From Planctomycetia bacterium (lineage in GTDB: Bacteria; Planctomycetota; UBA8108; SXIK01): DNA of 64,000 nucleotides. Position numbers and translations under genes: made by a program. The stretch lies in contig SXIK01000010.1 of the NCBI GenBank assembly GCA_005772855.1, positions 1 through 64,000 of the forward strand, read 5' to 3'. Every line of letters starts with the position of its first letter. Position 1 is the stretch's first letter. This document shows positions 1 through 64,000 of this stretch, piece by piece. The notes below the pieces were generated by a model that saw only the letters and a list, made by a program, of their open reading frames with translations, did no database searches and had not been told where the DNA came from.

Positions 1-196
1 AGCTCAAATCTCCACAGCGGGTGAATGCCTCGAAGAGCTTCTTGACCCTGGGGTGCAGTGGACCATGCTCGTTGGCGAAGCGCTCATCCCAAAATTGCAG
101 AAGGTCCTCCAGGGCGTCTTGGACGATCTCCTTGAGGGCGTTGGAAGCGGAGCGCGGCCGGTAGCCAGGTGCGCCCTCGGCGGGACAGGCGGGCAT
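1..196 (-). CDS. IS91-like transposase, N-terminal part, runs off left edge
   Basis: The minus strand reads from an ATG at 196 out of the window without a stop. The peptide begins MPACPAEGAPGYRPRSASN and continues through a helical stretch to FTRCGDL. The order YRPR, then a helix, then a predicted second helix, then F-x-R-C-G is what I know from the start of IS91-family HUH transposases, just before their zinc-binding Cys cluster. The rest of that cluster and the catalytic HUH domain would lie outside the window, so I cannot say whether the gene is intact. No convincing ribosome binding site precedes the ATG. The neighbours to the right are all gene fragments, which fits a mobile-element landing zone. 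Family assignment is by remembered motif only. Confidence 0.5.
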   Translation of the reverse strand, partial: MPACPAEGAPGYRPRSASNALKEIVQDALEDLLQFWDERFANEHGPLHPRVKKLFEAFTRCGDLS

Positions 197-524
197 GCGG
201 GGGCCTCGGAGAGGCTCAGGCAGCGGTCGCGGCGAGGCTCAGGCAGGAGAGCCAAGAGTAAAGGCTCCGGCCTTGCCGCGGCAACGGCAAAAAAAGCTCG
301 GGTCGTGGAGCGGCTTGCCTGTTCGAGCCCGGGCGTCCAGGGACTGCGCACCTGCTGCCTCGCTGCTGCTCGCGGTGCCGGGTTTCCTCCTTTCCTCCCC
401 GGCGGAAGGCGTGCGCCTCAGCCGCGAAGCACGGCAATGGCCGGGCATGATTTGCGCACCCAAGTATCTGAGGCTCAAGGACGTGCCGCAACCGCCCGCC
501 GAGGGACCTACGGCCTCCACCCCC
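197..524. other. Non-coding stretch between transposase start and primase remnant
   Basis: I see no gene here. The open frames on both strands are low-complexity Arg/Ala/Pro-rich shadows. A short direct repeat, GAGGCTCAGGCAG, occurs near 210 and again near 234. It could be a leftover of insertion events but is too short to interpret. Confidence 0.4.
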
Positions 525-966
525 TCACCTCCCGCACCACCACTCCGTCTTCTTCCCCACTTCCGGCTGCTCCAAGAACGCCTCGATCCGACCCGCGCGG
601 ATCAGGCGGTCGCGCAGGCGCGAGAGGTCCGCTGCCGGTCGATTCCTGTGAAACAACGCCGCCACCTCGCTCCTTGTCATGCGGCTCGCTCTGGCCTCGG
701 CGAGAGCGTCGAGGACCTTCTGAGTGTCGGGATGACTCACCTCGTCGCCGAAGATTGATCGCGCCGACTCCACCGAGTAGCGCCAGACCTCGCGCGCCGC
801 GTTGAGATCCTCGACCGCGATCTCGGGCCACAGATCGAACGCCGCCGATCCCAGCGTGATCCGCTGAGGCGATCCCTGCGCCTGCGGCTCGTGGACAAAA
901 TCCCGCACCGCTCCGAGCCGCGCCACCAAGTCTTGCTCGACGCGCGGATCGACCGGCGGTGGCCAG
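525..966 (-). pseudogene. C-terminal remnant of a DUF3987-type primase/helicase protein
   Basis: The minus-strand frame encodes about 145 residues ending at a natural stop (525-527), but it has no initiation region of its own. Visible features are a WPPPVDP entry segment, an EVWRYSVESARSIFGDE helix, and a C-terminal winged-helix-like part (MTRSEVAALFHRN...LRDRLIRAGRI). This order is what I know from the C-terminal end of plasmid and phage DUF3987/primase-polymerase proteins. The upstream catalytic part is missing: the frame abuts the TAXI-protein fragment at about 962-966, so the two are joined pieces of unrelated genes. Function is lost unless an unusual fusion is made. Confidence 0.5.
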
Positions 967-1171
967 GGCGGGCGAGAATCTCTTGGTAACGCTGAGCGAT
1001 CTGGCTATAGATTCCACCTTCCAGATCGGTGGCGATCACCACTGTTCTCGGCGGCAGAGATCTGTTCAGCCAAACCCCGAAGGCGATGTTCAATACAAAG
1101 CCGGCACCGGCGGCGATCATCTGCCACCGAGTGAGGTTCGGCCTGGTTGATGAAGGCGAGGGGTCGTTCAT
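962..1171 (-). pseudogene. N-terminal remnant of a TAXI-family TRAP solute-binding protein
   Basis: The first 70 residues from the start at 1171 look like a real protein start: a hydrophobic membrane or signal segment (MIAAGAGFVLNIAFGVWLN) followed by TVVIATDLEGGIYSQIAQRY and then a second helix. The T-G/D-x-E-G-G-x-Y pattern near the N-terminus is typical of TAXI-type periplasmic binding proteins of TRAP transporters. After about position 962 the frame becomes Arg/Ser-rich noise while an adjacent frame carries the primase remnant. The gene is therefore truncated after about a fifth of the usual 300-plus residues. Confidence 0.5.
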
Positions 1172-1419
1172 GCTGCTCGGCGATCGAATCGAGAGGGCAC
1201 GCTAAAATAGTCGAATACGTGACCGCCAGCGTCAACCCGCATTATTCAGGGTGCGTCCGTCCGGCTCTTTTCGGAAACAGGCGCGTGACGGCGAAGCGCA
1301 GTCCTCAGTCCGGCCTGTAGGCCGAGCCCCCGCGGCCTCATCGCCTTCATGGCGCTGCCGGCCAGGAATTTCTCCCCGGCCTCGGCGGCGCGGGGGCGAC
1401 CGCGGCGCACGCCTTGCGC

Positions 1420-1582
1420 CGTAGAGCGCGATCCCCGTCCTCTCCCGCTCCTCGCGCACCTCCTCGACCGCGAAGCCCTGCTCCGAGAGCGCCGCCTCGA
1501 GCTCACGGCGGGACACGATCCACGCGTGCCACTCGAGGACGATCTGGTCCACGCGGCGGAGGGACGAGCCGCTTTCGGCCAC
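1420..1582 (-). pseudogene. FkbM-like methyltransferase C-terminal remnant
   Basis: About 50 residues on the minus strand (SLRRVDQIVLEWHAWIVSR, a helix, then TGIALYGARRA) resemble the last strands and helices of FkbM-family SAM-dependent methyltransferases, where an 'x-V-x-x-E-W/Y-H' strand is followed by a helix and a final strand. No SAM-binding domain can be found upstream in the same frame, and the downstream part degrades into low-complexity sequence. I read it as a fragment. The family call is tentative. Confidence 0.35.
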
Positions 1583-1959
1583 TCGGGCAGCGGGCCAGGC
1601 GGGGGAGATCTTCCCAAGCTCCCAAGGTGCGCGGCAATGTGGCTTTCGAGGCCTTCGGCCTCGAAAGCCCAGGACACCTGGTGCGGCGGAGCCTCGATGG
1701 AGCGGAAGCGTCCCTGCTCGCCGAGGCCCTCTTCTTCACTCAGATCCCTGCCCCGTGGCGAGGGGAGCTTCGCCAGGCCCGAGTCGGCCCCGAAGCCCGC
1801 CTGCACCTGCTCCTCGACCTCGTTGCACAGCGCGCCGTTCCAGGGGTCGAGTTCGTGGACCTGCAGCTGGGCCAGGTAGGCCTCGGTCCCCTGCCCGACC
1901 CATGAGGGCCCGTTCACGCAACCCCGAACACGGGTCCTCCAACGAATGCCAGACCCGGC
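1583..1959. other. Gene-poor stretch, no supported feature
   Basis: Several long open frames cross this stretch on both strands, but all are Arg/Pro/Ala-rich and none shows a recognisable domain or ribosome binding site. I regard it as decayed or non-coding sequence between the fragment cluster and the end of the FG-GAP gene. Confidence 0.4.
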
Positions 1960-4573
1960 TCACTCGCAGGCTTCGTAGAACTCGCAGGTGAGCTGGGCCC
2001 CGGGACTGGAATCCGGACCAACCCCGCAGGGAAGGGGCGGAGGACCGGGGTCTACCGGAGCGACTACTGTCCCGAGGAACAGGTATCCGAGGACGTGAAT
2101 CGCGTCCGAGCAGTCGAGCCTGCCGTCGCCGTTCGCATCGGCGGCCTGAAGGCAAGGTGGCCGCCTGCCATCGGCGAAAAGGTACTCAAGCACGCAGAGA
2201 CCATCAGACACATCCAAATCTCCATCGGCGTTCGAGTCGCCGCGGTGGAAAGGAGTCGATTGGCACTCGTCTGGGACTCCGTCGTGGTCGCGGTCCTCGC
2301 TACGTGGCAGCCGCGTGTCATTGGACAGGAAGAGAATCTCGTCCCCCGCGTAACCGCTGACGAGGAGGTCGTGGCCTCCATCACCGTCGAGGTCACCCGC
2401 GACGATTTCCACGCCACTCCGACCGGCCGACCAGGGTGGAGGGGCGTGGAATCGACCGGCACTGTCGTTGAGGAACACCTGCACCGTGGAAACACTCACG
2501 TCGACCACGGCAACGTCGCTGCGGCCGTCCCGGTCCATGTCAGCGGCGACGAGGTTCAGTGGGGTGTAGCCAGCAGCCAGGGTACTGCGGGCACGGAACT
2601 CCCCATCGCCGTTGTTGAAGAGGACCTCGACGCGGTTGTTCCCGAAACGGATACCATCGCGCGGGATCGCTACAGCGAGGTCGTCATTCCCATCGCCGTC
2701 GAAATCGGACGTCGCCACGTCTGTGACCCGTAGAGAATCCAGGTGCCCTGTGAATGAAATCCGGAAAGGGGCGTCGAGGGTGCCGTCGCCGTGGTTGCGG
2801 TAAAGCCATATGCTGCCTCCCGTGTCGTCGGCCGTGGCTAAGTCGCTCAGGCCGTCACCGTCGAGATCGAGCGCGGCGAGAGCCATCGGTTCTTGTCCTC
2901 CCGGCAAAGAGTTCCATAGCCGGCCGAACTCCGCGTCGCCCAGGTTGAAAAGGATTTGCACTCGTCGCCCCTGCCCGTCCCCAAGCGCCAGGTCGAGGTC
3001 CGCGTCCCCATCCAAATCGACCGGCAAGAGCGCTGCGATCCAGCCAGAAGCCTGCAAACGTTCTGGCTTCGCGAAAGTGCCATTCCCCAGATTCCGGACG
3101 AAGGAGACGGTGTTCCCTTCCCCCAGGCCCGCGTGAAACGCAAATACGTCGGCAAAGGAATCGCCATCTACGTCGGCGACCGCGAGCCCGAAGGCCTCAA
3201 CTCCCAGACCGACTCTGAGCAGGCGCTCGAATTGGGACTCTCCATCCTTGCGGATGGCGGTACATGTTTACCCCGTCGCCGCTCAAGGCCGCCACGTCGA
3301 GATCTCCCTCACCATCGAGATCGCCCAGGGCGATTCCACGCACCCTGAACCCTGGGATGCTCTGCGCCGCGCGGATCACTCCCGGCGCTTCTGACAGATA
3401 GATGCTCGTGTGCTGAGAAGTCCCGACTGCCAGGTCAACATTCCCATCAGCATCCCAATCGCCCGCCGCAATGCGGACCGGATCTCCATCGGTTCGGAGC
3501 GACAGGATCTCAGTGAGCTGCTCGGCACGGTCATTCAAGCGGAGAACAACTACGGGAGCGTCTCCTTGTGCGACCGCCAGATCGAGTAGCTCATCACCAT
3601 CGAAGTCGGCGAGCTCGCCGGAGTGTGCTGTGTGCTTTCGGGCAAGCACCTGAGAGAGACGAAGATCCCCACCTGCTTGGTTCCAGAGGACGGCGATCGC
3701 TGGCGGGTTGCCTCCGAGTACGCAGAGATCGGTGGCTTGGTCGCCGTCGAGATCAGCGGCATAGATATGACGGGGTGCTGCAGGGGACGGAAGCAGGACC
3801 GGCTGCGCGAAGCTGAACGCTTCGTCCGCCACGTAGAGAGAGATGACCTCGTCGGCGGTTCCCCCCCCCGTCGCCAGGTCCGGTCGTCCATCGCCGTTGA
3901 GGTCGGCCACTGCAAGCGCAAAGAGCTCCGAGTGCCCCCCGAGCTTCCCAACGACCTTAAGCCGGCCGCTTCCCCGGTTCTCGATCAAGGAAATCCCGTT
4001 CGAAGCGTAGAGGAGGACGGCAATATCGAGATCGCCGTCGCCGTCGAGATCCGCGGGGACGGCCCGCGTGGGGGGGTTCGCAAGAGCCAGCGTCGCGCCG
4101 GGCTTGAAGCTCCCGGACTGGTCCTGTAGGACAGGCGTGATCCCACCCTCAGCAGGTGTCCCCGGTGGCGGGCGTCCTGAGATGATGAGATCCGGTTTCA
4201 AGTCTCCATCTAGATCGCCGACCGCCACAGCTTCCCCTCCAGCCACCTCCAGGGTCTTCTCCTCGAAGTGCATCCCGAGGTCACGCTGGAGAAAGACCTT
4301 GAAACTGCCCACCTGGTACGTCAAACCCACCAGGTCCGAGCGTCCATCCCCGTTGATGTCCGTGGAGAGGAATTCGGACAGGGGCGGGAGAGCCATCGGC
4401 CCCTTCATTCGAAAGCTGCGCGCCAGATCCTCGCTGTCGGGGATCCCGTTGCCGTTGCAATCTGCACCGTCCGCTCGTGTAGAGCTACCGCAGAGGATGA
4501 TGAGAAGAATTGCCGAGATGCCGGGCAGCGCCGTGTATTCAACCAGCCCGGATAGCCCAACGAGTAAGTTCAT
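1960..4573 (-). CDS. Secreted FG-GAP/VCBS repeat protein with dockerin-like C-terminus, interrupted by a frameshift
   Basis: The start at 4573 is set by a strong GGGGAGG site five bases upstream and gives MNLLVGLSGLVEYTALPG, a signal peptide. The body is a run of FG-GAP/VCBS blade repeats, each with a D-x-D-G-D-x-x-x-D-L/V calcium-loop signature (for example DINGDGRSDL, DLDGDLKPDL, DMDRDGRSDV). The C-terminus is a dockerin-like double loop (RGDSNADGDLDVSD and DANGDGRLDCSDA) ending in FYEACE. The reading frame changes between about 3250 and 3270: upstream the protein ends in noise after GDGVNMYR, and downstream a continuous repeat frame runs to the stop at 1960. With one base corrected the protein would be about 870 residues. 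A sequencing error and a real recent mutation are both possible. It is probably exported and cell-surface attached; the ligand is unknown. Confidence 0.75.
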
Positions 4574-4716
4574 GATCCTCCCCAGATGACTTGATAGATG
4601 GGATGAGAAGGCCAATCCCCACGCAGTGTCGATATAGACCTGCAGAATCTTTACGGGCTCCGAAGGGCCCACAACTCAAGGAGATTGGCCATGCGTCAGT
4701 CTACTCAGTCGGGGCT

Positions 4717-4815
4717 GGAAGGAACACAATCGCTTTGGATCTCGGTGACAAGTACTGCCACTTCTACACGCTGGACGCCAAGGGCGAGCGCGTGAGCGCG
4801 GGGCGGGTCCCCTCG
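4717..4815 (+). pseudogene. IS110-family transposase N-terminal remnant
   Basis: A plus-strand frame reads TIALDLGDKYCHFYTLDAKG and then ERVSAGRV before losing similarity. This matches the first beta-strands of the DEDD (RuvC-like) domain of IS110-type transposases, where the first catalytic Asp sits in a [IL]-D-[LV]-[GA]-D-[KR] motif and is followed by 'LD..G....'. Only about 33 residues remain. The similarity ends where the dispersed repeat at 4811-4908 begins, suggesting that repeat or a deletion truncated it. The long open frame that continues to 7419 is only the antisense of the two genes below. Confidence 0.5.
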
Positions 4816-4908
4816 GTGCCTGATGGGCGCCGGGCGCCTCTGGCGCGAGCAGCCGCAACCTTTCGCAGGCTTCAAAAGCGTCTCATCACTGGCAGCGTGC
4901 GGTATACA
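4811..4908 (+). repeat. Dispersed repeat, copy A
   Basis: This 98-bp stretch begins CCTCGGTGCCTGATGGGCGC and ends GCGTGCGGTATAC. It is repeated with roughly nine of ten bases identical, and about one single-base indel, in reverse orientation at 22706-22803. It contains nested GGCGCC palindromes that could fold into a hairpin. Copy A directly follows the IS110 remnant. Confidence 0.75.
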
Positions 4909-4944
4909 CAGCTACCAGTGCCTCCCTGGAGCGAAGCACTACCG

Positions 4945-5808
4945 TCAGACGCCGATCGCTTTCATCCGCTGCTCGATCGCCTCGCGGATGTAGCCGTCCT
5001 TCGGATCCTTCGCGGTCGCAAGGAGCTGCAGGTAGAGGTGCTTCGCAAGCTCCTTCTTCCCAGCTGCTTCAAGATTCTCGCCAAGGAGGAACACCGCCTT
5101 GAGAGTGCGCGACCGCTCCCAGGGGTCCTCCGCGCCCATACCGCGGAGGATGACGCCAGCCGCTTCGGAGTCACCGATCGCCGCCAACGCCCACGTGGCA
5201 GCCATGCGTGCGTCCGCGTCGTTCTTGTCAACTGCGATCTCCTTGAGCATCGGGACGGCCGCGACGTCTCGGAGGTGGCCGAGTGCTTGGACAATCCCCG
5301 TGCGACGTCGCCCCTGCGCACGCGGCAGCGCGCTGCGAAGCTCCTCGGCCGCCGGGGCACCGATGGCCTCGAGCGCCATCGCTTGAGCGAGCGCCAGGTT
5401 CTCGTCGCCCAGGAGGCGAGCGAGGGCAGGCACGGATTCCTTCCCGCCAGCGATCTGCAGCTCACGGACAAGCATGAGTTGCACTTCGATGCTCAGCCCC
5501 TTGGCCAGGAGGGCCTCCCCCACCGCCTCGGCGAACAATCTGCGCATTGCGTCGTTGCCCGGCTTCCCCGCCATGAGGGCGAGGCCATGGAGCACGTACT
5601 GCGGGCGGAAGTCCTTGTAGGTCGGATCGCCAGCGTCCTTCACCAGCGACACAAGGGCGAGAATGGAATCTCGCCCTCCGGCCAGGATGGAGGCAAACAC
5701 CTTGTCTGCCTCGGTGGATTCCGGTCCAGTAAACTTGCTTTCCTTGCCGGACTCGTCGGCATCCGGCATCCGTCCCACAAGCGCGGCAATGTCGTCTGCA
5801 TTCTGCAT
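4945..5808 (-). CDS. HEAT-repeat protein, function unknown
   Basis: The protein has about 287 residues and no signal peptide or membrane segment. From about residue 110 it shows alternating amphipathic helices with HEAT/PBS-lyase-like spacing, for example ESVPALARLLGDE, then VPMLKEIAVDKNDADARMAA, then a further pair. Such repeats form a solenoid for protein binding. The second ATG, at 5808, is preferred because GGAAAGG lies about ten bases upstream; an ATG at 5817 abuts that site. It lies 33 bases behind the Gfo/Idh gene on the same strand, so the two are probably co-transcribed. No catalytic residues are recognisable. Confidence 0.75.
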   Translation of the reverse strand: MQNADDIAALVGRMPDADESGKESKFTGPESTEADKVFASILAGGRDSILALVSLVKDAGDPTYKDFRPQYVLHGLALMAGKPGNDAMRRLFAEAVGEALLAKGLSIEVQLMLVRELQIAGGKESVPALARLLGDENLALAQAMALEAIGAPAAEELRSALPRAQGRRRTGIVQALGHLRDVAAVPMLKEIAVDKNDADARMAATWALAAIGDSEAAGVILRGMGAEDPWERSRTLKAVFLLGENLEAAGKKELAKHLYLQLLATAKDPKDGYIREAIEQRMKAIGV

Positions 5809-5841
5809 GGCTTTCATCCCTTTCCAGGCGTCTCGTATCGA

Positions 5842-7074
5842 TCAGAGGTGCCACGGCGCCCGCATAGCCTGGTAGGCCAGGCGGTTTGCCTGCTCGTCAC
5901 CAACAATCTGTTCCGTCTGCGGATCGAAACGGATCTTCCGGCCAACTCGAATGGCAATGTTGGCGAGGTGAAAGGCCGTCGCGGTCCGGTGGGTCACCTC
6001 GGCATTGCCACCCGAGGGCTTGCGCGACTTGACCGCGTGCGCGAAGCTAATAAGTGGAGCGGGATCGGGGATCGCCTGCAACTTCTTTCGGTCCTCATCC
6101 GACAAGTCGTCAGGAGAGATTTCCCTCGGCTCCTTGCGATCGTAGGGCTTCCCCCACTCGCCGGAGTCAAACACCAGAGTGAAGCCGTTCGCATACTTCA
6201 GCTCCACCCAACCCCACATCCCGCAGACGTCTGGGTGGGCGGGCGGCGCATTGACGTCCACCTCCACCGGCGCGGTGTCGTCGAGACCCAATCTCCAGGT
6301 GAGTGGATCCAGGAAATGCTGGGCCATGTCGGAGAGCCCACCGCCCTCGTAATCCCAGTAGCCGCGGTGGGTGCCTCCACGGCGGTGCGGATGGTACGGC
6401 CGAAGCGGAGACGGCCCACAGTACAGGTCCCAGTCGAGGCTACCGGGAACGGGCTGGGGGCGTGCGTTAATGAGCCCACTCCATTCCTTCACCTTGAAGC
6501 CACCACGAATAATGAGCACCCCCTTGCAGCTCTTCAGGAGGCCACTCTTCATGATTTTCCGCGTCATCCGAGCCTTCGGGTCATTCGACTCCTCGAAGCG
6601 CCCGTAAGTCCCCACCTGCCAGATGCGGCCGAAGCGCCTGGAGGCGTCGGCAACCGCGCGACCCTCGGCAATGAAGCGCGTCATCGGCTTTTCGCACACA
6701 ACGTCCTTTCCAGCTTCCATCGCGGCGATCGAGATCAACGCATGCCAGTGTGGCGGCGTGGCAATGGCCACCACGTCGATGTCCTTGCGATCGAGCACCC
6801 GCCGAAAGTCTGTATAGACCGTTCTGTTGTCCGCTCGGTCGAGCCACTTCACATCGCACGAAGCGAGCCGCACTGGATTGAGGCCCTTGAATCCGATCCC
6901 GTACGTGTACTCACCTCGACCTCCACACCCAATGAGCGCGGCGCCCACGCTCTCACTTGGCGGCACCTGTCCCTCGCCCCCCAGCACGTGCCGGGGAACA
7001 ATGCTGACCGTGGCGGCCCCGAGCAGGGAACCTTTCAAGAATCGCCGCCGGCTCATTCCGGTCTGTTGTCTCAT
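5842..7074 (-). CDS. Gfo/Idh/MocA-family oxidoreductase, Tat-exported
   Basis: The protein has 410 residues. The N-terminus has a twin-arginine signal (MSRRRFLKGSLLGAA) from residue 7. A Rossmann NAD(P)-binding start follows (VGAALIGCGGRGEYTYG), then the family hallmark VVCEKPMTR at about residue 130 with the conserved Glu-Lys-Pro, and a C-terminal alpha/beta substrate domain rich in Trp and His (WDYEGGGLSDMAQHFLDPL). These proteins act on sugars or inositols in the periplasm, usually with tightly bound NAD(P). The start at 7074 is supported by AGGAGAA nine bases upstream. It is divergent from the giant PVC dehydrogenase at 7458, another exported protein with a likely sugar-active domain, so a shared carbohydrate pathway is plausible. 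The substrate cannot be told from the sequence. Confidence 0.88.
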   Translation of the reverse strand: MRQQTGMSRRRFLKGSLLGAATVSIVPRHVLGGEGQVPPSESVGAALIGCGGRGEYTYGIGFKGLNPVRLASCDVKWLDRADNRTVYTDFRRVLDRKDIDVVAIATPPHWHALISIAAMEAGKDVVCEKPMTRFIAEGRAVADASRRFGRIWQVGTYGRFEESNDPKARMTRKIMKSGLLKSCKGVLIIRGGFKVKEWSGLINARPQPVPGSLDWDLYCGPSPLRPYHPHRRGGTHRGYWDYEGGGLSDMAQHFLDPLTWRLGLDDTAPVEVDVNAPPAHPDVCGMWGWVELKYANGFTLVFDSGEWGKPYDRKEPREISPDDLSDEDRKKLQAIPDPAPLISFAHAVKSRKPSGGNAEVTHRTATAFHLANIAIRVGRKIRFDPQTEQIVGDEQANRLAYQAMRAPWHL

Positions 7075-7457
7075 GACATATTCTCCTGGCTCCTCTGCTT
7101 ACCGTGCCTGCGGTTGAGTCCTTCAAATCGTTGGTCTCGCAACTGTTGGCCTGGAGCTCAACGAACGCTGACCCCAAAGACTAACAAGAGGAATGTACTC
7201 GACGGTTGTCCCCAAGTCACGGAGCTAGGGGCGCAATCGAGAAGAATCCACAGCGCGCCGCGCTTTTCCGCGGAACACAGCAGCCTCGGCTGGTCCTGGG
7301 GTGCGGGAGGTGACCGTCAAGAATCTTCGGGTTGCAAGACCGGTGCCGGGGAATTCGATCAGGAACCCCCCTTTACCTCTCGAAGGGCCGCGTTTAGTGT
7401 CATTCTGGTTGCATTCTGACGACCTCAAGCACTGCCTCTGATCTCCACGGTGAAAAT
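7075..7457. promoter_or_regulatory. Divergent intergenic region
   Basis: This 383-bp region separates two divergently transcribed exported-protein genes and must carry both promoters. I could not pick a convincing -35/-10 pair on either strand and see no small gene. Confidence 0.4.
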
Positions 7458-10400
7458 ATGCAAAGCCTCGTCGTTCTGTTGCCCGGTATCGCCTGCCTCT
7501 TGACGCCAACGGCTCTGGCCACTGCCGAGGATCACCTCGTTCACTCGTGGAAGCGCCTCGCGCTGAGCGACGCCTTCCACGCTGAAGGCGCCAACCTTGG
7601 CGACTTGAACCGTGATGGCCAGAATGACGTCGTCGCGGGTCCGTTCTGGTACGAGGGCCCCGGGTTCTCAATACGCCACGAGCTCTATCCGCCGAAGGTC
7701 TTCCATCGGAACGGATACTCCGACAATTTCTTCGTCTGGGTGCGCGACTTCAACAAGGACGGGTGGAACGATGTACTTGTCCTCGGGTTTCCCGGAAAGG
7801 AAGCCTCGTGGCTCGAGAATCCCAGGGACGTGGCGAGCCACTGGAAAAGACACGTGATCTTCGCAAACGGACTCGACAACGAGTCACCGAGCTACGTCGA
7901 CATCAACGGCGACGGCCGCGAGGAGCTCGTCTTCAGCTTCCAGGGGCAGCTCGGGTGGGCAGCACCAGGTCCCGACGGAGTCGAGAAACCCTGGCCGTTT
8001 CATCCACTCACGCCAAGGGGTGATTACGGACCGTTCACGCACGGCCTGGGCGTCGGCGACGTGAACCAGGACCTCCGGCTCGACTTGATCGAACGCACAG
8101 GCTGGTGGGAGCAACCGCCCGAGGGATCCCGGGAGCTCTGGAGAAAGCACTCGTATGACTTCGCGCCGGGCGGCAATGGCGGCGCGCAACTCCACGTGTA
8201 CGACTTCGACGGCGATGGTCTGAACGACGTCCTTGCCGGCCCTCAGGCGCACGGCTTTGGCCTCAACGTGTTCAAGGGCCGACGCGAGGACGGCCAGGTG
8301 ACGTTTGAAATTCAGCGTATCCTCGGAGCGTCTGGCGAGGAAAACGATTATGGCGTCGTCTTCTCCGAGATCCACGCCGTCGACCTGGTCGATATGGACG
8401 CCGATGGCATCAAGGACATCGTCACTGGCAAACGCTTCTGGTCTCACGGGGCCGCCGAGCGAGATTCACGCGGTCCACGAGTGCTCTACTGGTTCAAGAC
8501 CCTGCGCGCGCCCCACGGCCTCGATTTTGTACCGTTCCTCATCGACGGCAACTCGGGGGTGGGCGTGCAGGTCATTGCGGGAGACTTGAACGGGGACAAA
8601 CTGCCCGACGTGGTCGTCTCGAACAAGGCGGGCACGTTCGTGCACTTGCACAAGGCCCACAAGGTCGAACGAACCGAGTGGGAGGCATCTCTCCCGCGAC
8701 CGTGGCCGGTCGTGGCCGAGACGCGAAGAGCTCGTCTCGCTCAACAAAACAGGGACCCGAAGCAGCCAGGCGATGGCGTTGACGTCTACCCCCACGCAAG
8801 TCTCCAGCCGGAGGATGCCGCCAGTGCAATGACGCTCCCACCAGGCTTCAAGGCGACTCTCTTCGCCGGAGAACCCGACGTCCTTCAACCGATTGCCATG
8901 GCACTTGATGATCGTGGCCGCCTCTGGATCGCGGAGGCCTATTCGTATCCGGAGCGGCAGAGCGAAGAGAACTGCCGCGACCGCGTTGTAATCCTTGATG
9001 ACGTGAACAGCGACGGACGCTTCGACACGCGAAAGGTCTTCGCCGAGAAGCTGAACCTAGTGAGCGGACTCGAGGTTGGGTTCGGGGGCGTGTGGGTCGG
9101 CGCAGCGCCCCATCTACTGTTCATTCCTGATGCGGACTCGGACGATGTGCCCGACGGTCCGCCACAAGTCCTTCTCGACGGCTGGGGCTACCAGGACACG
9201 CACGAAACCCTGAACGCCTTCAACTGGGGCCCCGACGGCTGGCTCTACGGATGCCACGGCGTATTCACGCACTCGAAGGTCGGCAAACCAGGCGATTCCG
9301 ACGAAAAGCGGCAGCGCATCAACGCAGGAATCTGGCGCTACCACCCAACGAGGCACGCGTTTGAGGTCTTCTGCCACGGAACAAGCAATCCGTGGGGTGT
9401 TGATTGGGACGATTGGGGCCAGGCGTTCCTCACGTCCTGCGTAATCCCCCACCTCTACCATGTGATCCAGGGAGCACGGTACGAGCGCCAGGCAGGGCAG
9501 CATTTCAACCCCTACACCTACGATGACTTGAAGACCGTTGCGAACCATCGCCACTGGATTGGGCAAACTCCGCACAGCGGTAACAACCGCTCTGACTTGA
9601 ACGGCGGAGGCCACGCGCATTGCGGCGCGATGATTTATCTCGGCGATTCGTGGCCACAAAACTATCGCAACCAAGTCTTCATGCACAACGTGCACGGTCA
9701 ACGCGTCAATGTCGACCGCCTCGTCCAGAAGGGTTCGGGCTACGTGGGCTATCACTCACCCGATCTGCTCCTGTCGAACGACCGTTGGTCGCAGATGCTC
9801 TCCTTTCGCTACGGTCCCGACGGAAACGTCTACCTGAATGACTGGTATGACAAGCAGGCGTGTCACACAAGGAACCCGGGCGACCACGACCGCTCGAACG
9901 GCCGGATCTTCAAGATCACCCACGTTGATTCGAAGCCCGTCAGACTTGACCTGGCAAGACTCTCTGACAGGGAGCTGGCCGAGCTACAGGTTCACCCCAA
10001 CGATTACTTTGTCCGACACGCGCGTCGATTACTCCAGGAGCGCACTGGCAAGGGTCCGATATCGAGGGAAGCGGCGGCAACTCTCAGGAAAATCGCGCTC
10101 GAGAGTGTGGAGGAGACGCGCGGGCTACGAGGCCTCTGGGCACTCCACGCCACGGGCGAGCTGACCGAGGCCGACGTCCTCTCGTCGCTTCGAAACCAGA
10201 GCGCGTTCGTCCGCGCCTGGGCCATCCAGCTCTCCATGGAAAGCCGATCGCCCTCACCCGGCCTACTCACAGTCTTCGCGGAGCTGGCCCAAAAGGACCC
10301 TTCCTCCGTCGTACGGCTCTACCTCGCCTCGGCCTGTGACCGAATGGAGTGGAAAGACCGCTGGCCGATCCTCGCCGGGCTCATCAACCACCCCGAAGAC

Positions 10401-12239
10401 GCACAGGACCAGAACCTGCCCCTCATGTACTGGTATGCCATGGAACCGCTTCAAGGCGACGATGCCGAGCGGGCGCTCGCACTGGCGGTCCGGTCGAAGT
10501 TGCCACCGCTTCCCGCCTTCATGGCGAGGCGAATCGCGGCGAAGGCAACGCCTGAAAGGCTGGCGCTGCTCGTCAAGACACTTGGCGAAATCCAGGACTC
10601 CTCCGTAAGGATCGCCTTCGCGAAGGCCTTGAATGTGGCGTTCAAGGGCCAGGGAGGGCTTGCAATGCCAGTCCACTGGGCGCAAGTTCGGGACGCACTC
10701 ACCCCGGCGGCGGATGAGAGCCTCAAGGCGGAGCTGTCGGCACTGGCAGTGCGGTTCGGCGACCCGGTTGCGGTCGCAAGCCTGCGTGCGGTGCTTTCCG
10801 ACCCGGAGGCCGACCTCGCGGGGCGTCGAGGTGCTCTCTCGAGCCTCGTGGAAGCCAAGGACAAGGGGCTTTCCGAAGGGCTGCTCGCCATCCTGCGGCG
10901 TGGCTCGGCGAAGGATGCGGGTTTTCGAAGCGATGCCATCCGCGCTCTGGCAGCCTGCGCGGACCCGAAGACTCCCCAGGCGCTGCTCGACATCTACGCA
11001 TCGCTCAACGGAGCCGAACGTCGCGATGCGCTCGGTACTCTCACCTCGCGTGCTGATTTCGCGCTTCCTCTGCTCGCCGGAATCACCTCAAGAAAGCTAA
11101 CAGCCGCCGAGGTCCCGGCCGAGCTGATCCGCCAACTCAAGAACCTGAAGGACGCCGAGGTCGACAAGCAAGTCAGAGAGGTCTGGGGCGCCTCACGCGA
11201 TACCACCGAGGACAAGAAGAAGCTCATCGATCAGTACAAGCGGCTCCTTCAATCCACGAAGGAGCCCGCCGATCCGACGCTGGGCCGAGCCGTCTTCGCG
11301 AAGACCTGCCAGCAATGCCACAGCCTCTTCGGCCTGGGCGGCAAGGTGGGTCCGGAGCTCACGGGCTCAAACCGTGCCGACCTCGATTACATCCTCTCCA
11401 ATGTGCTCGACCCGAGCGCGGTCATGGCCCGGGAGTACATGCCGAAGGTATTCGTGACAAAGCAGGGCCGCGTCATCACGGCGATCGTGAAGACGGAGGA
11501 AAAGAACACCTACACCGTCCTCACCCAGAACGAAACGATCGTGATCCGTCGTGACGACCTCGAGGACGTCCAGGAAAGTGAGCAATCGATGATGCCGGAG
11601 AACTTGATCCAGCCACTCAGCGAGGCCGAAGTTCGCGGCCTTGTGGCTTACCTCGCCAGCACAGCACAGACTCCAATCCTCGCCACGCAGGAAAACGCAA
11701 AGGACCTCTTTGGCGGCCGCGACCTCACCGGTTGGCATGGAAACATGGATCTGTGGCGCGTTGAAAACGGCGAGCTCATCGGGAAGAGCCCGGGGTTAAA
11801 ACGAAACGAGCTCCTCAAGAGTGAGATGCTCCTGAGCGACTTCCGTTTGAGCCTGAAGGTCAAACTGACGCCGAATGAAGCGGGCAGCGGGATCCAGATC
11901 CGCAGCGAGCCGCTCGAGGAGGGCGAGATACGAGGTTATCAGGCCAGATTCGGAGAGGGCGGGTGGGGAACCCTCCACGAGCCGGGAGGCCGTGGCCTCC
12001 TGTGGGACAAGTCATCCGAAGCGCACGTGAAAATTGGCGAATGGAATGACTGCGAGGTCGAAGCGGTGGGCGCCCACGTCCGCACCTGGATCAATGGGCA
12101 ACCCTGTGTTGACCTCAACGACCCCGCGGGCGCTCGCCAGGGCATCATCGCCGTCCAGATGCGCGCAGGAGGGCCGATGGAGATTCGACTCAAGGACCTG
12201 CGGCTCGAGGTGATCGGGCCAGCAACGGAGGGTCGGTAG
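7458..12239 (+). CDS. Giant PVC-type dehydrogenase: FG-GAP + dehydrogenase + HEAT + cytochrome c + 3-keto-disaccharide hydrolase-like domain
   Basis: The protein has 1593 residues. Order: signal peptide (about 1-23); FG-GAP/VCBS blades to about 400 (DLNRDGQNDVV, DINGDGREELV, DFDGDGLNDVL); a PVC-type membrane-bound-dehydrogenase-like propeller from about 455 to 855 (LPPGFKATLFAGEPDVLQP is its usual entry); helical HEAT-like repeats from about 860 to 1250; a haem-binding domain with CQQCH at residues 1284-1288 and the family tail of the Pirellula/Verrucomicrobium type; and a C-terminal lectin-like domain from about 1410 (DLFGGRDLTGWHG, WDKSSEAHVKIGEWNDCEVE), known from 3-keto-disaccharide hydrolases (DUF1080). 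It is expected in the periplasm, oxidising a sugar or alcohol and passing electrons to its own haem. One haem motif is visible. The ribosome binding site is weak. Confidence 0.88.
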   Translation: MQSLVVLLPGIACLLTPTALATAEDHLVHSWKRLALSDAFHAEGANLGDLNRDGQNDVVAGPFWYEGPGFSIRHELYPPKVFHRNGYSDNFFVWVRDFNKDGWNDVLVLGFPGKEASWLENPRDVASHWKRHVIFANGLDNESPSYVDINGDGREELVFSFQGQLGWAAPGPDGVEKPWPFHPLTPRGDYGPFTHGLGVGDVNQDLRLDLIERTGWWEQPPEGSRELWRKHSYDFAPGGNGGAQLHVYDFDGDGLNDVLAGPQAHGFGLNVFKGRREDGQVTFEIQRILGASGEENDYGVVFSEIHAVDLVDMDADGIKDIVTGKRFWSHGAAERDSRGPRVLYWFKTLRAPHGLDFVPFLIDGNSGVGVQVIAGDLNGDKLPDVVVSNKAGTFVHLHKAHKVERTEWEASLPRPWPVVAETRRARLAQQNRDPKQPGDGVDVYPHASLQPEDAASAMTLPPGFKATLFAGEPDVLQPIAMALDDRGRLWIAEAYSYPERQSEENCRDRVVILDDVNSDGRFDTRKVFAEKLNLVSGLEVGFGGVWVGAAPHLLFIPDADSDDVPDGPPQVLLDGWGYQDTHETLNAFNWGPDGWLYGCHGVFTHSKVGKPGDSDEKRQRINAGIWRYHPTRHAFEVFCHGTSNPWGVDWDDWGQAFLTSCVIPHLYHVIQGARYERQAGQHFNPYTYDDLKTVANHRHWIGQTPHSGNNRSDLNGGGHAHCGAMIYLGDSWPQNYRNQVFMHNVHGQRVNVDRLVQKGSGYVGYHSPDLLLSNDRWSQMLSFRYGPDGNVYLNDWYDKQACHTRNPGDHDRSNGRIFKITHVDSKPVRLDLARLSDRELAELQVHPNDYFVRHARRLLQERTGKGPISREAAATLRKIALESVEETRGLRGLWALHATGELTEADVLSSLRNQSAFVRAWAIQLSMESRSPSPGLLTVFAELAQKDPSSVVRLYLASACDRMEWKDRWPILAGLINHPEDAQDQNLPLMYWYAMEPLQGDDAERALALAVRSKLPPLPAFMARRIAAKATPERLALLVKTLGEIQDSSVRIAFAKALNVAFKGQGGLAMPVHWAQVRDALTPAADESLKAELSALAVRFGDPVAVASLRAVLSDPEADLAGRRGALSSLVEAKDKGLSEGLLAILRRGSAKDAGFRSDAIRALAACADPKTPQALLDIYASLNGAERRDALGTLTSRADFALPLLAGITSRKLTAAEVPAELIRQLKNLKDAEVDKQVREVWGASRDTTEDKKKLIDQYKRLLQSTKEPADPTLGRAVFAKTCQQCHSLFGLGGKVGPELTGSNRADLDYILSNVLDPSAVMAREYMPKVFVTKQGRVITAIVKTEEKNTYTVLTQNETIVIRRDDLEDVQESEQSMMPENLIQPLSEAEVRGLVAYLASTAQTPILATQENAKDLFGGRDLTGWHGNMDLWRVENGELIGKSPGLKRNELLKSEMLLSDFRLSLKVKLTPNEAGSGIQIRSEPLEEGEIRGYQARFGEGGWGTLHEPGGRGLLWDKSSEAHVKIGEWNDCEVEAVGAHVRTWINGQPCVDLNDPAGARQGIIAVQMRAGGPMEIRLKDLRLEVIGPATEGR

Positions 12240-12321
12240 CATCCCCGGAAGCGCCGACATTCTCGAACTTCGCCACCCGGGGTGAGCGACAATCGCGGGC
12301 AAGGTGATCGCCCGGCAAACC

Positions 12322-14187
12322 TCAGGCGGGAAGCGATGCGACGAACTCGACTGCCGAGGCAAACCTCTGGGCCGGGTTGCGGGAGATCGCCCTGGCGAAG
12401 TAATTGACCCATTCAACAGAAAGGTTCAGCGGAAACGTCGGCTGCGGCAGGGGACTATTCAACGCAGGATCTTCAGTGGCGAAAGACTGCGAAGTCTTCG
12501 TTTCCGGCAGCTCCTGCACCGGGATCTCGCCACCCATCATCTCGAGCAGGATCAACCCGAGTGAGTAGAGGTCCGAGCGCGCATCGGGCTCGGCGCCGCC
12601 CATCTGCTCGGGTGAAATGTAATCACTCGATCGGTCCCGCTCGCCTGCAACTGCAAAGCGGTCGAAGAGGCTGGAAAGTTGCTTCAAGTTCGAGAGCCCA
12701 AATGGCGCCACAAGGAGCCTCTCTGGACCCCGAGCCCCCTCGGCGACGCGGATCGTCTCCGGGCTCAATCCACCAGAGACGATCCCACGCTCGTGCAGAA
12801 CTTTCAAGGCGTCAGCCGCACCGTGGATCAACGCAACCGCCACGGTGCGGGATAGCCCACCTTTGCGCCCAAGAAGAGTGCGAAGCGAGACAGAATCCAC
12901 AAGCTCGGTGACCACGTAAACGCACTCATCGTTGTAGCCGAGGTCAATCACGGCGATCAGGTTTGGGTGGCGAACGCCCATCGTCCTGGACTCCTTGCGG
13001 AAGGCATCGAGGAGGCAGTCCCGGACGACGCCGCGGCCAGTTCGCCACAGACGCAGCGCGACGCTGGCTCCAGTGCGGAGGTGCGTGGCGCGGTAAACAT
13101 CACTGCCAAAGCGGCCCGGCGCGACCCATTCATGGATCTCGTAGGTCTCATCGAGAACGAGCCCGACCCAGTTGGAGGCATGGACTCGAATCGTGCGCGT
13201 GCCTCCTCCCGGCGCTCCATCGACGCGGACCGTTGGCAGGCCAACGAGAGCCCTTGCGAGCTCTCCAGCATCGGCGTAACGGCCTTCGGGTTTCTTGTGA
13301 AGACAACGAGCCACCAGATCCTCGAGCTCCTCGGAGACCTCGGGTCGAAACGACGACAAGGCCGGTGCTGGCATACTCGAGTGGACGCGGATGAGCTCCA
13401 GCGGATTTCGGCCCGTGAACGGCACCTTGCCCGCAAGCGCCTCGAACAGGATCACGCCGAGTGAATAGATATCGGCGCCCGTGGTCACGGCATGGCCCGC
13501 GGTCAGCTCCGGAGCCATGTAGAGCAACGTGCCCAGGAATTCGCCCGTGGAGGTTAGTCGCTCCCCCGGCCGATCCAGGATCTTCGCGATCCCGAAATCA
13601 AGCACCTTGACTTGTGAACGCTCCTTGTCGATTCGGTGAAGGTAGATGTTCGATGGCTTCAAATCGCGGTGCACTATGCCCTTCGCGTGGGCCAGTGCGA
13701 GGACCTCACACACCTCTCGAATGAGCTCAACGACCCGCTCGGGCTGGCCAAACTTGCCGGCCCGGCGAAGCTCGTCCAGGGTCGAGCCATACAACCGCTC
13801 CATGGCGATATAACTGAGCCCTTCCGGATCGCGTTGAAACTCCAGGACCTTCACCACGCCGGGGTGATCCAGCGATGCGGCCGCCTCGGCCTCCACCTCG
13901 AATCGCTTCTGCGCGGCGCTACTTACAAGACCATGACCGGAAAGCTCAGACTTCAGGAGCTTGATCGCCACGGGCTGAGCGTCTTCAATCCTTGAAGCTT
14001 CGAAGACCTTGCCCATCCCGCCTTCCCCAAGCAGGTTTCCGAGACAGTACCGTCCGCTCAGCACACGACCGGTTTCACTCACCGCTCGCCCCTCGTAGAC
14101 GAGCACATCACTATCGGCGGGGCAAACAAGCCTCTGGTCCTCAAACCGGCTGCTGCAAGTGAAGCATCGGCGCATAAATTTCAGCAT
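12322..14187 (-). CDS. Serine/threonine protein kinase with N-terminal zinc ribbon and C-terminal pseudokinase domain
   Basis: The protein has about 621 residues from the ATG at 14187; another ATG lies four codons on, and neither has a clear ribosome binding site. A short Cys motif opens it (CFTC...CPADS). The first Hanks-type kinase domain has a glycine loop (LGEGGMGKVFEA), VAIKLLKSE lysine, HRDLKPSN near residue 170, DFGIAK near 195 and a MAPELTAG activation segment, so it should be active. The second domain keeps the fold but lacks catalytic residues: the Lys strand reads VALRLWR, the HRD loop reads GGLSPETI and the DFG site reads APFGLS. It retains YISPEQMGG and SDLYSLGLIL. No transmembrane helix is seen, so a cytosolic signalling kinase with a built-in regulatory pseudokinase is likely. 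It is divergent from the NirA gene. Confidence 0.88.
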   Translation of the reverse strand: MLKFMRRCFTCSSRFEDQRLVCPADSDVLVYEGRAVSETGRVLSGRYCLGNLLGEGGMGKVFEASRIEDAQPVAIKLLKSELSGHGLVSSAAQKRFEVEAEAAASLDHPGVVKVLEFQRDPEGLSYIAMERLYGSTLDELRRAGKFGQPERVVELIREVCEVLALAHAKGIVHRDLKPSNIYLHRIDKERSQVKVLDFGIAKILDRPGERLTSTGEFLGTLLYMAPELTAGHAVTTGADIYSLGVILFEALAGKVPFTGRNPLELIRVHSSMPAPALSSFRPEVSEELEDLVARCLHKKPEGRYADAGELARALVGLPTVRVDGAPGGGTRTIRVHASNWVGLVLDETYEIHEWVAPGRFGSDVYRATHLRTGASVALRLWRTGRGVVRDCLLDAFRKESRTMGVRHPNLIAVIDLGYNDECVYVVTELVDSVSLRTLLGRKGGLSRTVAVALIHGAADALKVLHERGIVSGGLSPETIRVAEGARGPERLLVAPFGLSNLKQLSSLFDRFAVAGERDRSSDYISPEQMGGAEPDARSDLYSLGLILLEMMGGEIPVQELPETKTSQSFATEDPALNSPLPQPTFPLNLSVEWVNYFARAISRNPAQRFASAVEFVASLPA

Positions 14188-14366
14188 AACACACAATGAG
14201 CCATGGATGGGCAGCGCCCCTTGGGATACCATGATTCTAACCGCCATGGGTTCGATAACGCCGCCACCAAGGAGCGAGGAGTCGATTCGCTGGTTCTCTT
14301 CGTAGAATTGGGTCCTCTCCCTGGGGCCCGGAACCGTGCAACCGCAACTCTCTTTGGATACAGATC

Positions 14367-16553
14367 ATGCCCCTATCTGCAGTCAAGGACTCCCTCAAAG
14401 CACGCTGGGACCGCCTCCCCGAAGAGGCGCGCCACGAGATCAATACCTACGAAACTGAGCTGGACCGCTTTATCGCGGGGCAGGTCATTGACAAGGTGTT
14501 CATGGAATTCCGGCTGCGCTTTGGCACCTATGGCCAGCGTCAACCCGGGATTCAGATGCTCCGCATCAAGATCCCACTGGGGATGCTCAACAGCGAGCAG
14601 TGCGAGGTCCTTGCCGACTGCGCGGAAGAGTATTCGGACTCGATCTGCCACGTCACGACTCGGCAGGACATCCAGCTCCACTTCGTGGAACTACTCGACA
14701 CACCCAATCTCTTCCGCAGGCTGGCGGAGGTGGGCATAACGACCCGGGAGGCCTGCGGCAACACGGTCCGGAACGTTACCGCTTGCCCCTACTCGGGCGT
14801 CTGCGCCGACGAACCCTTCGACGTCTCTCCCTACGCCAAGGCCATGGCCTATTTTCTCCTCCGCCACCCCGATGCGCAAAACTTTGGGAGGAAATTCAAG
14901 ATCGCCTTTTCGGGCTGTGCGCAGCACCAGTGCGGCCTCGCCCGCATGCACGACATCGGGTGCGTGGCCCGGACACGTGTCGTTCATGGGAAGACGGAGC
15001 GTGGCTTTGAGTTTTTCGTGGGCGGCGGCCTGGGCGCAGTACCCCACCAGGCCCGGATCCTCAGTGACTTTGTGCCCGTCGACGAGCTGCTGCCGCTCGC
15101 ACAGGCCATAGCCCGGGTCTTCGCAGCCCGAGGTGAGAAGAAATCTCGAGCCCGCGCCCGAATGAAATTCCTCGTAGATGCCATGGGCATCGACGACTTC
15201 AAGAAGGCCGTCCTGGAGGAGCGTTCAAGGCTCCCGCACGATCCACGGTGGACAGGCTACGTGAGTGAAGCGGAAAGGTTTGCTGAGAAGCCGCTCAAAC
15301 CAGGGAAGGAGATCGACTGGTCAAAGCAGCCGCCCATCGAAGGGAAGAAGTGGTCCGAGTTTCTCGCCTGGTATGCTGCAAGCGTGCGACCCCAGAGCCA
15401 GAAGGGCTACTCGGTCGTGACGGTTTTCCTTCCGCTTGGCGACATCACTTCCGACCAGTTTCGAGGCCTGGCACAGATTTCCCGAAAGTACGTCAACGGC
15501 ACGATTCGGACCACCGTCCCGCAAAACTTGATCCTTCGCTGGGTCTCAAACTCGGATTTGCCGGAACTGCACGGCGACCTGAAAAAGCTCCAGCTGGCGC
15601 TGCCGTTCGCCGACACCATCGCCGACATGACAGCGTGCCCTGGAACCGACTCCTGCAAGCTTGGCATCGCCTCGTCGCGAGGTCTTGCGGGCATTCTCCA
15701 TCGAGAGTTTCTGGACGACCTCACGAAGGGAAACAACAGCAGTGCTCCGGGCGCAACACCCCGAAATGATGTGATCATCAAGATGTCGGGTTGCTTCAAC
15801 AGTTGCGGACAACACCACGTCGCCAACATCGGGTTCTTCGGATCCTCGAAACGGGTCGGCCAGCGCGTTGCACCCGTCTTTCAAGTCATATTGGGCGGCA
15901 CGACGGAGAACAACGCAAACTCCTATGGCCTCATGGCGGCGAAAGTGGCCGCACAAAAGGCCCCGGACGTCGTCCGCAAGCTGACGAAGCTCTATGACAC
16001 CGAGAAGAAGGTCGACGAGAGCTTCAACGCCTGCATGGCTCGCCTTGGAAAGGCAAGGATTCACGAGGAGTTGGCTGAGTTTGGCGAGATCGGCAACGAA
16101 GAGCAGTTTTTCCACGACAACCGCCAACCCTGGGATTACGTAAAGCACGTGGAAGCTGGCGAGTGCGCCGGCGAGGTGGTAACCCAGGCAGAGTTCTTGC
16201 TCGACTCGGCCGAGCGCATGGTATTCGAGGCGACGCTTGCCCTCGAGGCCGGAAATGCGGCCGAGGCAGCCCAGCTCTCTTACAAGGCCATGACCTCGGC
16301 GGCGGATGGCCTCCTTTCAACCCAGGGCCTACTTCTCTCGGACAAGTACAATACTGTGGCGGAGTTCAAGACTCGGTTCCTTGAAGTTGGAAGGTTCTTC
16401 CTCGGAGTCGGAGAGTACTTCATCAAGGCCTCGCTCCATGATTTGCCTTCACTCCCCCTGGAGAAGTGTAGGCAACTCCTCGAGGAAGCCAACCTCTTTG
16501 TCGAGGAAGCCCACGTCGTCTACGGCCGCATGGCCGGATCTGCCACCAAGTAA
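14367..16553 (+). CDS. NirA-type ferredoxin-dependent nitrite/sulfite reductase with C-terminal extension
   Basis: The protein has 728 residues. Two ferredoxin-like/sirohaem half domains are seen. The catalytic half has the four cluster cysteines in the classic spacing: Cys424 and Cys430 (ACPGTDSCKLG, C-x5-C) and Cys476 and Cys480 (SGCFNSCGQH, C-x3-C). The reaction is six-electron reduction of nitrite to ammonia or sulfite to sulfide at sirohaem-[4Fe-4S]; the sequence does not settle which. Residues from about 590 on form an extra helical domain of about 130 residues (AEFLLDSAERMVFEATLALEAG...) with a HEPN-like look, absent from plant and cyanobacterial enzymes of about 510-580 residues. A conserved small protein gene follows 58 bases downstream, probably in the same operon. 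Confidence 0.88.
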   Translation: MPLSAVKDSLKARWDRLPEEARHEINTYETELDRFIAGQVIDKVFMEFRLRFGTYGQRQPGIQMLRIKIPLGMLNSEQCEVLADCAEEYSDSICHVTTRQDIQLHFVELLDTPNLFRRLAEVGITTREACGNTVRNVTACPYSGVCADEPFDVSPYAKAMAYFLLRHPDAQNFGRKFKIAFSGCAQHQCGLARMHDIGCVARTRVVHGKTERGFEFFVGGGLGAVPHQARILSDFVPVDELLPLAQAIARVFAARGEKKSRARARMKFLVDAMGIDDFKKAVLEERSRLPHDPRWTGYVSEAERFAEKPLKPGKEIDWSKQPPIEGKKWSEFLAWYAASVRPQSQKGYSVVTVFLPLGDITSDQFRGLAQISRKYVNGTIRTTVPQNLILRWVSNSDLPELHGDLKKLQLALPFADTIADMTACPGTDSCKLGIASSRGLAGILHREFLDDLTKGNNSSAPGATPRNDVIIKMSGCFNSCGQHHVANIGFFGSSKRVGQRVAPVFQVILGGTTENNANSYGLMAAKVAAQKAPDVVRKLTKLYDTEKKVDESFNACMARLGKARIHEELAEFGEIGNEEQFFHDNRQPWDYVKHVEAGECAGEVVTQAEFLLDSAERMVFEATLALEAGNAAEAAQLSYKAMTSAADGLLSTQGLLLSDKYNTVAEFKTRFLEVGRFFLGVGEYFIKASLHDLPSLPLEKCRQLLEEANLFVEEAHVVYGRMAGSATK

Positions 16554-16611
16554 TCGCAAACTCAAGCCAAAGAAACGGTAGCGCCAGTTGACCGAGCCAC
16601 TGACGAGCCCC

Positions 16612-17187
16612 ATGGGCCTTGAAAAAATCAACGTCAAGTTATTCGCGGATGCCCCAAGCGACTTCGACTACGACGTGCTCCTCGCCATTTTCGGGAGGTG
16701 GAGACTTGAGCCTGGCGAGGAAATCATGGACCTCGCCGACTACGCCCACGTCGACCATGGCCCCAATTGCCTGCTGGTTAGCCATCGCTGGCACTTCGGG
16801 ATAGATCTTGCGCAGGGCAAGCCGAGCTTCATGCTCTCGGTTCGCAAGGGTCTTTCCGGCTCTCCAGCCGAAAGGATCTCCCAGGCGTTGCGGCTCCTTG
16901 TGGAGAAGACAAGGCGCCTCTTGAGCGAGCCCGATTGCCCCGGGACACTCAAGCCCAGGTGCGGCGAGATCGAGATCGTGCTCAACGATCGCCTGGCGGC
17001 CCCCAATACCCAGGAGACTGGACTGCAGTGGCGACCCGGCCTCGATCAAGTGCTCTCAAGGCTATACCGCTCAGGAGATCTGGAGGTTTTGGCCGAACAG
17101 GACCGCTCCCGGAGGCCAGGCTGGACCGTTCGATCCAGAGCTGGCGCCTCGTTGAGTCTTGAGGAGCTCTGGCAGCGACTCCAGTAG
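16612..17187 (+). CDS. Conserved hypothetical protein, likely partner of NirA
   Basis: The protein has about 191 residues. I recognise the pattern of a widespread uncharacterised family: an opening INVKLF strand, a central DLADYAHVDHGP segment, then EIVLNDRLAAPNT near residue 130. No cofactor motif, signal peptide or membrane segment is visible. The ATG at 16612 is preferred over a TTG at 16588 because INVKLF should lie close to the N-terminus. Placement 58 bases behind the sirohaem reductase suggests a role in assimilatory nitrite/sulfite reduction, but that is inference from position only. Confidence 0.75.
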   Translation: MGLEKINVKLFADAPSDFDYDVLLAIFGRWRLEPGEEIMDLADYAHVDHGPNCLLVSHRWHFGIDLAQGKPSFMLSVRKGLSGSPAERISQALRLLVEKTRRLLSEPDCPGTLKPRCGEIEIVLNDRLAAPNTQETGLQWRPGLDQVLSRLYRSGDLEVLAEQDRSRRPGWTVRSRAGASLSLEELWQRLQ

Positions 17188-17192
17188 ACTCG

Positions 17193-17630
17193 CTACAGCA
17201 ACGACAGATGATGTTCGAGGTGTTTGATGTAATCCTCGGTGAGGAAGCGGAGGGTGACAGCCTCCCGGCCTCCAATCCGACAGGGAGTCTTGAGTCGATC
17301 GGCCAGGAGTTGCTCGATCACGCACGCCATGTGGAGGCTGATGGAACGCCACAGGTCGATGAGAAGATCCCAGTCAGCGTTCAAATAGTCCTGCACTCGT
17401 ACCCAGGCATCCTGGTCATGGCCAGGAAACTCGAGACCACCAGTGCCGACTTGAGCCCTCACAAGACACTGGTGGGTGTTCAGGGCTGAATCGCACAAGT
17501 GGCCCAGGATCTGTTTCTTCGTCCACTTGCCCAAAGCTCCAGGCTGACTGACGTCGGGCTCGCGCCTGTCTCGTAACATGGCCCCGCGGATGCGAACCAA
17601 CAGACGCAAATTTTCGGCAGCTGTTTTCAT
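17193..17630 (-). CDS. DinB-like four-helix bundle protein
   Basis: The protein has about 145 residues. It has the DinB/YfiT pattern: a first helix from MKTAAENLRLLVRIRG, the hallmark KWTKKQILGHLCDSALNT with the first metal-ligand His, and a C-terminal EDYIKHLEHHLSLL with the other histidines. Such proteins bind a divalent metal and are often thiol-dependent transferases or hydrolases; the actual reaction is unknown here. The ATG at 17630 is chosen over an upstream start because the family begins at this helix. It is convergent with the NirA partner gene, with only five bases between stops. Confidence 0.78.
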   Translation of the reverse strand: MKTAAENLRLLVRIRGAMLRDRREPDVSQPGALGKWTKKQILGHLCDSALNTHQCLVRAQVGTGGLEFPGHDQDAWVRVQDYLNADWDLLIDLWRSISLHMACVIEQLLADRLKTPCRIGGREAVTLRFLTEDYIKHLEHHLSLL

Positions 17631-18059
17631 CGATGTCAACTCAGAGAAAGCACGTGGGACCGTGCCCCCGATAACCATTGAGCGCCTCCCCCGGGGAATT
17701 GGAACTGGCCACCTGCAACACCCAAAGCCCCAGAAAGGTCACCCGCTCGAGAGGGCATCGGGCCAGAAGCCCGGCCTCTGTCCCAACATGATGAATCACG
17801 CCTTAGGGCATACTGCATCAACTTCAACCGCACCATGCTGGCTGCTCCTGAAAAAAGAACACGGCTGGCCACATTCAAGAAGACCTCAGAGTAGGTGGTT
17901 TATTCGAGTTCTGACACGGGTCAAACCAGAATTCCCCCCCCACGGCATCTCGTTCGGGAACAGAAGAGGGCCAGATGCAGCTTGAATCTTGGAAGGTCCC
18001 GTGTTAACGAAGAGGACCTTTTTTGATTACGAAAATCCACTGGAAGCAGGCTGAAGGTC
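17631..18059. other. Intergenic region of 429 bp, no gene seen
   Basis: Neither strand holds a convincing gene. The base composition is lower in GC than the neighbours. It ends in a terminator-like hairpin 36 bases before the small basic protein gene, so part of it may be that gene's leader. Confidence 0.4.
17993..18024 (+). terminator. Terminator-like hairpin just upstream of the small basic protein gene
   Basis: AAGGTCC (17993-17999) pairs perfectly with GGACCTT (18014-18020) across a 14-base loop and runs into TTTT. This has the shape of a rho-independent terminator on the plus strand. No plus-strand gene ends just before it, so it may be an attenuator in the leader of the gene at 18060. 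Confidence 0.45.
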
Positions 18060-18167
18060 ATGACCCGCAGAAGCAGAAACTACAAGTTCGCCTGGAAGAG
18101 CAAGAAGGCCAACCACGGACGCAAGGGCGCTCGTGGAAAGAGCAAGAAATGGGGCAAGAAGAACTGA
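18060..18167 (+). CDS. Small basic protein, 35 residues
   Basis: A 35-codon frame begins at ATG 18060 behind a GAAGG site and ends at TGA 18165-18167. The peptide starts MTRRSRNYKFAWKSKKANHG and continues with Arg, Lys, Gly and Ser to WGKKN. About half the residues are Lys or Arg and there are two Trp, with almost no acidic residue. It is too short for ordinary gene callers. The composition suggests binding to rRNA or DNA, as with tiny ribosome-associated proteins such as bTHX. It overlaps the start of the RlmI-like rRNA methyltransferase gene that follows, which points towards a ribosome connection. Function is inferred from composition and position only. Confidence 0.65.
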   Translation: MTRRSRNYKFAWKSKKANHGRKGARGKSKKWGKKN

Positions 18168-19365
18168 GCCGGCATTGCCGCCCCGCGGATTAATCCTGCC
18201 AGACGAGGCGGCACAGCAAGTTCGTGAAGGCTTCCCCATCGTGGAGCTGAGTCTGGTTCCCGGGGCTGGATCTGCGGCTGAGCCAGGTCGGCCGCTTCAT
18301 CTCCTCGACAGCCACGGTGGCTTGCTCGCAAGCGGCATCGCAGACCCGGAGAACGAGGTCATCCGGGTCCTCTCCAGGGACGCGGTTGATTCGTTTGACC
18401 TTGCTTTTTTCCGCCGCCAAGTGATTCGGGCGATGGAGCTTCGTAAAGCCCTGGGGCTCGTGGATGGCCGATCGGCCTATAGACTGCTCAACGCCGAGGG
18501 CGATTACCTCTCCGGCTTCGTCGCCGATGTCTATGGGCAGTTCGTCGTCCTCTATGTTTACTCGAAGGGCCTGATCCAGCTGGGTCGAATCGTTGCGCAG
18601 GCCATCGCTGAGGTGGCGGCACCCAGGGGGATTATCCTCAAGGTCCGACCCAGGGGCGGGCCCGCACCCGGCAAACCCAGGCAAGAGATTCTTGGCGAAG
18701 AGCCTCCGGAGAAACTCGTCGTGGAGGAGAACGGCGTTCCGTTGGAAATCCACCTCCTCGGCGGACTCAACGTTGGCCTCTTCACGGACATGCGGGAGCA
18801 CCGACTCGGGCTCGGACGGTTCGTGAAAGATCGACGGGTGCTCAACACCTTCGCCTACACTGGCGCCATCTCGGTGGCAGCGGCGCGGGGCGGAGCGGCG
18901 CAGGTCACAAGCGTCGATTTGTCTTCGGGGGTTCTCAAGTGGGCAAGGGAGAACTTCCGGCTTTCAGGGCTCGATCCCGAGGATGCGCGCTATCGTTTTG
19001 AGACGAATGACGTGATCCGGTTTCTGAAGGACGAGCGCACCCGTGGTGTTACGTATGACACGATCGTGCTGGATCCCCCCACCTACTCTGCCGCACGGGC
19101 CGCTGGATGGTCTATGAAGAACGACTATCCCGACCTCATCGCTCTGGCGGCTGCGCTCTTGCCTCGCGAAAAAACTGGCTTTCTCTGGGTCTCGGCCAAC
19201 GTGCACCGCTCGAGAGCACTCTTGCGGCACATTGAGGAGGGCTTCGCCAGGTCCCAAAGGGAGGTGAGGCTCCTCCAACTCGGTGGCTTGCCACCCGACT
19301 ACCCCACCCTCCTGGAATATCCGGAAGGCCGCTACCTGGAAGTGTGCTACCTGGAAGTACGGTAG
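18133..19365 (+). CDS. Class I SAM-dependent methyltransferase, RlmI/RlmK-like (paralogue 1)
   Basis: The protein has about 410 residues from GTG 18133, or 396 from TTG 18175; there is no ATG near the start. GTG 18133 has an AAGGG site and lies inside the small basic gene, giving a 35-base overlap. A degenerate PUA-like N-terminus is followed by the EEHEE-like middle part (YRLLNAEGDYLSGFVADVYG), the substrate segment VGLFTDMREHRLGLG, SAM motif I (VLNTFAYTGAISVAAARGG), the acidic end of strand 2 (SVDLSSG) and motif IV VLDPPTYS. Known relatives methylate cytosine C5 in 23S rRNA. Two homologues lie at 20483-21472 and 42990-44186. The exact RNA target is unknown. Confidence 0.82.
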   Translation: MERARNGARRTEPALPPRGLILPDEAAQQVREGFPIVELSLVPGAGSAAEPGRPLHLLDSHGGLLASGIADPENEVIRVLSRDAVDSFDLAFFRRQVIRAMELRKALGLVDGRSAYRLLNAEGDYLSGFVADVYGQFVVLYVYSKGLIQLGRIVAQAIAEVAAPRGIILKVRPRGGPAPGKPRQEILGEEPPEKLVVEENGVPLEIHLLGGLNVGLFTDMREHRLGLGRFVKDRRVLNTFAYTGAISVAAARGGAAQVTSVDLSSGVLKWARENFRLSGLDPEDARYRFETNDVIRFLKDERTRGVTYDTIVLDPPTYSAARAAGWSMKNDYPDLIALAAALLPREKTGFLWVSANVHRSRALLRHIEEGFARSQREVRLLQLGGLPPDYPTLLEYPEGRYLEVCYLEVR

Positions 19366-19457
19366 ACTGCTTGCTCAAGGATGACCTACTCCCCCTTGAT
19401 GTCCGTTGCTTTTCGTAGTGCAATTGCAGCCTGTTACTCAACCTGAAAGGATCTTCC

Positions 19458-19772
19458 ATGGCCATTGCCCTCTGCGCTTCGTGTAAATCCCGCGTGGAAG
19501 AAGGCGCCGTCCGCTGCGTCAACTGCAACGCCGACCTCGCCCTGCCCGGTACGTTTACCCAGGTGCTCGGGTGGGTTATCGTCGCGATCTCCACGATCCC
19601 CTTTGCCGTCAGTGAGGTCACCACTGCCGAGCGCGACTGGACACCCCTTGTTCTGGGCGGACTCATTGCCGCATTCGGTTTTGTCATGGTGTTGTCGGGG
19701 CGAGCCAGGAACAAGGCGGCGACGAACCCTGTGATCATCGAAGCCAGCCCGACCACATCCCAGTCCCAGTGA
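19458..19772 (+). CDS. Small zinc-ribbon membrane protein
   Basis: The protein has 104 residues. It starts with a rubredoxin-like zinc ribbon (CASCKSRVEEGAVRCVNCN, two C-x2-C pairs at residues 6-9 and 20-23) followed by two hydrophobic segments (about 35-55 and 63-80) and a polar tail. The start is well supported by AAAGGA eight bases before the ATG. Proteins of this build are common and mostly uncharacterised. Its job cannot be read from the neighbours, which are rRNA methyltransferases. Confidence 0.78.
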   Translation: MAIALCASCKSRVEEGAVRCVNCNADLALPGTFTQVLGWVIVAISTIPFAVSEVTTAERDWTPLVLGGLIAAFGFVMVLSGRARNKAATNPVIIEASPTTSQSQ

Positions 19773-19926
19773 ACAAATCCCCGCGGTTGCGTTGCGAGCA
19801 CCGATGGATCGGATAGAGGGAACAAAGGACAACAACGAGCTCGATGAGGTCGCGAAGTGGCCCCGAGGAACTGTGGCGTGGCCTCGCGTACTGCCGGAGC
19901 CAGGATGGGCCTACCCAAATAGGCTC

Positions 19927-20484
19927 TTATTCCGATTCCCCCCGGCGCAGCTCGTCAGCGAAGACTCTCTTGAGCCACAGGGGAATCACTCGCAACTTCC
20001 ATCGCGGACCGAGGATCCGATCGTTCAGCTCATCGCGCTCCGCGAACGCCGTCCAGCCCGCCGAAGTGAATTCGCGACCAGGGTTCCAGGCGGTGCAACC
20101 AATAGGCTTCGCCCTGTCATGCACGAGACACCGAGTGCCCTCCAGAAGAGGGCAGTCAAAATTCTGCCGACGAGTGCTTTCCTCAACCTTTCCGAGCTCA
20201 CGACGCAGCCTCTCCACCACGTCAGGCAGCTTCGCTCGCAGCGCGGGATCACTCCGGAACGCTCGGGCGATCGCCTCTGCTTCCAGCGGCGAAATGCGCA
20301 TCTGATTGAGCCTCCGAGTACAACAGAGGTGGGCCGGCTGCCCCCTGTGGTACCTGGGGTCACTGACAAGGCAGGCCAGCTCCTCAAGGAGTGGACCGCG
20401 GATACCGTCAAGCTGCCGGATCGCGGAGTCCAACTCCTTTTTCGAGATAGCGCCCCTTCTTGGATAAAAAGGTCTGTTCGCCAT
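19927..20484 (-). CDS. YkgJ-like cysteine-cluster protein
   Basis: The protein has about 185 residues from ATG 20484, which has GGAG a few bases upstream. A first cysteine pair (HLCCTRR) is followed after a helical stretch by CPLLEGTRCLVHDRAKPIGC, the C-P-x-n-C-x-V-x-x-x-R-P-x-x-C pattern of the YkgJ/CxxCxxCC family, which is thought to bind zinc or iron. The start codon overlaps the start codon of the divergent methyltransferase at 20483, so the two share one regulatory region of essentially zero length. The biochemical role is unknown. Confidence 0.72.
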   Translation of the reverse strand: MANRPFYPRRGAISKKELDSAIRQLDGIRGPLLEELACLVSDPRYHRGQPAHLCCTRRLNQMRISPLEAEAIARAFRSDPALRAKLPDVVERLRRELGKVEESTRRQNFDCPLLEGTRCLVHDRAKPIGCTAWNPGREFTSAGWTAFAERDELNDRILGPRWKLRVIPLWLKRVFADELRRGESE

Positions 20485-21472
20485 GGCTCCAGATTCTAAT
20501 CGCAGCCGGCGGTGGAGCGACATCATCGAGCGAGCTGCCAGGCTCCGAGCTTGCCTCTTCGGATCCTTCGGGGCAGAGCCTGTGACCAACGCCTACCGGC
20601 TCTTGAACGACTCGGGCGACGGCGCCGAGGGGTTCACAGTAGACGCCTACGCCGGTTTCCTCGTCGTGCAGGTACTCGACAGCATGGCGCTCCAGTCCGC
20701 GCCAGCCCTCGTGGAGGCTCTCGAGAAAATCCTCCAGCCCCGCGGGATCGTGCAAAAACTCAGGTACCAACAAACGGAGAGAGGCCGGGTGCCCGGCCAG
20801 ATTGTCCAGGGCGAGTCGCCTCCTTGCGCCCTCGGAGTGCTGGAAAACTCGGTGCCCCTTGAAGTCGAGCTTCTGGAGGGTCTTCACACCGGCCTCTTCA
20901 CCGACATGCGAGAAGAGCATGCTCGCATGCGACAGCTCGCGGTCGGCCGGAGGGTGCTCAACACATTTGCGTACACGGGGGCCTTCTCGGTGGCTGCTGC
21001 GCTCGGAGGCGCGACTTCGGTAACGAGCGTCGACGTCATCGCCCGACCCCTCGATCGAGCAAAGCGCAACTTCGAGCTCTCGGGCGTTGAGACAACGGCA
21101 CATCACTTCGTTCGGATGGAGGTGATCGAGTACTTGCAGTTGGCCAAACGCCGCGGCTGGACCTTTCAAGCCATCGTTCTCGACCCTCCGACCTTCGCCA
21201 CCTTCAAGTCGGGCCACTGGTCCGCAAAAACGGGGTACAAGCAATTGCTCCAGCTCGCACTCGGCGTGCTCGATCCTGAAGGTCTGTTGTGGGCCGCCGC
21301 CAACACCGAAAGCATGCCCCCGGAGCGCTTCGAGCAGCTCATCGGCCATGCGCTCCGGGAGGCGCGGCGCAACGCTCGGGTAATCGCCCTGGGCGGCCTC
21401 CCTCCCGACTACCCGACACCGATCGATAATCCCCAGGCACGTTACTTGAAGGTCCACCTGCTACAGGCCTGA
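20483..21472 (+). CDS. Class I SAM-dependent methyltransferase, RlmI-like (paralogue 2, no PUA domain)
   Basis: The protein has 329 residues. It shares with paralogue 1 the blocks AYRLLNDSGDGAEGFTVDAYA, TGLFTDMREEHARMRQLA, VLNTFAYTGAFSVAAALGG, SVDV and VLDPPTFA, and the same C-terminal LGGLPPDYPT...N/YPxxRYLxV ending. The N-terminal PUA-type RNA-binding domain of RlmI is absent. The likely reaction is SAM-dependent methylation of an RNA base, but loss of the PUA part suggests another substrate. The ATG overlaps the divergent start codon at 20482-20484, and an AAAAGG site lies 14 bases upstream. Confidence 0.82.
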   Translation: MAPDSNRSRRWSDIIERAARLRACLFGSFGAEPVTNAYRLLNDSGDGAEGFTVDAYAGFLVVQVLDSMALQSAPALVEALEKILQPRGIVQKLRYQQTERGRVPGQIVQGESPPCALGVLENSVPLEVELLEGLHTGLFTDMREEHARMRQLAVGRRVLNTFAYTGAFSVAAALGGATSVTSVDVIARPLDRAKRNFELSGVETTAHHFVRMEVIEYLQLAKRRGWTFQAIVLDPPTFATFKSGHWSAKTGYKQLLQLALGVLDPEGLLWAAANTESMPPERFEQLIGHALREARRNARVIALGGLPPDYPTPIDNPQARYLKVHLLQA

Positions 21473-21474
21473 TT

Positions 21475-21490
21475 GCAGGAATATTCCTGC
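21475..21490. other. Perfect 16-bp palindrome after the methyltransferase stop
   Basis: GCAGGAATATTCCTGC is perfectly self-complementary and begins two bases after the stop codon. It could be the stem of a terminator (the next bases are TGTTT) or a protein-binding site. Confidence 0.4.
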
Positions 21491-21548
21491 TGTTTGCCCC
21501 GTTTTCCGGCCTGGCCTATACTTTGTCGTGACTCAAGACAGAGTCGTG

Positions 21549-21571
21549 CCCGGCCAGGAAGCCTGGCCGGG
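21549..21571. other. Strong GC-rich hairpin
   Basis: CCCGGCCAGG and CCTGGCCGGG are perfect complements separated by AAG, a 10-bp stem with a 3-base loop. There is no T-run after it on either strand, so it is not a classical terminator. It lies in the 189-bp gap before the membrane protein at 21662. Confidence 0.5.
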
Positions 21572-21661
21572 CCCGGTCGAAGTGTGGTCAAGGACCACCG
21601 GTCGTTCTTGTTACTCCGCGAGCAGGCATTTCTTGAGCCCAGTAATTTTCCCTCCGTTCCC

Positions 21662-22141
21662 ATGCGCGTAACTCAGACAAGCCTGAAGGCGCTCAGCTCC
21701 GGGTGGGCGAGGTTTCTTCTTTGGTACGAAGGCCACAAGGTCCTCACGCTGAGCATGCTCAACGCGCTGACGCTCTTCGTCTTTGCCTCTCTCGTTTTCA
21801 TTGTCTGGGCGACCCAGCCGCGCGAGTCTCAGGCGCTCGAGAATGCAAGATCCAGTAAGTCCCCGGTGGTCGAATCGCGCAGGGCGCCACCCACACTCGC
21901 CGAGAAGACTCGACCCGGGGTCGATCCCGTGGCCGCCACTGCCTCATCCGCCGCAGCAGAAGACCCACAAGCCTCACAACGAATCGGGGTAAGAGAATAT
22001 CAGGTCGAGGTGCGTCGGGCCCGGAGATTCTTCGCGCAGGCGGAGGCCCCACCCGTGACCGGAACGAGGAACGTTACCGAGCCAGAAGATGAAGAGAGTG
22101 AGCGAGGGGACGAGCCCGAGTCGCTCGCCCCACGCGACTGA
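21662..22141 (+). CDS. Single-pass membrane protein, function unknown
   Basis: The protein has about 159 residues from ATG 21662. A short cytoplasmic part is followed by one hydrophobic segment (about residues 30-50, LTLFVFASLVFIVWA) and then a long polar, Pro/Ala/Glu-rich tail. No catalytic or binding motif is visible. The start is placed here because the upstream extension translates the GC-rich hairpin and has no biological look. Its stop codon lies within the first bases of the palindromic repeat at 22138. Confidence 0.55.
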   Translation: MRVTQTSLKALSSGWARFLLWYEGHKVLTLSMLNALTLFVFASLVFIVWATQPRESQALENARSSKSPVVESRRAPPTLAEKTRPGVDPVAATASSAAAEDPQASQRIGVREYQVEVRRARRFFAQAEAPPVTGTRNVTEPEDEESERGDEPESLAPRD

Positions 22142-22260
22142 GTATCGCCCACCGCAAGTTAGTGCCTGAAAGTACAGCCCTTGCGCGGTACTTACCACGG
22201 GTGTGAGGGGGGAACGTGGCCCCCTCAAATGTACCGGACGCCTCCAGCGCAGATAGTGAC
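22138..22260 (+). repeat. MITE-like palindromic element, copy 1
   Basis: From CTGAGTATCGCCCACCGCAA onward this matches the reverse complement of 54889-55017 at about four bases in five by eye. Shared blocks include AAGTTAGTGCCTGAAA, TACAGC, GCGGTACT, ACGTGGCCCCCTCAA (GCGTGGCCCCC in the other copy) and a GCCTCCAG right arm. The outer arms are complementary, so the whole can fold as one hairpin. It carries no coding capacity. Confidence 0.75.
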
Positions 22261-22267
22261 GTTTCGT

Positions 22268-22287
22268 TGATCAGGACGTCCTGATCA
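22268..22287. other. Perfect 20-bp palindrome
   Basis: TGATCAGGACGTCCTGATCA is perfectly self-complementary. It lies between the ends of two convergent genes, eight bases after the MITE-like element. A bidirectional transcription-stop stem, a dimeric regulator site and a transposition target site are all possible. Confidence 0.55.
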
Positions 22288-22372
22288 TGGCCGCGAGGTA
22301 TAGTTCGGCGCGAATTCCCTTCAAGTGCCGCAGGCAATCCTTGCACTTGGGTAAGAAGGCTGTCCTCCCTTG

Positions 22373-22660
22373 TCACGGCAGCGCACCCACTGCCTTCAGA
22401 TCCACAGGCTCGAAGTCGTCCAGCCATGCGATCGGAAAGCACATGAGCTCGAACCATTTCGACTTCGCTTTCCCGACGAACTCGAGCTGCCCAGCCAGAG
22501 AGTCGCCCGTCTCGGGATCGCGCAAGTTTCGGATCTTCTCCCAACGGGCATCCGTCGCGTTGAGCTTGCGGTGGTCTTCGAAGGAGTGATCGCGGCCGTC
22601 GAGGTAGGGGCGAAAGTCGGCAATGAGCCCGTTTTGCGTTCGGTAAATGTAGAGGTCCAT
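22373..22660 (-). CDS. Hypothetical protein, 95 residues
   Basis: The start ATG at 22660 is preceded by AGGAA at good spacing, which separates this short gene from a much longer spurious frame extending to 23326. The peptide begins MDLYIYRTQNGLIADFRPYL and is a soluble mixed alpha/beta protein with several Trp and acidic residues. I do not recognise the family. It lies 45 bases downstream of, and in the same orientation as, dispersed repeat copy B. It is convergent with the membrane protein at 21662. Confidence 0.6.
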   Translation of the reverse strand: MDLYIYRTQNGLIADFRPYLDGRDHSFEDHRKLNATDARWEKIRNLRDPETGDSLAGQLEFVGKAKSKWFELMCFPIAWLDDFEPVDLKAVGALP

Positions 22661-22705
22661 GCGTTGATTCCTGCTGCGTTTGTGGTTCGGCGGATGAGGC
22701 GAACA

Positions 22706-22803
22706 GTATATACCGCACGCGGGCAGTGATGAGACCTTTTGCAGCCTGCGAAAGGTTGCGGCTGCTCGCGCCAGAGGCGCCCGGCGCCCATCAGGCGCCG
22801 AGG
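22706..22803 (-). repeat. Dispersed repeat, copy B
   Basis: This is the reverse-complement partner of 4811-4908. It lies in the 309-bp gap between the hypothetical gene (start 22660) and the MFS transporter (start 22970). The first bases, CCCCCTCCTCGGCGCCT on the minus strand, also occur at 55022-55039 beside the second MITE-like element. Apart from the repeat I see nothing in this gap. Confidence 0.75.
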
Positions 22804-22969
22804 AGGGGGAGGACGCGTGTCGCGGCCGTCGTGGGGGAGGGTCCGCCTCCCCCACCAGCAGAAACGAGCAGCAGACTTGAGATGGTCTTCCTCTGCCCAT
22901 TCGGAATGTCTCATGTGTGGGCGCGCGAGGTATAGCAGCCGAGCCGATTCCTGGTAGAGTACGCGCCCC

Positions 22970-24253
22970 ATGGAGCACGACAGCAACCCCGCATCCGAAC
23001 AACGAACGGAACGGAGTATTCTCTTCTTCACGTGTGCTGCGCATGCGTTGACACACATCTACATGGTGATCTACTCCGCCGTGATCGTCAGGATGAACCA
23101 GGACTTCGGCGAGAAGGTCTACTGGTACGCCACGATTTGCGTGATCGTCTTCGGCATGGGCTCGATTCCAGCAAGCTATTTGGGAGAGAAGCTCGGGGAG
23201 AAGAGGCTGCTGGTCGCATTCTTCCTCCTTACGGCGGCGGGTGGCGCGTCGGTTGGGCTGGCTCATAGCACATGGCAGCTTGCTTTCGGAATGACGCTCC
23301 TGGGGCTTGGAGCCAGCATTTTTCACCCGGTAGGCAACACGTTGATCGCAAAGGGCATCCGCCTACCAGGTCGAGCCATGGGTGTGAACGGCCTCTGGGG
23401 GAGTATTGGCGAGGCGATCGGCCCCATCCTGGCTGGCGGCCTGACGGCCTGGCTCGGATCGTGGCGTTATCCCTACCTGGTCTTGACACTTCCGACTCTG
23501 GCAATCGGCTTGTGGCTTGCTGTCACCCGGATCGATTTGAAACATGCCACAGGAGGCACAACAGCCACCACTGGGGCTCCATCGCTCGCCAGGCCCCTCA
23601 GGAGAGCTCCTGTCGCCCTACTCACGTTCCTCCTCCTGGCAATGATGTGCGGCGGATTTCAGCTCTGGATTGTCAAGACCACGCTACCGGAATTCGTCGG
23701 GAAAAGCACCTCGAGCGGGCTTCTTCCGGTCTCTCTTGGGAACCCGGAGTTCCTCGGCCCTGCGGTGACGTCCATCATGTATCTGGTGGGTGGCACCGGA
23801 CAGCTAGTGGCAGGCCGTGTAGTTCACAGGCGAGAGGGTCGCGGTGTCTATGCGTTGGTCTTTCTCGTGTCCATCCCGTTGATCTTGCTGACAGCAAGGC
23901 TCACCAACCTCCCGCTGCTCGTCACCGGCAGCTTGATGGCGCTCCTCATGTTCTCGGCGCAGCCGATCGAGAACGTTCTGCTGGCAAGATTCGCTCCCGC
24001 TTCGTGGAAGAGCTTCTTTTTCGGCCTCAAGTTCACCCTCGCCTTCGGGGTGGGCGGATTGGGAGTGAGGCTGTGCGGGTGGGCAAGACAAGGCTACGGC
24101 CTCGACGCCACGTTCAACCTTGCGACGGCTTTCTGCGCTGCGGCGCTTTTCTTCGCGCTGCTGGCGCTCCTGGCAAAGTCGAATCGTCAACTCGAGCCCG
24201 AAGTCCTCCCCCCGATCGCATCACTGCCTGAGCCAAGATTGCTCAAGCAATGA
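22970..24253 (+). CDS. Major facilitator superfamily transporter, Fsr-like
   Basis: The protein has 427 residues with about twelve hydrophobic segments. The first half shows the MFS A-loop region (YLGEKLGEKRLLVA) and the segment LGLGASIFHPVGNTLIAKG, where the FHP motif is characteristic of fosmidomycin-resistance (Fsr)-type exporters. A second-half loop, GRVVHRREGRGVY, mirrors the first. It should sit in the inner membrane as a proton-coupled exporter or importer of a small molecule. The substrate is not predictable. No clear ribosome binding site is seen before the ATG. Confidence 0.85.
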   Translation: MEHDSNPASEQRTERSILFFTCAAHALTHIYMVIYSAVIVRMNQDFGEKVYWYATICVIVFGMGSIPASYLGEKLGEKRLLVAFFLLTAAGGASVGLAHSTWQLAFGMTLLGLGASIFHPVGNTLIAKGIRLPGRAMGVNGLWGSIGEAIGPILAGGLTAWLGSWRYPYLVLTLPTLAIGLWLAVTRIDLKHATGGTTATTGAPSLARPLRRAPVALLTFLLLAMMCGGFQLWIVKTTLPEFVGKSTSSGLLPVSLGNPEFLGPAVTSIMYLVGGTGQLVAGRVVHRREGRGVYALVFLVSIPLILLTARLTNLPLLVTGSLMALLMFSAQPIENVLLARFAPASWKSFFFGLKFTLAFGVGGLGVRLCGWARQGYGLDATFNLATAFCAAALFFALLALLAKSNRQLEPEVLPPIASLPEPRLLKQ

Positions 24254-24354
24254 GCGACCTTGCTGGGGGACGACTGTGCGGTGGGCCAAGACGGCTCACG
24301 CTCTCAAGGAGAGAGACCTTCGGGCTCCTCAGGACCGCTTCAGTCACGCCCTCT

Positions 24355-24582
24355 TCACGCGTAGGCTTCTTCTTCAACGAGGGCCACGATCAGCTTCTTT
24401 TGGGGTCCCTCCTTGAACGAAAGTTTGCCTTCTCGGGCAAGCCAGCCGATTCCGGCAAGCACCTCGTCCTGAGTAAACCCCGGGATCTTTTTCACCTCCG
24501 TGAAGGGGACACCCACGGCTCCCTTTTCGTGAAGCTTCTTCCAGATTGTGCCAGCCGCCTGACCGATTTTCTCGAGGCTCAT
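24355..24582 (-). CDS. Winged-helix protein of the DUF2582 type
   Basis: The protein has 75 residues. The pattern MSLEKIGQAAGTIWKKLHEK, then TEVKKIPG and VLAGIGWLAREGKL is that of the small winged-helix family DUF2582, found in archaea and bacteria and suspected to bind nucleic acid. The start at 24582 has an excellent GAGGAGG site; an upstream ATG at 24624 lacks one. It is convergent with the MFS gene. Its regulon, if any, is unknown. Confidence 0.82.
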   Translation of the reverse strand: MSLEKIGQAAGTIWKKLHEKGAVGVPFTEVKKIPGFTQDEVLAGIGWLAREGKLSFKEGPQKKLIVALVEEEAYA

Positions 24583-24913
24583 GGTGCCTCCTCCTCTCTT
24601 CAAATCAATTCCAAGGAAACGCATTTGAGTCCACTACCTGATGACGCCCCTGGGGTTACGGGCCACGCAGGGAGTCTTGAAGACGTTATCGACCTCCGAA
24701 GGGAGGAACTTGAGCAACTGTTTCGCCACTGGGAACAGTTTTTTGGGGCCACCCCTTCCCAACATTCGGTGGGCAAGGCACTTTGGCCTTGATGAATGGA
24801 TCAAGGTTGCGGATTCTGCTGCTCTTGAATACTTTCGCTTGGTGATAGACTGCCTCGATGAAGCGCAAGCTCAGCCTTCCCCGGGGCACCCTGCTCCACA
24901 GGAGTGCGTCACG
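24583..24913. other. Intergenic region of 331 bp
   Basis: It must hold the divergent promoters of the DUF2582 and carboxymuconolactone-decarboxylase-like genes. A 19-codon frame opening with ATGAAGCGCAAGC near 24858 ends in a TGA that overlaps the start codon at 24914 as ATGA. It could be a translated leader, but there is no other support. Confidence 0.35.
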
Positions 24914-25249
24914 ATGACAAGGAAAAAGATTCCGGGTCCCCCCAAGGCATTCATGGAGTTTTCGCGACGTTTTCCAAAGCTCGCGCAGGCATGGGACCTG
25001 CTGGGAGAAGGAGGTGGCTCGGGACCGCTCAACGCCAAGACTTGCCGACTGATCAAGCTCGGAATCAGCATCGCGAGCCGATCCGAGGGCGCCACTCATT
25101 CGGCGGCACGCAAGTGCGTTGCCACAGGAGCTACCGAAGCCGAGATTTACCAGGTAGTTGCGCTCGCGGCTAGCACGATCGGCATGCCCGCGGCCGTGGC
25201 GGCATATACCTGGATACGGGACGAGCTACCGCCTTCCAAAAAAACGTAG
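24914..25249 (+). CDS. Carboxymuconolactone decarboxylase/AhpD-like protein
   Basis: The protein has 111 residues, the usual size of the all-helical AhpD-like fold. The pattern LIKLGISIASRSEGATHSAA, then CVATGATEAEIYQVVALA and a final helix matches the family. The usual C-x-x-C redox pair is not present: the region reads EGATHSAARKC, with only the downstream Cys. A peroxiredoxin-reductase role is therefore unlikely and a different small-molecule role is possible. AGGAG lies nine bases before the ATG. It is convergent with the epimerase gene. Confidence 0.78.
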   Translation: MTRKKIPGPPKAFMEFSRRFPKLAQAWDLLGEGGGSGPLNAKTCRLIKLGISIASRSEGATHSAARKCVATGATEAEIYQVVALAASTIGMPAAVAAYTWIRDELPPSKKT

Positions 25250-25278
25250 TCACGCGGTCGAGCCCACTCGCCTCGAGC

Positions 25279-26256
25279 TCAAACGTCTCCCACCGAGAGA
25301 GCCCAGGCGCCGCCCCAGACTTCGCCGGGCTCCAACACCTTCACGCCAGTGTCCTTGCTACCACGAGCCACCAGGTTAAAGCCGTCATTGGCATGAGTCA
25401 CCGGCTCCACGCAAACAAACTCTCTCGGGCGGCCCGTGGAGTCATTGGGTGCATAAACAACCGCATGGGTGAAGAGCGGATCCAGGTTGAATCGAACCTC
25501 AAGACGAGTGCCAGGATAAATCACGCGTATCTCGCCGTGGCGAAGCCCGGTGAAGCAGTGATCAAGGCCAGGCTTTCCCAAAACCTTCAAGTGCCTGAGG
25601 TCGGTCCTGCCGCCGACTGGCTCGGGCGGCCCCGTGGGGATGCAGGCCTCCAGCGGGTAGTACCGGTCGGCCGGAACAATCAAGATCAAATCGGGGTCGG
25701 CTCGCGTGAGCCTTCGTCTGAGAAAAGGGTGGTAGCCGAAGCCAACCGGCGCCTTTCGTTTGTCCACATTTTCGATCGTCAGGGCGACTTGCAAGGTCTC
25801 CTCTGAAAGCTCAAGCACGTGGCGAAACCGGAGCGCAAAGGGGTAATTAAAATCGGGGAATTCGCGAGAATCGAAGGTTGCCTCGAATCGCCTTGGTGTC
25901 GAGGATGCTATCTTCCAGGGTCGATTGCGAACGTCGCCGTGGATCGCCGAGTGGTCAGGAAAATTCTCCTTGAGCTGATGGCGCTGGCCCTCAAACTCAA
26001 ACGCAGCTCCGGCGATACGGTTCGACCAGGGCGCCAGGAGGTAAGAACCATATCCTGTTGGTCGTTTCACGAGCGCGTCGTGATCCGGTGCCGAAACGAG
26101 GAGGTCGAGCCAGTGCCCCTTCACCGAGACTCTGAGCCGCGACCAGTGGCAGCCAAACTCAGGCAGTAACGTGAGCTCCAGACGATCGTTCTTCAACACG
26201 AGCTCTTGAAAAATCTTTTTCTCCTCAACTGACTGAGTTGCTAGCAAGCTTTTCAT
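25279..26256 (-). CDS. Aldose 1-epimerase family protein
   Basis: The protein has about 325 residues with the beta-sandwich mutarotase pattern: an N-terminal LTLLPEFGCHWSRLRVS, the N-R/substrate region APWSNRIAGAAFEF, HSAIHGDVRNRPW with a conserved His at about residue 100, and GFGYHPFLRR with the catalytic-type His. A Glu expected near the C-terminus is present in FVCVEPVTHAND. The reaction would be interconversion of alpha and beta sugar anomers in the cytosol. ATG 26256 is chosen because AGGAA lies just upstream. It is divergent from the Pus10-like gene. Confidence 0.85.
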   Translation of the reverse strand: MKSLLATQSVEEKKIFQELVLKNDRLELTLLPEFGCHWSRLRVSVKGHWLDLLVSAPDHDALVKRPTGYGSYLLAPWSNRIAGAAFEFEGQRHQLKENFPDHSAIHGDVRNRPWKIASSTPRRFEATFDSREFPDFNYPFALRFRHVLELSEETLQVALTIENVDKRKAPVGFGYHPFLRRRLTRADPDLILIVPADRYYPLEACIPTGPPEPVGGRTDLRHLKVLGKPGLDHCFTGLRHGEIRVIYPGTRLEVRFNLDPLFTHAVVYAPNDSTGRPREFVCVEPVTHANDGFNLVARGSKDTGVKVLEPGEVWGGAWALSVGDV

Positions 26257-26292
26257 GGCTGTTCCTACTTTTTCCAAGTTGAAGCCCTCCAT

Positions 26293-26308
26293 TGTACTCT
26301 CGAGTACA
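26293..26308. promoter_or_regulatory. Inverted repeat between divergent genes, possible operator
   Basis: TGTACTC and GAGTACA form a perfect 7-bp inverted repeat with a 2-base spacer, 37 bases upstream of the epimerase start and 61 bases upstream of the Pus10-like start. The dimension fits a dimeric repressor site. No regulator can be assigned. Confidence 0.35.
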
Positions 26309-26368
26309 TTACCCAATGCAATAGGCGCTTTGATTCCTCGCCATTAAATTCTTCGCAACGGCTCCAGC

Positions 26369-27388
26369 ATGGACCCCCTCCCTCTCGTCGAGAAGATTCT
26401 TCAGTTCATCGAACCTTACGAGTTTCAAACATTCGTATTGGGGTTCGATCGACCCAAGGGCTATGACCGCGCCCAACACGAGGACTCCTTTCGCAAGTTA
26501 AAACAGGCTCTCGGAGAAGAGATCTCGCGTCGAACACCCGGCGTGGACGCCGATTTCCTCCGCCCTGATCTCAGGATTGACATCGATTCCAATCTCTCCC
26601 TGCGTCTTCAGGTAGCGCCGATATTCCTCGCGGGGCGGTATCGAAAGCTCTCCCGCAACATCCCATCGACCCGCTGGATTCACCACGCATGCAATGGCCA
26701 CGGCTGCCCAACTTGCTCTCATACGGGAAATTTGTGCGGCCCTAGCGTGCAAGAACTTCTCTCAACACCCGCTCTCAAGGCCTCGCTCGGCCAGCGGACC
26801 CTGTTCCACTCACTGGGCAGGGAAGACGTCGATGCTCGGATGCTCGGCTTGGGGCGGCCCTTCGTTCTCGAGATACATCACCCGGTCCGCCGCAAGCTCG
26901 ACCTTGATCGGATACGGCAGGATTTTCACCAGCTCGCAGATGGTCTCGCCGAGATCTCAACGCTTTACCTCACGGGGCCGGAAGCCCGTTCGGAAGTGAA
27001 GGCAACGGAGGCAGAGAAGACCTATCGTGCATGGCTCGACTTCGGAGGCACTGTCCATTCACCCAAGCTCGAGCAGATCAGAGCGCTGTGCGGAATTACA
27101 GTGGAGCAGCTGACTCCGTCACGGGTGCAGCACCGCAGAGGCAGAAACACCCTGCGCAAGCGCAAGGTCCTGGAGTCGATTTGGCTCGGCAAAGTCGACG
27201 GGCGCAACGCCTGGGAAGTACGAGTAGAAGCCGGGATGTACGTCAAGGAGCTTGTGAGCGGTGATGAAGGGCGCACCCGACCTTCGCTCGCAGAGATCCT
27301 CGGCTGCCCGTGCCGGTGCGAGGCCCTGGATGTGCTCGAAGTACACTGGAATCCCCCGTGGGAGCAGGTAGAGCGGCCCGCACGGTAG
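26369..27388 (+). CDS. Pus10-type tRNA pseudouridine synthase (archaeal/eukaryotic family)
   Basis: The protein has 339 residues. Every landmark of Pus10 is present in order: the RNA-binding part ending in FLAGRYRKLSRNIPSTRW, a Cys motif HACNGHGCPTC followed by TGN and SVQELL, the catalytic loop LGREDVDARMLGLGRPFVLEI with the presumed nucleophile Asp153, then EKTYRAWL, LTPSRVQHRRG and the closing EAGMYVKELVSGDEGRTRPS...LGCPCRCEALDVLEV. Pus10 makes pseudouridine 54/55 in the tRNA T-loop of archaea and some eukaryotes; bacteria normally use the unrelated TruB. The N-terminal C-x-x-C part of archaeal Pus10 appears missing. It is followed 31 bases later by a START-like gene on the same strand. 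Confidence 0.85.
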   Translation: MDPLPLVEKILQFIEPYEFQTFVLGFDRPKGYDRAQHEDSFRKLKQALGEEISRRTPGVDADFLRPDLRIDIDSNLSLRLQVAPIFLAGRYRKLSRNIPSTRWIHHACNGHGCPTCSHTGNLCGPSVQELLSTPALKASLGQRTLFHSLGREDVDARMLGLGRPFVLEIHHPVRRKLDLDRIRQDFHQLADGLAEISTLYLTGPEARSEVKATEAEKTYRAWLDFGGTVHSPKLEQIRALCGITVEQLTPSRVQHRRGRNTLRKRKVLESIWLGKVDGRNAWEVRVEAGMYVKELVSGDEGRTRPSLAEILGCPCRCEALDVLEVHWNPPWEQVERPAR

Positions 27389-27419
27389 GATTGCCGCACG
27401 CAGGGGACACTGAACACAA

Positions 27420-28355
27420 ATGGCTAAAATCGTCCAACTCTCGAGGTTCCCATCGCCCCCACCGGAGGCTCCCTGGTGGGTCGTGCGCAGGGAGATGGTC
27501 CCGGCGAGCCCGGAGCGAGTATGGAATGCCCTGACCAACCCCGGGGAGTTGGTCCACTGGTGGTGCGACTTCGCGGAGGTGCGCCTCGAGAAGGGAGGAC
27601 GATACGCCTTCGGCGGCCGCCATGTTTACGGGGATTCGATGGAAGCGCAGACGATCGAGACATCGGTGAAACCAGGGGAAGACTTCGAGATTGTGGATTT
27701 CGAGCCAGCAGCACGACTCGTGTTTCGTTGGCCGCTCCTTGGCGTTGACACTTTGGTGCAATACGAGCTCGAAAACGAGCTTGAGTCGACCCGGTTCACT
27801 GTCACGCAAACTGCCAAGGTGCCCCCGGGCTTGAACCCCGGCTTGGGCCCGAACTGGTGGTGGGTGGCCCTCCCGTCGCTTCGATCTTTCATCGAGAAAG
27901 GTGAGTCCGACTTGCGTATCGACTACCATGGGCTTCGATCGGCGGCGGCGATATCCCTTGAAGCGAGGTGTTCCACTTTTCCCTGGATCATCTGGCACAA
28001 GCTGACAAGCCCGACCGAAATTCGCCGCTGGTGGGCGCCCGTCATCCAGCTCGAGCCCAGGGCCGGCGGAACGTTTCGGCTCGAATTGGACGCCATGGGC
28101 CCGAGTCGCGTGCTCGAGACTTCCGAGCTCTCCCGATTCGTGCACGACTGGGTCTGGCCAGGCGGCGCCGTCGGGCAGATCGAGTGGAGTCTCGAGGAGA
28201 CCGAGACTTGCGTCCTCTTACGCGTGACGGATCTTGGCCCATGGGACCCCGCAGTATCGCGCGACGCCTGCGCGACTCTCTGGGGCGCAACCCTGCTTCA
28301 GCTGAAGCAGTTGAGCGAGCGAGGCGTAACTCCGCGGGAGTATCAAGACGGCTAA
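27420..28355 (+). CDS. Tandem SRPBCC (AHSA1-like) domain protein
   Basis: The protein has 311 residues with two copies of a START-like hydrophobic-pocket domain. Domain 1 (about 20-155) has MVPASPERVWNALTNPGELV followed by WW and later AARLVFRW. Domain 2 (about 180-305) has WIIWHKLTSPTEIRRWWAPV followed by GGTFRLEL. Each shows the 'P-x-x-V/I-W-x-x-L-T-x-P-x-x-x-x-x-W-W' signature of activator-of-Hsp90-like SRPBCC proteins. These bind small hydrophobic ligands; the ligand is unknown. It probably shares a transcript with the Pus10-like gene. Confidence 0.82.
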   Translation: MAKIVQLSRFPSPPPEAPWWVVRREMVPASPERVWNALTNPGELVHWWCDFAEVRLEKGGRYAFGGRHVYGDSMEAQTIETSVKPGEDFEIVDFEPAARLVFRWPLLGVDTLVQYELENELESTRFTVTQTAKVPPGLNPGLGPNWWWVALPSLRSFIEKGESDLRIDYHGLRSAAAISLEARCSTFPWIIWHKLTSPTEIRRWWAPVIQLEPRAGGTFRLELDAMGPSRVLETSELSRFVHDWVWPGGAVGQIEWSLEETETCVLLRVTDLGPWDPAVSRDACATLWGATLLQLKQLSERGVTPREYQDG

Positions 28356-28430
28356 CGGATCCAGCGGGCATTCCAGCCGCGGGCAGGTGAAGTGCCAGGC
28401 CGAAATCTTGGGCGATGCTTTTGCACACTC

Positions 28431-28459
28431 TTGCACCGGGTTTCACGTTCCGGTATAAG
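28431..28459 (+). promoter_or_regulatory. Candidate housekeeping promoter
   Basis: TTGCAC (28431-28436) and TATAAG (28454-28459) are spaced by exactly 17 bases, a good sigma-70-type match. Transcription would start near 28466, just before the hairpin at 28469 and the frame at 28492. Confidence 0.45.
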
Positions 28460-28468
28460 CTGTAGGAC

Positions 28469-28492
28469 CGATAACGTGTGGGACACGTATCG
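28469..28492. promoter_or_regulatory. Inverted repeat at the expected transcript start
   Basis: CGATAACGTGT and ACACGTATCG pair with one bulged base around a GGG loop. Lying immediately downstream of the candidate promoter, it could be an operator or a 5-prime stabilising hairpin. Confidence 0.35.
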
Positions 28493-29016
28493 TGCGTTCC
28501 CCTGGCGCTGACCTCTATAGATTTTTGGCTCAAGCGCCTGAGTGTTTATCCCAAGAATTCGTTCCGTCACCCAAGGTCGAGCGAAAAGCAGCCTGGAGGC
28601 GGAGCGGGATTTGGGGACAGGCAAGTTTCGAACTAGCTGGCTTTCTAAAGCGTGGTGGACCGACGGACTCTCTCGTCTTGGCCCTCAAGATGGATGGAGG
28701 TTGGTGGTTTGTATCGTTTGGCGGCTTCAATTCATCGTTGAAAGACATGTCGGCGGTACAGCTCATGGCGACAGCGGTGAGGCAAGACTGGAGGACCGAA
28801 GAGCGCAACTGCGCTCGATATTTGCGAACCGACCTGGACGCTATGGACTTTCTTGGCTTGCTACCTCGACAGCGTCTGACCTTCAATTACAGGAGTAACG
28901 GAAAGTCACGGAGGTCGATTTCAGGAGGAGAAAGAATCCCGGTGAGAAGAGGTGGAGAGATTGGGGCGATTCTTGGGCCAACTGCGTGGACTGGAAGTGA
29001 TACGAGGGGTCGATAA
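28492..29016 (+). CDS. Hypothetical protein, doubtful
   Basis: A 174-codon frame begins at GTG 28492 directly behind a promoter-like pair and a hairpin. The middle, SLVLALKMDGGWWFVSFGG and the helix after it, looks protein-like, but the ends are basic and low complexity and no family is recognisable. The GC content dips below that of its neighbours, which could mean transfer or decay. An overlapping minus-strand frame (28883-29350) is about equally long, so the coding strand at the right end is uncertain. Confidence 0.35.
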   Translation: MRSPGADLYRFLAQAPECLSQEFVPSPKVERKAAWRRSGIWGQASFELAGFLKRGGPTDSLVLALKMDGGWWFVSFGGFNSSLKDMSAVQLMATAVRQDWRTEERNCARYLRTDLDAMDFLGLLPRQRLTFNYRSNGKSRRSISGGERIPVRRGGEIGAILGPTAWTGSDTRGR

Positions 29017-29338
29017 CGACAGCGATTGCAAAGCAGAACCCGTCCGGATGCAACCAGCAGGTGCCACAGGGGCTCTTTACCTGGCAGGCCGGATAATCGA
29101 GAGATCGAGTCACCGATAGGTTCACGAAAGCAGTTTCACAGGAGTCAAGAACAGTCGAGCCTTCGCAGAAGAACTGTGGATTGAAGCCAGAGGGAAGCCG
29201 AGCCTTGCATTCGATTGTGCAGGGATTCGGCTTCTCTTTTTTTGCCCACTCTGCGCTCCATCTCGCGTCCTGCCAAGCCTTTGTGAACTGGAGTTGCCCC
29301 AGGTTCGACAAAATGGGAACTTCCGCGTACGCTTCTTC

Positions 29339-30403
29339 GTGATCTCGCAAAGGGTTTCATGCCTTCATCAGAGCAGTCGGTTAACAGCGTGGGTGCTTGC
29401 GCTCACGGTGATACTTCCCCTGGCGGCTCGCTGCGAGCTTCCCGGCGAGCTGGAAGACGCACTCAAACAGGCCCGAGCATTCCATCGACTCCTCGTCCTC
29501 GTCTTCCTCGATGAGTCCGGCTCGAAAGCAGAGTCGAGTCCAGGGGCATTGGAGTGCGCAGCGTGGCAAGAGCAGATCGCCCCGCACCAGCAGAAGATCC
29601 TCCATCTGGCCAAAAATTACAGCCTCTTGAGACGCTTCTCGATTCGAGATCTTCCTTCCTTCATCGTCCTCGACGGCGAGGGAAGGGAGGTCGGCCGAGT
29701 GGAGAATCAGCGCGGTCTCGGCAGCGCTCAGCGCAGGCTCCGGGATTTGCTCGATGCGGCCGAGCGTTCATCCGAGTGCACCGAGAGACTCAAGAAGGAC
29801 CCAGGGGATGCCGAGGCGCTCTACTGGGTTGGCGCCCACGAATGGAACCGGGGGGCGCGCGTTTCCGCGGCGGAGCGATTTGAGAAAGTCGTGACCCTGG
29901 GCACCCAGCTTCACCTCGGCCCAAAGGATCTCACTGCTGACGCTCTGCGATTACTTGGAGAGGCTCACCTTGAGCTGAGCCGTTTCACCGAGGCGGAGGA
30001 CTCCTTTCGCCGTTCACTCACCCGTCAAGGCTCGCCCGAGCAGCGCTCGCAAGCCGCGCTCGGCCTGGGCAGGAGTCTGAGGCGTCAGGGCAAAGCGCGC
30101 GAAGCGATCTGCGCTCTGGAGGCACACTTCCTTCCCGCCACTTCGGAGCCCAGCCTCGATGAGGCACTTTTCATGCTGGGATATCTGTACACAGAGCTTG
30201 GCGAGAACGAAAAAGCCGCGCGGAGCTTCCACACAGTGATCGAGCAATTCCCGTCGACCGATTGTGCACATCGAGCCGAGCTTTACAGGATCAAGGCACG
30301 GAGACCACCCATCACGGGTGTCGCAGAGGCTGTGAGCACTGCCTCCCTGAGTAGATCCAGAAGCGGGGACGAGCGATTGAAAGTCGAAAAGTATTCTGAA
30401 TAG
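29339..30403 (+). CDS. Exported thioredoxin-like/TPR protein
   Basis: The protein has about 354 residues from GTG 29339; a TTG at 29294 is an alternative and no ATG exists in frame near the start. A signal peptide (LTAWVLALTVILPLAARC) leads into a thioredoxin-fold-like part in which the usual C-x-x-C is replaced (LVLVFLDESGSK), with the cis-Pro region kept in IRDLPSFIVLDGEGREVG. From about residue 165 TPR helices follow (AEALYWVGAHEWNRGARVSA, LLGEAHLELSRFTEAEDSFR, LFMLGYLYTELGENEKAARS). A periplasmic scaffold without redox activity is the most likely role. Confidence 0.7.
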   Translation: MISQRVSCLHQSSRLTAWVLALTVILPLAARCELPGELEDALKQARAFHRLLVLVFLDESGSKAESSPGALECAAWQEQIAPHQQKILHLAKNYSLLRRFSIRDLPSFIVLDGEGREVGRVENQRGLGSAQRRLRDLLDAAERSSECTERLKKDPGDAEALYWVGAHEWNRGARVSAAERFEKVVTLGTQLHLGPKDLTADALRLLGEAHLELSRFTEAEDSFRRSLTRQGSPEQRSQAALGLGRSLRRQGKAREAICALEAHFLPATSEPSLDEALFMLGYLYTELGENEKAARSFHTVIEQFPSTDCAHRAELYRIKARRPPITGVAEAVSTASLSRSRSGDERLKVEKYSE

Positions 30404-30501
30404 GTTCGATCGTCCACGACGCCGGATTCTTGAATCACTGCACTTGCCTCTCCACGGACACCGGCCAGTCCGCCCCAATGTCATTTCCACCGCTGGCGCA
30501 T

Positions 30502-30954
30502 TCAGCCAAGCGCGCCCTTCACCTTCTTCCTTCCTGCAAATCCTCCTTGAAGCTCGTGCCAGAACTGGATCTCCTTCTCACCCCGCTTCCAGCACAGGAA
30601 CACAACTCGATCATGCATTCGAGCCGGGTAATCCACTAACCCCACTCGAGGATCCTTGCAGACGCAGCCAATCGCATTCAGCTCCTCGGCAAGCTCGGTC
30701 AGTTGATCCGCCAGGTCCTCGAAGCGGCCGCGGACCTCCTCGGCACGCACGGAGCGGCCCTCTTCAGCAAGCCTCTCCGCCTCGGCGTGGAGCGACTGCA
30801 TCTCGGAGCTGACGCGCACGATATCCCCGATGATCCGGGAAACCAGGGGAAGCGTCTTGTTGGCCTCCTCGAGGGTGAATAGTTTCTTGGGCTTGTAAGA
30901 TTCTTCGGTCAAACCGTCTTGCTCCTGAGTAAAGAGAGTCACACCTGCCTCCAT
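30502..30954 (-). CDS. DUF2203 family protein
   Basis: The protein has 150 residues. The entry KLFTLEEANKTLPLVSRIIG, a long helical coiled-coil-like middle (HAEAERLAEEGRSVRAEEV) and the closing GLVDYPARMHDRVVFLCW and WHELQGGF are the family pattern of DUF2203. Function is unknown; it may bind a cofactor or nucleotide. On the minus strand TATAAT lies at 30965-30970, only ten bases before the ATG at 30954, and the purine-rich GGAGGAG lies beyond it, so the transcript may be nearly leaderless. It is divergent from the GH57 gene. Confidence 0.85.
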   Translation of the reverse strand: MEAGVTLFTQEQDGLTEESYKPKKLFTLEEANKTLPLVSRIIGDIVRVSSEMQSLHAEAERLAEEGRSVRAEEVRGRFEDLADQLTELAEELNAIGCVCKDPRVGLVDYPARMHDRVVFLCWKRGEKEIQFWHELQGGFAGRKKVKGALG

Positions 30955-31169
30955 GAATGCGAGTATTATACTCCTCCCGGGGCGCCTCCGGCGCTGCGGC
31001 CTCCTGGGGCGGCGGTTCGGTGATTGCGCACGCAGAAAGAGAGAAAAAACGAGCGGACTTGCACCTGCCTTTTCGCCAGACTCGTAAAGCTTGGGGGTTT
31101 GGTTGCCGATAAACTCTGGCGCTGTCCGTACGACGTTCACCAACGAGGATTCCGACTGAAAGTGATTTC

Positions 31170-33332
31170 ATGAAAGTTGCCATTCTCTGGCACATGCATC
31201 AGCCTTCCTACTGGGAGGCGGACCTGGGCAAGTATCGGTATCCGTGGGCATTTCTACATGCTGCCCGCCATTACCACATGATGGGGCTCCTCGCCAAGGA
31301 GACCCCCGAGGCCGCCATGACCATCAACATCACCCCGGTGTTGATGGAGCAGCTGGATGACTACTCAAAACCCAGCTTCCGCGATCAGCTGCTGGACGTC
31401 ATTCGAAAGCCCGCTGACTCCCTTGACAACGAGGAGATCGCGCGGCTCCTAGATCACGTCTTCAAGCTCAACGCGCCGACGATGATAACGCCTTTTGCGC
31501 GATACAAGGAACTCAAGAACCTTCTCGATGGGACTCATGCCCAGAAGGTGCGGCGGGACGAAATTCTCGACCTCCAGGTCTGGTACCTCCTGACCTGGTC
31601 GGGACCCCATTTGCGTCGAATTCCGGAGGTTGCAGAGCTCTTCACCAAAGGGAAGCATTTTACTGAGGCAGACAAGGAGACCGTGTTCTCCGTCATGCAC
31701 CAGGCGGTTCGAGAGGTCATTCCACTCTACCGAGAGCTCGGCTCCAGGGGCCGCGTGGAGATCTCAACGACACCTTACTATCATCCAATTCTGCCACTAC
31801 TCATCGACTGCGACGTGGCCAGGGAATCGAAGCCGGGGGTTCATCTCGACGAGGTCTCTTTCCGTTTCCCCCAGGATGCGCGCTGGCATGTCGAGGAAGC
31901 CATTCGCGCTTACGAAAACCGCTTTGGGCATACCCCGAAGGGTATGTGGCCAGCGGAAGGTAGCGTGTCCGATGCCGCCCTGGACTTGCTGTCCTCGTGT
32001 GCCGTGCGATGGGCTGGAACAGATGAGGCCGTCTTGTCGCGATCCCTGGGTCGATTTCCCTTATCGGAAGAGGAGCGGCATCGACCCTACATGTTTGGCG
32101 AGAACGGAATATGGGTCTTCTTCAGAGACCGTGAACTGAGCGACCGAATCGGGTTCGTCTACTCCTCCTGGGATCCGGAACGTGCCGCCGATGACTTGCT
32201 CGGGCGACTGCTCGGAATTCGAGAACGGCTTGGACGAAAGGAGGACTCCGCCTGTGTCTCGATCATCCTCGACGGCGAAAATCCCTGGGAGTATTATCCT
32301 GACTCCGGGGTCGGGTTCCTGTCGCGCCTCTATCGTGGCCTTGCGAGCACTCCAGGTCTCGAGACCGTGCGAATGGGGGACCATGCAGCCTTCGACAGAC
32401 GCCCGGAGCGGATCCACCACGTGGTCCCGGGTTCCTGGATCGATGCCAATTTCGATACGTGGATCGGCGTTTCGGAGAAGAATCGCGCCTGGAGTTGCCT
32501 CGGAAAGGCCCGACAAAAACTCGCGATGGAGGCCTCCCATGCCGCCACGCCTCGTGAGTTCTACCGTGCCGAGGGAAGCGACTGGTTCTGGTGGCTCGGC
32601 CCCGGCCACGACACGCCGTACGAGGCAAGCTACGAGAACCTCTTCCGGACAAATTTGATAGCCGGGCTCACCAAGGTTGGACTGGAGGCTCCGGCAATCC
32701 TTCGCGTGGAGAGGCGAATCGTCCACTCACCACTCTTCCAGCCCCCCCTCCACCTCTTCACGCCCAAGATCAGCGGTAAACAAGGAAACTACTACGACTG
32801 GATCGCAGCTGGATACTACAAGGCCACCGAGGGGTCAATCCACCGCAGTAACCGGGTCATCGACCAGCTAAAATTCGGCTTTGACGAGCAGAGATTTTAC
32901 TTCCGCGCAGAGGGAAATGTCGAGTCGTTACAGAGCAGTAACGGCGATTTCGCACTCGTCCTGGAAATCCACAACCCCCGCAGCTTGCGGGTCGTTTACC
33001 AGGCCGGCAGGCTCGACATCCTCCCGCTGAAAATCAGTGAAATCTCACGCGAAGGTGATACCCGAAACGAGGTCACCCTCCCCGAGCTTTCCCCTGCTGC
33101 TGAATCGAAGGGCCTTTACCTTGGTCAACCATCGCACGGCACCGCAGCCATCGGCAAGGTCGCCGAGGTCGGGATCCCACTCGAGGAACTGGGTGCACGG
33201 CCTGGCGATTTTCTGGACTTTGCGGTCACCTTCAGGTCAGGCAAGGAGCCCATCGACCGCCTCCCTCAATCAGGATTCATCACGGTAGCCATCCCGCCCC
33301 CGGACTTTGGTGGGGAGAACTGGACCGTCTAA
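31170..33332 (+). CDS. Glycoside hydrolase family 57 protein (alpha-amylase/glucanotransferase type)
   Basis: The protein has 720 residues. The N-terminal barrel has the GH57 motifs: WHMHQPSYW at residues 7-15; YYHPILPLL in the middle; GMWPAEGSVSD with the presumed nucleophile Glu263; and LDGENPWEYY with the likely acid Asp368. The last about 180 residues form a beta-rich domain of unknown role. The enzyme should cleave or rearrange alpha-1,4-glucan. There is no signal peptide, so it acts on cytosolic glycogen-like polymer. GalT follows 57 bases later on the same strand and GlgC lies 2.3 kb on, supporting a storage-glucan role. Confidence 0.88.
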   Translation: MKVAILWHMHQPSYWEADLGKYRYPWAFLHAARHYHMMGLLAKETPEAAMTINITPVLMEQLDDYSKPSFRDQLLDVIRKPADSLDNEEIARLLDHVFKLNAPTMITPFARYKELKNLLDGTHAQKVRRDEILDLQVWYLLTWSGPHLRRIPEVAELFTKGKHFTEADKETVFSVMHQAVREVIPLYRELGSRGRVEISTTPYYHPILPLLIDCDVARESKPGVHLDEVSFRFPQDARWHVEEAIRAYENRFGHTPKGMWPAEGSVSDAALDLLSSCAVRWAGTDEAVLSRSLGRFPLSEEERHRPYMFGENGIWVFFRDRELSDRIGFVYSSWDPERAADDLLGRLLGIRERLGRKEDSACVSIILDGENPWEYYPDSGVGFLSRLYRGLASTPGLETVRMGDHAAFDRRPERIHHVVPGSWIDANFDTWIGVSEKNRAWSCLGKARQKLAMEASHAATPREFYRAEGSDWFWWLGPGHDTPYEASYENLFRTNLIAGLTKVGLEAPAILRVERRIVHSPLFQPPLHLFTPKISGKQGNYYDWIAAGYYKATEGSIHRSNRVIDQLKFGFDEQRFYFRAEGNVESLQSSNGDFALVLEIHNPRSLRVVYQAGRLDILPLKISEISREGDTRNEVTLPELSPAAESKGLYLGQPSHGTAAIGKVAEVGIPLEELGARPGDFLDFAVTFRSGKEPIDRLPQSGFITVAIPPPDFGGENWTV

Positions 33333-33389
33333 GGCAATCAAGGCCACCCCCCTTACCCGCGACGAAAGTCCACAACCAACTGACACCCC

Positions 33390-34430
33390 ATGGGCGAGAG
33401 AAATTCAGAATACAGGTACGACATACTACAGCAGCGGTGGGTCATTATTGCGAGCGAGCGCGGAAAGCGCCCCCAGGAATTCGCGGCCATCCGGGAAAAT
33501 CCCGAGTCTCATTTTTGTCCATTCTGTCCCGGAAATGAAGACAAGACCCCGCCAGAGATAGCAGCAATCCGTGAACATGGCAGCCGTTTGAATGGGCCCG
33601 GTTGGCAAGTGCGAGTGGTTCCGAACAAGTTCCCCGCATTGAGGGTCGAGGGCATGCCCGAGCGGGATGCCGAGGGAATTTACGACCACCTCAACGGGGT
33701 TGGTGCTCACGAGGTCGTGATTGAGACGCCCAACCACAAGGCACCGCTGTCCAGGCGCGATATCGATGACATCGCCCTGATGCTCCGGATCTACCGTGAC
33801 CGTCTCAATGACCTCATGCGGGACATGCGGCTCAAGTACGTCTTGATCTTCAAGAACTGGGGCATGGCAGCCGGCGCCTCACTCACACACCCTCATTCGC
33901 AGATCATAGCCACTGCTGTGACACCTCAAACGGTAGCCCTCGAGCTGGAGGCCTGCCGCCAGCACCACCAGGTGAAGGAGCGATGCCTGATCTGCGACAT
34001 CATCAAGCAGGAAATAGCCTCCCGTGAACGGCTCGTCTCGATCGATGACCGCTTCGTGGCCTTCTGCCCGTACGCCTCTCGGTTTCCTTTCGAGGTCATG
34101 ATCGCGCCCCGATTCCATCACCACGATTACTCCCGAACCACCGATCAGGACCTGCGAGGGCTCGCCAGTGTTCTGCGGGACGTACTGGCTCGATATCGCG
34201 AGGCCCTCGACGATCCGCCCTTCAACTACATCCTGCGCACGTCGCCGAACGTAAATGTTCATCCCCGAAGAGCTCACTATTGGGAAAGCATCGAGTTCGA
34301 CTTCCACTGGCATATTGAACTCTTTCCAAGGCTCACCAGGATTGCCGGTTTCGAGTGGGGATCGGGCTTTTACATCAACCCGACGCCGCCGGAGGATGCT
34401 GCAAAGTACCTTCGCAGCATCGCGACTTGA
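33390..34430 (+). CDS. galT: Galactose-1-phosphate uridylyltransferase-like protein
   Basis: The protein has 346 residues. It is a HIT-superfamily nucleotidyltransferase with zinc ligands FCPFCPGNE near residue 43, the nucleophile motif THPHSQ with His167 and His169, a second C-x-x-C (CLIC) near 207, and the C-terminal FDFHWHIELFPRL. The classic reaction moves UMP from UDP-glucose to galactose 1-phosphate. Lying directly behind a GH57 enzyme and near GlgC, it could instead handle hexose-1-phosphates from glycogen, as some GalT relatives act as ADP-glucose phosphorylases. The motif evidence for the fold is strong; the substrate is inferred. Confidence 0.85.
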   Translation: MGERNSEYRYDILQQRWVIIASERGKRPQEFAAIRENPESHFCPFCPGNEDKTPPEIAAIREHGSRLNGPGWQVRVVPNKFPALRVEGMPERDAEGIYDHLNGVGAHEVVIETPNHKAPLSRRDIDDIALMLRIYRDRLNDLMRDMRLKYVLIFKNWGMAAGASLTHPHSQIIATAVTPQTVALELEACRQHHQVKERCLICDIIKQEIASRERLVSIDDRFVAFCPYASRFPFEVMIAPRFHHHDYSRTTDQDLRGLASVLRDVLARYREALDDPPFNYILRTSPNVNVHPRRAHYWESIEFDFHWHIELFPRLTRIAGFEWGSGFYINPTPPEDAAKYLRSIAT

Positions 34431-34696
34431 CCGGGAAGCGCCACCCGTCGGTGACGAATTTCATTCCCGGACACGCTGCCTCTCCTGGAGAGCAACGCCC
34501 CGGGAAATACTCTCGCCAGCTCCTGCCCATTCCGGTAACGAATGGGGTCTTGCTCTTCCTGCTTCGCTCCGTAGAATCCGGCCCACCTGAACACCGCACA
34601 CGATGCGAGGGTCCTTTTTTTTCGGAACAGCCCGAGTTCCTGCCGACGTGCAGTCAAGCTGCCAGGAGGGACTTACCCGTGGAGTAGAAGAGAAAC

Positions 34697-35575
34697 ATGA
34701 GGAACCCCTTGGCATACGCCACACGCCTTGTTGACTTGCTGAGAGGAAGGGGGCATTCGGCTCCTGACACAGCCCCATTGAAGCACGAAATCGTCGAGGC
34801 GCTCCAGCGGATCGCCACGGCGCTCACCCAACAGATCGAACGAAGGTTCGAGGAAAAGCTTGGCGCTGTCCATGCTTCCATGAAGGAGAAGCTCGACGAT
34901 CTGTACAGCGAAACCTGGCGTTTGAGAGATGCCCTTGACTCCAGGCTTGGCTCGGTCGAGCAGCGTCTGGGGGAGACCGTGGCTCGGGTCGAAGCCTCGG
35001 TGCTTGAGTTCCAAGACGCCTTCACCAACGTCAAGGAGACCTGCGGCTCGCTCTCCGAGGTATTCGACCGGCAATTTGTCTCGGCGGAGAAGTCACTCAG
35101 GTCGCTAAGGGACTCCTACGAGCGGCGTCTCCAGCAGCTCGAGTCCCGTCAAGACTCAAGGTTGTCGCTGCTTGAACGGGAGCATCGCCAGGCTTTGGAG
35201 GCGAGCTCGGACGCTCAGCGGTACGTTCTCGACCGGGTCCGGGCTCTGGCAGGGCAGATGTTACAAGAGCTCGAACGGACAGAGCCGGCCGGGAGTCTCA
35301 AGGGCCTGCGTGGGTTTTTCCTGAGGACAAAATTTCAAGAGTGGCTGAAAAGCCTGAAGAGTGAAAGGGCAAAACAGCTCGAAAGCGCGCTCCGGATGTT
35401 TGCCCAGCGCCTTGGCGAATTGGGGCAGATGGAGCGGGGACCAGCGCTCGATTCTCACAGTTCGATCCCGGTCTCACCTGGCTGTGCCGAACCAGCACTC
35501 GCGAACTCAAAAGTCAACGGAAACGGGCATCATTCTCTCAAGCTCGACCTGGGCGGATTGACAGCTCGAGGCTGA
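34697..35575 (+). CDS. Coiled-coil protein, function unknown
   Basis: The protein has 292 residues. From about residue 30 to 180 it is nearly all charged helix with heptad-like spacing (KHEIVEALQRIATALTQQIE, LRDSYERRLQQLESRQDSRL), so a long coiled coil is likely. There is no signal peptide, membrane segment or catalytic motif. GGAG lies a few bases upstream of the ATG. It stands alone between the galT gene and convergent glgC, with a 266-bp gap before it in which I see no gene. A structural or scaffolding role is a guess. Confidence 0.6.
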   Translation: MRNPLAYATRLVDLLRGRGHSAPDTAPLKHEIVEALQRIATALTQQIERRFEEKLGAVHASMKEKLDDLYSETWRLRDALDSRLGSVEQRLGETVARVEASVLEFQDAFTNVKETCGSLSEVFDRQFVSAEKSLRSLRDSYERRLQQLESRQDSRLSLLEREHRQALEASSDAQRYVLDRVRALAGQMLQELERTEPAGSLKGLRGFFLRTKFQEWLKSLKSERAKQLESALRMFAQRLGELGQMERGPALDSHSSIPVSPGCAEPALANSKVNGNGHHSLKLDLGGLTARG

Positions 35576-35606
35576 CCCGCTCCACGTCGCCCCGGCGGGT
35601 GCTCCT

Positions 35607-36962
35607 TCAAATGGAGTACCCGTCCGGGATGACCGCACCGCGGGGCACGACGACGATGCCTTCGCGAATCACGACGGTCCCGTCATCGTAGGTTCGGTGC
35701 TCCTCGAGGTTGCGAATCGAGACATTGCGACCGACGCAAGCATTCTTGTCGATGATGGCGTTCTCGACATGGGCTCCCTCGCCAATGCCGAGTTGGGGTA
35801 GCCCCTTTGCGGCCTGAACCCGGCAATCCGCTTCCGATGGGTAGTAGTCCAAGCCCATCACGTAACTGTTCCTGATCAAGCAGCCCCTTCCGATATGGGA
35901 ACGGACGCCTATCAGAGAATTCTCGATCACAGCATCTTCAATCACACAACCGTCGCCAATCAGGGATGCGACGACTGTGGCACGATGCATCTTCGTCGCC
36001 GGCAAGAGCCTTGCTCGGGTATAGATCGGCATCTCGGGCTGATAGAAATCGAACCGGGGAGCCGGGCAGGCAAGCTCGATATTGGCCTGGTGAAAAGCTC
36101 GAATCGTCCCGATATCCTCCCAGTACCCGTCAAAAAGATGGGCCCGCACCTTGTACTTGGTGAGCAGGTCCGGAAGGATCTCCTTGCCGAAGTCGCAGTG
36201 CCTGTTGTCGAGCGCTTTCTCGAGCTGCTCCAGGCCAAAGACATAAATCCCCATATTGGCGAGATACATGGGCTCGGTGGAGCTGGGCAAATGAAAGCGC
36301 TCGAGCAACTCTGGAGGAGCCTCCAGACCCGCGAAAAGAGAATCGTTATTGCCAGGCTTTTCCAGAAACTCGAGGACTTCGCCCTGGGAGCTAATCTTCA
36401 TTACGCCCAAACTCCGGGCGCGCTCCTTCGAGACCAGCAACCCTGCAATCGTGAGATCAGCAGTACCCTCGTCAGTAACGCTCCTGTGAGTGTGGATGAT
36501 GTCGGTGTAGTCCATGCGATAGATCTGGTCCCCGGAGAGGATCAACACCTCCGCGCCGCCGGAGTCCTTGAATCGGAGCAGGTTTTTCCGCACGGCGTCC
36601 GCTGTCCCCTCGTACCATGAATGCTCCAGGTGATACTGTGGAGACTGCTGAGCCGCCAGGATCTCCACAAATCCTTTCGAGAATTGGTCGAAGTGATAGC
36701 TCATCGAAATATGCCGATGGAGGGACGTGGAGTTGAACTGGGTAAGGACATAAATCCGGTTAAGGCCGGAGTTGAGGCAGTTGGAAATCGGGATGTCGAT
36801 GAGCCTGAACTTCGCCCCCAGCGGCACGGCAGGCTTCGCCCGCGTGAGTGTCAAGGGGTACAGGCGCGTTCCGGCTCCTCCACCCATGATCACGCAGGTT
36901 ACGTTGTAGTCGAAAGTCTTCTTGTGAAGCACCCCGGCATGATACGTCGTTTGCCTTGACAT
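35607..36962 (-). CDS. glgC: Glucose-1-phosphate adenylyltransferase
   Basis: The protein has about 451 residues. The nucleotidyltransferase start VIMGGGAGTRLYPLTLTRAK and the FRLIDIPISNCLNSG motif that follows are diagnostic, as are WYEGTADAVRKN, VLILSGDQIYRMDY and FDGYWEDIGTIRAF. A left-handed beta-helix hexapeptide domain (VIEDAVIENSLIG, IGRGCLIRNSYV) forms the C-terminal third. It makes ADP-glucose from ATP and glucose 1-phosphate, the committed step of glycogen synthesis. ATG 36962 is preferred over TTG 36968. No glgA (synthase) gene is in the window. It follows the LysR gene on the same strand with a 37-bp gap. Confidence 0.93.
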   Translation of the reverse strand: MSRQTTYHAGVLHKKTFDYNVTCVIMGGGAGTRLYPLTLTRAKPAVPLGAKFRLIDIPISNCLNSGLNRIYVLTQFNSTSLHRHISMSYHFDQFSKGFVEILAAQQSPQYHLEHSWYEGTADAVRKNLLRFKDSGGAEVLILSGDQIYRMDYTDIIHTHRSVTDEGTADLTIAGLLVSKERARSLGVMKISSQGEVLEFLEKPGNNDSLFAGLEAPPELLERFHLPSSTEPMYLANMGIYVFGLEQLEKALDNRHCDFGKEILPDLLTKYKVRAHLFDGYWEDIGTIRAFHQANIELACPAPRFDFYQPEMPIYTRARLLPATKMHRATVVASLIGDGCVIEDAVIENSLIGVRSHIGRGCLIRNSYVMGLDYYPSEADCRVQAAKGLPQLGIGEGAHVENAIIDKNACVGRNVSIRNLEEHRTYDDGTVVIREGIVVVPRGAVIPDGYSI

Positions 36963-36999
36963 CTCCAATCGCGTCTTCTGAAGCCACTTCCCTGCGGGC

Positions 37000-37866
37000 T
37001 CAAAAGAGGTCCAGGAACACCCTCGCAGCCGCGGTAAGCGAAGCCTCGTCCCTGTAGATCAAGTGAATGTGCTCCCGGCCATAGTAACGCTTCAGGGGGC
37101 GGACATGGAGATCGACCCGGTTAGCCTCGTCAATGTTGAGGTTGTGGATGATCGAGATGCCGTACCCCAGGCTGACGTAGAGAATGATCAAATCAGTGCT
37201 ACCGAGGGCCATGCGGATCGAGATTTTCTGCCGCACTCTCTCAAAGGGCTGGTCGATGAGACGTCGAGTCTCCGTGTCCTTCGTGTAAGAGATAAATGGA
37301 TACTTCGCGATGTCGGCGAGAGTGATCCGGCCACGGCGACTCAGGGGATGGCCCTTCGGCGTCACGAGCACCATCTCGTACGGCAGCACCCTGCGGGACT
37401 TGAGCCAGGGCACTCCGGGCTCGATGAGCACGATGCCCACGTCCGTCGAGCCGTCACGCACCGAGGCAAGGATGTCGGCCGTTCGAAGATTGTGAATGTT
37501 GATTTCGACCTTCGGGAAACGATCCGTAAACACGTCAAGCCTTGGAGGGAGAATATGAGCCGCGATGGACTGATTCGTTGCCACCGTGAGACGCGCGGGC
37601 TCGAGCAGGGAGCGGTCCTTGAAGAGGTCGTCAACCTCGGCCTCGGTTTCAAAGAGCCTCGCTGCAAGCTCAAAAAGGACCTCGCCCTCTCGGGTCAAGG
37701 AAACCCTCTTCGTGTCGCGTTTGAGCAGCTGAAAACCCAGCGTTTTTTCGAGGGCCTTGACTTGGAGGCTCACGCTCGGCTGCGTGAGACCTAGCCGCTT
37801 GGCGCCAGCGGTGAAGCCGCCCTGTTGAACAACCGCATGAAATCCCCGAAGCTTGTGCAAGTCCAT
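37000..37866 (-). CDS. LysR-family transcriptional regulator, CysB/Cbl-like
   Basis: The protein has 288 residues. The N-terminal winged helix (LHKLRGFHAVVQQGGFTAGA, LTQPSVSLQVKALEKTLG) is the standard LysR DNA-binding domain. A periplasmic-binding-like effector domain follows from about residue 90 (LTVATNQSIAAHILPP resembles CysB and Cbl, which sense sulfur compounds). The nearby targets could be panDB, which are divergent from it, but the window gives no other sulfur genes close by, so the effector is uncertain. It probably autoregulates from the 115-bp AT-rich spacer. Confidence 0.88.
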   Translation of the reverse strand: MDLHKLRGFHAVVQQGGFTAGAKRLGLTQPSVSLQVKALEKTLGFQLLKRDTKRVSLTREGEVLFELAARLFETEAEVDDLFKDRSLLEPARLTVATNQSIAAHILPPRLDVFTDRFPKVEINIHNLRTADILASVRDGSTDVGIVLIEPGVPWLKSRRVLPYEMVLVTPKGHPLSRRGRITLADIAKYPFISYTKDTETRRLIDQPFERVRQKISIRMALGSTDLIILYVSLGYGISIIHNLNIDEANRVDLHVRPLKRYYGREHIHLIYRDEASLTAAARVFLDLF

Positions 37867-37981
37867 ACCATCATTGTCTAACGCAATATATTGTCATATC
37901 AACTATTTATTGGCCATATACTAACGGATGTCCTAATCTTCTGTGCGTTCCACCCCTGGGATAAGTCCGAAAGGTCGAGAC
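37867..37981. promoter_or_regulatory. Divergent lysR-panD regulatory region
   Basis: This AT-rich 115-bp spacer contains a perfect palindrome CAATATATTG at 37884-37893, as expected for a LysR-type operator. On the minus strand TTGATA and TAGACA, 16 bases apart, could serve lysR. On the plus strand TATACT at 37917-37922 could be the -10 for panD. Confidence 0.45.
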
Positions 37982-38374
37982 ATGCAGCGCACGCTACTGA
38001 AATCCAAGATCCACCGAGCCACAGTCACCGGGGCGGAATTGCATTACGAGGGAAGCATAACGGTGGACCCCCTGCTTCTCGAAGCCGCCGACATCCGGGA
38101 ACATGAGCAGGTGCAGATCTACGATGTAACGAACGGCTCCCGGCTGACAACCTACGCCATCCCCGGCGAGCCCGGCGCGGGCGAGATCCGAATCAACGGT
38201 GCCGCGGCGCACCTCGTGCAGCCCGGGGACGTCGTTATCATCGCCAGCTATGCGCAATACACCGAGGCCGAGGCTTCTCACCATGTGCCATGGCTGGTCC
38301 GCGTGGACACGAGGAACCGTCAAGTGAAGGAGGAGTGGTTAATCACGGCGCTGTCGAGAAAGGACCTCGAATGA
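37982..38374 (+). CDS. panD: Aspartate 1-decarboxylase
   Basis: The protein has 130 residues. [20 protein letters not shown] and the Gly-Ser self-cleavage site in YEGSITVD (about residues 23-26) are diagnostic of PanD, a pyruvoyl enzyme made by autoproteolysis. It converts aspartate to beta-alanine for pantothenate and Co[12 protein letters not shown] is also conserved. Its stop overlaps the start of panB as ATGA, so the two are translationally coupled. An upstream in-frame ATG at 37943 gives a non-conserved leader and is not used. Confidence 0.95.
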
Positions 38375-39207
38375 GCGTGAGTTCGGACAGGGTCACAGTT
38401 CCGGGCTTGCGTGCAAGGAAGCTTGCCGGAGAGAAGATCTCCGCCCTCACCGCACATGACTACCCCTCGGGCCTCCTTGCCGATGAGGCTGGAATCGAGG
38501 TCGTACTTCTGGGAGACAGCCTCGCGAACACCATCCTCGGCTACGAGAGCACCCTGCCCGTCACGCTCGAAGAGATGCTCACGGCGCTCCGGGCGGTGCG
38601 GCGGGCCGTCCGGCGGGCAATGCTTGTCGCCGACATGCCCTTCGGCTCTTACCACTGTGGGGAGGATAGAGCCGTCGAGGCCGCCGTTGCCTTCGTGAAG
38701 TCAGGGGCTGAAGCTGTCAAACTGGAAGGCGGCGAACGACGCATCGGCGTGGTCCGTCGACTGGTGGACAGCGAGATCCCCGTCATGGGGCATATCGGCC
38801 TCACCCCGCAATCCGTTCATGTCATGGGCGGCTACAAGGTGCAAGGCAAGAGCCTTGACAGTGCTCAGCGACTCCTCGACGACGCCCTCGCTCTCGAACG
38901 GGCTGGAGCTTTTGCAATTGTCATTGAGGGCGTTCCAGCCACTCTGGCCAAGGAGATCACCCGTCGCCTGGAGATTCCAACCATCGGGATTGGAGCTGGT
39001 CCTCACTGTGACGGCCAAATCCTCGTGTTCGCGGACCTTCTGGGTCTCCATCGCGGGAAAAAGCCCAAGTTCGCTCGGCAATACCTCGACTTCCACGCGT
39101 TGGCACTCGAGGCAATTCAAGCCTACCGAAAAGACCTCGCCACGGGTAGCTTTCCCTCGGCCTCCGAAAGCTACGAGGACACGACAGCAAGCAGCCTCAA
39201 AGGCTAA
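38371..39207 (+). CDS. panB: 3-methyl-2-oxobutanoate hydroxymethyltransferase
   Basis: The protein has 278 residues, the usual PanB length. It has the TIM-barrel motifs [36 protein letters not shown] with the metal-binding Asp, [31 protein letters not shown] and [15 protein letters not shown]. It transfers a hydroxymethyl group from methylene-tetrahydrofolate to 2-oxoisovalerate, forming ketopantoate. It starts inside the panD stop codon. Its last 11 bases overlap the end of the convergent opcA. PanC and PanE are not in the window. Confidence 0.95.
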
Positions 39208-40255
39208 CGGCACGTTCGAGCGACTCTCTCAGCACAGCCTGGTGCGTTGTCCGCTCGAGCGCCCCGCCCAGCAACTCGGCAGAGCTCTCCGTGCGAAGTG
39301 GCATCGTGCGTGGAATGACGCAGAACTCCTCGGTGTGATATTCGATGTGGAGCATCTTCGCGCTGTCCACTCGCCGGACGGCCACGTAGGCTCCACCCCC
39401 CTGCTTGCCCGCGTCGATTCGAAGCGAAAGAATCTGGCCGGGATCCGCCGAAGGCCCCTCTGCCTTGACAAGAACTGTCAGGATATCTCGGTTGAGTCGA
39501 GCGCCAAACCAGCCGCCAAGGAGAGCAGCGCGGACGCCGCTCCCTTCAGCGTGGTGAAACTCGATCGAGCGAACCGTCGAGAGCATGTCACGGGCCACAG
39601 GCTCGTCGAAGATCTCGCTCACGGCCATACGCCACCCAATGGTGTCGCGCCAGGCCAGGTCGTCCACGGCCGGACCGGAGCACCGCTTCACCACTGAAAG
39701 TGGTCTCGTCAGGGCACTGGCCTCAAGCTCTCGAGAATCGAAAATTACCCGGTCCAACACGTCCGAGAGCAGATCCACCAATTGCAACCCGTTGGACGAC
39801 AGGAGCACCAGATTCACGGGCAAGTCGGGCACGAGAAGCGAGATCGCGGCCATGGGGCCGACCTCGACGGAACGATCGGTCGCCGCAAGAGTAATTTGTT
39901 CACAGCAGATCGGCGGCCCTCCCCTTGTACTCGGGTGACAGACGGCGGTGATCGCCGCAGAGAGAGGGGAGCCGTTCGCGGAGATCATCCCGCAAGCTTG
40001 CCTCAGCAGAATCATTCGACTGGGAAATCTACGCCCTACCGCCTGGACAAGCTCATTCGCCCTCGCGCAGCACTCCACATCAAGCGCATGAAATATGATA
40101 TTCGAGAGACAAGCTCTGGTGAAGGACGGGCCCCTTTCATCCTCCAGATTCACTGGTTTCCACAGGCGCGACAGCTCGCGATCCATCGCTTCTGGGTTCA
40201 CGGGGACAGGAACGCCCGCGAGAAAGTCGGCGCTGCCGATCGGACGTTGGGCCAT
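39197..40255 (-). CDS. opcA: Glucose-6-phosphate dehydrogenase assembly protein OpcA
   Basis: The protein has about 352 residues. I recognise OpcA from its gene position directly behind zwf and from the segment RACLSNIIFHALDV followed by VQAVGRRFPSRMILL, where family members have a conserved R-x-C-x-x-N-x-x-x-x-A and 'RFP.R.I' pattern. The C-terminal half contains GGWFGARL. OpcA is a redox-responsive partner that activates the dehydrogenase in cyanobacteria and actinobacteria. The start at 40255 has GGAGG nine bases upstream and lies two bases past the zwf stop, so the pair is an operon. Confidence 0.8.
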   Translation of the reverse strand: MAQRPIGSADFLAGVPVPVNPEAMDRELSRLWKPVNLEDERGPSFTRACLSNIIFHALDVECCARANELVQAVGRRFPSRMILLRQACGMISANGSPLSAAITAVCHPSTRGGPPICCEQITLAATDRSVEVGPMAAISLLVPDLPVNLVLLSSNGLQLVDLLSDVLDRVIFDSRELEASALTRPLSVVKRCSGPAVDDLAWRDTIGWRMAVSEIFDEPVARDMLSTVRSIEFHHAEGSGVRAALLGGWFGARLNRDILTVLVKAEGPSADPGQILSLRIDAGKQGGGAYVAVRRVDSAKMLHIEYHTEEFCVIPRTMPLRTESSAELLGGALERTTHQAVLRESLERAVSL

Positions 40256-40257
40256 GC

Positions 40258-41796
40258 TCACAATCTCCTCCATCTGCCCTCGTGACCGGAAAACAGCTTC
40301 TCTGCCTCCTCGGGTCCCCACGATCCCGCGGCGTAGGTCAGCGGGGGCGTCGTCGATCGCCCCCACCCCTCAAGGATATCGGTCATGATGGTCCATGCGG
40401 CCTCGACCTCGTCTCGACGGGTGAAGAGGGTCGAGTCGCCACTCATCGCATCGAGGAGGAGACGTTCATAAGCCTCGGGCGACGGCACGCCGAAGGAGTC
40501 TCCGTAGCGGAAGTCCATCTTTACCTGTCGCACCTCGATCTCGGGGCCAGGCACCTTGGCGCCAAAACGAAGCGAGATGCCCTCATCTGGTTGAACGTTC
40601 ACGATGAGCGCGTTGGGCGACACCGTGCAGGCCGCCTGCTCACCGAAAAGCGAAAGCGGCGGCTTCTTGAACTGGATGCAGATTTCGGTCGTTCGCTTGG
40701 GGAGCCGCTTGCCAGAACGTAGAAGGAATGGCACGCCAGCCCACCGCCAGTTGTCGACCGATAGCCTGAGCGCTACGTAGGTTTCCGTGCGGGAGTCCTG
40801 TGAAACGCCCTCCTCCTCGCGATAGCCGGGGACCAGGCGGCCCAGGATCGTTCCCGCCCCATATTGCGCACGGACGACGTGGAGGTCCACATCCGCCGGC
40901 GGAATACGCCGCAGCGCCCGGAGCACCTTCACCTTCTCGTCTCGAATCGCGTCGGCCTCAAGCGCTGCGGGCGGCTCCATGGCAACGAGCGACAACACCT
41001 GCAGCATGTGGTTCTGAATCATGTCGCGGAGCACGCCGGCCTGATCGTAGTACCCCCCCCTCCCCTCGACACCGATGCTCTCTGCCACGGTAATTTGCAC
41101 GTGATCGACATACTTCTGGTTCCAGAGCGGCTCGAAGATCCCGTTGGCAAAGCGCAAGGCCATGAGGTTTTGAACCGTCTCCTTGCCAAGGTAGTGATCG
41201 ATGCGAAAGACCTGCTTTTCCTCGAGCACCCTCAACAGCTCTCGATTCAGCGACCGGGCCGACTCGAGGTCTCGACCGAAGGGTTTCTCCACCACAATCC
41301 GGGCCCAACCTGCTCGGTCGGGGTCCGACCGGGGTCTCGCAAGCCGGGCTGCGTCAAGCCCACGCACGATCGTGCCAAAGTGTTCGGGCGCAGTCGCGAG
41401 GTAATAGAGCCGGTTCGGAGGCAACCCCAGGGCGCGCTCGATGTCATCGAGCCTGACCGCGAGAGCCTGATACTCCTCTGCCGAATCAAAGGCTCCCGTC
41501 TGGTAAAAAATCGTCTTAGAGAACTCAGCCCAAAAAAGGTCTTTCTCGTCAAAGCCAGGCACATTCTTTCGAACGCTCTCGAGCATCTCGTGGCGGAACT
41601 GATCGTTGGTCTTTTTTCGCCTGGCAAACCCCACGATGGCCAGCTTGGGCGACAGGAGTCCTTCCCGGGTGAGGTTATAGAGTGCCGGCACAAGCTTTCG
41701 TTGTGTCAGATCGCCACTCGCTCCGAAGAGCACGATGGTGCAGGGCTCGGGCGTCTTGCGACGGGAAAGGCCTTCCCGGAAGGGGTTCTCGCTCAT
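40258..41796 (-). CDS. zwf: Glucose-6-phosphate 1-dehydrogenase
   Basis: The protein has 512 residues. The NADP-binding loop IVLFGASGDLTQRKLVPALY and the active-site motif RIDHYLGKETVQNL with the catalytic His are both intact, and later blocks such as WAGVPFLLRSGKRLPKR match the family. It oxidises glucose 6-phosphate to 6-phosphogluconolactone, producing NADPH, the entry to the oxidative pentose phosphate path. It is co-transcribed with opcA. The start at 41796 has no strong ribosome binding site. It is divergent from the TlpA-like gene. Confidence 0.95.
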   Translation of the reverse strand: MSENPFREGLSRRKTPEPCTIVLFGASGDLTQRKLVPALYNLTREGLLSPKLAIVGFARRKKTNDQFRHEMLESVRKNVPGFDEKDLFWAEFSKTIFYQTGAFDSAEEYQALAVRLDDIERALGLPPNRLYYLATAPEHFGTIVRGLDAARLARPRSDPDRAGWARIVVEKPFGRDLESARSLNRELLRVLEEKQVFRIDHYLGKETVQNLMALRFANGIFEPLWNQKYVDHVQITVAESIGVEGRGGYYDQAGVLRDMIQNHMLQVLSLVAMEPPAALEADAIRDEKVKVLRALRRIPPADVDLHVVRAQYGAGTILGRLVPGYREEEGVSQDSRTETYVALRLSVDNWRWAGVPFLLRSGKRLPKRTTEICIQFKKPPLSLFGEQAACTVSPNALIVNVQPDEGISLRFGAKVPGPEIEVRQVKMDFRYGDSFGVPSPEAYERLLLDAMSGDSTLFTRRDEVEAAWTIMTDILEGWGRSTTPPLTYAAGSWGPEEAEKLFSGHEGRWRRL

Positions 41797-41888
41797 TGCT
41801 CAGCCATCGGCCCCGTTGCAAATGATTCTCTTGACCACTAAATTGGGTCCGATCTTAGCACGTTCCCCACCCATCCAAGGAGAGTTTC

Positions 41889-42749
41889 ATGCGCGGCAAC
41901 CTGTCGGTTTTCTTGGCCATTGGACTTCTCTTCGCCGACGATGGGAGCCTTCCCGGAGAAGAGTTGAAGCAAGAGACGATCCAGAAAATTACGGCATACC
42001 TTCAAGAAGCTCGGTCGCACAGCCTCCAAAAGGAGTACGCGAAGTCCAACGCGTTGTATGAAAAAGCCATGGAGCTCTTGCCACCGGTGAAGGAAGGCTC
42101 ACTGGAGGCATCCCGGGCGAAGCTTCACTTTGACATCGGCTGCAACTGGGCCCTTCAAGGAAGGAAGCCCGAGGCCATCGCAGCCCTCGGCCGCGCGGTA
42201 AGCCATGGGTATTGGCACGCTGACTACCTCCTCCGGGATCCAACCCTGAAGGAGCTTCACACCGACAAGAAGTTTCACGCCGTGATGCAGGAGGCCAAGC
42301 TGGGCTTTTCCAGAATGGTTGTCGGGCTCACGGATGTGCTCACAAACAAGAAAGTCGAGGCCCGCGACCTCGAGAACAAGGTGCTGATTATCGACATTTG
42401 GGGAACTTGGTGCCCGCCATGTCGTCGTGAGATCCCATATTTCGTCAAACTGAAGCAGAAGTACGCCGCACAGGGCCTGGAGATCGTGGGGCTGACGTAC
42501 GAGAGGGAGGGGCCGAGTGACGAAGCTCGCAAGCGCGTGGAAGACTTCGGCAAGGAGCAGTCGGTAAATTACCCCCTCGTCATGCTTGCGGAGGACTTGC
42601 GTGCGCTCCTCTCAGGTCTCCACGGCGTTCGCAAGTTTCCCACCACCTATTTCTTCGGTCGGGATGGAAGCCTCAAACACCGCCTTGAGGGCCTCCAGGA
42701 CCTTGAGGTTCTGGAGGCGAAGGTGATCGAGCTCCTGTCCAAGAAATGA
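41889..42749 (+). CDS. TPR/TlpA-like thioredoxin-fold protein
   Basis: The protein has 286 residues. A short signal-like start (VFLAIGLLFADDG) is followed by TPR-type helices (about 25-120) and then a TlpA/ResA-like redox domain with an intact active site, IWGTWCPPCRREIPYFVKLK, and a cis-Pro region KFPTTYFFGRDGSL. It should reduce or form disulfides outside the cytoplasm. AAGGAGAG precedes the ATG at good spacing. The TPR part resembles the arrangement of the exported protein at 29339, which has lost its cysteines. Its partner is unknown; secreted cysteine-rich proteins such as that at 51648 would need such enzymes. Confidence 0.85.
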   Translation: MRGNLSVFLAIGLLFADDGSLPGEELKQETIQKITAYLQEARSHSLQKEYAKSNALYEKAMELLPPVKEGSLEASRAKLHFDIGCNWALQGRKPEAIAALGRAVSHGYWHADYLLRDPTLKELHTDKKFHAVMQEAKLGFSRMVVGLTDVLTNKKVEARDLENKVLIIDIWGTWCPPCRREIPYFVKLKQKYAAQGLEIVGLTYEREGPSDEARKRVEDFGKEQSVNYPLVMLAEDLRALLSGLHGVRKFPTTYFFGRDGSLKHRLEGLQDLEVLEAKVIELLSKK

Positions 42750-42780
42750 GAAATGGTTGACGGGATGGCAGCCCAGGTGG

Positions 42781-42809
42781 TTGTGGGCCGCAGCCCGAGA
42801 GATTACAAT
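42781..42809 (+). promoter_or_regulatory. Candidate promoter for the 38-residue basic protein
   Basis: TTGTGG (42781-42786) and TACAAT (42804-42809) are separated by exactly 17 bases. A transcript starting near 42816 would have a 44-base leader before the ATG at 42860. Confidence 0.5.
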
Positions 42810-42859
42810 CCACACCCTCTTTTGAAGTATTCCCCTCCACCAGCCACGAGGATCTCGCC

Positions 42860-42976
42860 ATGGGCGCAAACATTACGCAGCAAAAAAAGAAAAAACGTCA
42901 AAGCCGGCGTCTGAAGCGAGTGAAGCTTCGAGAAAAAGTGACTCGTCTCGAGCGCCAAGGTCAAAAAAAGAAGTGA
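42860..42976 (+). CDS. Small basic protein, 38 residues
   Basis: A 38-codon frame starts at ATG 42860 behind GAGG and ends at TGA 42974-42976. The peptide begins MGANITQQKKKKRQSRRLKR and continues as a Lys/Arg/Glu-rich helix to QGQKKK. More than half the residues are basic. It has its own promoter-like pair and does not overlap another gene. Such proteins usually bind rRNA or DNA. It differs in sequence from the 35-residue protein at 18060, although both lie beside an RlmI-like methyltransferase gene. Function is inferred only. Confidence 0.6.
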   Translation: MGANITQQKKKKRQSRRLKRVKLREKVTRLERQGQKKK

Positions 42977-42989
42977 TCGCCCCCGGGGC

Positions 42990-44186
42990 TCAGCCAGTCC
43001 GAGTCAGCGTCAAGACCTTCAAGTAACGTCCCTCCGGGAACTCGGGCTTGAGAACGTGATCGGGCGGCTCACCATCTGAGCTTGCCAGGTGCAACTGCAC
43101 CCCAACACGCCGTCCCCCCTGCAGCACCGCCTCACGAAAGCGAGTCTCCGAAACCGCTCCCGAGCAGGAGCACGTGACGAGCGTCCCGCCCTTCACGAGC
43201 GCACGAGCGGCAAGTGAGTTCAGATCTTCGTAACGCTTGAGGCCAGAGTGCACCTCATCTCGACCCGAGGCAAACTTGGGCGGGTCGAGAATGATCAAGT
43301 CAAAGTTCTGCCCTCTGGAATTGGCTGCTCGCAGGAAGTCGAAGAGATCTGCGTGGATGAAATTGGCGGAGAGCTGGTTCAGTTGGGCATTCTCCTTCGC
43401 CACGACGACCGCTTTCTCGTCCAGATCAACGGCCGTCACTTCCGCCGCTCCACCCAGGGCCGCATTCAGCGCAAACCCACCGGTGTAGGTGCAGCCGTCC
43501 AGAACCCGCTTCCCCTCGGCGAGCCCCCGAACCCTCTTGCGGTGCTCCCTCTGGTCGCAAAAGAAACCCGTCTTGTGTCCATGACGCAGATCGACTTGAA
43601 AGCGCAGTCCATTCTCGTGAACGATCGTCCTCAACTTCGCGTCCCCGAGCTTCTCGGCCACGAAGTCCCGAACGTGAAATCCCTCATGCGCTTCGGCAGC
43701 TCGGTCGGCCTTGACGAGCACGGTGGCACCTCCAAATCGGCGAGAGAGCGCTGGAAGTAGCCACTTGAGCATTCGATACCAACCCGCGCTGTGGAGCTGG
43801 ACCACGAGAAAACCAGCGAACCGATCGACAATGAGCCCCGAGAGGCCATCACCTTCAGAGTTCACAACTCTGTAGGCGTCGGTGACCCGATCGAGCACGA
43901 GCTCTTCTCGCCGAAATCGCACGGCACGCTCGAGTGCCGCGTCGAAGAAGTGGTCGTCCAGAGGCTGCCCGGGGTCCTCGGTGAGGAGCCGCACAGCAAT
44001 CTGGGACTTCCTGTTGTAGATCCCCCGGCCCGCAAAGCGCCCTTCACGGTCAAACACCTCCACCAAGCTACCGGGGGCGTGGTCCGCCGGGCGGCACATC
44101 TTACGGTAAATCCAGGGGTGCTTCGAATTCCGGCGCACGGAAAGGTCCACGCGTGGGAGTTGAAGAATGGAAGGCCCGAACGGCAT
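42990..44186 (-). CDS. 23S rRNA cytosine methyltransferase, RlmI-like (paralogue 3, with PUA domain)
   Basis: The protein has 398 residues, the standard RlmI length. The PUA domain is intact (VRRNSKHPWIYRKM, GRGIYNRKSQIAVRLLT), then AYRVVNSEGDGLSGLIVDRF, HGHKTGFFCDQREHRKRV, SAM motif I VLDGCTYTGGFALNAALGG, AVDLDEKA, and motif IV LIILDPPKFA with CSCSGAVSE after it. This is the most canonical of the three homologues in the window and probably makes 5-methylcytosine in 23S rRNA. It is convergent with the small basic protein gene (stop codons 13 bases apart). Confidence 0.88.
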   Translation of the reverse strand: MPFGPSILQLPRVDLSVRRNSKHPWIYRKMCRPADHAPGSLVEVFDREGRFAGRGIYNRKSQIAVRLLTEDPGQPLDDHFFDAALERAVRFRREELVLDRVTDAYRVVNSEGDGLSGLIVDRFAGFLVVQLHSAGWYRMLKWLLPALSRRFGGATVLVKADRAAEAHEGFHVRDFVAEKLGDAKLRTIVHENGLRFQVDLRHGHKTGFFCDQREHRKRVRGLAEGKRVLDGCTYTGGFALNAALGGAAEVTAVDLDEKAVVVAKENAQLNQLSANFIHADLFDFLRAANSRGQNFDLIILDPPKFASGRDEVHSGLKRYEDLNSLAARALVKGGTLVTCSCSGAVSETRFREAVLQGGRRVGVQLHLASSDGEPPDHVLKPEFPEGRYLKVLTLTRTG

Positions 44187-44319
44187 TTGGCGGATTATAC
44201 GCGGCCGCGCCCCCTGGACCTCCCGTACACCGCAAAGACGTTCCGAAAATCTCCGGGATCACTCTCAAGGACCCCAACTGATCGACCGATAACAGAAGTG
44301 GAGGAGCTCTGAAAAAGCC

Positions 44320-45312
44320 ATGACTCGATCACGGATCACCCGAAGGGCGAGGTCAGGCCCGATGACCTGGGCTGTCAGTTTATTTCTAGCAGCCCTTGAG
44401 GCTGAAGATCGCCCCGCGGGCCCTGGCCTCCAGGAGGTAGATCGGCTAGAGGTGCTCGCAGCCCAAGTCGCGCTCGAGGGCGCGGGATTCTCGGCAGGAC
44501 TCCTTGACGGAATCCTTGGCCAGAAGACAGAAACGGCACTCCGGGGGTTTCAACAGGCCGCTCACCTGAACGTGACGGGAACAATGGACGACGTCACGAT
44601 GGCGGCTCTGAAGGTCTCCCCGGAATCTTGCACAACCACCTACACGGTCACAAGGGCTGACGAGCTTCAAGTCAGCTATTGCCCGCCCGATTGGATCGAG
44701 AAAAGCCAACGCGAACGGCTTCTCTACCCATCGTTTGTCAACATGCTGGCGGAAAAGTTCCACACGTCGGAGCGCTGCCTCACCTGGCTCAATTCTGCGA
44801 AGGACTTGAGTCTCCTCAAGGCGGGCGATTCCCTGGTGGTGCCGGTGCCCCGCGACCGAGGGCCCGTGAAATCGCCTGCGGCTCTCGAGATCGACCTCGA
44901 GCGGAAAATAGTCTTCTTGCTCGACAAGGACTCGCGCGTTCAAGGACTCCTGCACTGCAGCGTCGCACGAGACATCTCCATTGTCCAGCGAGGCGAAGCC
45001 AGGGTCGTCACCATTGTTGAAGAACCAGGCTACACCTTCGATCCGCAGAAATGGCCCGAGGTGAAGACCGTGGACCGCAAGCTCAGTATCCCCGCAGGCC
45101 CGCGTTCACCCGTGGGACTGCGCTGGATTGGGCTCGACACCCCTGGCGTGGGCATCCATGGAACGCCGGAACCAGAAAACATCGGCAAGACTGGATCGCA
45201 CGGCTGCTTCCGCCTGACGAACTGGGACGCCGTCTATCTTGCCTCGGCCGTCAAGGTCGGGACCATGGTCCGCATCATCGACACCTCAAAGTTGGGACAG
45301 CCACCCTATTGA
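44320..45312 (+). CDS. L,D-transpeptidase with peptidoglycan-binding domain
   Basis: The protein has 330 residues. After a signal-like segment (MTWAVSLFLAALEA) come a PG_binding_1-like domain (LDGILGQKTETALRGFQQAA), a LysM-like stretch (TVTRADELQVSYC, LLKAGDSLVVPVP) and a YkuD catalytic domain from about 185. The active site reads GVGIHGTPEPENIG and then SHGCFRLTNWD with the catalytic Cys. These enzymes make 3-3 cross-links in peptidoglycan or attach proteins to it. It is divergent from the RlmI-like gene at 42990 and convergent with metH. Confidence 0.9.
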   Translation: MTRSRITRRARSGPMTWAVSLFLAALEAEDRPAGPGLQEVDRLEVLAAQVALEGAGFSAGLLDGILGQKTETALRGFQQAAHLNVTGTMDDVTMAALKVSPESCTTTYTVTRADELQVSYCPPDWIEKSQRERLLYPSFVNMLAEKFHTSERCLTWLNSAKDLSLLKAGDSLVVPVPRDRGPVKSPAALEIDLERKIVFLLDKDSRVQGLLHCSVARDISIVQRGEARVVTIVEEPGYTFDPQKWPEVKTVDRKLSIPAGPRSPVGLRWIGLDTPGVGIHGTPEPENIGKTGSHGCFRLTNWDAVYLASAVKVGTMVRIIDTSKLGQPPY

Positions 45313-45370
45313 CTTGGCCACCCTTCTGATACGCGAAGCCGGAGACTGCTCCCTCACGGGTAGTTGCGCC

Positions 45371-48300
45371 TCAGACGTTGAAATACTTCGCCTGGGGATG
45401 ATGGACGATCAGGGCGCTCGTCGACTGCTCGGGCTCCAGCATGAACTCCTCGGAAAGCTGCACGCCAATGCGACCCGCTTCGAGGATCTCGAGAAGCGGC
45501 GCCTGATCCTCCAGCCGGGGACATGCGGGGTAACCGAAGGAGTACCTGGAACCACGATATCCCTGGCGAAATAGCCCCTGGATTTCGCGGGAGTCTTGGT
45601 CGCTGATTCCCAGCTCGCCCCGAATCTGCTTGTGGAGCATTTCGGCCATGGCCTCGGTACATTCAACGGAGAGGCCGTGAAGGTAGAGATAGTCGCGGTA
45701 ACGGTTGGCCTTGAACCACTCCCGCTCGGTCTCCGAAGCCTTCTGCCCCACCGTCACGACCGTGAATACGATCACGTCGCGCACCCCCGAGCTGACGGGG
45801 CGAAAGAAATCGGCAATGCAAAGCCGCTTCAGCTTTCGCTGCCGCGGAAAGGAAAAGCGGTGGAGGACAGCGCTGGTTCCCGGCTGATAGACGATCACAT
45901 CGTCCCCATCGCTCTGGCACTCGTAGTAACCGTAGACAGCCTTGGGCTGAATCAGTTGCTCCTCCCGACTCTTCCGGACCATATCGAGATAGAGAGGCCG
46001 GACCTCTCTCTCGAGAAACTTGTCGTGCTCATCCTTCGTCATACCCCTGGGCCGAAACTGCCACTGGAACTTGAAGAGCACTGTTTCGTTGATGTAAGGC
46101 AGGAGCGCCTCGAGCTTCACCTGCTCAACAACTCTCGAGCCCAGGAACGGAGCCTTCGGCACCGGCGCATCGTGGCGAATTTGGGAGCGATCGGGTGGCT
46201 CCGGGCCATCCTGCATCACCTCGAGCGATCGATCGAACCTGGCCGGCGGAGCGGTCTGGGCGGTCGCATCCCGCGGCGCGTCGTCTTCGGAAGCCTCCTC
46301 CACGCTGCCGTCGCCCCTCTTCTTGAACTTCGTCGGCCGGGCTGGCTCACCCCGGAGAATGGACTCCATGACGTTGAGTCCTTCAAAGGCGTCCTTCGCG
46401 TACTCGACCCGGTTGGCGGCAACGGCACGGCAATCGAGCTCAACATAACGCCTCGACAGCGCAGCGCCACCCAGGAGCACCGGCGTGCGCAGCCCCTGTC
46501 TGACCATCTCTTCCAGGTTTTCGCGCATGACGACCGTCGACTTGACGAGGAGCCCAGACATACCGATCGCGTGCGCATCGCGCTTTCGTGCCTCCTCGAT
46601 GATCAACGTGATGGGTACCTTGATCCCGAGGTTGTAGACCGTATAGCCGTTGTTCGTGAAGAGGATGTCGACCAAGTTCTTGCCAATGTCATGCACGTCA
46701 CCCTTGACGGTGGCCAGCACGATCTTGCCTTTCGAGTCGCCATCGACTTTCTCCATGAAGGGCTGCAAGTAGGCCACGGCGGCCTTCATGGTCTCCGCAG
46801 ACTGAAGCACGAATGGAAGCTGCATCTGGCCGGAGCCAAAGAGGTCACCGACGACCCTCATGCCTTCGAGGAGAACCTCGTTGATGATGGAGAGCGCGCT
46901 CCTCGTTTTGAGCGCGTCCGCCAGATCCGTCTCGAGGCCGACCTTGTCGCCATCGATGATCCTTTCCTTGAGCTTCTCCTCGATGTTTGCGGCCGGCGGC
47001 TTCTTCACCGCGCCGACCTCTTTCTTGTCGACAAAAAGCTTCACCAGCTCGATCAAGGGATCATAGCCCTCTCGTCGGCGGTCAAAGATCAAATCCTCGG
47101 CGACCTCACGCTCCCTGGGATCGAGCTTGAAGAGCGGCACGATCTTCGAGGCGTGGACGATGGCGGCGTCGAGCCCAGCTTCCCGGCAGTGGTGCAGAAA
47201 GACGCTGTTGAGGACAGTGCGGGCTGCCGGCTTGAGGCCAAAGCTCACATTGGAAAGCCCGACGGCAGTGAAAACGCCCGCAAGCTCCCGCTTGATGAGA
47301 CGAATACCCTCGATGGTCTCGAGAGCGTTGCGACGGTCCTCCTCCTGCCCCGTGCTGATGGGAAGCACGAGCGGATCGTAAAAAATATCATGCGGCCGCA
47401 TGCCGCAACGCCGCGTCGCAATGTCGAGCATGCGCTGGGCGATCGACAGCTTGCGCGCCGCCGTCTTCGCCATGCCGGCTTGCTTGTCCTCGTCGATCGT
47501 GCCGAGAATGACGGCGGCGCCAAACGACTTGATGAGCTTCAAGTACTCGACAAACTCCTCCTCGCCGTTTTCGAGGTTGATCGAATTGACGAGGGCTCGC
47601 CCGCCGATGAGCTTCAGGGTTGGCTCGAAGGTGCTCCACGAGTTGGAGTCTATACAAAGAGGCGCTGCGACCTGCGTGACCATCGCCTTGACAATCGGCG
47701 GCAGATCGACCCTGGAGTCCCGGCCGACCTGGTCAGCGCAGATGTCGACCAAGTGGCTCCCATCACGCGCCTGTTCCTTGCCCATGGCCACCATGGCGTC
47801 CATGTCGCCGGCAGCGAAGGCATCCTTGAACTTCTTCGAGCCCAACACGTTGGTCCGCTCCCCGATAATCAAGTAGGAAGCATCCTGGACGATGGGAACC
47901 GATGAATAGAGGCTCGAGAGGGACGGTGTAAACTGCGGCGAGCGGGACTTCGGCGCCCGCTTCCCGACAGCCTTCACAAGCTCGCGGATGTGATCCGGCG
48001 TCGTGCCGCAGCAGCCGCCGACTAGGCTCACGCCATCTTCCTCGATGAACCGAACGAGCCAGGAAGCAAGCTCCCGGGGCGTCAACGGGAAATGAGCTTT
48101 GCCGTCGACGAGCTGCGGCAGGCCTGCGTTCGGAACGACGCTCACACGTTTTGGCGAATTGCGCCCGAGGTAGGCGATGTGCTCGCTCATCTCCAGCGGC
48201 CCGCTCGCGCAGTTGAGCCCGAGCACCTGCACCCCGTCAAACGGCTCGATGGCTGTCACCACGGCACCGATATCGGTGCCGAGGAGCATCGTGCCCGTCG

Positions 48301-48883
48301 TCTCCATCGTCACCTGGCAAAAGATCGGCAAGCGGCGGCCTGCTTCGGCGAAGGCAAGATTCGCAGCATTGATCGCGCACTTCGTCTGAAGGATGTCCTG
48401 GCAGGTCTCGACAAGAATCACATCCACGCCGCCGTCGAGAAGGCCCCGCACCTGTTCTGCGTACGAGGCGAGAAGGGAGTCGTAGTCCGTGTGCCCCAGC
48501 GTGACAAGCTTCGTGCCAGGGCCGACAGATCCAAGCACGTACCGCGGTTCGCCCGTGCGGCGGGAATGTCGCTCGCAGGCCTCGCGTGCGATTTGTCCAG
48601 CCCGGGCGTTCAGCTCCCGGGCGCGAGCCTCTAGACCAAACTCGGCGAGGACAATATTGTTTCCGCCAAAGGTGTTCGTCTCCACCGCATGGCAGCCGGC
48701 TTCAAGGTAGGCCTCGTGAACCCCCCGGACGAAGTCGGGGCGAGTGGCATTGAGGATCTCCGAGCAGTTTTCTTGCCCGCCAAAGTCCTCCAGCGTCAGA
48801 TCGGCGCTCTGAATCTGGGTGCCCATGGCGCCATCAATAACGACGACACGTTCGGACATGAAATCGAGGATATGAGTTGGCAT
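45371..48883 (-). CDS. metH: Cobalamin-dependent methionine synthase
   Basis: The protein has about 1170 residues. All four MetH modules are present: the homocysteine domain (IDGAMGTQIQSADLT, GGCCGTTPDHIR with zinc Cys pair), the folate-binding barrel (LIIGERTNVLGSKKF, PLCIDSNSW), the B12 module (DVHDIGKNLVDILFTNN with the cobalt-binding His) and the reactivation domain (RGSRYSFGYPACP with the SAM-binding motif). It methylates homocysteine using methyltetrahydrofolate. The ATG at 48883 is preferred over a TTG at 48922. The organism must make or import B12; I see no B12 riboswitch upstream. Confidence 0.95.
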   Translation of the reverse strand: MPTHILDFMSERVVVIDGAMGTQIQSADLTLEDFGGQENCSEILNATRPDFVRGVHEAYLEAGCHAVETNTFGGNNIVLAEFGLEARARELNARAGQIAREACERHSRRTGEPRYVLGSVGPGTKLVTLGHTDYDSLLASYAEQVRGLLDGGVDVILVETCQDILQTKCAINAANLAFAEAGRRLPIFCQVTMETTGTMLLGTDIGAVVTAIEPFDGVQVLGLNCASGPLEMSEHIAYLGRNSPKRVSVVPNAGLPQLVDGKAHFPLTPRELASWLVRFIEEDGVSLVGGCCGTTPDHIRELVKAVGKRAPKSRSPQFTPSLSSLYSSVPIVQDASYLIIGERTNVLGSKKFKDAFAAGDMDAMVAMGKEQARDGSHLVDICADQVGRDSRVDLPPIVKAMVTQVAAPLCIDSNSWSTFEPTLKLIGGRALVNSINLENGEEEFVEYLKLIKSFGAAVILGTIDEDKQAGMAKTAARKLSIAQRMLDIATRRCGMRPHDIFYDPLVLPISTGQEEDRRNALETIEGIRLIKRELAGVFTAVGLSNVSFGLKPAARTVLNSVFLHHCREAGLDAAIVHASKIVPLFKLDPREREVAEDLIFDRRREGYDPLIELVKLFVDKKEVGAVKKPPAANIEEKLKERIIDGDKVGLETDLADALKTRSALSIINEVLLEGMRVVGDLFGSGQMQLPFVLQSAETMKAAVAYLQPFMEKVDGDSKGKIVLATVKGDVHDIGKNLVDILFTNNGYTVYNLGIKVPITLIIEEARKRDAHAIGMSGLLVKSTVVMRENLEEMVRQGLRTPVLLGGAALSRRYVELDCRAVAANRVEYAKDAFEGLNVMESILRGEPARPTKFKKRGDGSVEEASEDDAPRDATAQTAPPARFDRSLEVMQDGPEPPDRSQIRHDAPVPKAPFLGSRVVEQVKLEALLPYINETVLFKFQWQFRPRGMTKDEHDKFLEREVRPLYLDMVRKSREEQLIQPKAVYGYYECQSDGDDVIVYQPGTSAVLHRFSFPRQRKLKRLCIADFFRPVSSGVRDVIVFTVVTVGQKASETEREWFKANRYRDYLYLHGLSVECTEAMAEMLHKQIRGELGISDQDSREIQGLFRQGYRGSRYSFGYPACPRLEDQAPLLEILEAGRIGVQLSEEFMLEPEQSTSALIVHHPQAKYFNV

Positions 48884-48975
48884 GAACTTTGTTGAGCGAC
48901 CAGGGACCAGAAAAAGATCCAAAAGTATAGCATGGGAGCTGACGCGAACCTATGCCTGGCCCTGCCTCAACAAGC

Positions 48976-51525
48976 TCAGAGAGCCACTTCCGTCACCAGG
49001 GCAAGCTCGTGTGGGTGGACGAGCTTCGAGTGCGTCGGGTAAAGGCGCAGGATCGTCACGTCGGATCCAGCGACTCCCTTCGCAGGACCGCCCTGGAGTT
49101 GGAAGCGGAGCCGATAAAGGCCAGCACCAAGATCCTTGATGTGGCTCGCGGGGTGGTCGGCACCACTGGATTCTCGGCAAAGCAAGTCTCGAGGTGCGAT
49201 ACCGCCAAGGAAAACCTCGATCTCGACGCCGCGTTGACCGGTACGCGCAGCTCTTCGCACGTGGACGAGCGGCCAGCTGCTGCGCACGTTGTCCTTCCAC
49301 GCCGCGAGCTCGCGCGCCTGTCGAGCTTGCGATGCTCCGACGCGATTGCCGTTTTCGAAAGCTGGACGATAGAGCTGCCGGGCATACTCGAGCACCATGT
49401 GCGACGTGCTGAACCGCGGGACAAGATCCGCCATCGAGGTCTTCACCTTCCGGATCCACTCCAGTGGCATGCCACGCTGATCCCGGCGGTAGTAAAGAGG
49501 CAAGATCTCCTTTTCGAGCACACGGTAGAGCGCCTCGGAGTCCTCCCGGTCTTGCAGAGACTCGTCCGGGTAGTCGATTGGCTTCCCGAAGGCCCAGCCC
49601 GTGGCTGGGGCGTAGCCCTCACACCACCAGCCATCAAGGATGCTGCAATTCAAACCGCAATTCACCGGCACTTTCTGCCCACTCGTGCCGCTCGCTTCGA
49701 GAGGTCTGCGAGGATTGTTGAGCCACAGGTCGACGCCCTGAACCAGGTGTTGAGCCACGTGGATGTCGTAGTTCTCGACAAGCGCGATGCGACCTCGAAA
49801 CGCCTTCTGTCTCGAGATCGCAGCGACCTCCTCGAAGAGCTTCTTCCCCTGAGCGTCCTCCGGGTGCGGCTTCCCGCTGAAAATGATCTGGAGGGGCCTT
49901 GAGCTCGACTCGAAGAGCTTTCGAGCCCGCTGAAGGTCACGGAAGAGCAGGTTCGCCCGCTTGTAGAGCGCGAATCGTCGAGCGAAGCCAATCGTGAAAA
50001 TCTCTGGATCGAGAAGGTCTTTCACCACGGACGCGGCCTTGCCCGGGCTGAGGCCCGTGCGTTCAAGCCGAACGCGCTCCCGCTCTCGTACAAACTCCAC
50101 CATGCGGCGTTTCAAGCCCTGCTTGACCGACCAGAGATCTTTCTCCGGGAGCCTGGAGGCTCCCTTCCAGAACTTCGCGTCGTCGAGTCGGCGTTCCCAG
50201 TCGCTGCCGACGTGTTTCGCGAGAAGCTCGTGCATCTCGGGCGCTACCCACGTGCTGGTGTGAATGCCGTTCGTCACCGACGTGATGGGCGTCTCCTCGG
50301 CGCTGAAGCCCGGCCAGAGCTTCGACCACATCCTGCGCGAGACTTGCCCGTGCAGCGCGCTCACGCCGTTGCGAAATCTCGACAGTCGTAAAGCGAGCAC
50401 AGTCATGCTCAAGAAGGGCCGTCCGTCCTTGCCGTGGTCAAGCCCAAGCGCCAGGTACTCATCGACAGGAATTCCAGCCGCCTCCGCGTGCCGGGCCAGG
50501 TAACGGCGCGCAAGGGGAAGGTCGAAGACCTCATTTCCCTCTGGCACAGGTGTGTGTGTTGTGAAGACCGTGTCGGCGGCGATGAGCTCGAGCCCTTCTG
50601 CCACGCTGAGCTTGTGTTCTTTGCGAACCTCGCGGAGCCGCTCAAGCGTCAGGAACGCGACGTGGCCCTCGTTGAGGTGCCAGACCCCCGGACTACGGCC
50701 CGCGGCGCGGAGAGCTCGAACCCCGCCAATGCCCGCCACAATCTCTTGCCGCATGCGATCCTCACGGCTGCCGCCGTAAAGGCGGTACGTGATCTTCCGG
50801 TCCTCCGGACGATTCTCGCGAATGTCGGAGTCGAGCATGAGAATACGCGCACGCCCCACCTGGAGCTTCCAGAGTTTGAGGCTTACAACTCGATCGGGAA
50901 ACTCGACAGGGATGCGAATCTCCTTGCCAGGTCGGTCACAGAGGGCTTCGATCGGCAACCTGGAGAGATCGGCCCTTGGATAGACAACCCGCTGGTGGTC
51001 TTTCCCATCCAGCTCCTGGCGAAAATATCCGTTGTGGTAGAAGAGCCCAACCCCCACCAGCGGCACAGCCTCGTCGCTGGCCGACTTGGCATGGTCTCCC
51101 GCCAGAATCCCGAGCCCGCCCGCATAGACCGCGAGCGACTCGTGAACGCCGAATTCCATGGAAAAGTAGGCGACCGGACGATCGGCGGAGAGACCGGCCG
51201 GCGGACGGTGAGGCTCGGCGAGGCCAATCCATTCAAGGAAGACGGACTTCAGGAGCTTTCTGTATTCAGCATCGGCCTCGAGGGCACTCAGAACTTTGCC
51301 ATCCAGTGCAGCCACGAGGGTCCAGGGATTGCGGGGGCTGACGTTACTCCGGGTGCCAATGGCGCAGGCAGTGCGTCGCCAGAGTTCCACCGCGCCGTGG
51401 TTCCAGGTGGACCAGAGATTGGGAGCCATGGCCTTGAGCATGCCTTCAAGGTTGAGGGTAGCCTCGAGCATCATCTTCGATTTCTTGGACGGCTTTGCCG
51501 TCGTGGGTTTTCTTTTCAGTGTCAT
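48976..51525 (-). CDS. glgP: Alpha-glucan (glycogen) phosphorylase, GT35, short type
   Basis: The protein has 849 residues. A DUF3417-like N-terminal part (NLWSTWNHGAVELWRR) precedes the phosphorylase core: VAYFSMEFGVHESLAVYAGG, VWHLNEGHVAFLTLER, TSVTNGIHTSTWV, FARRFALYKRANLLF, and the PLP/phosphate region EASGTSGQKVPVNCGLN. It releases glucose 1-phosphate from alpha-1,4-glucan. It works against GlgC (35607) and next to the GH57 enzyme. It is followed by metH on the same strand after 92 bases, and a strong terminator upstream separates it from the cysteine-rich gene. Confidence 0.93.
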   Translation of the reverse strand: MTLKRKPTTAKPSKKSKMMLEATLNLEGMLKAMAPNLWSTWNHGAVELWRRTACAIGTRSNVSPRNPWTLVAALDGKVLSALEADAEYRKLLKSVFLEWIGLAEPHRPPAGLSADRPVAYFSMEFGVHESLAVYAGGLGILAGDHAKSASDEAVPLVGVGLFYHNGYFRQELDGKDHQRVVYPRADLSRLPIEALCDRPGKEIRIPVEFPDRVVSLKLWKLQVGRARILMLDSDIRENRPEDRKITYRLYGGSREDRMRQEIVAGIGGVRALRAAGRSPGVWHLNEGHVAFLTLERLREVRKEHKLSVAEGLELIAADTVFTTHTPVPEGNEVFDLPLARRYLARHAEAAGIPVDEYLALGLDHGKDGRPFLSMTVLALRLSRFRNGVSALHGQVSRRMWSKLWPGFSAEETPITSVTNGIHTSTWVAPEMHELLAKHVGSDWERRLDDAKFWKGASRLPEKDLWSVKQGLKRRMVEFVRERERVRLERTGLSPGKAASVVKDLLDPEIFTIGFARRFALYKRANLLFRDLQRARKLFESSSRPLQIIFSGKPHPEDAQGKKLFEEVAAISRQKAFRGRIALVENYDIHVAQHLVQGVDLWLNNPRRPLEASGTSGQKVPVNCGLNCSILDGWWCEGYAPATGWAFGKPIDYPDESLQDREDSEALYRVLEKEILPLYYRRDQRGMPLEWIRKVKTSMADLVPRFSTSHMVLEYARQLYRPAFENGNRVGASQARQARELAAWKDNVRSSWPLVHVRRAARTGQRGVEIEVFLGGIAPRDLLCRESSGADHPASHIKDLGAGLYRLRFQLQGGPAKGVAGSDVTILRLYPTHSKLVHPHELALVTEVAL

Positions 51526-51576
51526 GGGTAGCGGATGATATCGGCAAGTTCCCGGATTCCCTTTGGATCCAGGAAC

Positions 51577-51618
51577 AAAAAAACGTCGGGGACCAGCCTC
51601 GTTGCTGATCCCCGACGT
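51577..51618 (-). terminator. Rho-independent terminator of the cysteine-rich protein gene
   Basis: On the minus strand ACGTCGGGGA (plus 51609-51618) pairs perfectly with TCCCCGACGT (plus 51583-51592) and is followed by seven T residues. It lies 29 bases beyond the stop of the gene ending at 51648. Confidence 0.9.
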
Positions 51619-51647
51619 CTCATCGAGACAGACGTGCGAGTAAGTGC

Positions 51648-54404
51648 TTACTCGCAGATCATGTCATCCGCCGTCGGGTCCTGACCCGACGAGCTCGGCT
51701 CGGGCAGCGGGGCGCCGCCCAGGAAGAGCCTGATCAGGGTCGTGACCGCGTCGGAGACATCGACCTGAGCATCGTCGTTCGCGTCTGCCGCATCCAGGCA
51801 AGAGAGGAAACCCTCCCCCTGGAAAAGGAATCGGAGCGTGCTGAGCGCATCAGAGATGTCCACCACGTGGTCGCTGTTCGAGTCGCCGCGGATAAAGTCC
51901 GGCAATCCACGCGTCAAGGCCAAAGTCTCCTGCTTGCAGTGTTCGGACAGACGATCCTGGCAGTGGGCCAGGAATTCCCTCGCCTTCTCAGCGCAGTCTT
52001 CAGGCTTGCCGCCTTCCTCGACGCAGCGCGCCTCGAACCGCTTCGCGGCGGCTTCGCAATCGAAGTCGCACGGCTTCGGATCGGGAGTCGCGCAACGCTT
52101 GCGGCACGCGGCGAGGAACTCCTCGACGCGCGCGGCACACTCGACGTCGCTTCCGCCAGCGGCAACGCACTCCTCCTTGACCTTGGCGGCGGCGTTGCCG
52201 CAACGCTCGGCGCAGGTCGGGGGCTCCGGCGGCTCGTGGCCATCACCACACTTCTTCAGGCAGCCTTCGAGGAACTCGTTGACTGCGCGACGGCACTTGC
52301 GGGCAGCCTCAGCCTTGCACTTCTCGGGGTCGTTGCCGGCCTCGACGCAGGCCTTGATCTCCTCCTCGAGGCGATCCAGGCAGCGCGCGAACCTTTCACG
52401 AGCCGCATGAACACAACGCTCCTTGCACGGCTCGGGCCGCGGTGGACAATTCTCGAGGCACTCCTTCAAGACCTCGATGGCCTTGTGACGGCACTCCCGC
52501 GGAGTGCCGCCTGCCTCGGTGCATTCGGCAAAGACGCGGTGAGCGACTCGCACGCAACGAACCGCGCACGGCGGACGGCCGTCGTCACAACGGTCGGTGC
52601 ACTCGTTGTAAAGGACACGGGCCTTGTGGGCACACTCCTGTGGATCGTTGCCAGCCTCGAGGCACTCCTCGCGGAAGGCGCGGGCCTTCACGGTGCAGAT
52701 GACCACGCACGGGTAGGGCGGTGGGGCCGGCTCGGCGCAGCCCTCGGCGCAGGCCTTCAAGGCCTCCTGACCCTTCGCGGCGCATTCCCTTTCCGTCCCG
52801 CCAGCCTCGCGACACTCGGCAACGACCTTGCGGGCGAAGTGAGTGCAGCGCTCCTTGCAATTCGGCGGATCGGGAATCTCACAGTGCTGACGGCAGTCGC
52901 GCAGGAAGTGGCGGGCGCGCTCGTGGCAGGCAGCCGGATCCGCGTTCGGATGATCCTGGAGGCACTTCTCGAGCAGCTCCTTGGCAGCCCTCTCGCAGCG
53001 CTCCGCGCAGTTCGGCGGGGGCGGGCTGTCGCAACGATCGAGGCATTCCTCCAGGACTTCCTCGGCTTTCGCACGACACCTCACGGGATCACCGCCGTTC
53101 GCCACGCACTCCTCGGCAAATCTCCGGGCGTGCTCCTTGCAGCGCTGTTCACAGCTCGGCGGGGGAGGCGGCGGGTCGTTGCACTGGTTCAAACACTCTT
53201 CCAGGAAAGCCTGCGCCTTCGCGGTGCATTCCGCGTCGGTAGCGCCAGCGGCGCTGCACTTCGCATGGAGCTCACGCGCCGCGCGCTTGCAGCGCTCGGC
53301 GCAGGTGGGCTCTTCGGGGGGCTGATCGCAGCGGTGGAGGCATTCCTCGGCAAACGCATCGGCCTTGCCCTGACACTCGGCCGGATCGCCGTTATTGGCG
53401 AGGCACTTCTCGAGCAGATCCATGGAGGCGTGCTTGCAACGATCCGCACAGCTCGGCGGGGGCGTCGGCTCGCAGCCGGCCAGGCAGCGCTTGAGGAGCT
53501 CTCCCGCCCTGGCTTCGCAGTTCTCGCCGCCTGCGGCCGTACACTCATTGAAGAAACTCCGTGCTCTCTGACCACAGGCCACCTCGCAGCTGGGGGGCGG
53601 CGGAGCCGGCTCGCACCTGGGCAAGCATTCCCTGAGCGTCGTCTCAAAGACGGCCTGGCAGCGCTCGGGGCCGCCTCCACCTGCCGCGCACTTGTGGCGC
53701 GCTTCTTCGGCGATCCGGAGACACAGCGTCTTGCAGTCGCCCGGAGGAGGCGGTTCGCAGCCCCTGAGGCAGGCCACCAGCGCTTCCTTGGCCTTGATTT
53801 TACACCTTCCGGGGTCTCCACCCTCTGCAAGGCAACGGCGCTTGAGCTCCTCTGCCTTGCGGGCGCAGGCCTCTTCGCAGCTCACTGGAGGCGGAGGAGG
53901 GGGCTGACAGCCGGGCAGACAGACCTGAAGGGCCTCCCTGGCGATGAGCGCGCAGCGCTCCGGGGAACCACCTTCTCGGGTGCAAGCAGCCGAGATCTCC
54001 AACGCCTTGGCCTTGCACCGCTCCTCGCAGGTAGGCTCCGGAGGTGGGGGGGGCGGGCACTTCTCCTTGCAGGCCATGATAGCAACCTCGAAGGCGTGCT
54101 GGCACTCCTCGGTGCTCCCATGAGCCTCTGCACAGGCGTGCAGAGCCTCTTTGGCCTCGCGGAAGCAAGCATCCAGGCACGGAAGCGGCGGGGGCACGGG
54201 ATCAACCTGCAAGCATCGCTTGAGAAACGCCTCGCGCATCGCTGCGCAATCAGCGTCACTCCCACCGAGCAACTTGCACTTGTCAAAAACCTCCTGGGCA
54301 ATTTGCCGGCATCGATCGGCATCGAGGCGGACCTCGTCGGCTTGGAGCTTGATACACAAGCCCATCGAAAAGAAGAAAAACAAACACAATAGTCGGAATC
54401 GCAT
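51648..54404 (-). CDS. Secreted protein of sixteen six-cysteine helical repeats with dockerin-like C-terminus
   Basis: The protein has 918 residues. A signal peptide (LLCLFFFFSMGLCIKLQADE) leads to about sixteen tandem repeats of 45-50 residues, each with the pattern C-x3-C-x10-C-x8/9-C-x10-C-x3-C in two charged helices, joined by Pro-rich linkers (PPPPPP, PPPPS). An example is CEERCKAKALEISAAC and then GGSPERC. The twin C-x3-C pairs would staple each hairpin by disulfides. The C-terminus is a dockerin-like calcium domain (RGDSNSDHVVDISDAL, DANDDAQVDVSDAV). GGAGGT ahead of the ATG at 54404 fixes the start, discarding a 79-codon upstream extension. A strong terminator follows. It is probably a rigid extracellular rod or binder. 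I know no named family with this repeat. Confidence 0.82.
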   Translation of the reverse strand: MRFRLLCLFFFFSMGLCIKLQADEVRLDADRCRQIAQEVFDKCKLLGGSDADCAAMREAFLKRCLQVDPVPPPLPCLDACFREAKEALHACAEAHGSTEECQHAFEVAIMACKEKCPPPPPPEPTCEERCKAKALEISAACTREGGSPERCALIAREALQVCLPGCQPPPPPPVSCEEACARKAEELKRRCLAEGGDPGRCKIKAKEALVACLRGCEPPPPGDCKTLCLRIAEEARHKCAAGGGGPERCQAVFETTLRECLPRCEPAPPPPSCEVACGQRARSFFNECTAAGGENCEARAGELLKRCLAGCEPTPPPSCADRCKHASMDLLEKCLANNGDPAECQGKADAFAEECLHRCDQPPEEPTCAERCKRAARELHAKCSAAGATDAECTAKAQAFLEECLNQCNDPPPPPPSCEQRCKEHARRFAEECVANGGDPVRCRAKAEEVLEECLDRCDSPPPPNCAERCERAAKELLEKCLQDHPNADPAACHERARHFLRDCRQHCEIPDPPNCKERCTHFARKVVAECREAGGTERECAAKGQEALKACAEGCAEPAPPPYPCVVICTVKARAFREECLEAGNDPQECAHKARVLYNECTDRCDDGRPPCAVRCVRVAHRVFAECTEAGGTPRECRHKAIEVLKECLENCPPRPEPCKERCVHAARERFARCLDRLEEEIKACVEAGNDPEKCKAEAARKCRRAVNEFLEGCLKKCGDGHEPPEPPTCAERCGNAAAKVKEECVAAGGSDVECAARVEEFLAACRKRCATPDPKPCDFDCEAAAKRFEARCVEEGGKPEDCAEKAREFLAHCQDRLSEHCKQETLALTRGLPDFIRGDSNSDHVVDISDALSTLRFLFQGEGFLSCLDAADANDDAQVDVSDAVTTLIRLFLGGAPLPEPSSSGQDPTADDMICE

Positions 54405-54888
54405 CGAAATTACCTCCTGCCTGCGTGAAAAGCCCCGAACTTCGTTGTCTTCCGTCCGGAACAACGGTGAAACGCGAAAGCTCGCAAGCGCCTCGCAGGC
54501 TTGCCTGAGATTACAGGTACTTTGGACTTCAGACCCGACCGGCGCCGCAGCGTCATGCGTCGCCAATTCAATTCCATTGGATGGGAACCCGAAGAAGGCG
54601 CAAGGTTGGGACAGACTAGAGCAGCCGAACTTGGCGCCCATTTCGGTAAGCCCTGAGTTGAGCAGAGCCTCAGTGCGATTCCCTCCGATCGGCTCCCGTC
54701 GAACCCCCTCGAGCCCCAGACTTGGCTCAGGAAGGTCTTCAAGGGCGCGAATGCCTGTCGAAGGGCTCGCGATCCAGACGTTATCTATGGTCCCGTGTGG
54801 GACACCCCCGGTTCAAGCGAAATCTTGGGGAATATTCATGACGGGGGGATTCTCGGCGGGGTGGCTCAGTGCCGCGCGCCATGAATAG
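54405..54888. other. Upstream region of the cysteine-rich gene, no gene seen
   Basis: This 484-bp stretch has open frames on both strands but none with a recognisable domain or ribosome binding site. It should hold the promoter of the gene at 51648-54404. Near 54793 CGTGTGGGACAC and near 54820 CGAAATCTTGGG are both shared with the 28400-28490 promoter region. Confidence 0.4.
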
Positions 54889-55017
54889 GTGCCTGAAATC
54901 TCCTGGAGGCGCGCGGTACTCTTGAGGGGGGCCACGCTACCCCCCTCCCACTCCCCTTGGCGAGTACCGCCCAGGAGCTGTATTTTCAGGCACTAACTTA
55001 CGGTGAGCGGTACTCAG
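54889..55017 (-). repeat. MITE-like palindromic element, copy 2
   Basis: The left end GTGCCTGAAATC...CTCCTGG...GCGGTACTC (54889-54921) is complementary to the right end GAGTACCGC...CCAGGAG...TTTTCAGGCAC (54962-54993), giving a 105-bp element that folds on itself. A further perfect hairpin GCGGTACT-C-AGTACCGC lies at 55007-55023. The whole matches 22138-22260 in reverse orientation. No coding capacity. Confidence 0.78.
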
Positions 55018-55098
55018 TACCGCCCCCTCCTCGGCGCCTCATGGCGTCGGGCAATTCCGGCAGACGCCTGTGCTGGAGGCCGGTGATCGCTCACACCC

Positions 55099-56262
55099 TC
55101 AGCCCTGCGACCCGGCCTCGTGGAGGGTGGAGTAGAACTCCCGTTTATCGGGAACACGGAAAATCATGTCCTTCACGGTGCCACCCGTCTGGTAGTTGCG
55201 TATCGCCTGGGCGATGTAGCGGGAGATGTCCAGGATGGTCATCCTGGAGCGGAGGGTGGCGCTTTGAAGCACCCGCGCCGTGACGTCGGGCCTTGTGTTT
55301 GCAGTGATCAACTCATCAAGAGCGGAGTCCTCGATGCGCGCCTCGAAAGTACCCTTCGTTGCGCTGTCAAACCCGTAGAAGTGAGCCACCACACCGATGA
55401 CTTTTCTTGCACCGCCCTTCTTGGCGGCCTCGGCGGCCTGAAACATGGTGGTACCCGAGCGCATCATGTCGTCGTAAATGATCGCGATCTTCCCCTCGAC
55501 CTCACCGAAAAAGTCTAGGATCTCCTTCTCATCAACAGAGCCTCGCTTCCTGAGTTGATGGACGGAAGCCTGCCCGGCCAGAAGCTCCGGCCTCATGTTC
55601 TTGAAGAGTTCTTCGCGGGTGCGGACACCGCCATCATCTGGAGCAATCAGGACCACAGTATTCAGCTCGTCGTTTAGCCGCCGGGACAGGTAGTCGGCGA
55701 AGAGAGGCGCCATCTTGAGGTGGTCAAAGCTGTCAAACGCGATCTCGATTTGCTCCGCGTGAAGCTCGACGACGATAATGTGATTCATCCCACGGCGAAT
55801 GAGATCGTCGGCGACGTCGCGAACGCTGATGGGCTCCCTTCGAGCATGTGTCTTGTCCTGTGCCTGGTACCAGAGACAAGGAGCGACCACGTTGATCTGG
55901 TTGACCTTGCAGGTTCGGCGAAGGGCCGACACCATCCTGCAGGTGTTGGCAAGCGAGACATCCGGGTCTTCCCCATCTCCGACGGTCGCGATGACATAGA
56001 CGTTCTTGCCGCGCAGGTTCTCGTGAATCACCGCCTTCTTTTCCCCGTCACCGAACACAATGATGTCCTGCTTCACCAGAGCCTTCCCCAGGTGGCCTGC
56101 GATGGCGTCCGAAAGTCGGCAATGAGGCCGCACAGGCACTATGGCGAAGGACTCGCGGAAGACACGGTCGCGCTCGCGAGTCAGCTCCTCATGCACCTTG
56201 TCTTCAATGATCCGCTCAAGCCACGAGCGGAACTGCGGATCGCCTTGGTAGTCGGTCATCAT
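55099..56262 (-). CDS. Ribose-phosphate pyrophosphokinase-like protein, atypical
   Basis: The protein has about 387 residues, longer than the usual 310-320. It has the two-domain PRPP-synthetase build: WYQAQDKTHARREPISVRDV matches the ATP-binding flexible loop and VVELHAEQIEIAFDSFDHLK matches the Asp-Leu-His-x-x-Gln-x-x-x-F-F-D region. The PRPP-binding loop reads IIYDDMMRSGTTMFQAA, where classical enzymes have D-D-x-x-D-T-[AG]-G-T. It should form PRPP from ribose 5-phosphate and ATP, but the altered loop and insertions leave room for a regulatory paralogue. The ATG at 56262 with AAGGA upstream is preferred. Confidence 0.78.
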   Translation of the reverse strand: MMTDYQGDPQFRSWLERIIEDKVHEELTRERDRVFRESFAIVPVRPHCRLSDAIAGHLGKALVKQDIIVFGDGEKKAVIHENLRGKNVYVIATVGDGEDPDVSLANTCRMVSALRRTCKVNQINVVAPCLWYQAQDKTHARREPISVRDVADDLIRRGMNHIIVVELHAEQIEIAFDSFDHLKMAPLFADYLSRRLNDELNTVVLIAPDDGGVRTREELFKNMRPELLAGQASVHQLRKRGSVDEKEILDFFGEVEGKIAIIYDDMMRSGTTMFQAAEAAKKGGARKVIGVVAHFYGFDSATKGTFEARIEDSALDELITANTRPDVTARVLQSATLRSRMTILDISRYIAQAIRNYQTGGTVKDMIFRVPDKREFYSTLHEAGSQG

Positions 56263-56488
56263 TCTAGTATCCTTCGCTTCCAGCCTCGACATGAAGGTCA
56301 CGGGAACTTAACCCCAAAGACAACTCTTGTCGACGCCAGAATCTCTTTCAAAGCCAGGGCCGCTTCGATATAGTGACCGGTTCGTGTGCAAGGAGTCTTG
56401 ACCGGCTCGAAAGAAGCCTGACGCGGCAGACTCCGTGTAGAAGGTGGGTCTATCGCTTTTGAGGTTCGCTTCGCCCGAGGAGACTTCC

Positions 56489-57433
56489 ATGGAGGTCACG
56501 TACTACGAAGATCCAGCCTGCATCTGGTGCTGGGCTTTTGAACCCGTGGCGACGAGGCTTGCTTTCGAATTCCGACAAACCATCAAACTCCGCCATGTGA
56601 TGGGTGGCCTTCGCGATCAGCCGCCAGTCGACGTCGATTTCACCGTGCGGCAGTGGCAGAAGGCGTCCGAAATTTCCGGGATGCCTTTCGACACAAGGAC
56701 CTGGCAGAGCCATGTGAATCAGACAACTTTCCCCGCATGCCGCGCCGTAAAGGGAGCCGCGCTGGTCAGCCCCGCCAGGGCCGCGAGACTCGCCCGTAGG
56801 CTCAGCGAAGCCTACTTCACCGAGCGAATCCCCATCGACAACCTCGATGCGATCCTTCAACTCGCTTCCGAGGTGGGGTTCAACCCCGACGTCCTGAAAG
56901 AAAACATCGCCAGCGGAAGAGCTGAGGAGTTCTTCACCCGGGACCGGCTCGAGGCAAGCCGGCATGGGTTCGGGTTCCCGACGACCATCTTCTCCACGAT
57001 CAAGACAGAATCAGCCGTCCTGCTGCAGGGTACAGTCGACTATGCAGTCATCTTGGCTGCTCTCAAGTCCCTGAACACCCCCAAGGCAAAGCGCCAACGG
57101 TTTCAAGACGTCCCCGAAGACTGGAAGGACCTCTTCAAGATTCACCCACGCCTCACCTCTACCGAGATTCAGCACGTTACTGGACTGAGCGCCGACCGCG
57201 TCGCCGCGCGAGCTTCCCAGCTTGGACTGCACTGGACTGGCATCTTCTACCAGCGCGAGAAAACGGATCACGACACTGCGAGGGCCGGCCTGGAGGCTCC
57301 ACCCAAACTTCCCGGCGAGCACGAGCCTTACGGCGACGAGCCCGCCAGCATCGGCCGGAAGTTGGAGGAGACGGACACGCTCTCGGGAGACCTCGACACG
57401 GAGGGCATCCGCGAGACCAGCGCCGCAGACTGA
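56489..57433 (+). CDS. DsbA-family (FrnE-like) thioredoxin-fold protein
   Basis: The protein has about 314 residues from ATG 56489, which has GAGGAGA at good spacing. It opens EVTYYEDPACIWCWAFEP with an intact C-x-x-C, then an inserted helical domain, then the cis-Pro region HGFGFPTTIFSTIK. This is the DsbA/FrnE pattern of cytosolic oxidoreductases; there is no signal peptide. The last about 90 residues include a helix-turn-helix-like part (TSTEIQHVTGLSADRVAARA) and a polar tail, which is unusual. It might be a stress or thiol-response protein. It is divergent from the PRPP synthetase gene. Confidence 0.82.
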   Translation: MEVTYYEDPACIWCWAFEPVATRLAFEFRQTIKLRHVMGGLRDQPPVDVDFTVRQWQKASEISGMPFDTRTWQSHVNQTTFPACRAVKGAALVSPARAARLARRLSEAYFTERIPIDNLDAILQLASEVGFNPDVLKENIASGRAEEFFTRDRLEASRHGFGFPTTIFSTIKTESAVLLQGTVDYAVILAALKSLNTPKAKRQRFQDVPEDWKDLFKIHPRLTSTEIQHVTGLSADRVAARASQLGLHWTGIFYQREKTDHDTARAGLEAPPKLPGEHEPYGDEPASIGRKLEETDTLSGDLDTEGIRETSAAD

Positions 57434-57647
57434 AGGGCATGGATCTCGAACGGGGCGGTCAACTCACCAGCTGATCTCGCTACCGCGGCGTGCGCCGGGG
57501 AGGTCGGCCTGGCAATCGGCACGCCACAGGGCGTGGGGACATGGCCGAACCGTATCACGGATGCACGTCATCATCGTTATCATCTTCTCCTTGCCGTCCG
57601 ATTCGTGTTATGGTTTTTAGGGTCGGCGAGCCTCAAGGAGACTTTGC

Positions 57648-58757
57648 ATGAACCCCCGGGTTCCCATTCCAGGGCGAGGTGCCGCTCAAAATCCTGCCAA
57701 TCGCTTCGACCGGCTCCACTACGAGCCAGAGCCGGAAATCGAAGATGGCCGAGACCCTCTGGACAACGAGTCGCCACTCCCCCGGACGCAGTTCTTTCGC
57801 GACACGTCGCGCTCGCTCATCACGCAGAACGATAGCCCCGACGTCGGCTTCGCGGCCAGTATCAACATTTACCGTGGGTGCGAGCACGGCTGCGTCTATT
57901 GCTACGCTCGAGCAACGCACGAGTACCTGGGCTTCTCCGCTGGCCTCGACTTCGAGACGAAGATCCTGGTGAAAGAGAACGCGCCCGAGCTGCTCTACTC
58001 GGAGCTGCTCTCACCCCGCTGGAAGCCACAGGTGCTGGCGATGAGCGGCGTGACGGACCCTTATCAGCCCATCGAGCGGCGGTTGAAGCTTACACGAAGC
58101 TGCCTGGAGGTTCTCGCTGAGTTTCGCAACCCTGTCGCAATCATCACCAAGAACCGCCTCGTGGCGAGGGATACGGATGTGCTCCTGCGGCTCACCGAGC
58201 ACAGGGCCGCGGCAGTCTACGTTTCAGTCACGAGCCTGCGTCCGGAAATCCACCGGGTGCTCGAGCCGCGCACATCGGCACCCGAGCGCCGGCTCGCCAC
58301 TATCAATGCCCTTGCGACGGCAGGAGTGCCAGTCGGCGTGATGGTCGCCCCGGTAATCCCGGGCCTTACCGATCACGAGCTGCCGCAGATCCTGGCAGCG
58401 GCGGCGCAGGCTGGCGCGAAGGATGCCGGGTACATTCTGCTGCGGCTACCCCATGCCGTGGCGCCCCTCTTCGAGGATTGGCTCGGGCACCACTTCCCCA
58501 ACCGCAAGGAAAAGATACTCGCGAGAATCCGCGAGGTCCGTGGCGGGCGACTCAACGACCCCCGCTTCGGCACCCGCATGAAGGGCGAAGGTATCTTCGC
58601 GGAGCAAATCGCTGCGATGTTCCGCGTCGCCGCGGCACAGCATGGCCTGGCAAGGCAAAGCCTGGTGCTCTCCACGGCAAGTTTCCAGCGCCCCGGGCCG
58701 AGGCAGATGACGCTCTTCGACTATTTGAACCCGCCCGGAAGCGGCTCCGGGGGATAA
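57648..58757 (+). CDS. Radical SAM protein of the PA0069/SplB-like family
   Basis: The protein has 369 residues. The iron-sulfur motif is NIYRGCEHGCVYCYARATHE (C-x3-C-x2-C), preceded by the usual SLITQNDSPDVGF and followed by VLAMSGVTDPYQPIE, VAIITKNRLVARD and PVGVMVAPVIPGLTD, all characteristic of the PA0069 family. SplB relatives repair spore photoproducts, but this family's substrate is unknown. AAGGAG precedes the ATG. The C-terminus ends QMTLFDYLNP. It should need anaerobic assembly of a [4Fe-4S] cluster. Confidence 0.88.
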   Translation: MNPRVPIPGRGAAQNPANRFDRLHYEPEPEIEDGRDPLDNESPLPRTQFFRDTSRSLITQNDSPDVGFAASINIYRGCEHGCVYCYARATHEYLGFSAGLDFETKILVKENAPELLYSELLSPRWKPQVLAMSGVTDPYQPIERRLKLTRSCLEVLAEFRNPVAIITKNRLVARDTDVLLRLTEHRAAAVYVSVTSLRPEIHRVLEPRTSAPERRLATINALATAGVPVGVMVAPVIPGLTDHELPQILAAAAQAGAKDAGYILLRLPHAVAPLFEDWLGHHFPNRKEKILARIREVRGGRLNDPRFGTRMKGEGIFAEQIAAMFRVAAAQHGLARQSLVLSTASFQRPGPRQMTLFDYLNPPGSGSGG

Positions 58758-58870
58758 CAACCCCGTGCTCTCGAGCTCTTTCTCTTAAATTCTTGGGTCA
58801 CAAGAAGCTCCCAACTTCGCTGGATGATCTTGTGGACACCCCGGAAACCGCCCCCCTGAAGGAGCTTGCC

Positions 58871-60634
58871 ATGAGACCCATCGCCGTCACCCTGGTCCTC
58901 GTCGTTTTCACTCTTCTCTCCCCCCCGGTCGCATACGCCGTCAAGATCCCTGTGGGCGATATCGCGATCGACCCCAACCCCGTCCTCGATCCGGGAAGGG
59001 AACCGCTCCAGTTCCGCCGGGGAGACGTTCGTGCCGACGGAAACATTGCTCTGAGCGACGCCATCACACTCCTGCGGCACCTCTTCTTCGGGGACCCGGC
59101 CACCCTCCCCTGCGCGGATGCGGCCGACACCGACGACGACGGTATCTTGACCATCGGCGACGCGGTCGCGATCTTGAGCCACCTCTACTCGGGTAGTAAA
59201 CAGATCCGTGGACCCGTCGTGGCGTGTGGAGCGGACCCCACGAACGATTTCCTGGGCTGCGACTCCTTCCCTGCCTGCATCGCAGATCCGGCCCCCTCCG
59301 ACGCCGAAAAAAGGCTCGACATGGCCTACCACTACGCTCCGGTCCACCACCAGGATGCCTCGGATTCGGGTTACCGCTACGACATGCTGGCCCGCATCGA
59401 CTTCAACGGGAACTGGGACATGGCGAGCAAGTGGGAAGCAGCCGCGACCATGGGGGTTCCGGCAGCGCACGTCTACTACAGCGTGGTCTCCACGGCGACC
59501 CACTGGTACCTCGTGTACGCCTTCTACCACCCTCGTGACTGGACCAATGAGAGCTTTGACCAGGAGCACGAGAACGACATGGAGGGGCTGCTCCTGGTGG
59601 TTTTCCGCGATGGAAGCAGGTACGGCAAGCTCGAGGCGGCCGTCACGGTGGCCCACCTTGATTTCTACAGCTATACGCCGGGGCCGACCCACCTGAGCGC
59701 TGGCGCGGAAGACCTCGACGGGAACCTGGGGCTCATCGACGGAAGCCATCCCCTCACCTACCAGGAAGCGAAGGGTCACGGGGTCTACGCCTACGGGGGA
59801 TCTCACACCGAAGACGGTGATGGGATTTGGTACTACCCTTCGCTGCCTTACCTCGGGCACGAGGAGGCGACACGGCCAGCCCTTCCGACACCTCAGAGCG
59901 GTGACACCAACCCGAAGGCCCACTACAAGCTCCTCGACATCTTCGAGGCAGGTGGTTTGTGGGATCGACGAGAAAACGCGGAGACCTTCCACAGCTTTGG
60001 CTCGTTCCGCGGAGACGACGGTGGAGAATGCGGGGATGGCGTGACGGTCACCTGCTCGGAGAACTCCCCACACCCGCCGTGGGGCTGGGACGACGTGAAT
60101 GACGGCCCGGTCTTCGCCGGCGAGCTTGCTTTCGACCCCGCCCACCTGGTCGGCCGGTACTTCCACGTAACGACGGCGTTTGCCAGGGACTACGAGCGCA
60201 ATCCCTATGCAGTCGAGATTGTCCTGGAGGAGCTCACGGTGCTCTCGAATCAGGACCCCAGCGGGGATCGATCCGACCCCTACTTCAACCTGTACTTCGG
60301 GGACGGCGTGGGCGAAGAGACCCATGGGGGCTACGGTGACGGGATCGTGGACGGCGACAGCGGCGCACAAGTCTCCTGGGTCTTGTGGGATCCTCCCATG
60401 AGCACCCGAATCAACCTCGCGACCGCCATGCCGCGCAATCGCTTCTACACGATCAAGTCAACGGTCCCCACCTTCCGGATCCGCGTCATGGACTGGGACA
60501 ACGGGAGCGGCGACGAGTGGCTCATGAGCCCGGCGCAACCGTACGCGGAAGAGCGCACGAGCGGTAGCTTCACCTACGAGTTCGGGCGCAGCCGCCTCAA
60601 GGTCCGCCTGACCGACGCGCCAGGCGGGCGTTGA
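58871..60634 (+). CDS. Secreted protein with N-terminal dockerin-like domain, function unknown
   Basis: The protein has about 587 residues. GAAGGAG before the ATG at 58871 fixes the start, discarding a long shadow extension. A signal peptide (VTLVLVVFTLLSPPVAYA) is followed by a dockerin-like domain at about 50-125 (RRGDVRADGNIALSDAITLL, DTDDDGILTIGDAV), here at the N-terminus whereas the other two proteins in the window carry it at the C-terminus. The remaining about 440 residues are acidic and rich in Trp, Tyr and His, with several Asp-rich turns (YAPVHHQDASDSGYRYDML, WYYPSLPYLGHEE). I do not recognise a catalytic family; a metal-dependent hydrolase or carbohydrate-binding protein is possible. 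It is convergent with the lipoprotein gene. Confidence 0.78.
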   Translation: MRPIAVTLVLVVFTLLSPPVAYAVKIPVGDIAIDPNPVLDPGREPLQFRRGDVRADGNIALSDAITLLRHLFFGDPATLPCADAADTDDDGILTIGDAVAILSHLYSGSKQIRGPVVACGADPTNDFLGCDSFPACIADPAPSDAEKRLDMAYHYAPVHHQDASDSGYRYDMLARIDFNGNWDMASKWEAAATMGVPAAHVYYSVVSTATHWYLVYAFYHPRDWTNESFDQEHENDMEGLLLVVFRDGSRYGKLEAAVTVAHLDFYSYTPGPTHLSAGAEDLDGNLGLIDGSHPLTYQEAKGHGVYAYGGSHTEDGDGIWYYPSLPYLGHEEATRPALPTPQSGDTNPKAHYKLLDIFEAGGLWDRRENAETFHSFGSFRGDDGGECGDGVTVTCSENSPHPPWGWDDVNDGPVFAGELAFDPAHLVGRYFHVTTAFARDYERNPYAVEIVLEELTVLSNQDPSGDRSDPYFNLYFGDGVGEETHGGYGDGIVDGDSGAQVSWVLWDPPMSTRINLATAMPRNRFYTIKSTVPTFRIRVMDWDNGSGDEWLMSPAQPYAEERTSGSFTYEFGRSRLKVRLTDAPGGR

Positions 60635-60673
60635 AGGTCAAATCAGGGACGCGGAGCAGCACCGACGACCAAC

Positions 60674-61294
60674 TCAGCGTGCCGCTCCGCGCTCCCGTTT
60701 CGGAGCAGGTACAAGGATCGGAATCGCGATCTCTGGCGTTTCAAGATCGCTTCGGAGCGTGATATTCTCCGCATCTTGCGGCAAGAGGAATCTCAGCCAG
60801 CCCTGCGCTTCCTCGCCGGGCTTCAAGTACTGGGTCGGTAACGGAGGCTGCTTGATTGCGGACAGGACTGGATCAAGCTTCCTGGAGTCCCGGGAGCCCT
60901 TTCGAGAGAAGCGAAGGCAGAAACGCTTGGGGGACACCAGCGGGAACGGGTCCTTTTGTACGCTCGCGACCACAACCTTGAGGTCAACAAGCTGGTGATC
61001 GGGCAGAACGATTAGCCCGCCAGGCAGCGCTGTCCCGTCCTCAACGCTCTCGACTCTGACGCGGACGGCCTCGCCCCGCGGCTCCTTCAACGCCTCAATA
61101 CGCGCCAGCACGGCTGAATCCTCGATGGGCACTGAGCCTGCTCCACCTCCAGGAACAAAATTTGCTGTGGAAGACTGTTGAGCTGGATCGGATGTCGAGG
61201 AAGGTAGCTGCTTCTTTTGAGCAGCGGTCTCTTGTGAGCAAGCAGCCAGCCCAAACGAAGAAAGCAAGGAAACAATCCAAATGGGCCGTAGCAT
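60674..61294 (-). CDS. Putative lipoprotein, function unknown
   Basis: The protein has about 206 residues from ATG 61294. The signal WIVSLLSSFGLAACS ends in a lipobox L-A-A-C, so the mature protein should be lipid-anchored. A Ser/Thr/Gln-rich linker follows, then a beta-rich domain from about 75 (VRVESVEDGTALPGGLIVLP, FCLRFSRKGSR, AQGWLRFLLPQDAENITLRS). No family is recognised. The start overlaps the 5-prime end of the divergent pilin-like frame, suggesting a shared promoter area. Confidence 0.65.
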   Translation of the reverse strand: MLRPIWIVSLLSSFGLAACSQETAAQKKQLPSSTSDPAQQSSTANFVPGGGAGSVPIEDSAVLARIEALKEPRGEAVRVRVESVEDGTALPGGLIVLPDHQLVDLKVVVASVQKDPFPLVSPKRFCLRFSRKGSRDSRKLDPVLSAIKQPPLPTQYLKPGEEAQGWLRFLLPQDAENITLRSDLETPEIAIPILVPAPKRERGAAR

Positions 61295-62024
61295 TAGCCT
61301 TACCAATTCTCTAGAAAGTTGTGTAGAGACAGAGGAATCGACACCTTTTCTCTTTCGGTCGCCCGGCCCTGTCTTCGTTAGAAGAAGGCAGAAAGACGAG
61401 ATTCACCGCCCGCTTCTTACCAACCAGGGAGGTTTTCCCTGGTATCCATCGGGTTGCGGCGCTCGCAAGGGCCGAGAACGTGCCTTCACAATCCTTGAAG
61501 TCGCGATTTATTCCTCTCTCCTCATCTTGCTGGGGAGCCCCTTCGTGACGCTGGTGCTCACCTCCACTCGCGCGACCGCGGAGAACGATACCGTCAACAA
61601 AGTCGAGACCGAAAATCGTAAGGGCCTCTTTCGCATGGAGCGGGAACTCAAGAGGGCTTTATTGACCTCGGTCTCCGTCGGCAACTCCGGCCTGTCGCTA
61701 ACATTCACTCCACCAAATGGATTCGATGGCACGGCGGCAATTGCCGGACAACAGGTTCAATTCCAGTTTCGTCCGAGATCCGGCGAGACGATGAATGGCG
61801 CTGACGACAATCAAAACGGCATCGTCGACGAGGGCGAGCTCGTCCGGCGAGACATGGTGACTGGAACGGAAGTCGTCGTGGCCACAGGCTTCAACCTGGC
61901 CACGTCGGGATTCGCGATGTCTGGTAGCACCATCACGATCACGATCGAGTCACTGGCTTCAGTGGATCGACGGTACGGAACCGTCACGGTCTCCAACTCC
62001 CTCAGCATTTCTCCCCGCAACTGA
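61281..62024 (+). CDS. Pilin-like (type IV prepilin N-terminus) protein, start uncertain
   Basis: The frame from ATG 61281 has 247 codons. The protein-like part starts near 61470 with GRERAFTILEVAIYSSLLIL, a prepilin peptidase site (R-A-F-T-I-L-E-V with the conserved Glu at +5) followed by a hydrophobic helix. Downstream it has a beta-rich pseudopilin body. The only in-frame ATG lies 63 codons upstream and overlaps the divergent lipoprotein gene. A GGAGGT site at 61428 has no good start codon behind it in this frame, so either a non-standard start or a small frame error is likely. It heads a probable operon with the next two genes. Confidence 0.55.
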   Translation: MGRSISLTNSLESCVETEESTPFLFRSPGPVFVRRRQKDEIHRPLLTNQGGFPWYPSGCGARKGRERAFTILEVAIYSSLLILLGSPFVTLVLTSTRATAENDTVNKVETENRKGLFRMERELKRALLTSVSVGNSGLSLTFTPPNGFDGTAAIAGQQVQFQFRPRSGETMNGADDNQNGIVDEGELVRRDMVTGTEVVVATGFNLATSGFAMSGSTITITIESLASVDRRYGTVTVSNSLSISPRN

Positions 62025-62054
62025 GTCCCACCGTCAATGAAAGGAAGCAAGCCC

Positions 62055-63236
62055 ATGAGGAATACAACCGGTACAAACGACGGACACGCGATCCTGATCG
62101 TGCTGATCCTCATGACATTCCTGGCGGCTCTGGCCACGGCGCAGTTCGCGGTGGCGCAGAAGAACTCCCAGTCCGCCGCCTACTTGAGAGACTACTGCGC
62201 CCTCAAGCAGTACGCGGACTCGGGCATTGGCCTCGCCATGCACGACCTGCAGCATGATCTCTCCGGCAACAAAGGCAAGATAGGCACCGTGAGCTGGACC
62301 GTGGCTTCGGACTACGGGAGGGACGGCTATGCCGGGACGCTTGACGAGGGCGAGGGTGACGGCGTCCCCACCCCCGGGGAACCCAACGTCGCCCCGGTCT
62401 CCGTGGGGCCGTCGAGCCTCGCGGCGGGGCTCATCGTGCACGTCGCTGACAGCGGATTTGCCAATACGAAACGGATCGTCGCGGTCGCAGCCAACGCCAA
62501 TGCGACCGCGACCGTGTCAACCTTCGTACGCAGCACCCCGGCCTCGCTCCCGAAAGTGGCGGCCATGTACGTCGACCCAAACTTGGCGCTGGATCTAAAG
62601 GGCAACGCTTTCCTCATCGATGGCAATGACCACAAACTCGACGGCACCCCTCTTTCAGGCGGCGCCGTGCCCGGCATCGCGACGGCCATTGGCAGCCCGG
62701 CAGGAACCAACAAGACTCTGCTGCTTTCTCAAATTCCAAGCAAGAGTTACGACCAGATCATCGGCAAGGACACCAGCCCCTCGATCGGAGAGCAGGCCGG
62801 CGTGGACCTTGCGACGATCTTCAATTCCCTGAAGGCCGCGAAGACCGTTACTCTAACCCCCGGAACGTACTCGAACTCAACCATGGGCACGCTGGCCAAT
62901 CCCGAATTCACCTATGTCAGCGGCGACCTCCAGCTCTCTGGAAATGGAACTGGCGCCGGCGCACTTGTGGTGGAGGGGTCCGTCACGTTCACCGGGCAGT
63001 TTGATTTCAAGGGCATCGTCGTGGTGCTCGGCGACATACGACTCACAGGGGGAGGTGCGGGAGTCCACGTGTACGGAAGCGTCCTGGCAGGCGAGTCGTT
63101 CACGGCCGTGGACACCACATCATCCGACGTCACACTTTCCGGAAACGCCGACATCTATTACAGCTCCGAGGCCATCAGCATGGTCGAAGGCAATATGAGA
63201 ACTTCGTACGCCATTGTGTACTGGGACGATCAATGA
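62055..63236 (+). CDS. PilX/pseudopilin-like secreted protein
   Basis: The protein has about 393 residues. GHAILIVLILMTFLAALATA near the N-terminus is a PilX-type hydrophobic helix preceded by a short basic leader, and QKNSQSAAYLRDYCALKQYA continues the helix. The rest is Gly/Thr/Ser/Val-rich beta structure (VEGSVTFTGQFDFKGIVVVL, DIRLTGGGAGVHVYGSV), as in repetitive surface proteins. ATG 62055 is used because AAAGGA precedes it. It lies 30 bases after the pilin-like gene and 15 bases before the HEAT protein, so an operon is likely. It is probably a minor component of a type II/IV-like filament. Confidence 0.7.
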   Translation: MRNTTGTNDGHAILIVLILMTFLAALATAQFAVAQKNSQSAAYLRDYCALKQYADSGIGLAMHDLQHDLSGNKGKIGTVSWTVASDYGRDGYAGTLDEGEGDGVPTPGEPNVAPVSVGPSSLAAGLIVHVADSGFANTKRIVAVAANANATATVSTFVRSTPASLPKVAAMYVDPNLALDLKGNAFLIDGNDHKLDGTPLSGGAVPGIATAIGSPAGTNKTLLLSQIPSKSYDQIIGKDTSPSIGEQAGVDLATIFNSLKAAKTVTLTPGTYSNSTMGTLANPEFTYVSGDLQLSGNGTGAGALVVEGSVTFTGQFDFKGIVVVLGDIRLTGGGAGVHVYGSVLAGESFTAVDTTSSDVTLSGNADIYYSSEAISMVEGNMRTSYAIVYWDDQ

Positions 63237-63251
63237 GAAGCGAGGGTCAGA

Positions 63252-63986
63252 ATGAACATGAAAAATAGCGAAAGAATGGCTTTTCTTGCACCGGTTCCAG
63301 CGCGTTGGCTCCTCGTCCTGATTTGCACTCTCTTGCCCCGGGCCTCCTCGGCCGAAGACCCACAACCTACCCAGACTGAAAACACGGGCAAGGAGCTGGA
63401 CCGGTTTCGAGCGGCCATTGCAACGCTGGATTCGTCCGGGGAGACCCAGCCGATTCTTCGCGCAATGGAAACCCTGAGAACGGGTTACCCACAATGCCGT
63501 CCTGTACTACTTGACTGCTTCAATACTGAATCCGTGCAGTTGAAGTGCTTTGCCCTCCAGGTCCTGGGCGAGCAGGGGGCGGGAGCTGACGACATCGAGG
63601 TCGTCTCGCGATCGCTAAGGGATCAAAAGCCCCGGATCCGGCTTGCCGCCATAATGGCCCTGCGACGCCTGGGCAAGGGAGGCTACGAGGCTCTGGCCGC
63701 ATACTTCCCCGGTGAGACGGACAATAATAACAAAAAGATGGCGGCAAAGACTTTTCAGGTCTGGAACACCGAGGAAGCACTTCCCTTGCTAGTGAAGTCC
63801 CTGGAGAGGGAAAAAGAGAAGACCGTGCGCAACTTCTTCGTGACCGCGCTTGAATCCTTGACTCATTGCAAGCTAGGCGACGACCCGTCTGCCTGGAAGA
63901 CCTACCTCGAAAGCCTCCGTTTGAAGGAACAGGCCAGGGAACTCAAGAATATTCAGGGCAACAACGCCAAGGAGGAGAATCCATGA
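63252..63986 (+). CDS. Exported HEAT-repeat protein
   Basis: The protein has 244 residues. A signal peptide (WLLVLICTLLPRASSAED) is followed by HEAT-like helical pairs (LKCFALQVLGEQGAGADDIE, VVSRSLRDQKPRIRLAAIMA, LPLLVKSLEREKEKTVRNFF). No catalytic residues are seen. Its stop overlaps the start of the next gene as ATGA, so it is translationally coupled to it. It belongs to the pilin-like operon and may scaffold its components in the periplasm. Confidence 0.75.
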   Translation: MNMKNSERMAFLAPVPARWLLVLICTLLPRASSAEDPQPTQTENTGKELDRFRAAIATLDSSGETQPILRAMETLRTGYPQCRPVLLDCFNTESVQLKCFALQVLGEQGAGADDIEVVSRSLRDQKPRIRLAAIMALRRLGKGGYEALAAYFPGETDNNNKKMAAKTFQVWNTEEALPLLVKSLEREKEKTVRNFFVTALESLTHCKLGDDPSAWKTYLESLRLKEQARELKNIQGNNAKEENP

Positions 63987-64000
63987 AGCGTGAATCAGGA
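63983..64000 (+). CDS. Start of next gene, possible prepilin, cut by window edge
   Basis: ATG 63983 with GGAGGAG upstream begins MKRESG and runs off the window. A Lys/Arg-rich leader ending in Gly is how type IV prepilins start, and the operon context fits, but six codons prove nothing more. Confidence 0.45.

Follow-up and report, generated by a model that had tools for sequence, protein, structure and literature searches.

Pus10-family pseudouridine synthases in TruB-less Planctomycetota and Bipolaricaulota

A 64,000-nucleotide stretch of planctomycete DNA (the window, by which we mean the whole of the stretch analyzed) encodes a genuine Pus10-family pseudouridine synthase. We consider it highly likely that this planctomycete Pus10 has taken the role of TruB, which the genome lacks, and forms Ψ55 in the T-loop of tRNA. 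Few tRNA modifications are more conserved than Ψ55, which is generally assigned to TruB in bacteria and to Pus10 in archaea. Contrary to reviews of 2021 and 2023, according to which bacteria have no Pus10 (PMC7912444, PMC9957541), Pus10 without TruB is present in many Planctomycetota relatives of the source organism and in most sampled Bipolaricaulota. Within the open-access papers searched, we found none reporting a bacterial Pus10, and automatic annotation may already name the proteins.

The family assignment of the window protein is unambiguous. Its gene runs from an ATG to a stop over 339 codons. The N-terminus is well defined, since an in-frame stop lies 7 codons upstream of the ATG and there is no alternative start codon in between. 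All motifs on which the original prediction was based (AGRYRKLSRNIPSTRW, HGCPTC followed by TGN, GREDVDARML, EKTYRAWL, HRRG and EAGMYVKELVSGDEGRTRPS) are present. The protein scores 287 bits (1.6e-85) against the Pus10 equivalog TIGR01213 of NCBIfam (cut-off 200 bits) and 188 bits (2.4e-55) against Pus10_C (PF21238; cut-off 27), and it matches human PUS10 (2v9k) by sequence with an E-value of 1.5e-26. Hmmscan gave no match to TruB_N (PF01509), TIGR00431, the Cbf5 equivalog, DKCLD or PUA domains, and in the profile search Cbf5 shared only a short common core with the protein. Membership in another pseudouridine-synthase family, the outcome that would have spoken against the original prediction, was thus not found.

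Structure prediction agrees with this assignment. An AlphaFold model, computed with 37 aligned relatives from bacteria and archaea, reached a pLDDT of 94.3 and a pTM of 0.89. Its top fold match in the PDB was human PUS10 (E-value 4.9e-28, TM 0.81), and the runner-up families, TruA and Cbf5/TruB, followed at 5e-9 or weaker (about 1e-6 to 1e-7 for TruB). Residues R151, D153, D155, K217, Y219, K293, E294 and R302 are invariant in 37/37 relatives and have counterparts in human PUS10. D153 occupies the position of human D344, which we take to be the catalytic residue. In the C-terminal motif, G289, Y291, G298 and P305 are likewise invariant in the 37 relatives, as are the three cysteines C108, C113 and C116, which are missing from human PUS10. 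The helices and strands of residues 1-84 are well predicted, and the whole-length fold match takes in this region, for which the PF22023 score stays below the cut-off (Table 1).

Table 1. Features of the pus10 locus, in window coordinates.
Feature	Position	Strand	Basis or remark
pus10, predicted tRNA pseudouridine(55) synthase, 339 aa	26369..27388	+	TIGR01213, PF21238, human PUS10 fold match
N-terminal THUMP-like region, residues 1-84	26369..26620	+	PF22023 14.7 bits, below cut-off 28
Cysteine cluster C108, C113, C116 (CNGHGCPTC)	26690..26716	+	Likely metal-binding loop, judged from sequence
Catalytic motif GREDVD, residues 150-155	26816..26833	+	Aligns with human PUS10 GREDVD
Predicted catalytic aspartate D153, first Asp of GREDVD	26825-26827	+	Invariant in 37 relatives
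KTY, with active-site Lys K217 and Tyr Y219	27017..27025	+	Unchanged in all 37 relatives and in human PUS10
EAGMYVKELVSGDEGRTRPS, residues 287-306, conserved C-terminal catalytic motif	27227..27286	+	Invariant positions
AHSA1/START-like gene directly downstream	27420-28355		Matched in two stretches, probably a tandem pair of domains

Pus10 and TruB are almost mutually exclusive in Planctomycetota. Whether the same genome also has truB had been raised with the original prediction; the source genome gave no PF01509 match, and 14 of 14 control genomes, archaea included, did. We then counted Pus10 (above the profile cut-off) and TruB (by a TruB_N match) in 294 genomes of the phylum. Pus10 was found in 43 and TruB in 147, both in a single genome, and neither in about 105, a number that includes some incomplete genomes. 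TruB is accordingly missing from 42 of the 43 Pus10 genomes. For the exclusion, Fisher's test gives p 4e-13 when genomes are counted and 5e-7 when families are, both optimistic given relatedness. Among 29 genomes of the window's class, 7 have Pus10, 20 have TruB, none has both and 2 have neither. Even one family (f3) is split, with Pus10 in genus g212 and TruB in the five genomes of genus g3. The exclusion holds for the phylum, the class, the order and the family alike, as functional replacement of TruB by Pus10 predicts. The gap is specific to TruB, since 40 of the 43 genomes with Pus10 retain TruA and RbfA was found in all 30 genomes tested. An assembly gap as the cause of TruB absence is rejected, given that the exclusion extends over class and phylum and that TruA is retained.

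Pus10 has not generally taken over a truB slot beside rbfA or ribF. The source genome has an intact nusA-infB-rbfA block, on a 76.7 kb contig, with no truB adjoining, and in a TruB-containing genome of the same order truB is likewise away from rbfA. Among the Bipolaricaulota regions read, ribF was near Pus10 in only two. Pus10 and rbfA share a contig at a distance of 17-51 kb in several Planctomycetota families (G155:C1, G003:C150, G109:C7, G074:C66, G207:C10).

The sole genome with both enzymes (G035; TruB L128 on G035:C664, TIGR00431 218 bits; Pus10 L004 on G035:C597) is a fragmented bin of 1010 contigs, which is either mixed or in a transitional state. Genomes with neither enzyme include nearly complete ones (for example, G007 at 97% and G049 at 99%). 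In such Planctomycetota, Ψ55 may be lost or dispensable, or may be the product of another enzyme. Separately, four Planctomycetota proteins resemble Cbf5, the archaeal and eukaryotic H/ACA pseudouridine synthase (L124:59-1120, L125:113-1258, L127:64-1092 and L129:476-1474, in G282, G284, G033 and G006). They exceed the NCBIfam Cbf5 cut-off (255-311 bits versus 242) and have TruB_N, TruB_C_2 and PUA-like domains, with a DKCLD-like start in three. A bacterial Cbf5, if true, would add another archaeal-type enzyme to Planctomycetota.

The window protein differs from its known relatives mainly at the N-terminus. With archaeal Pus10 (TIGR01213, COG1258; tRNA Ψ54/55 synthase) it shares the catalytic domain, the active-site residues, the mid-protein cysteine cluster and a putative THUMP-like region, at 35-41% identity among the matches listed. 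However, it lacks the CxxCxGR cysteine segment that precedes the THUMP-like region in archaeal Pus10, and its host is a bacterium without TruB. Of 77 archaeal sequences, 74 have the CxxCxGR motif, as do all 17 from Bipolaricaulota, but none of 43 from Planctomycetota does. In view of its absence, we class the window protein as Pus10, but not as the archaeal subtype. Human PUS10 aligns with it throughout the catalytic domain, but its N-terminal domain is larger and the mid-protein cysteine cluster is missing; humans have TRUB1 as well (PMC7912444). Bacterial TruB (TIGR00431) makes the product predicted for the window protein, Ψ55, but belongs to a different pseudouridine-synthase family. Planctomycete Pus10 itself comes in two forms, a long one of about 340 aa, to which the window protein belongs, and a short one of about 270 aa without the whole N-terminal domain (THUMP region). 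Short forms were seen in L018, L021, L022, L024-L029, L111-L114 and L116-L123.

Judged from its sequence, the window Pus10 is predicted to have Ψ55 synthase activity. It would bind the tRNA T-arm and isomerize U55, using D153 as the catalytic aspartate, and would act mainly on U55 rather than U54. TrmY, the archaeal m1Ψ54 methyltransferase, was detected in none of 48 Planctomycetota tested. Archaeal Pus10 is a Ψ55 synthase by experiment (PMC7912444), and in M. jannaschii Pus10 mutants the N-terminal cysteines and the thumb loop were reported to be important for Ψ54 formation (PMC9957541). As the window protein has no N-terminal cysteine segment of the kind linked to Ψ54, and its genome no TrmY, a preference for U55 over U54 is suggested for Planctomycetota, on the basis of one review statement on the M. 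jannaschii mutants (PMC9957541) and of TrmY absence.

It is less probable, though to be taken seriously, that a true bacterial Pus10 acts on U54 as well as U55, or mainly on U54, like the M. jannaschii enzyme. Archaeal Pus10 can show region specificity, covering U54 and U55 (PMC7912444). TrmFO is absent from most Planctomycetota, including the source genome, and nothing else need act on U54 there. Yet the Ψ54-linked cysteines and TrmY are both lacking, and four genomes with short-form Pus10 (G074, G207, G229, G249) do have TrmFO, so that U54 is probably m5U in these. TrmFO was also considered as a U54 partner of Pus10 and rejected, since it is rare in Planctomycetota whichever Ψ55 enzyme is present.

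We regard it as improbable that the Pus10 fold was kept while the target moved to another RNA (rRNA or mRNA), with Ψ55 simply missing. Roughly one in three of the Planctomycetota sampled lacks both enzymes, so loss of Ψ55 may be tolerated, and the short form has dropped a whole domain. However, the exclusion of Pus10 and TruB, even inside one family, is a prediction of functional replacement, and the catalytic residues are identical to those of archaeal Ψ55 synthases.

The host is bacterial, as the original prediction had supposed. The source genome belongs to Planctomycetota and comprises 5.03 Mb (96% complete), and Pus10 recurs across the phylum, for example on a 69,580-base contig of G064, which belongs to the same order. 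The pus10 gene has a GC content of 0.597 (versus 0.609 for the window), and its neighbors encode an aldose epimerase, an AHSA1 (START-like) protein, an MFS transporter, a DUF2582 protein and an rRNA methyltransferase-like protein. Contamination by archaeal DNA, already thought unlikely in the original prediction, and a chimeric contig are both very nearly excluded: the assembly does consist of 244 contigs with 2% estimated contamination, but the neighbors are bacterial and the GC content matches, the same Pus10 lineage occurs with different flanks in related genomes of the class, and long contigs carry Pus10 together with the bacterial gene rbfA (17 kb apart on one 6.9 Mb contig in G155, and along with trmY on one 1.7 Mb contig in G299, from Bipolaricaulota).

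The window Pus10 is a member of a deep planctomycete lineage, and not a recent archaeal import. In the careful tree, it groups with the Pus10 proteins of its own class (100/98), and this group is nested in a wider assemblage of long planctomycete forms (95/96), one micrarchaeote included. The short forms make up a separate clade (100/100), and the Bipolaricaulota sequences, with the exception of L093, form a clade (100/98) nested in euryarchaeal sequences. The AU test rejects a single clade of all bacterial Pus10 (p 0.014), but not one of all planctomycete Pus10 (p 0.32). Tree and AU tests together indicate that Pus10 probably entered bacteria at least twice, and that the window copy is old in its phylum. 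Of the two origins offered in the original prediction, the trees favor the little-noticed bacterial branch for the window gene; transfer from an archaeon fits the Bipolaricaulota. Both trees place the micrarchaeote sequence (L076) among the long planctomycete forms, which may reflect transfer or a long-branch effect.

Bipolaricaulota are a second phylum in which Pus10 occurs without TruB. Two Bipolaricaulota/Acetothermia proteins (L049, L093) were among the matches listed in the contig profile scan, and their genomes gave no TruB match. Among 80 genomes of the phylum, Pus10 exceeded the cut-off in 64 and PF01509 was matched in none, while four archaeal controls did match it. The sampled Bipolaricaulota are bacteria, as RbfA is present in 6 of 6 tested and absent from four archaeal controls. 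TruA (PF01416) was also not detected in 12 of 12 genomes (G294, G295, G299-G304, G306, G312, G317, G318), against matches in 12 of 14 controls. Like the window protein, Bipolaricaulota Pus10 (L049, L093, L135-L149) is a bacterial Pus10 in TruB-less genomes; unlike it, it has the full-length archaeal architecture with N-terminal cysteines, is nested in euryarchaeal sequences and is accompanied by TrmY.

TrmY was found in 20 of 21 Bipolaricaulota tested. Full-length Pus10 and TrmY without TruB were seen in L150-L153 and in G294, G299-G304, G306-G312, G314 and G316-G320. A bacterial COG1901 paralogue of unknown function exists (PMC5041015), and the identification of TrmY therefore rests on the equivalog score, which was 237 bits for the two proteins tested (cut-off 183). 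The combination of Pus10 and TrmY predicts Ψ55 and m1Ψ54 in Bipolaricaulota tRNA. To our knowledge, the m1Ψ54-Ψ55 T-loop mark has so far been described from archaea.

Together, the above observations moderately favor two bacterial uses of the enzyme. In much of Planctomycetota, a stripped-down Pus10, which has no N-terminal cysteines and in some families no THUMP region either, would be the sole Ψ55 synthase; in Bipolaricaulota, Pus10 and TrmY would together produce m1Ψ54-Ψ55. As natural truncations, the planctomycete forms provide a test of which Pus10 parts are required for Ψ54 and Ψ55, and the family with either enzyme by genus opens the replacement to study among close relatives. Bipolaricaulota, for their part, are predicted to have an archaeal-type T-loop with m1Ψ54.

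Follow-up and report, generated by a model that had tools for sequence, protein, structure and literature searches.

An exported protein of a planctomycete with a tandem array of predicted cysteine-laddered helical hairpins

The minus-strand gene at 51648-54404 of the window (the whole 64,000-nucleotide stretch of DNA analyzed here) encodes a protein that is dominated by regularly spaced cysteines. What is the repeated unit, how might it fold, and what could so long a series of such units do outside a bacterial cell? An earlier note, made from the DNA letters, had proposed an array of disulfide-stapled hairpins that forms a rigid rod. We addressed these questions with a wholly computational analysis, in which the relatives come mostly from metagenome bins.

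Gene layout and the repeat unit

The gene begins with an ATG at 54404, and its product is ordered as a signal peptide (aa 1-22), sixteen Cys units (aa 32-823) and a C-terminal domain (aa 836-917). The features assigned to the locus are as follows:

51648-54404 (-): hairpin-array gene, 918 aa with 100 Cys; synteny conserved in other genomes
54339-54404 (-): Sec-type signal peptide, aa 1-22, MRFRLLCLFFFFSMGLCIKLQA, read from sequence
54213-54311 (-): unit 1, four-Cys N-terminal cap CX10CX9CX10C without the outer pair C1/C6; cap common to orthologs and paralog
52446-54179 (-): units 2-13, twelve six-Cys hairpins and Pro-rich linkers; AlphaFold model of units 8-9
52248-52427 (-): unit 14, eight-Cys long hairpin, probable four-rung ladder; kept in four orthologs, helices predicted
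52092-52214 (-): unit 15, six-Cys hairpin
51936-52070 (-): unit 16, last hairpin, with a C5-x7-C6 ending kept in orthologs
51654-51899 (-): C-terminal dockerin-fold domain, aa 836-917, two DxNxD...D loops; Foldseek, Pfam below cut-off
51580-51621 (-): intrinsic terminator hairpin followed by a T run, MFE -35.4 kcal/mol, z -5.2

Cleavage of the signal peptide is likely after LQA (residue 22), and comparable signal peptides are present in the orthologs. The signal peptide and the strong terminator had been proposed in the earlier note and were borne out. An 841-aa open reading frame antisense to the array (51867-54392(+)) was rejected as a gene and taken as a mirror of the GC-rich coding frame. 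Genes for alpha-glucan phosphorylase, PRPP synthase and methionine synthase recur beside the array gene and give no clue to its function. Upstream, an imperfect palindrome of about 150 bp (54865-55018) resembles a MITE or REP element and has roughly 20 copies in the genome, most of them at 80-94% identity and another of them within the window (22137-22247(-)); a distinct motif, about 33 bp long, lies at about 55020-55052 and occurs more than 15 times in the genome.

The standard unit, CX3CX10CX9CX10CX3C, is 41 residues long and has its GG turn at the center. As anticipated, sixteen tandem units were found: 13 fitted the strict pattern C-x3-C-x10-C-x(7-11)-C-x10-C-x3-C exactly, compared with an average of 0.008, and never more than 1, over 2000 shuffles of the residues. 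The six-Cys spacing described earlier holds for most of them and fails in three: unit 1 has four (C1 and C6 are absent), unit 14 has eight (one extra per helix), and unit 16 ends in C-x7-C. More than 90 Cys fall within the repeat region. The linkers between units, previously described as Pro-rich, span 6-11 residues, are 54% Pro and carry no repeated basic or other obvious cleavage motif. Beyond the Cys, the GG turn, R4 and the core-type Ala/Leu positions, nothing is widely shared among units, and no tandem repeat was detected at the DNA level across the array because the units are too diverged. Units are acidic on average, with a net charge per unit of -1.4 to -8.3 that spreads widely between arrays; Met is scarce in the arrays, and P0001 contains no Trp.

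Variation in the Cys themselves was informative. All six occupied the model positions in 181 of 213 profile matches, C1 and C6 were jointly absent in nine and C3 and C4 in two, these Cys-loss variants representing few independent events. No complete unit that had lost one Cys alone was seen among the 213 matches; the remaining patterns were cut-off or misaligned matches, eight-Cys units, and units with C6 shifted by one to four residues.

Predicted fold, array shape and C-terminal domain

The structure of two consecutive repeats, which the earlier note had suggested predicting, was modeled with AlphaFold for units 8-9 from 56 alignment rows of unit pairs (the structure models used repeat-derived alignments). 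The model contained two antiparallel hairpins at a mean pLDDT of 94.4, with helices at 4-21, 26-45, 54-71 and 76-94 and each Cys within a helix. Hairpins, including a long one for unit 14, were also predicted for the C-terminal part from five ortholog sequences (pTM 0.28). In the standard unit, Cys positions 1 and 41, 5 and 37, and 16 and 26 each sum to 42 (i+j=42, antiparallel). Among the 15 possible pairings, 1-6/2-5/3-4 alone put all Cbeta pairs at 3.8 Å on two straight antiparallel helices, a consistency test in which five parameters were fitted to three distances. Because Cys are lost and gained in pairs, the register is constant at i+j=42, and this is the sole pairing that satisfies the two-helix geometry, these data strongly suggest that each unit comprises two antiparallel helices cross-linked C1-C6, C2-C5 and C3-C4, with two rungs in the cap and four in unit 14. 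Taking this indirect evidence for pairing together with the confident two-unit model, the laddered-hairpin fold is very likely, and the earlier proposal of a disulfide-stapled alpha hairpin in each unit is retained.

The proposed rod fared differently. Despite a pLDDT of 94, the pTM of the two-unit model was only 0.53, and this value and that of the C-terminal part predict no set arrangement of one unit relative to the next. The two ends of the chain emerge at one end of the hairpin; units would therefore stick out sideways, and the linkers rather than the helices would carry the length. As modeled, the array has the form of a comb, or of beads strung on polyproline, instead of a rigid rod, with an extended length (linkers plus hairpin feet) roughly estimated at about 50 nm.

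The dockerin-like character attributed to the C-terminus found support in structure comparison. Foldseek matched the domain to the solved dockerins 4uyp_B and 4uyq_B with a probability of 1.00 and to 3ul4_B with 0.94 (target TM 0.71-0.79), albeit at weak E-values of 0.3 or higher, and the domain contains two putative Ca-binding loop-helix repeats, GDSNSDHVVDISD and DANDDAQVDVSD. Dockerin_1 (PF00404) reached E 9e-4 and 19.8 bits on the C-terminal 82 aa, below the cut-off of 22.9. About 150 related dockerin-like C-terminal domains are present in the genome, where the domain may serve more generally as a tag for sorting or anchoring. A sister domain in the window (1963-3057(-)) follows FG-GAP repeats and scores 26.5 bits against the same cut-off; another dockerin-like domain lies at 59009-59260(+). 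In contrast to this abundance, only two cohesin-like domains, in the proteins at C40:70394 and C192:17352, were detectable in the genome. A protein with both cohesin-like and dockerin-like domains (L009:5743-6774(-)) is encoded directly downstream of a second hairpin array; the C40 cohesin is incomplete and scores under the cut-off. Cohesin-dockerin assemblies ("planctosome") have been proposed for freshwater Planctomycetes (PMC6461901).

Orthologs, distribution and known families

The second array of the genome (about C40:70824-72734, 16 kb away) has eight six-Cys units, a four-Cys unit at each end and a dockerin-like domain. Orthologs in four other genomes of the order (G314, G298, G306 and G064) retain the eight-Cys unit and the CX7C last unit, and those with a complete gene also have the four-Cys cap. 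Neighbors are shared as well: alpha-glucan phosphorylase in G298 and G064, and PRPP synthase and a thioredoxin-fold protein in G314. Units of the window array (P1) are collinear with those of its nearest ortholog (G314a) at 37-74% non-Cys identity, compared with 28% between units of one protein. None of 500 shuffled unit orders matched the nearest ortholog as well, and 3, 12 and 127 of 500 did so for more distant ones. A different architecture, in which an N-terminal sandwich-like domain precedes the array, was found in two relatives (L045 and L046).

In a sample of 392 Planctomycetota genomes, the genomes with the repeat all belonged to this order, in which it was detected in 5 of 10 genomes and 5 of 6 genera, and all repeat-negative genomes within the order came from one genus. 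The search that the earlier note had called for also led outside the order and beyond the phylum. A scan of GTDB genomes recovered arrays in one MAG of the Phycisphaerae and in others labeled Deltaproteobacteria or Myxococcales, and a profile search found the module in 23 of 377 Myxococcota genomes, where it forms four-Cys or six-Cys arrays or stands as a single hairpin. Since the phylum sample gave no further carrier around G392, the arrays of that MAG may be laterally acquired or misbinned. By a crude test, 27 of 33 Myxococcota hairpin proteins have a lipobox-like motif and would thus be mostly lipoproteins; hairpins of this phylum also occur beside Kazal domains or follistatin-like EGF domains or within a met-zincin. 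One such protein has three Kazal protease-inhibitor domains after its hairpin units (L080:1090-2232(+)), and another a single four-Cys hairpin inserted into a met-zincin (DUF4953) protein (L096:2167-5400(-)). No relative was found in viral contigs.

The repeat is covered by no family in Pfam or NCBIfam, the family libraries searched, and no description of it was found in the partly accessible literature, consistent with its having been called undescribed; no strong match to a named family emerged. When units were scanned singly, sub-threshold matches included thionin, CHCH, COX17 and hefutoxin, all known stapled alpha hairpins. A whole-protein match to the terpene synthase C-terminal family (PF19086, E 9e-7) was discarded as an artifact of composition and repetition, as no stretch passed alone. 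Searches with the two-unit model returned generic helical matches only (Foldseek E of at least 2, VIA Z below 6) and so speak neither for nor against a known fold. The best PDB profile matches, at E 0.034 and below the cut-off, were solved thionins over the common C-x9-C GG turn. In thionins this turn is closed by a disulfide.

Proposed role and comparison with known systems

As far as sequence can establish them, the export signal, unit architecture, conservation and dockerin-type C-terminus are secure features of this protein. To explain them, we lean slightly toward a stable extracellular spacer or display arm that is docked through its dockerin. The protein would be exported by Sec, and its hairpin disulfides would then form with the help of exported DsbA-type oxidases. 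Five DsbA-family domain matches are present in the genome, at least one in a protein with a signal-like N-terminus and CPYC; VKOR was not found there. A Thioredoxin_5/DSBA-like protein encoded near the array gene (56486-57430(+)), and also near it in G314, lacks a signal peptide and is probably cytoplasmic. The sixteen hairpins would fold independently into laddered units, the proline linkers presumably keeping them apart like comb teeth or beads, and the dockerin could hold the array in place through calcium-dependent binding to a partner on the surface or in the matrix that bears a cohesin. The product would be a very stable spacer or display arm, or a filament of the matrix, that holds helical surfaces side by side and away from the cell. 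On the separate parts of this explanation we are more guarded: a structural spacer or display role for the array seems evenly balanced, and docking to a cohesin is a tentative suggestion.

The unit-by-unit orthology with the nearest ortholog sits uneasily with a bare spacer, as the retention of individual unit identities appears to exceed what a spacer needs. It would be expected if each helical surface gripped a polymer, a mineral or a partner, the array gaining avidity as a multivalent adhesin, and the sandwich-like domain ahead of the array in some relatives points the same way. However, sharing among units is limited to the Cys, the turn, the core positions and R4, no binding face is obvious, Trp is missing from P0001, and net charge varies widely by array; we regard this alternative as rather unlikely. 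The abundance of Cys in the repeat region would also suit a store of metal or thiols, with Cys that remain reduced or switch between states and an array that buffers thiols or metal ions, and helical copper-storage proteins do use CX3C pairs on helices. Against this, Met is scarce, no metal-site residue besides Cys is conserved, Cys change only in cross-helix pairs in a fixed register, and the protein is exported by an organism with DsbA homologs, making storage improbable.

Least probable of all is that the protein is cleaved to release its hairpins as single peptides, as are the antimicrobial and protease-inhibitor alpha-hairpinin polyproteins of plants, even though these precursors share the plan of the array protein (PMC7191063) and one myxobacterial relative joins hairpins to three Kazal domains. 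The Pro-rich linkers offer no obvious cleavage motif, docking through a dockerin on the last unit would hold that piece alone, unit order is preserved in the nearest ortholog, and the units are acidic on average.

More broadly, and with some doubt, the spacer arm proposed here could be one use of an unnamed bacterial superfamily of disulfide-laddered hairpins with two, three or four rungs in one register, a module of general use outside the cell in Planctomycetota and Myxococcota that arose independently of CHCH domains and alpha-hairpinins and is deployed here as a docked, comb-like surface filament. The repeat is compact and its code readable: cross-helix Cys pairs gained or lost set the number of rungs, and the register is nearly fixed. 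Both phyla are large and encode many uncharacterized surface proteins, and with the repeat missing from Pfam and NCBIfam, a family model would bring annotation to many proteins now listed as hypothetical. As a small Cys-stapled scaffold of natural origin, the unit may also be useful to protein designers, and this order's conserved array is a concrete cargo for the study of cohesin-dockerin pairs outside cellulosomes. With dockerin/cohesin systems the array protein has the dockerin-fold C-terminus in common; it differs in having a hairpin array as its cargo and in showing no sign of cellulosome function.

Several eukaryotic hairpins resemble the unit in part. The likeness to twin-CX3C proteins drawn in the earlier note is loose: small Tim proteins have CX3C at both ends of a hairpin, but they are mitochondrial chaperones without the inner CX10C pair, and no small Tim Pfam family matched the array protein. 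The core, a twin CX10C plus an outer pair, is nearer to CHCH-type hairpins. Plant thionins (PF00321, including viscotoxins) share the helical hairpin and the C-x9-C GG turn, but are short peptides that contain beta strands and, outside the turn, pair their Cys differently, and their cut-off was not reached (best E 0.012-0.013; L105 at 16.6 bits versus 23.6). CHCH or twin CX9C proteins have two helices with nested disulfides like the array units, but are mitochondrial, two-runged and mostly single domains, whereas the array units combine a twin CX10C with an outer rung in a bacterial exported protein, in tandem with proline linkers. CHCH (PF06747) did not match the full protein and matched 1 of 46 single units (E 0.0014), COX17 (PF05051) scored weakly on single units (E 0.048), and in place of the paired C-x9-C of CHCH, parsed units have C-x10-C on both helices, a spacing that occurs in some CHCH members (PMC7909247). 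Alpha-hairpinins and vicilin-buried peptides are likewise Cys-stapled helical hairpins with nested pairing in tandem within a secreted precursor, which comprises a signal peptide, up to 12 hairpins and a short C-terminus (PMC7191063). Alpha-hairpinins differ in being plant peptides cut from their precursor with four Cys (two rungs), whereas two more conserved Cys flank the turn of the array unit, and no alpha-hairpinin matched in the PDB profile search. The module would work like a CHCH or alpha-hairpinin hairpin; membership in either family is unsupported, and convergence is as likely as descent.
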